From the NCBI GenBank assembly GCA_016182435.1, contig JACPGN010000063.1, forward strand, positions 1 to 9,127: a stretch of DNA of 9,127 nt, written 5' to 3'. Below, piece by piece: positions 1 to 9,127 of the stretch; the stretch's first letter is position 1; the number at the start of each line of letters is the position of its first letter. The DNA is from Lentisphaerota bacterium (lineage in GTDB: Bacteria; Verrucomicrobiota; Kiritimatiellia; JAAZAB01). Made by a program: the position numbers and the translations under genes. Below the pieces are notes generated by a model. It did not search any database, was not told the DNA's origin, and saw only the letters and a list, made by a program, of their open reading frames with translations.

Positions 1-1533
1 GTCCACGCTGGAATACCCGGCGCCGACCATGAACTGCCCGGTGCGCTTTTCTTCGACCTCGAAGACGAGGTCGTCGAGCGCCGGATCAAGCGTTTCGCGG
101 GGGAAGGCATTGACGGTTTCAAAGAAGCCCAGATTACGCAGGACATTTTCGCTGCGCCGGATGTTCACCTGGTTATACAGCTCGCCCGGCCGGATCAGTA
201 ACTCTCTGCGGATGACTTTGTCCTTGGTGCGGGTGTTTCCGCGGATATCAACATAGCGGATATTGACCAGGCTGCCTTCGGTAATGTCAAACTGAATATC
301 CACCACGGCGCCGGTCAATCGGGGCTTGAGCAGCGGTTTGACCATGGCGCGCATATACCCGCGGCTCTGGTAGTAGTCCCGCAGGTCATTGGCTGTTTTC
401 TGGATAAGTCCCATTGAGGCGATGGCGCCGGTCTTGAGCCGAACCACAGCAAGGAGATTGGACTCGGCGAACAGCTTGACGCCTTGCAGGCTGAGCGCGC
501 CGACGCGATACTGAGCGCCCTCTTCGATGGCATAAACGGCTTCCAGCTTGCCGCGCGCATAGGCGCGCACCTGCGGCTCGCCAATGCGGGCATCGAGATA
601 GCCGTGATTCTGGTAGAGCGCGCGCAACAACTCGCGATCGGCGTCAAGCTCTTCCGGCTCATAGACGCCGCGTTTGGTGAAAAAGGAGAAGATGTTCCAG
701 AGCCGCGGCTTGAGCGCCGCTTCCAGCTCCTCGGGCGGCACCGAAAGCTCCGCGACGGCCCGCTGGCGCCTGATGCCGGCCTTCAGGCGTTGCCAGGCGT
801 TGGGCGGCGCATAAGTATTGCCGGTAAAAGCCACTTTCCGCAGACTGGCGCGCTGCCCCTCCTTGACCGTCGCGGCAACCTGGGCAAAGGCGTTCGATTC
901 ATTCAGGTTGATCACCCAGGTGAAGTTGGCGTCATGATAATAGCGCTGGTGATACTCCGCCAATACCTTGCGGGACTGCACGCTCATGACGGCGTCATCC
1001 ACAAAATCGCCGACGGCCAGGTCCAGCCATTGGCGGATCTTTTTTTCGCCTATGGCTTCGGCGCCAAGCACGCTCACGGGCTTTTCCAGCCGGGGCCGCG
1101 GCGCGACCACATAAGTCAGGTCAAAAGCATCCGGCTTATCCTTGACCGGCGTAAGCTCGGAATCCACGAAGGAAAAACGCCCGGTATCCAGCAGGGTCCG
1201 CACGTCGCGGGTGATCCGGCGCTGATCAACTTCGTCGCCGGAGTGAACGCTTAAGTACCCGAAGACAAAGGCCTCGTCCGGCAACGTGAAGGTGCGCGAG
1301 ATTACTTTAACCTCGCGAATTAAGGCGGCGGCCGGGCTGGCCGCCGGCAGGCTGAACAAGGTAGCCGCCAGCAGATAAGCAAGTCCTGCGCAGCGGCCTC
1401 GAGTGTAGCGCGTTATTGATTCCTTGACATAAGGTAGGGTCCGTTCGCCGAACGGACCGCGGCGGTTTCGGCCCGCCTGCAACGCTATGCGTAGCATTGC
1501 GGGCAGGCGAAACCGCCCTACCAGGTGCGTCAT
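1..1533 (-). CDS. bamA: BamA, outer-membrane protein assembly factor (C-terminal barrel cut off by window edge)
   Basis: BamA is the central Omp85-family subunit of the machine that folds and inserts beta-barrel proteins into the outer membrane. The 511 codons visible here give a leader with a hydrophobic stretch around residues 49-66 and a likely Ala-rich cleavage site near residue 70. Five POTRA domains follow at roughly 71-136, 138-212, 228-328, 340-418 and 422-497. POTRA5 has the typical VDIRGNTRTKDKVIRREL and LRNLGFFETV segments, then VEEKRTGQFMVGAGYSS, where the barrel begins. The rest of the barrel lies beyond position 1. The ATG at 1533 is chosen because AAGG lies five bases upstream; the frame has no stop back to the end of dnaB, and an ATG at 1497 is an alternative. 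Residues 5-34 are encoded by a palindromic repeat, making the leader abnormally long. The gene follows dnaB by about 95 bp. Family assignment is firm; the start is uncertain. Confidence 0.9.
   Translation of the reverse strand, partial: MTHLVGRFRLPAMLRIALQAGRNRRGPFGERTLPYVKESITRYTRGRCAGLAYLLAATLFSLPAASPAAALIREVKVISRTFTLPDEAFVFGYLSVHSGDEVDQRRITRDVRTLLDTGRFSFVDSELTPVKDKPDAFDLTYVVAPRPRLEKPVSVLGAEAIGEKKIRQWLDLAVGDFVDDAVMSVQSRKVLAEYHQRYYHDANFTWVINLNESNAFAQVAATVKEGQRASLRKVAFTGNTYAPPNAWQRLKAGIRRQRAVAELSVPPEELEAALKPRLWNIFSFFTKRGVYEPEELDADRELLRALYQNHGYLDARIGEPQVRAYARGKLEAVYAIEEGAQYRVGALSLQGVKLFAESNLLAVVRLKTGAIASMGLIQKTANDLRDYYQSRGYMRAMVKPLLKPRLTGAVVDIQFDITEGSLVNIRYVDIRGNTRTKDKVIRRELLIRPGELYNQVNIRRSENVLRNLGFFETVNAFPRETLDPALDDLVFEVEEKRTGQFMVGAGYSSVD
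1433..1522. repeat. 90-bp nested palindromic element inside the bamA leader
   Basis: The ends are inverted (GGTAGGG at 1433-1439, CCCTACC at 1516-1522). Inside lie a perfect 10-bp inverted pair (GGCGGTTTCG at 1461-1470, CGAAACCGCC at 1508-1517) and a 38-bp imperfect palindrome at 1471-1508. A separate 21-bp hairpin at 1438-1458 (arms GGTCCGTTC and GAACGGACC) breaks the symmetry of the left arm. The 38-bp core recurs exactly, in the opposite orientation, at 5085-5122. The element is 90 bp, so it keeps the bamA frame and contributes 30 residues (VGRFRLPAML... to ...GERTLP). No clear target duplication is visible. Confidence 0.85.
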
Positions 1534-1628
1534 AGATGCCTTGTTGCGCCTAAAGCAAAAGTAAAGAAGCGTTAGACGCACAACACTAAAGAGCGAACAC
1601 CGTTTGCCGGGCAAGCTTGCCCCACTAA

Positions 1629-3095
1629 TCATGCTTCCCCTTCCAACACGCTGAGGGCCTCCTCGCCGAGGACGGCCGGCGCCATGCTTTCAAAGCGGAT
1701 GACTTCTTCGCGAAAGACGAGCCTGATCCGGCCGGTGGGACCGTTACGCTGTTTGGCGACAATGACTTGCGCCACGTTGGGATTGGCATCCAAGTCGTCG
1801 CCGCCGTAGCCGCTGTCCAACGCCTGCTTGTCTTTGGTGTCTTCCCGATATTTGCTGGGCCGGTAGAGGAGACAGACCACATCGGCATCCTGCTCGATGG
1901 CGCCGGAGTCGCGCAGGTCAGCCAGGCGCGGCTCGCCTTCGCGATCGCGGGCTTCCGGGGCGCGATTGAGCTGGCTGAGCGCCAGCACCGGAATTTTCAA
2001 TTCCTTGGCCATGTTTTTCAGCGAGCCGGAAATGAAAGCTATTTCCTGCTGGCGGCCCTCGCGACTGCGCTCGCGGGCATGCAGCAGTTGGAGGTAGTCC
2101 ACGACCAGCAGCTCGATGCCGTGCCGTTTTTTCATGCGGCGGGCCCGGGCGCGCAATTCCAGAATTTCCAGTCCGCCGGTGTCATCCAGGAAAATCGGCG
2201 CCTTCATCATGACATCGGCCGCCTGCATGAGCAGGCCATGGCTGGCCGGTGAGATCATGCCGGCGGCAATTTTATGGGCGGGCACGGCGGCATGACTGCT
2301 GAGCATGCGCAGGACAAGTTGTTCGCGGGCCATTTCCAGGCTGAAGATTCCCACCGGCCGGGGCTGGTTATCAGCCCGGCCCAGGGCAACCTGCTCGACG
2401 ATATTCATGGCCAAGGAAGTTTTGCCCATCGAAGGTCGTCCGGCCAGCACGATGAGTTCCTCGTTGTGCAACCCGAGCAGCATTTCATCGAGATCCTTGA
2501 AACCCGTCGGAATGCCGCTGAGGCCTTTCCCGGTTAACTTGATCTGCTCAATGAGCCCCATGGTTTGCTTTACCGTGGCGCTCCAGGGCAGCATGGCGCC
2601 GTGGGGCGTCCCGGAAATACCAAAGAAATCCTGCTCCACCTCGGCCAGAATATGGTCGGCATCCTGATCGGACGTGCAGCATTTATGCTCGGCGAGTCGC
2701 GCGCAGTCCACAATCCGCCGCAGGAGATGCTGCTGACGAACCATGTCTATATAGTATTCGGCGTGGGCCGCGGTGGGGATGGCGTCCAGCAAGTGGTTGA
2801 GGTAGGCGGCGCCGCCGATGGCATCCAGCTTGCCCTGGCCGGAAAGACGGTCGGCCAGGGTAAGCACATCAATAGGCCGCAGCGCCTTGGCCATGTCCTG
2901 CATGGCGGCGTAGATGACCTGGTGGGCGCGGCCGTAAAAGGAGTCGGCGGCGATTTGCCTCTCGATGCACAGATCCATCACTTTGGCCGCATCCAGGAGA
3001 ACGGCGCCCAGCACGCCCCGCTCAGCGTCTTCATTGAATAAAGACTTGCGTTCCTGATTCGCCACCGCGCCGGGGGCGCCGCTTGCCGTGGACAT
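1629..3095 (-). CDS. dnaB: Replicative DNA helicase DnaB
   Basis: DnaB is the hexameric, ATP-driven helicase that unwinds DNA at the replication fork and recruits primase. The 488-residue product has the usual length. An N-terminal DnaB domain covers about residues 20-125, and a linker leads to the RecA-like C-terminal domain, which starts at about GIPTGFKDLDEML (194-206). Visible motifs are Walker A GRPSMGKTS (219-227), FSLEM (251-255) with the catalytic Glu254, the Walker B-like VVDYLQLL (331-338), ALSQLNR (372-378), and DLRDSGAIEQDADVV (393-407). AKQRNGPTG at 447-455 carries the arginine-finger region. There is no intein. The ATG is preceded by TAGGAG, which overlaps the end of rplI; the spacer is only 4 bp, so the two genes are probably translationally coupled. 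All key motifs look intact. Confidence 0.97.
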   Translation of the reverse strand: MSTASGAPGAVANQERKSLFNEDAERGVLGAVLLDAAKVMDLCIERQIAADSFYGRAHQVIYAAMQDMAKALRPIDVLTLADRLSGQGKLDAIGGAAYLNHLLDAIPTAAHAEYYIDMVRQQHLLRRIVDCARLAEHKCCTSDQDADHILAEVEQDFFGISGTPHGAMLPWSATVKQTMGLIEQIKLTGKGLSGIPTGFKDLDEMLLGLHNEELIVLAGRPSMGKTSLAMNIVEQVALGRADNQPRPVGIFSLEMAREQLVLRMLSSHAAVPAHKIAAGMISPASHGLLMQAADVMMKAPIFLDDTGGLEILELRARARRMKKRHGIELLVVDYLQLLHARERSREGRQQEIAFISGSLKNMAKELKIPVLALSQLNRAPEARDREGEPRLADLRDSGAIEQDADVVCLLYRPSKYREDTKDKQALDSGYGGDDLDANPNVAQVIVAKQRNGPTGRIRLVFREEVIRFESMAPAVLGEEALSVLEGEA

Positions 3096-3099
3096 GCTC

Positions 3100-3549
3100 C
3101 TACTCTCCTACTACCCAGACTTTCAGCGAGGCCTCAACCTCGGGATGCAATTTGATCTTAACCGTGTAGACCCCCAGCTCGCGGATGGGTTCGGCTAACT
3201 GGATTTTACGCCGGTCAAGCTCAATTTTTTGCGCTTGCAGCGCCGCGGCTATGTCACTGGCATTGACCGAGCCGAAGAGCTTGTCGTTTTCGCCCACTTT
3301 CACCGGAATGGTGCAGGAAAGGAGTTCAATGGCCTGGGCCAATGCCAGCGCGGCGGCGCGCTCTGCCTGCGCGCCGCGCTCGCGCGCCAGGCGGTTTTTT
3401 TCCACTGCTTTCAGGGCGGCCGGGCTGACCGGGGCGGCCAACTTGCGGGGCAAAAGATAATTACGGGCATAGCCCTCGGCCACCTTCACGGTCTGGCCTT
3501 CCAATCCCAGCCCGGCCACGTCCGCCATCAGGAGTAATTCGCGCGCCAT
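3100..3549 (-). CDS. rplI: 50S ribosomal protein L9
   Basis: L9 binds 23S rRNA near the L1 stalk and helps hold the reading frame during translation. At 149 residues it has the usual bacterial length. The N-terminal RNA-binding domain is clear (ELLLMADVAGLG, then VKVAEGYARNYLLPRKLA at about 21-38). A long Ala/Glu/Arg-rich connecting helix follows at about 42-75, then the C-terminal domain with KLFGSVNASDIAAAL and a KIKLHPEVEASLKVWV ending. One signature position that is usually Gly (LLPRG in many homologues) is Lys here (LLPRK), which is probably tolerated. The ATG has GAAAGG about 11 bases upstream. The gene starts 15 bp after rpsR and ends 4 bp before dnaB, forming the packed core of the operon. 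Confidence 0.97.
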   Translation of the reverse strand: MARELLLMADVAGLGLEGQTVKVAEGYARNYLLPRKLAAPVSPAALKAVEKNRLARERGAQAERAAALALAQAIELLSCTIPVKVGENDKLFGSVNASDIAAALQAQKIELDRRKIQLAEPIRELGVYTVKIKLHPEVEASLKVWVVGE

Positions 3550-3564
3550 ATAAATTAAGCCTTT

Positions 3565-3822
3565 CTATCGAACCAGTCCCATAACCCGCGCCCGGCGGAT
3601 CGCGCGCGTCAACTGGCGCTGCTGCCGGGCAGTTGTGCCCGTAATCCGGCGCGGCATGATTTTGCCATGCTCGGTCATAAATTTCTTTAACAGTTCGCTA
3701 TCCTTGTAGTCAATGCGCAGAACGTCTTTCAGATAGCGGGCCCTTTTTTCTTCCGAGAAAAAGCCGAAGCTCTCCCGCGGTTCCCGTTTGCGCATAGTTT
3801 TCTTTTTCTTAATTCTCTTCAA
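3565..3822 (-). CDS. rpsR: 30S ribosomal protein S18
   Basis: S18 sits on the small-subunit platform and pairs with S6. The 85-residue product shows the family core [18 protein letters not shown] followed by [20 protein letters not shown] and [10 protein letters not shown] at the C-terminus. The N-terminal arm is very basic ([13 protein letters not shown]). I use the TTG at 3822 as the start because a perfect GGGAGG lies five bases upstream; an internal ATG at 3795 would remove the basic arm and has no such site. There are no cysteines, so it is the zinc-independent type. It precedes rplI by 15 bp and is separated from ssb by a repeat-rich spacer of about 245 bp. Confidence 0.95.
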
Positions 3823-3827
3823 GCCAA

Positions 3828-3833
3828 CCTCCC
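3828..3833 (-). promoter_or_regulatory. Shine-Dalgarno site of rpsR (supports TTG start)
   Basis: GGGAGG in minus-strand orientation, five bases before the TTG at 3822. It is the strongest ribosome-binding site in the spacer and decides the unusual start. A GC hairpin (3837-3851) ends three bases upstream of it. Confidence 0.75.
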
Positions 3834-3836
3834 AAT

Positions 3837-3890
3837 GCGGGCTATGCCCGCCGCGTCACTCCGCGAAGCGCTTCGCAAGCGGCGTGGCAA
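3837..3890. repeat. Two GC-rich hairpins upstream of rpsR
   Basis: A perfect hairpin GCGGGC-TAT-GCCCGC lies at 3837-3851. Beside it is a perfect 14-bp palindrome GCGAAGCGCTTCGC at 3863-3876, flanked by CCGC and GCGG-type arms up to about 3883. Both would be transcribed in the rpsR leader. They belong to the same class of GC-rich palindromes that fill other spacers here. They could also affect translation of rpsR, but nothing in the sequence proves regulation. Confidence 0.7.
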
Positions 3891-3910
3891 CCCAGAAAAT
3901 CTCCTCCTCG

Positions 3911-4045
3911 GGCGGATCCGCCTATGGCGGAAACCACTGATTACACTGATAACACGGATGGGGAAAGCCAGCCCCTATATTCCTTATCAGTGCTATCCGT
4001 GCCATCCGTGGTTCCCGCCTGGGCGGGTCCGCTTCAGGCGGAAAC
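3911..4045. repeat. Composite repeat in ssb-rpsR spacer: 24-bp direct repeats flanking inverted 9-nt units
   Basis: Two 24-bp direct repeats, 3911-3934 and 4022-4045, share the pattern GGCGG(A/G)TCCGC...GGCGGAAAC. Between them lie three 9-nt units CAC(T/G)GATNN at 3935-3961. Three more occur in opposite orientation at 3984-4010, closed by AACCAC/GTGGTT ends, giving a large imperfect inverted repeat with a 22-nt loop. A CCCGCC-TG-GGCGGG hairpin lies at 4014-4027. CACNGATNN arrays are, from memory, common intergenic repeats in environmental bacteria. Short open frames across this spacer reflect the 9-nt periodicity and are not genes. Confidence 0.85.
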
Positions 4046-4067
4046 ATTCTTGTTTTTTATTGCGTCC

Positions 4068-4517
4068 CTAAAACGGCAAGTTATCGTCATCCCCCTTGTC
4101 TTCGCTCGCGGCCGGCGGTTCAGCAGTCGCGGCCGGCGTGGCCGGTCGTTGAACTTCCCCGGAGGCTTCGCTTTGTTCGGCGGGCTGTTTCAGCCGGTCG
4201 AGGAACTGGATGCGATCGGCATTCACCCGCAACATGTTTTTCTTTTCGCCGTCCTTTTCCCATTGCTCGTAACGGAGCGATCCTTCCACCATGATAGAGG
4301 ACCCTTTTTTTAGATATTCGCCGGCCGTTTCGGCCTGTCTTTCCCAGGCTACGACATTGACATAACACGTTTCTTCCTTGGCCTCGCCCGAGGCTGTCCG
4401 ATACTTACGGTTCAAAGCCATCCTTAGATCGGCGACGGCCTTGCCGGACGGGATATAGCGCACTTCGGGGTCGCGCGTCAGATTGCCGATTAGAAAAACC
4501 CGGTTTAGATAGGCCAT
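4068..4517 (-). CDS. ssb: Single-stranded DNA-binding protein SSB
   Basis: SSB coats single-stranded DNA during replication, repair and recombination and recruits partner proteins through its C-terminal tip. The 149-residue product has an OB-fold over about residues 1-108 (LNRVFLIGNLTRDPEVRY, VNVVAWERQAE, GSSIMVEGSLRYEQW), with the DNA-stacking aromatics expected of the family, including Trp58 and Trp86. A flexible Pro/Ala/Glu-rich linker (about 111-140) leads to the acidic tip DDDNLPF, a close match to the usual DDDIPF. The ATG at 4517 has a perfect AGGAGG nine bases upstream. It sits between rpsF and rpsR, the standard bacterial place for ssb, but the spacers on both sides are unusually long and repeat-rich. 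Confidence 0.97.
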   Translation of the reverse strand: MAYLNRVFLIGNLTRDPEVRYIPSGKAVADLRMALNRKYRTASGEAKEETCYVNVVAWERQAETAGEYLKKGSSIMVEGSLRYEQWEKDGEKKNMLRVNADRIQFLDRLKQPAEQSEASGEVQRPATPAATAEPPAASEDKGDDDNLPF

Positions 4518-4526
4518 GATATTATT

Positions 4527-4532
4527 CCTCCT
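4527..4532 (-). promoter_or_regulatory. Shine-Dalgarno site of ssb
   Basis: AGGAGG in minus-strand orientation with a nine-base A/T-rich spacer to the ATG at 4517. It is the strongest ribosome-binding site in the window and fixes the ssb start. Confidence 0.85.
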
Positions 4533-4644
4533 GATTGATGAATGCTCTACCGTTTACATCTGTAAAACCTTGCACTCTACAACTCATCTGGCTGGTTTTT
4601 CCGCCTCGGCCGACGCGAGGTTATCCTTTGCCCTCCGGGCTTCG

Positions 4645-4750
4645 GTGGGCAGGCCGTTGTCCGTCTTCTCCGGTCTGTCGTCCCGCCTCTGGCGGGATAA
4701 ATCTGGCGCTCGCCCCGCGTTACGCGGGGTCAGTTGTCTGTCGTCCGTCT
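4645..4750. repeat. Hairpins and GTTGTC-type repeats between ssb and rpsF, running into the rpsF 3' end
   Basis: Two perfect hairpins lie here: TCCCGCC-TCT-GGCGGGA at 4681-4697 and CCCCGCG-TTA-CGCGGGG at 4713-4729. The loop of the second one is the rpsF stop codon (TAA on the minus strand). Around them are related stretches GTTGTCCGTCTTC (from about 4652) and GTTGTCTGTCGTCCGTCTTC (4733-4752). The stretch at 4730-4743 is found again, 14 of 14 bases inverted, in the Rhs gene at 7371-7384. Neither hairpin has a T-run, so they are not clear intrinsic terminators. Confidence 0.8.
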
Positions 4751-5031
4751 TCAGGCAGGGATGCCGCAGCCAGGGTCTGCCCGCCTGCCCAAGCCCGGCC
4801 AGGGAGCTCGGCCAGGGTGATTTGCGCGCGGAACACGTCGGGGTTCAGCTTAAACCGCTCGCTGAGCGCCGCAATTTTTGCGGGAGCGAGGGTGAAGGTT
4901 AACTGCACGTAAAAACCGGCGTCCTTTTTCTTCAACTTTTCAATTTCCATGCGGATTTTCTCAAGTTTTTCTTCCAGCGTCTGCTCGGTTACCGGCAACG
5001 CTAATATAATCAAACCCTGATATTTTTTCAC
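4720..5031 (-). CDS. rpsF: 30S ribosomal protein S6, unusually short core with repeat-derived tail
   Basis: S6 binds the small-subunit platform together with S18. The N-terminus KKYQGLIILALPVTE matches the first beta strand, followed by a helix (EEKLEKIRMEIEKL, about 20-33). DAGFYVQLTFTLAPAKIAAL and FKLNPDVFRAQI match strand 3, helix 2 and strand 4. The stretch that usually lies between helix 1 and strand 3, namely strand 2 and its loop (roughly 18-20 residues), seems to be missing. Residues 76-103 (PGRAWAGG... to ...DGRQTTDPA) extend beyond the normal fold, and the last nine come from a dispersed repeat. I use the GTG at 5031 because AGAGGAAAG lies just upstream and the product then begins as S6 proteins do; the open frame extends to 5148 through a palindrome. 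Identity is good from position and ends; integrity of the fold is uncertain. Confidence 0.85.
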   Translation of the reverse strand: MKKYQGLIILALPVTEQTLEEKLEKIRMEIEKLKKKDAGFYVQLTFTLAPAKIAALSERFKLNPDVFRAQITLAELPGRAWAGGQTLAAASLPEDGRQTTDPA

Positions 5032-5065
5032 GTTCTTTCCTCTCATCCTGCCGCTTGTTGTAATG

Positions 5066-5156
5066 TCAGTCTTGTGGTCTGATTGCCTGCCCGCAATGCT
5101 ACGCATAGCGTTGCAGGCGGGCGGCATTGAATTTCGCAACCTACCCACAAGACTGA
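5066..5156. repeat. Nested palindrome between pth and rpsF; second copy of the bamA-leader core
   Basis: Perfect 12-bp inverted arms, TCAGTCTTGTGG at 5066-5077 and CCACAAGACTGA at 5145-5156, enclose a 38-bp imperfect palindrome at 5085-5122. The 38-bp core is the exact reverse complement of 1471-1508 in the bamA leader. Its stem pairs about 17 bases per side with a few G-T or mismatched positions. On the transcript it lies in the pth-rpsF spacer, upstream of the rpsF ribosome-binding site. It could damp transcription or protect an mRNA end, but no T-run follows. Confidence 0.85.
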
Positions 5157-5195
5157 ACGGTTACCCTCGTTTTCGATGTTACTTGCCCGGCGCCT

Positions 5196-5777
5196 TCAGG
5201 CGTTAAACTTATTCATGGCGGCCGGGGCTCCGTTGGCCACCAGGTAGAGCGCCGCATCGGCAGCCCTTGCGACCATGGCGCGCACGGTATCCCGCAGTTC
5301 GGCCGCAAAAGGCTTCAGCACGTGCGCAACCAGATCCGTACCTGCCCCGTGCCCCGCGGGGTTTTCCCTTCGGCCAATGCCCAGTCGCAAGCGGGCAAAC
5401 TGGTCCTGGCCCAAATGCTCGAGAATGGAAAGCAAACCCTTGTGCCCGCCGCCGCCGCCACCCACCCGAATGCGCAGGCGGCCCAGCGGCAGATCAGCGT
5501 CATCGAGAATAATGAGCACTTCGCTCAGGCTGATTCCCAGCGAGCGGGTTAAAGCCGCCACCACCGGCCCGCTGCGGTTCATGTAGCCCCCCGGTTTGAC
5601 CAGCAGGAGCTTCTCGGTGTCAAGCATTGTCCGCGCCAGGCGGGCGTGAAACCGGAAACTGCGCCGCAGCGCGCAGCCACAGCGCTCAGCCAGGGCGTCA
5701 ATGACCGCAAAGCCGACGTTATGCGGCGTGTGCTCATATTCTTTACCGGGATTGCCCAAACCCACAATTAGTTTCAC
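5196..5777 (-). CDS. pth: Peptidyl-tRNA hydrolase
   Basis: Pth cleaves the ester bond of peptidyl-tRNAs that drop off the ribosome and so recycles tRNA; it is essential in most bacteria. From the GTG at 5777 the product is 193 residues, the normal size. It opens with KLIVGLGNPGKEYEHTPHNVGF, which carries Asn9 and the catalytic His19. KPGGYMNRSG contains Asn67, and ILDDADLPLG contains the catalytic Asp at 92. GGGGHKGLLSI and FARLRLGIGR follow. At the position of E. coli Asn114 this protein has Lys113. The GTG is chosen by homology of the N-terminus and a purine-rich GGAAAGTGAGG just upstream. The frame stays open to 5981, but those extra 68 codons are an Rhs fragment and repeat sequence, not Pth. 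The gene heads the housekeeping cluster. Confidence 0.95.
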   Translation of the reverse strand: MKLIVGLGNPGKEYEHTPHNVGFAVIDALAERCGCALRRSFRFHARLARTMLDTEKLLLVKPGGYMNRSGPVVAALTRSLGISLSEVLIILDDADLPLGRLRIRVGGGGGGHKGLLSILEHLGQDQFARLRLGIGRRENPAGHGAGTDLVAHVLKPFAAELRDTVRAMVARAADAALYLVANGAPAAMNKFNA

Positions 5778-5822
5778 GACCTCACTTTCCAGGAAGCCCG
5801 GTAAGTGATCCTTTTCTTTTCC

Positions 5823-5884
5823 GGAAATTTGATTCAACCTGCCCCACATGTCATAGTCATAGGCAACGCTGTAGTCGGATACGG
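5823..5884 (-). pseudogene. Leftover Rhs YD-repeat fragment, in frame with pth
   Basis: Minus-strand translation just upstream of pth reads DYSVAYDYDMWGRLNQIS, a standard YD (Rhs) repeat. It matches QVAYGYDAFGRLNQIS (residues 48-62) of the Rhs protein further upstream. The DNA is similar as well (compare 5827-5870 with 8685-8730). There are no flanking repeats of the same gene, so it is a remnant. It has no stop before the pth GTG. Confidence 0.8.
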
Positions 5885-5889
5885 TCATT

Positions 5890-6110
5890 TCGGGATTCGA
5901 TACCGTGCTCCGCCATAGCGCTTCGCATGGCTTCGTGCCGACGCCAAGCTCCGCCGTAGCGGCTTCGCCCAGGCGAGTCACCGCCGACTACGCTCCGCCT
6001 CAGCGGATCCGCAAGGGTGGAAACACTCACTTCCGGCTCGTTCTGCGTAGCTTCTCAGCGTAGCAGGACTGGCGGCTTCCGCCAAAGGCGGATCCGCCAA
6101 GCGGAACCCT
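5890..6110. repeat. Mosaic of GC-rich palindromic repeats between pth and the membrane-protein gene
   Basis: The stretch 5778-6270 holds no intact gene. Its middle is built of short repeated words: CTCCGCC(A/G)TAGCG twice, CGCTTCGCATGG-type arms, and CAGCGGATCCGCAAGGGTGG at 6001-6020 with GCGGATCC and GGAAAC shared with the 24-bp repeats at 3911 and 4022. At 6078-6106 a palindrome with TTCCGC/GCGGAA ends surrounds a perfect GGCGGATCCGCC (6088-6099). From 6111 to 6204 I see nothing recognisable. A weak GTCCC/GGGAC hairpin lies at 6211-6230, about 40 bp beyond the stop of the membrane-protein gene; it has no T-run and is not a convincing terminator. Confidence 0.65.
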
Positions 6111-6270
6111 TGGCCGGTTCACCTTTGCAGATGCCAGGGTTCATACAGTCAATTTCGTTGTCTTTCAACACCTCCTTCGACTACGGACTTTTCACGGCGT
6201 GATAATGGCTGTCCCTGGTGCCTTGGGGACTGACCCTGCGCTCCTCTCGATGCGATGCTTTCGAAACGAG

Positions 6271-6624
6271 TCAATGAGCGCTATCTTTGATAATTAGCCT
6301 TCGTTTATGCCTGTAGATTAACCATGCGATTGCCATGCCCCAGAATAAAGAGTTGCAAGCCGCTATTCCTACGGGGAGGATATTACTATTATCCCCACAC
6401 CAGTGTTGAGCCATACGAAAGAAATCTGCAATTGCTCGCACGTGTGGTGCAAGAAATCGGATCAAGAATACAAGTGGTATTTCCAAAATTATTTCGAATA
6501 TTTCAAAGAACACTCCAACATGGCCTTTAAAAATACCAAGTGCCCAAGTCATGAATATTACAAAATACATTATACCGTGGAGAACAGCGACCCCAATAGC
6601 AAGCAAAACGTATCGTTTGAACAT
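6271..6624 (-). CDS. Small three-helix membrane protein of unknown function, possible partner of the Rhs tip
   Basis: I do not recognise this family. The 117-residue product has three strongly hydrophobic segments: about 5-29 (YVLLAIGVAVLHGIMY...), 36-57 (VGVFFEIFEIILEIPLVFLI) and 82-104 (ILPVGIAACNSLFWGMAIAW...). The basic tail RHKRR is probably cytoplasmic. There is no signal-peptidase site. I take the ATG at 6624, which has CAGGG about eight bases upstream; the frame is open to a TTG at 6669, but those extra residues look non-coding. It begins 57 bp after the stop of the Rhs gene on the same strand and shares that gene's AT-rich 3' composition. A small gene directly after an Rhs C-terminal tip is often the immunity gene. 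That role is inferred only from position. Confidence 0.65.
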   Translation of the reverse strand: MFKRYVLLAIGVAVLHGIMYFVIFMTWALGIFKGHVGVFFEIFEIILEIPLVFLIRFLAPHVRAIADFFRMAQHWCGDNSNILPVGIAACNSLFWGMAIAWLIYRHKRRLIIKDSAH

Positions 6625-6681
6625 TGAATTAGCCCTGTTGTTATACAAAAGGGGGCTTCCTAACACCAACCACGGTGCTGA

Positions 6682-8862
6682 TTATTGAACCTCAGTAATA
6701 TCACGCCCATCTATTCGAAATGTACGCGTATCTGAGCTTAAATCTTTGCCTTTATTTGCTCCTTCGGTGCAGGGAAGATAATAATTGAAGCGGAGAGTAT
6801 ATGGCCAAGGGTATGGATAATGCCCAGCCCTTGTATCACCAGGCTGATCATATATATGGATATCTCCGGGTAAAAGCTCCTCACTACCGCTTCCATCAGG
6901 TATATGAATCCACGTCGCCGATCTTCGAACCTTAGCTTTCTTACAGCAGTTTGCTTCTTCTTGGCTCGCAGTGTACCACACATCGATAACATCTTGTTCG
7001 TCAGGACCACCGTCGGTTATGTTACTATGCCAAGCCCCATGATCAATCATTCCGTTCAAATCAATCCTGTTTACCGGATCATTATGGAATGCCTGCGATA
7101 GATTTAAAGGATTCCAATCCGTATTTAAACTCTTAAATTGATTCCGTATAGCTGATGTCACAGCTTTATTTAATAATACAATAGCCTTCTCCCCAATTGG
7201 ATCTCTTGCGAGCCAGCGGCCAAGATTGGGGCTGTAGGGGCGGAGCTGGTACATGACGAGTGCGGTTTCCTCGTCATAATACTTGGTGCTAAAACGCCAG
7301 ACGTTGTCGAACGCTTCCGGGCCGGTGGCGACGATCAGTTCGCCGAAGGGACTGTATTCGTAGTGGGCCGCGACAGACAACTGAGGACTGACGACAGACG
7401 ACAGAAGAAGTTCGGAAACATTACCATTCCCATCATAGATGTAGAGAAAAGCGCTGTTGGAGATGCTGGATCCGTCGCAGGCGCCCAAGGTGTCGCCGTG
7501 GGCCTGATGCGCCGGCCAGGCGCTTTCATTGATTCTGATGGTTTTCCTGTTTTCCGGATTGCCGGGCGGACGATGACAGACGACCAGTTTCCCATTGTCG
7601 TCATAGAAACGCGTCACGCTGCGGTAGCGCGCCAGCAGACCACCCACGCCACCCGCACCCTGGAGGGAGCGTGACAAATCCAAGCCCCAGATGAACGAAT
7701 CTGCGATACGGTGAAACGGCGAGTGGTCAATCTCCTGAATCATGTTCCAGGAATCATAGAGGAAAGAGCTGATACTTGAAAGTTGAAACTCGTTACTGGT
7801 GGCGTTCCAAGCGTAAACCTTCTTACCCACGCGGCGGCTCATGTAGTCATATGCAAATTCAAGTTTAACCCGTGGAACTGACGACGGGAGATTGGTCAAG
7901 GTTTCCGCTCCGATCAATCTGTTTTCTGCGTCCCACGAGTAATTGAATCGGCCGTCGGACAGAAGATTGCCATCGTCATCGTAGTTGAATGTTTCCGGCG
8001 TTTTAGCCACGAAAACGTGCCCAGTCTCGGAACTGACAATATCCGGATCATTCGTGCCCGGCGGGTTATATACGCCGATGACGTTGATTTCCTGCCAGAC
8101 GGCGGAGAAATCATTTGTCACGTCAAGACCACGGTGCCAGTATTTTTCGTGGCGAGTGGTTGGCAGGTCGTTCACGGTTACGGTTATGTTTGTTTCGGCT
8201 GAGCCGATGATGTCTATCAAGTCGGCTACCGTCCGCTGGCTATACTGGTTAAGGTTATTTGCCGTGTAGATGCTCTCTTCATTATCCCGGCTGGAAGAAG
8301 TCCGGTTGCCGATGTTGTCATACATATAGGCAAAGCCCTGGCCAGTTACTGGGTCAGAGGTATCATTCAAATTTGCTCCCCAGAATCTATCGCCGACAGT
8401 CACTTCACTCCTTGAATTATAGTCGTAGAGATTGAAGGCCGGGCCGGTCTCGAAGGCAGAACCAGAGTGTTTAACCGATGTCCTTCTTCCACCGGCGTCG
8501 TTGGCGTAATCAAACTGTGAAAGCGTCTCGCTGTCAACCTGATTTTTTATCTGAGTCAAAAGATTGCGGTTTGCCTCGTATGTTCTGGTGACTTGCAAAC
8601 CGGAAGCCGAGTCGCTGTAACCGGAGATGAGATCGGAATTGGCAAGATAGGAATATGAAGCTTGAAATTGGAAATTGGAAATTTGATTTAATCTGCCAAA
8701 AGCGTCATAACCATAAGCAACTTGACAATCGCTTCCCAGGCCAAAGCCGGTTGACCTTCCATAACTGTCATAGGACCGGTCAATAACATTGGTTCCGGCG
8801 GAAGAAACAATAGTTTCAGTATCAAGCAGGAGGCCAGTATAGGCGAAGGTATGAGTGCTCAC
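6682..8862 (-). CDS. Rhs/YD-repeat protein with core domain and variable C-terminal tip, 5' truncated
   Basis: Rhs proteins form a beta-cage that encloses a C-terminal domain, often a toxin used against neighbouring cells. YD repeats are plain through the first 500 residues (RSYDSYGRSTGF, VAYGYDAFGRLNQIS, FAYMYDNIGNRTSS, FNYDDDGNLLSDG, FNYSWDAENRLIGAE). The core domain follows (YEYSPFGELIVATG, WRFSTKYYDEETALVMYQLR, YSPNLGRWLARDPIG at 543-557). After DPIG about 25 unusual residues precede NDPVNRIDLNG (594-604), then a 122-residue tip that I do not recognise, with Cys639, Cys640 and Cys698. Base composition turns AT-rich at about DPIG. The frame is open upstream to 8994 with further Rhs sequence (SYSYNSAGDLTGIDYSD) but no start codon. 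The GTG at 8862 has no ribosome-binding site, so this is probably a 5'-truncated gene that may not be expressed. No signal peptide is present. Confidence 0.85.
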   Translation of the reverse strand: MSTHTFAYTGLLLDTETIVSSAGTNVIDRSYDSYGRSTGFGLGSDCQVAYGYDAFGRLNQISNFQFQASYSYLANSDLISGYSDSASGLQVTRTYEANRNLLTQIKNQVDSETLSQFDYANDAGGRRTSVKHSGSAFETGPAFNLYDYNSRSEVTVGDRFWGANLNDTSDPVTGQGFAYMYDNIGNRTSSSRDNEESIYTANNLNQYSQRTVADLIDIIGSAETNITVTVNDLPTTRHEKYWHRGLDVTNDFSAVWQEINVIGVYNPPGTNDPDIVSSETGHVFVAKTPETFNYDDDGNLLSDGRFNYSWDAENRLIGAETLTNLPSSVPRVKLEFAYDYMSRRVGKKVYAWNATSNEFQLSSISSFLYDSWNMIQEIDHSPFHRIADSFIWGLDLSRSLQGAGGVGGLLARYRSVTRFYDDNGKLVVCHRPPGNPENRKTIRINESAWPAHQAHGDTLGACDGSSISNSAFLYIYDGNGNVSELLLSSVVSPQLSVAAHYEYSPFGELIVATGPEAFDNVWRFSTKYYDEETALVMYQLRPYSPNLGRWLARDPIGEKAIVLLNKAVTSAIRNQFKSLNTDWNPLNLSQAFHNDPVNRIDLNGMIDHGAWHSNITDGGPDEQDVIDVWYTASQEEANCCKKAKVRRSATWIHIPDGSGSEELLPGDIHIYDQPGDTRAGHYPYPWPYTLRFNYYLPCTEGANKGKDLSSDTRTFRIDGRDITEVQ
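7369..7407 (-). repeat. Dispersed repeat read as coding sequence inside the Rhs gene
   Basis: The segment encodes SSVVSPQLSVA (about residues 488-498) between the YD repeat ending NVSELL and the core start HYEYSPFGE. Its DNA is a run of GACAGAC and GACTGAC words unlike the surrounding code. CGACAGACAACTGA at 7371-7384 matches, inverted, 4730-4743 at the 3' end of rpsF. The frame is kept. Confidence 0.7.
7477..7578 (-). other. CHxPPGN...HGDTLGxC motif embedded in the Rhs protein
   Basis: Residues 429-462 read CHRPPGNPENRKTI, then AWPAHQAHGDTLGAC. From memory this matches a short Cys/His motif (CH-PPGNP--TI---A--AH-AHGDTLG-C) that recurs in many secreted bacterial proteins and has no assigned function. 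Cys429, His430, His452, His455 and Cys462 are conserved positions of the motif and could bind a metal or form a disulfide. It interrupts a YD repeat between TRFYDDNGKLVV and SAFLYIYDGNGNVSE. Confidence 0.7.
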
Positions 8863-8994
8863 GCTTGAGGCTGCTGTTTTCTGCCGGCCGAGGCGGTCGT
8901 AGGTTAAACTGACGTCCGGAGTTGAATCTGAATAATCAATGCCGGTCAGGTCGCCGGCAGAATTGTAACTATAGCTCGTAATAAGACTGGTCCT
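8863..8994 (-). pseudogene. Upstream Rhs coding remnant without a start codon
   Basis: The same frame as the Rhs gene continues upstream and encodes TSYSYNSAGDLTGIDYSD, then VSLTYDRLGRQKTAASS, both ordinary YD-repeat sequence. It ends at an in-frame TGA (8997-8995) with no ATG, GTG or TTG before 8862. The real N-terminus of the Rhs protein is therefore missing, and the similarity stops within a few codons of 8990. Confidence 0.8.
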
Positions 8995-9029
8995 TCAGGC
9001 TTTAGAGTGAAGACCCCCAACATATAGTG

Positions 9030-9098
9030 GTCGCCGCTTAGGGATGGCTGCTCCGACGAGCATTATAGGCCCATTCTCGCAGCCATCCCAGCGGCGAC
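9030..9098. repeat. Large hairpin beside the Rhs truncation point, possible mobile-element end
   Basis: GTCGCCGCT-TA-GGGATGGCTGC (9030-9051) pairs with GCAGCCATCCCAGCGGCGAC (9079-9098). The stem is 20 bp with a two-base bulge and a 27-base loop. An alternative pairing exists: GCCCATT in the loop (9069-9075) with AATGGGC beyond the right arm (9100-9106). The region 8998-9127 has no Rhs coding sequence and no gene that I can see. Hairpins like this are typical of mobile-element ends or folded single-strand sites, but no transposase is in view. Confidence 0.6.
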
Positions 9099-9127
9099 AA
9101 AATGGGCGAACATGATATACTGTTTGC

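Follow-up and report, generated by a model that had tools for sequence, protein, structure and literature searches.

Three nested palindromic shells in the leader region of a bamA gene from a Lentisphaerota bacterium

The bamA gene of a Lentisphaerota bacterium (GenBank assembly GCA_016182435.1, contig JACPGN010000063.1) contains a palindromic stretch upstream of the hydrophobic core of its signal peptide. This locus raises three questions: what the stretch is; how it came to lie in an essential outer-membrane gene; and from which codon the gene is read. The window, which is the whole stretch of DNA analysed (9,127 nt), carries rpsF, ssb, rpsR, rplI, dnaB, and bamA in one direction. An earlier note, made from the letters of the window alone, had described a 90-nt palindromic element with inverted ends on the bamA strand, in frame with the gene, and this description is upheld. 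Folded as single-stranded DNA, the element reaches -37.8 kcal/mol as compared to -19.97 (sd 2.74) for 200 shuffled sequences (z -6.51; none of the 200 folded as well). No stop codon interrupts it in the bamA frame, and its length is divisible by three. Taken alone, it is open in two of the three frames on each strand.

The five closest BamA relatives (73-79% identity) come from metagenome-assembled genomes labelled Lentisphaerae, Kiritimatiellaeota, Kiritimatiellae or Verrucomicrobia, labels that point most probably to a Kiritimatiellota-like host. In all five, the last bases of the bamA ATG form the stop codon of dnaB (ATGA), and none of the five has an insertion at that site. More broadly, a 4-nt overlap between the bamA start and the upstream stop is present in 18 of 22 relatives (one with GTG), a count that depends on the start picked by hand from a candidate list in each relative. 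L011 and L014 overlap in a different way, and L019 and L020 are without an upstream open reading frame (ORF) of 150 codons ending at the bamA start. For this count L022 (24 residues matched) was left unscored, L048 was added, L047 (a reverse-strand locus) was dropped, and the further bamA loci L050-L072 were left out. The counterpart of the overlapping start in the window is ATG 1632, which lies in the BamA frame and is preceded by GGAAGG at 1639-1644.

This has a direct consequence for ATG 1533, which the earlier note took as the likely start. The overlap start at 1632 (18 of 22 relatives, the five nearest included) and the insertion-free nearest relatives rule out ATG 1533 as the ancestral start of bamA. 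The database gene call for bamA in the window (P0001, 511 aa) also begins at 1533. As this called start sits inside the insertion, automatic start calls beside such elements can be wrong. Likewise, the proposal that orthologues would be without exactly residues 5-34 gives way to a larger difference: the nearest orthologues lack the whole block. The 90 bp are not the whole insertion either, since their flanks recur at unrelated loci; they form the middle of three shells within a unit of about 189 bp (Table 1).

Table 1. Features of the bamA leader region, in window coordinates
Feature	Position	Strand	Support or remark
Outer shell: terminal-repeat (MITE-like) element, about 189 bp	1402..1590	(-)	Ends set by eye, a few bases uncertain
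Left terminal repeat region	1556..1590	(-)	Resembles stretches of G001, G004 and G009 (lowest genome E 1.4e-6)
Right terminal repeat region	1402..1432	(-)	Common to L073 and L074
Middle shell: GTAG-tagged head-to-head hairpin dimer (54 bp), 90 bp with inner insert	1433..1522	(-)	
Second hairpin of the dimer	1438..1458	(-)	Fold; copies differ by compensated stem changes
Inner shell: 36-nt palindrome in the first hairpin	1473..1508	(-)	Position uncertain within 3 nt
bamA reading frame, which begins at the conserved start and extends beyond the left end of the window	1..1632	(-)	544 aa open frame; POTRA domains
Conserved bamA start ATG, overlapping the dnaB stop (ATGA)	1630..1632	(-)	Overlap in 18/22 relatives
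Alternative start ATG inside the outer shell	1531..1533	(-)	Start of the earlier note and of the database gene call
Alternative start ATG inside the inner shell	1495..1497	(-)	
Signal-peptide hydrophobic core	1339..1389	(-)	Residues 82-98 from 1632; hydropathy maximum 84-95; aligned by eye with L001

The middle shell belongs to a dispersed family. The window dimer ends in GGTAGGG...CCCTACC, and the corresponding columns (1-7 and 48-54) are invariant in 20 aligned copies. A search for copies, as proposed in the earlier note, was made in the genomes of relatives: the pattern GGTAGGG-N(25-55)-CCCTACC occurs at 49 places in the nearest relative, G001, as compared to 1 for the reversed control pattern. 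The same search gives 4 places each in G002 and G004, 2 in G008, 1 each in G005 and G009, and 0 in G003, with controls of 0 to 2; the near relatives outside G001 are therefore poor in the dimer. Among 116 relatives of G001, 42 match the pattern; several of these do not exceed the control count, whereas some have 10 to 29 places. The collected G001 copies number 53 distinct dimers after deduplication by 30-nt flanks, which may drop true copies; 37 of these are 54 bp long, and 45 have a length divisible by three.

Comparison of the copies supports the predicted stems. Across the 20 aligned copies (19 distinct), 99.3% of 437 stem cells are paired, 79 cells are changed on both sides as compared to 29.8 after shuffling, and the covariation score is 0.450 as compared to 0.130, a value reached in 0 of 500 shuffles. 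The number of pairs with a double change (11 versus 9.5 shuffled) and of pair types (15 versus 14.7) show little or no excess. A search of known RNA families in Rfam gave no match at gathering score.

The inner shell can be placed by comparison with an empty counterpart. The window element equals a G001 54-mer (G001:C59:5185-5238) at 54 of 54 positions, and its first hairpin carries in addition a block of exactly 36 nt. This block also fills L075, L076, and L077. As a palindrome it is dispersed in all seven genomes searched, G001 having 65 copies and six relatives between 2 and 42 apiece (controls 0), and it recurs in the window at 5085-5122.

The window element is one of a series. Dissection was restricted to filled elements longer than 72 bp, namely that of the window and 12 others. 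In ten of the G001 elements (L075, L076, L165, L204, L217-L219, L222, L225, L227), palindromes lie at or beside the dimer hairpins with 53-54 of 54 host positions intact. Besides the 36-nt block, the inserts are: a 45-nt palindrome (L075, L076, L219, L225); a first 42-nt kind (L204, L222, L227, L210); a second 42-nt kind, which the aligner splits as 20 plus 22 (L165, L217, L218); and a 33-nt palindrome (L222). Two elements depart from this: L210 keeps 49 of 54 positions and contains a piece of 31 nt, and L213 has one base fewer than L222 (199 versus 200). It is from these exact filled and empty pairs that we infer mobility. As the 54-bp dimer occurs both empty and with 36, 42, 45 or 33 bp added, the insertion steps can be read base by base, which makes target choice and the enzyme testable.

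The five intact nested insert types (36, 42, 42, 45, and 33) and the 54-bp dimer all have lengths that are multiples of three. For the five inserts, chance would give this about once in 243 if the lengths were independent, although the pattern was noticed post hoc. One explanation, which we consider unlikely, is that the 33-45 bp palindromes form a separate class of minimal mobile hairpins. These would nest in or beside the hairpins of other mobile palindromes, and their lengths would be kept to multiples of three, making the nesting frame-neutral where the host element lies in a gene. If so, the bamA leader would be one outcome of a system by which essential genes acquire ready-made reading frames.

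The outer shell is seen through its flanks, both of which recur at unrelated loci. L073 of G001 is an empty copy whose outer flanks resemble those of the window on either side: 59 nt match at 98% on one side, a stretch that takes in part of the dimer, and 42 nt match at 88% on the opposite side. L074 has 69 nt in common with the window at 90%. The left end, around AACGCTTCTTTAC, is present in G001, G004, and G009 within elements whose centres carry other palindromes; further left-end matches (L124, L129, L130, L134, L135, L138) were discounted on visual inspection as chance similarities. The two ends of the window element align as inverted repeats starting AGTGT (shuffle p 0.0115), as do those of other members with p values of 0.0275 (L073), 0.001 (L095), and 0.068, which is not significant (L093). 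Terminal inverted repeats are thus present in the outer element, weakly in the window and L073, and with consistent ends. To the eye, TA bounds some copies at either end, with no clear case in the window, and no target duplication was recognised flanking the window element. By eye, the flanks of the G001 dimers fall into several shared end families, so that dimers appear to lie commonly within terminal-repeat elements; in one such dimer-bearing family the plain element is 125 bp.

Other repeats lie elsewhere in the window. At 5060-5164, just upstream of rpsF, is a second terminal-repeat element (TCAGTCTTGTGG...CCACAAGACTGA) in which the inner-shell palindrome (36-38 nt) stands alone. The called rpsF ORF (start 5148) crosses this element, and the likely start is near GTG AAA AAA TAT. 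A palindromic stretch at 4683-4729 (CCCGCC...GGCGGGATAAA...GCCCCGC...GCGGGG) looks, on visual comparison, like the nested 42-bp palindrome of L165, L217, and L218. Copies of another palindrome (GGCGGATCCGCC...GGCGGAA) occupy 3911-3935, 4021-4045, and 6074-6098. An ORF at 5196-5981 ends in a peptidyl-tRNA hydrolase-like part and has an in-frame upstream piece resembling a YD-repeat (Rhs-like) ORF at 6682-8862 (names by eye); this upstream piece and the YD-repeat ORF share a direct repeat (5823-5867 and 8677-8721, 78%).

The reading frame bears on how the insertion is tolerated. Of the six frames over the 189 bp, that of bamA alone is open. Mononucleotide shuffles are open in 437 of 5000 cases over the 189-bp length and in 266 of 5000 over 1629-1402; the open frame hence supports a translated leader but is too common by chance to prove translation. 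As the outer ends were set by eye, 189 is not a measured multiple of three, and preservation of the frame is instead judged from the conserved start, which stays in frame through the whole stretch. Read from 1632, the leader has about 103 residues, about 63 of them element-derived, leaving about 40 without the element; the leader of the closest relative has about 47 (cleavage sites by eye in both). The earlier estimate of a leader lengthened from about 40 to about 70 residues is accordingly right in its first figure, with about 103 in place of the second if 1632 is used.

Taken in aggregate, these data favour, with a probability of about 0.65, the following reading: a non-autonomous terminal-repeat element of about 189 bp, carrying the GTAG dimer and its 36-bp palindrome, inserted between the conserved start at 1632 and the signal-peptide core, leaving the frame open and the leader tolerated. 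The steps would likely involve: movement of the palindromes in trans by an enzyme, with insertion of one into another; arrival of the element, with one hairpin of its 54-bp dimer holding the 36-bp mobile palindrome, behind the start; and translation that can still begin at 1632 and pass through about 63 foreign codons before it reaches the signal peptide. Export of this longer, Arg-rich leader would then proceed normally, and signal peptidase would cut it off, leaving mature BamA unchanged. Removal of the foreign residues with the signal peptide would explain why the insertion is tolerated, and it may be nearly neutral.

The use of 1632 has one main competitor. Here, the insertion would have replaced the start, with bamA read from ATG 1533 or ATG 1497 and 1632 unused or minor. 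Both codons lie inside the larger element, which would then supply the start codon and the N-terminus. We regard this as the less probable course, though a substantial one. The database gene call begins at 1533, and AAGG stands directly upstream of that codon. In addition, the leader from 1632 contains a second hydrophobic stretch at residues 12-26, with a best 12-residue mean of 1.84 as compared to 2.03 for the signal core. This stretch could disturb export and so speaks against undisturbed export from 1632; a start at 1533 avoids it. Against an element-borne start, the stop-overlapping ATG 1632 is intact and in frame, with GGAAGG upstream, and none of the five nearest relatives has an ATG corresponding to 1533.

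A regulatory role for the stretch, in which long hairpins in the dnaB-bamA message would alter RNA stability or bamA translation and the open frame would be incidental, appears improbable. The very stable fold is consistent with such a role, as is the position of most collected dimers (43 of 53) outside long spanning ORFs, and the available text of PMC3733652 argues for transcription of many REPs and for their action as RNA. Against such a role, the element is absent in the nearest relatives, and the frame is kept open. Least probable is that repeats were wrongly joined when the metagenome contig was assembled: the host group is repeat-rich and the insertion is known from one contig (the database protein of the stretch has one member, from one contig), but the dnaB-bamA order and the stop-start overlap match those of relatives, and the stretch leaves the frame open.

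The in-frame position of the dimer has parallels in other genes, those of G001. A spanning ORF, defined as at least 120 codons with 20 codons on either side of the element, contains 10 of the 53 dimer copies; the other 43 have none. Comparison of eight of the ten ORFs with Pfam (all but L191 and L194) assigned four to a family. Two are clear cases of in-frame dimers within a gene: Pgi (L189:1145-2899) and MurD (L165:1644-3194). In the former, glucose-6-phosphate isomerase, residues 18-416 and 447-576 align to residues 7-405 and 409-545 of the 3nbu chain, with about 27 extra residues around the element at 423-442. In MurD, the element at 261-292 lies between stretches matched in 3lk7 (5-226 and 342-506). 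An LptE-like ORF carries a dimer near its N-terminus, and a vWA ORF with a dimer may be two genes.

Movement in trans calls for an enzyme, and none was found for the dimers or the terminal-repeat elements in the near-relative genomes searched. Y1_Tnp (IS200-like) genes occur at ten loci (L113-L122) in four of five near-relative drafts. GGTAGGG is present in one of these loci, and matches to dimer flanks are merely 12-18 nt (best E 0.003), which argues against a RAYT (Y1) mobiliser; no RAYT gene with these repeats on its flanks was found in the five draft genomes. The GGATCCGCC palindromes of the window are near Y1_Tnp genes at 0 of 10 loci, and the GGCGGATCCGCC...GGCGGAA palindrome is likewise absent from all ten. 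A DDE_3 (IS630-type) transposase is found in 0 of 7 genomes. A DUF6788 ORF in L094 has a terminal-repeat-like stretch about 160 bp away. The DUF6788 insertion sequence is nevertheless rejected as mobiliser: L162 and L163 share a different element end by eye, with the repeat outside it, and in L161 the ORF and the repeat are about 3.5 kb apart. Among the terminal-repeat matches examined, a non-exhaustive set, there was no autonomous copy or parent transposon.

A REPIN is a mobile unit of two inverted REPs, and REPINs are tied to RAYT transposases. The window dimer is like a REPIN in its two inverted hairpin units and unlike one in that no RAYT link was found here.

Prokaryotic MITEs, as described in the consulted part of PMC10969869, are short, have terminal inverted repeats and no transposase gene, and can fuse in frame with genes. 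The window element is like these in build, and unlike them in that neither a parent transposon nor a target duplication was identified here. The small mobile repeats of Haloquadratum, in the accessible portion of PMC3119063, have no transposase and are often integrated into other mobile elements; compared by description, they differ in being archaeal, about 110 bp long, and bounded by prominent terminal repeats. Our literature search found nothing on MITEs in Kiritimatiellota and, judged from titles and abstract starts, no bamA arrangement of this kind or palindromes nested in hairpin loops.

Rickettsia palindromic elements, with which the earlier note compared the locus, are palindromic inserts in frame within housekeeping genes, according to the passages seen of PMC10969869 and PMC3733652. 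By description, the likeness is in-frame insertion in functional genes (bamA; Pgi and MurD of G001). The differences are host, size class, and the distribution of copies: 10 of 53 in G001 lie in a spanning ORF, with two clear in-gene cases. The comparison thus holds for a dispersed in-frame palindrome in the leader of an essential gene, with comparable effect; the nearest family is that of the GTAG REP dimers.

GTAG REPs and their head-to-head dimers were described by Di Nocera, De Gregorio and Rocco in 2013 (PMC3733652). As far as the consulted text of that paper extends: GTAG REPs are abundant in Opitutus terrae, of the PVC group; dimers inside genes encode 20-30 residues, and N-terminal cases may be wrong starts; Anabaena GTAG-15 dimers lie inside long terminal palindromes; Bradyrhizobium GTAG-14 has self-complementary loops of up to 27 bp; and REPtrons can be missing, so that a linked RAYT is not an absolute criterion. 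The window dimer agrees with these accounts in its opposed hairpins, outer GTAG ends, compensated stems, many dispersed copies, PVC host, copies inside genes, and position inside terminal repeats, as in Anabaena. It differs from GTAG REP dimers with a RAYT in that a repeat-flanked RAYT gene was not found in the five genomes covered here, and from the dimers in that text in holding a further 36-bp mobile palindrome with an exact empty counterpart. No earlier description of three shells with exact empty counterparts was found in the portions of the literature searched. At this locus, repeated palindromes are nested to a depth of three within an essential outer-membrane gene, and the reading frame of the gene remains open. 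By structure, copy number in G001, and host group, GTAG REP dimers fit it best among known systems, and the bamA leader insertion is a real, in-frame, three-shell arrangement of mobile palindromes of known type, not a new mechanism.
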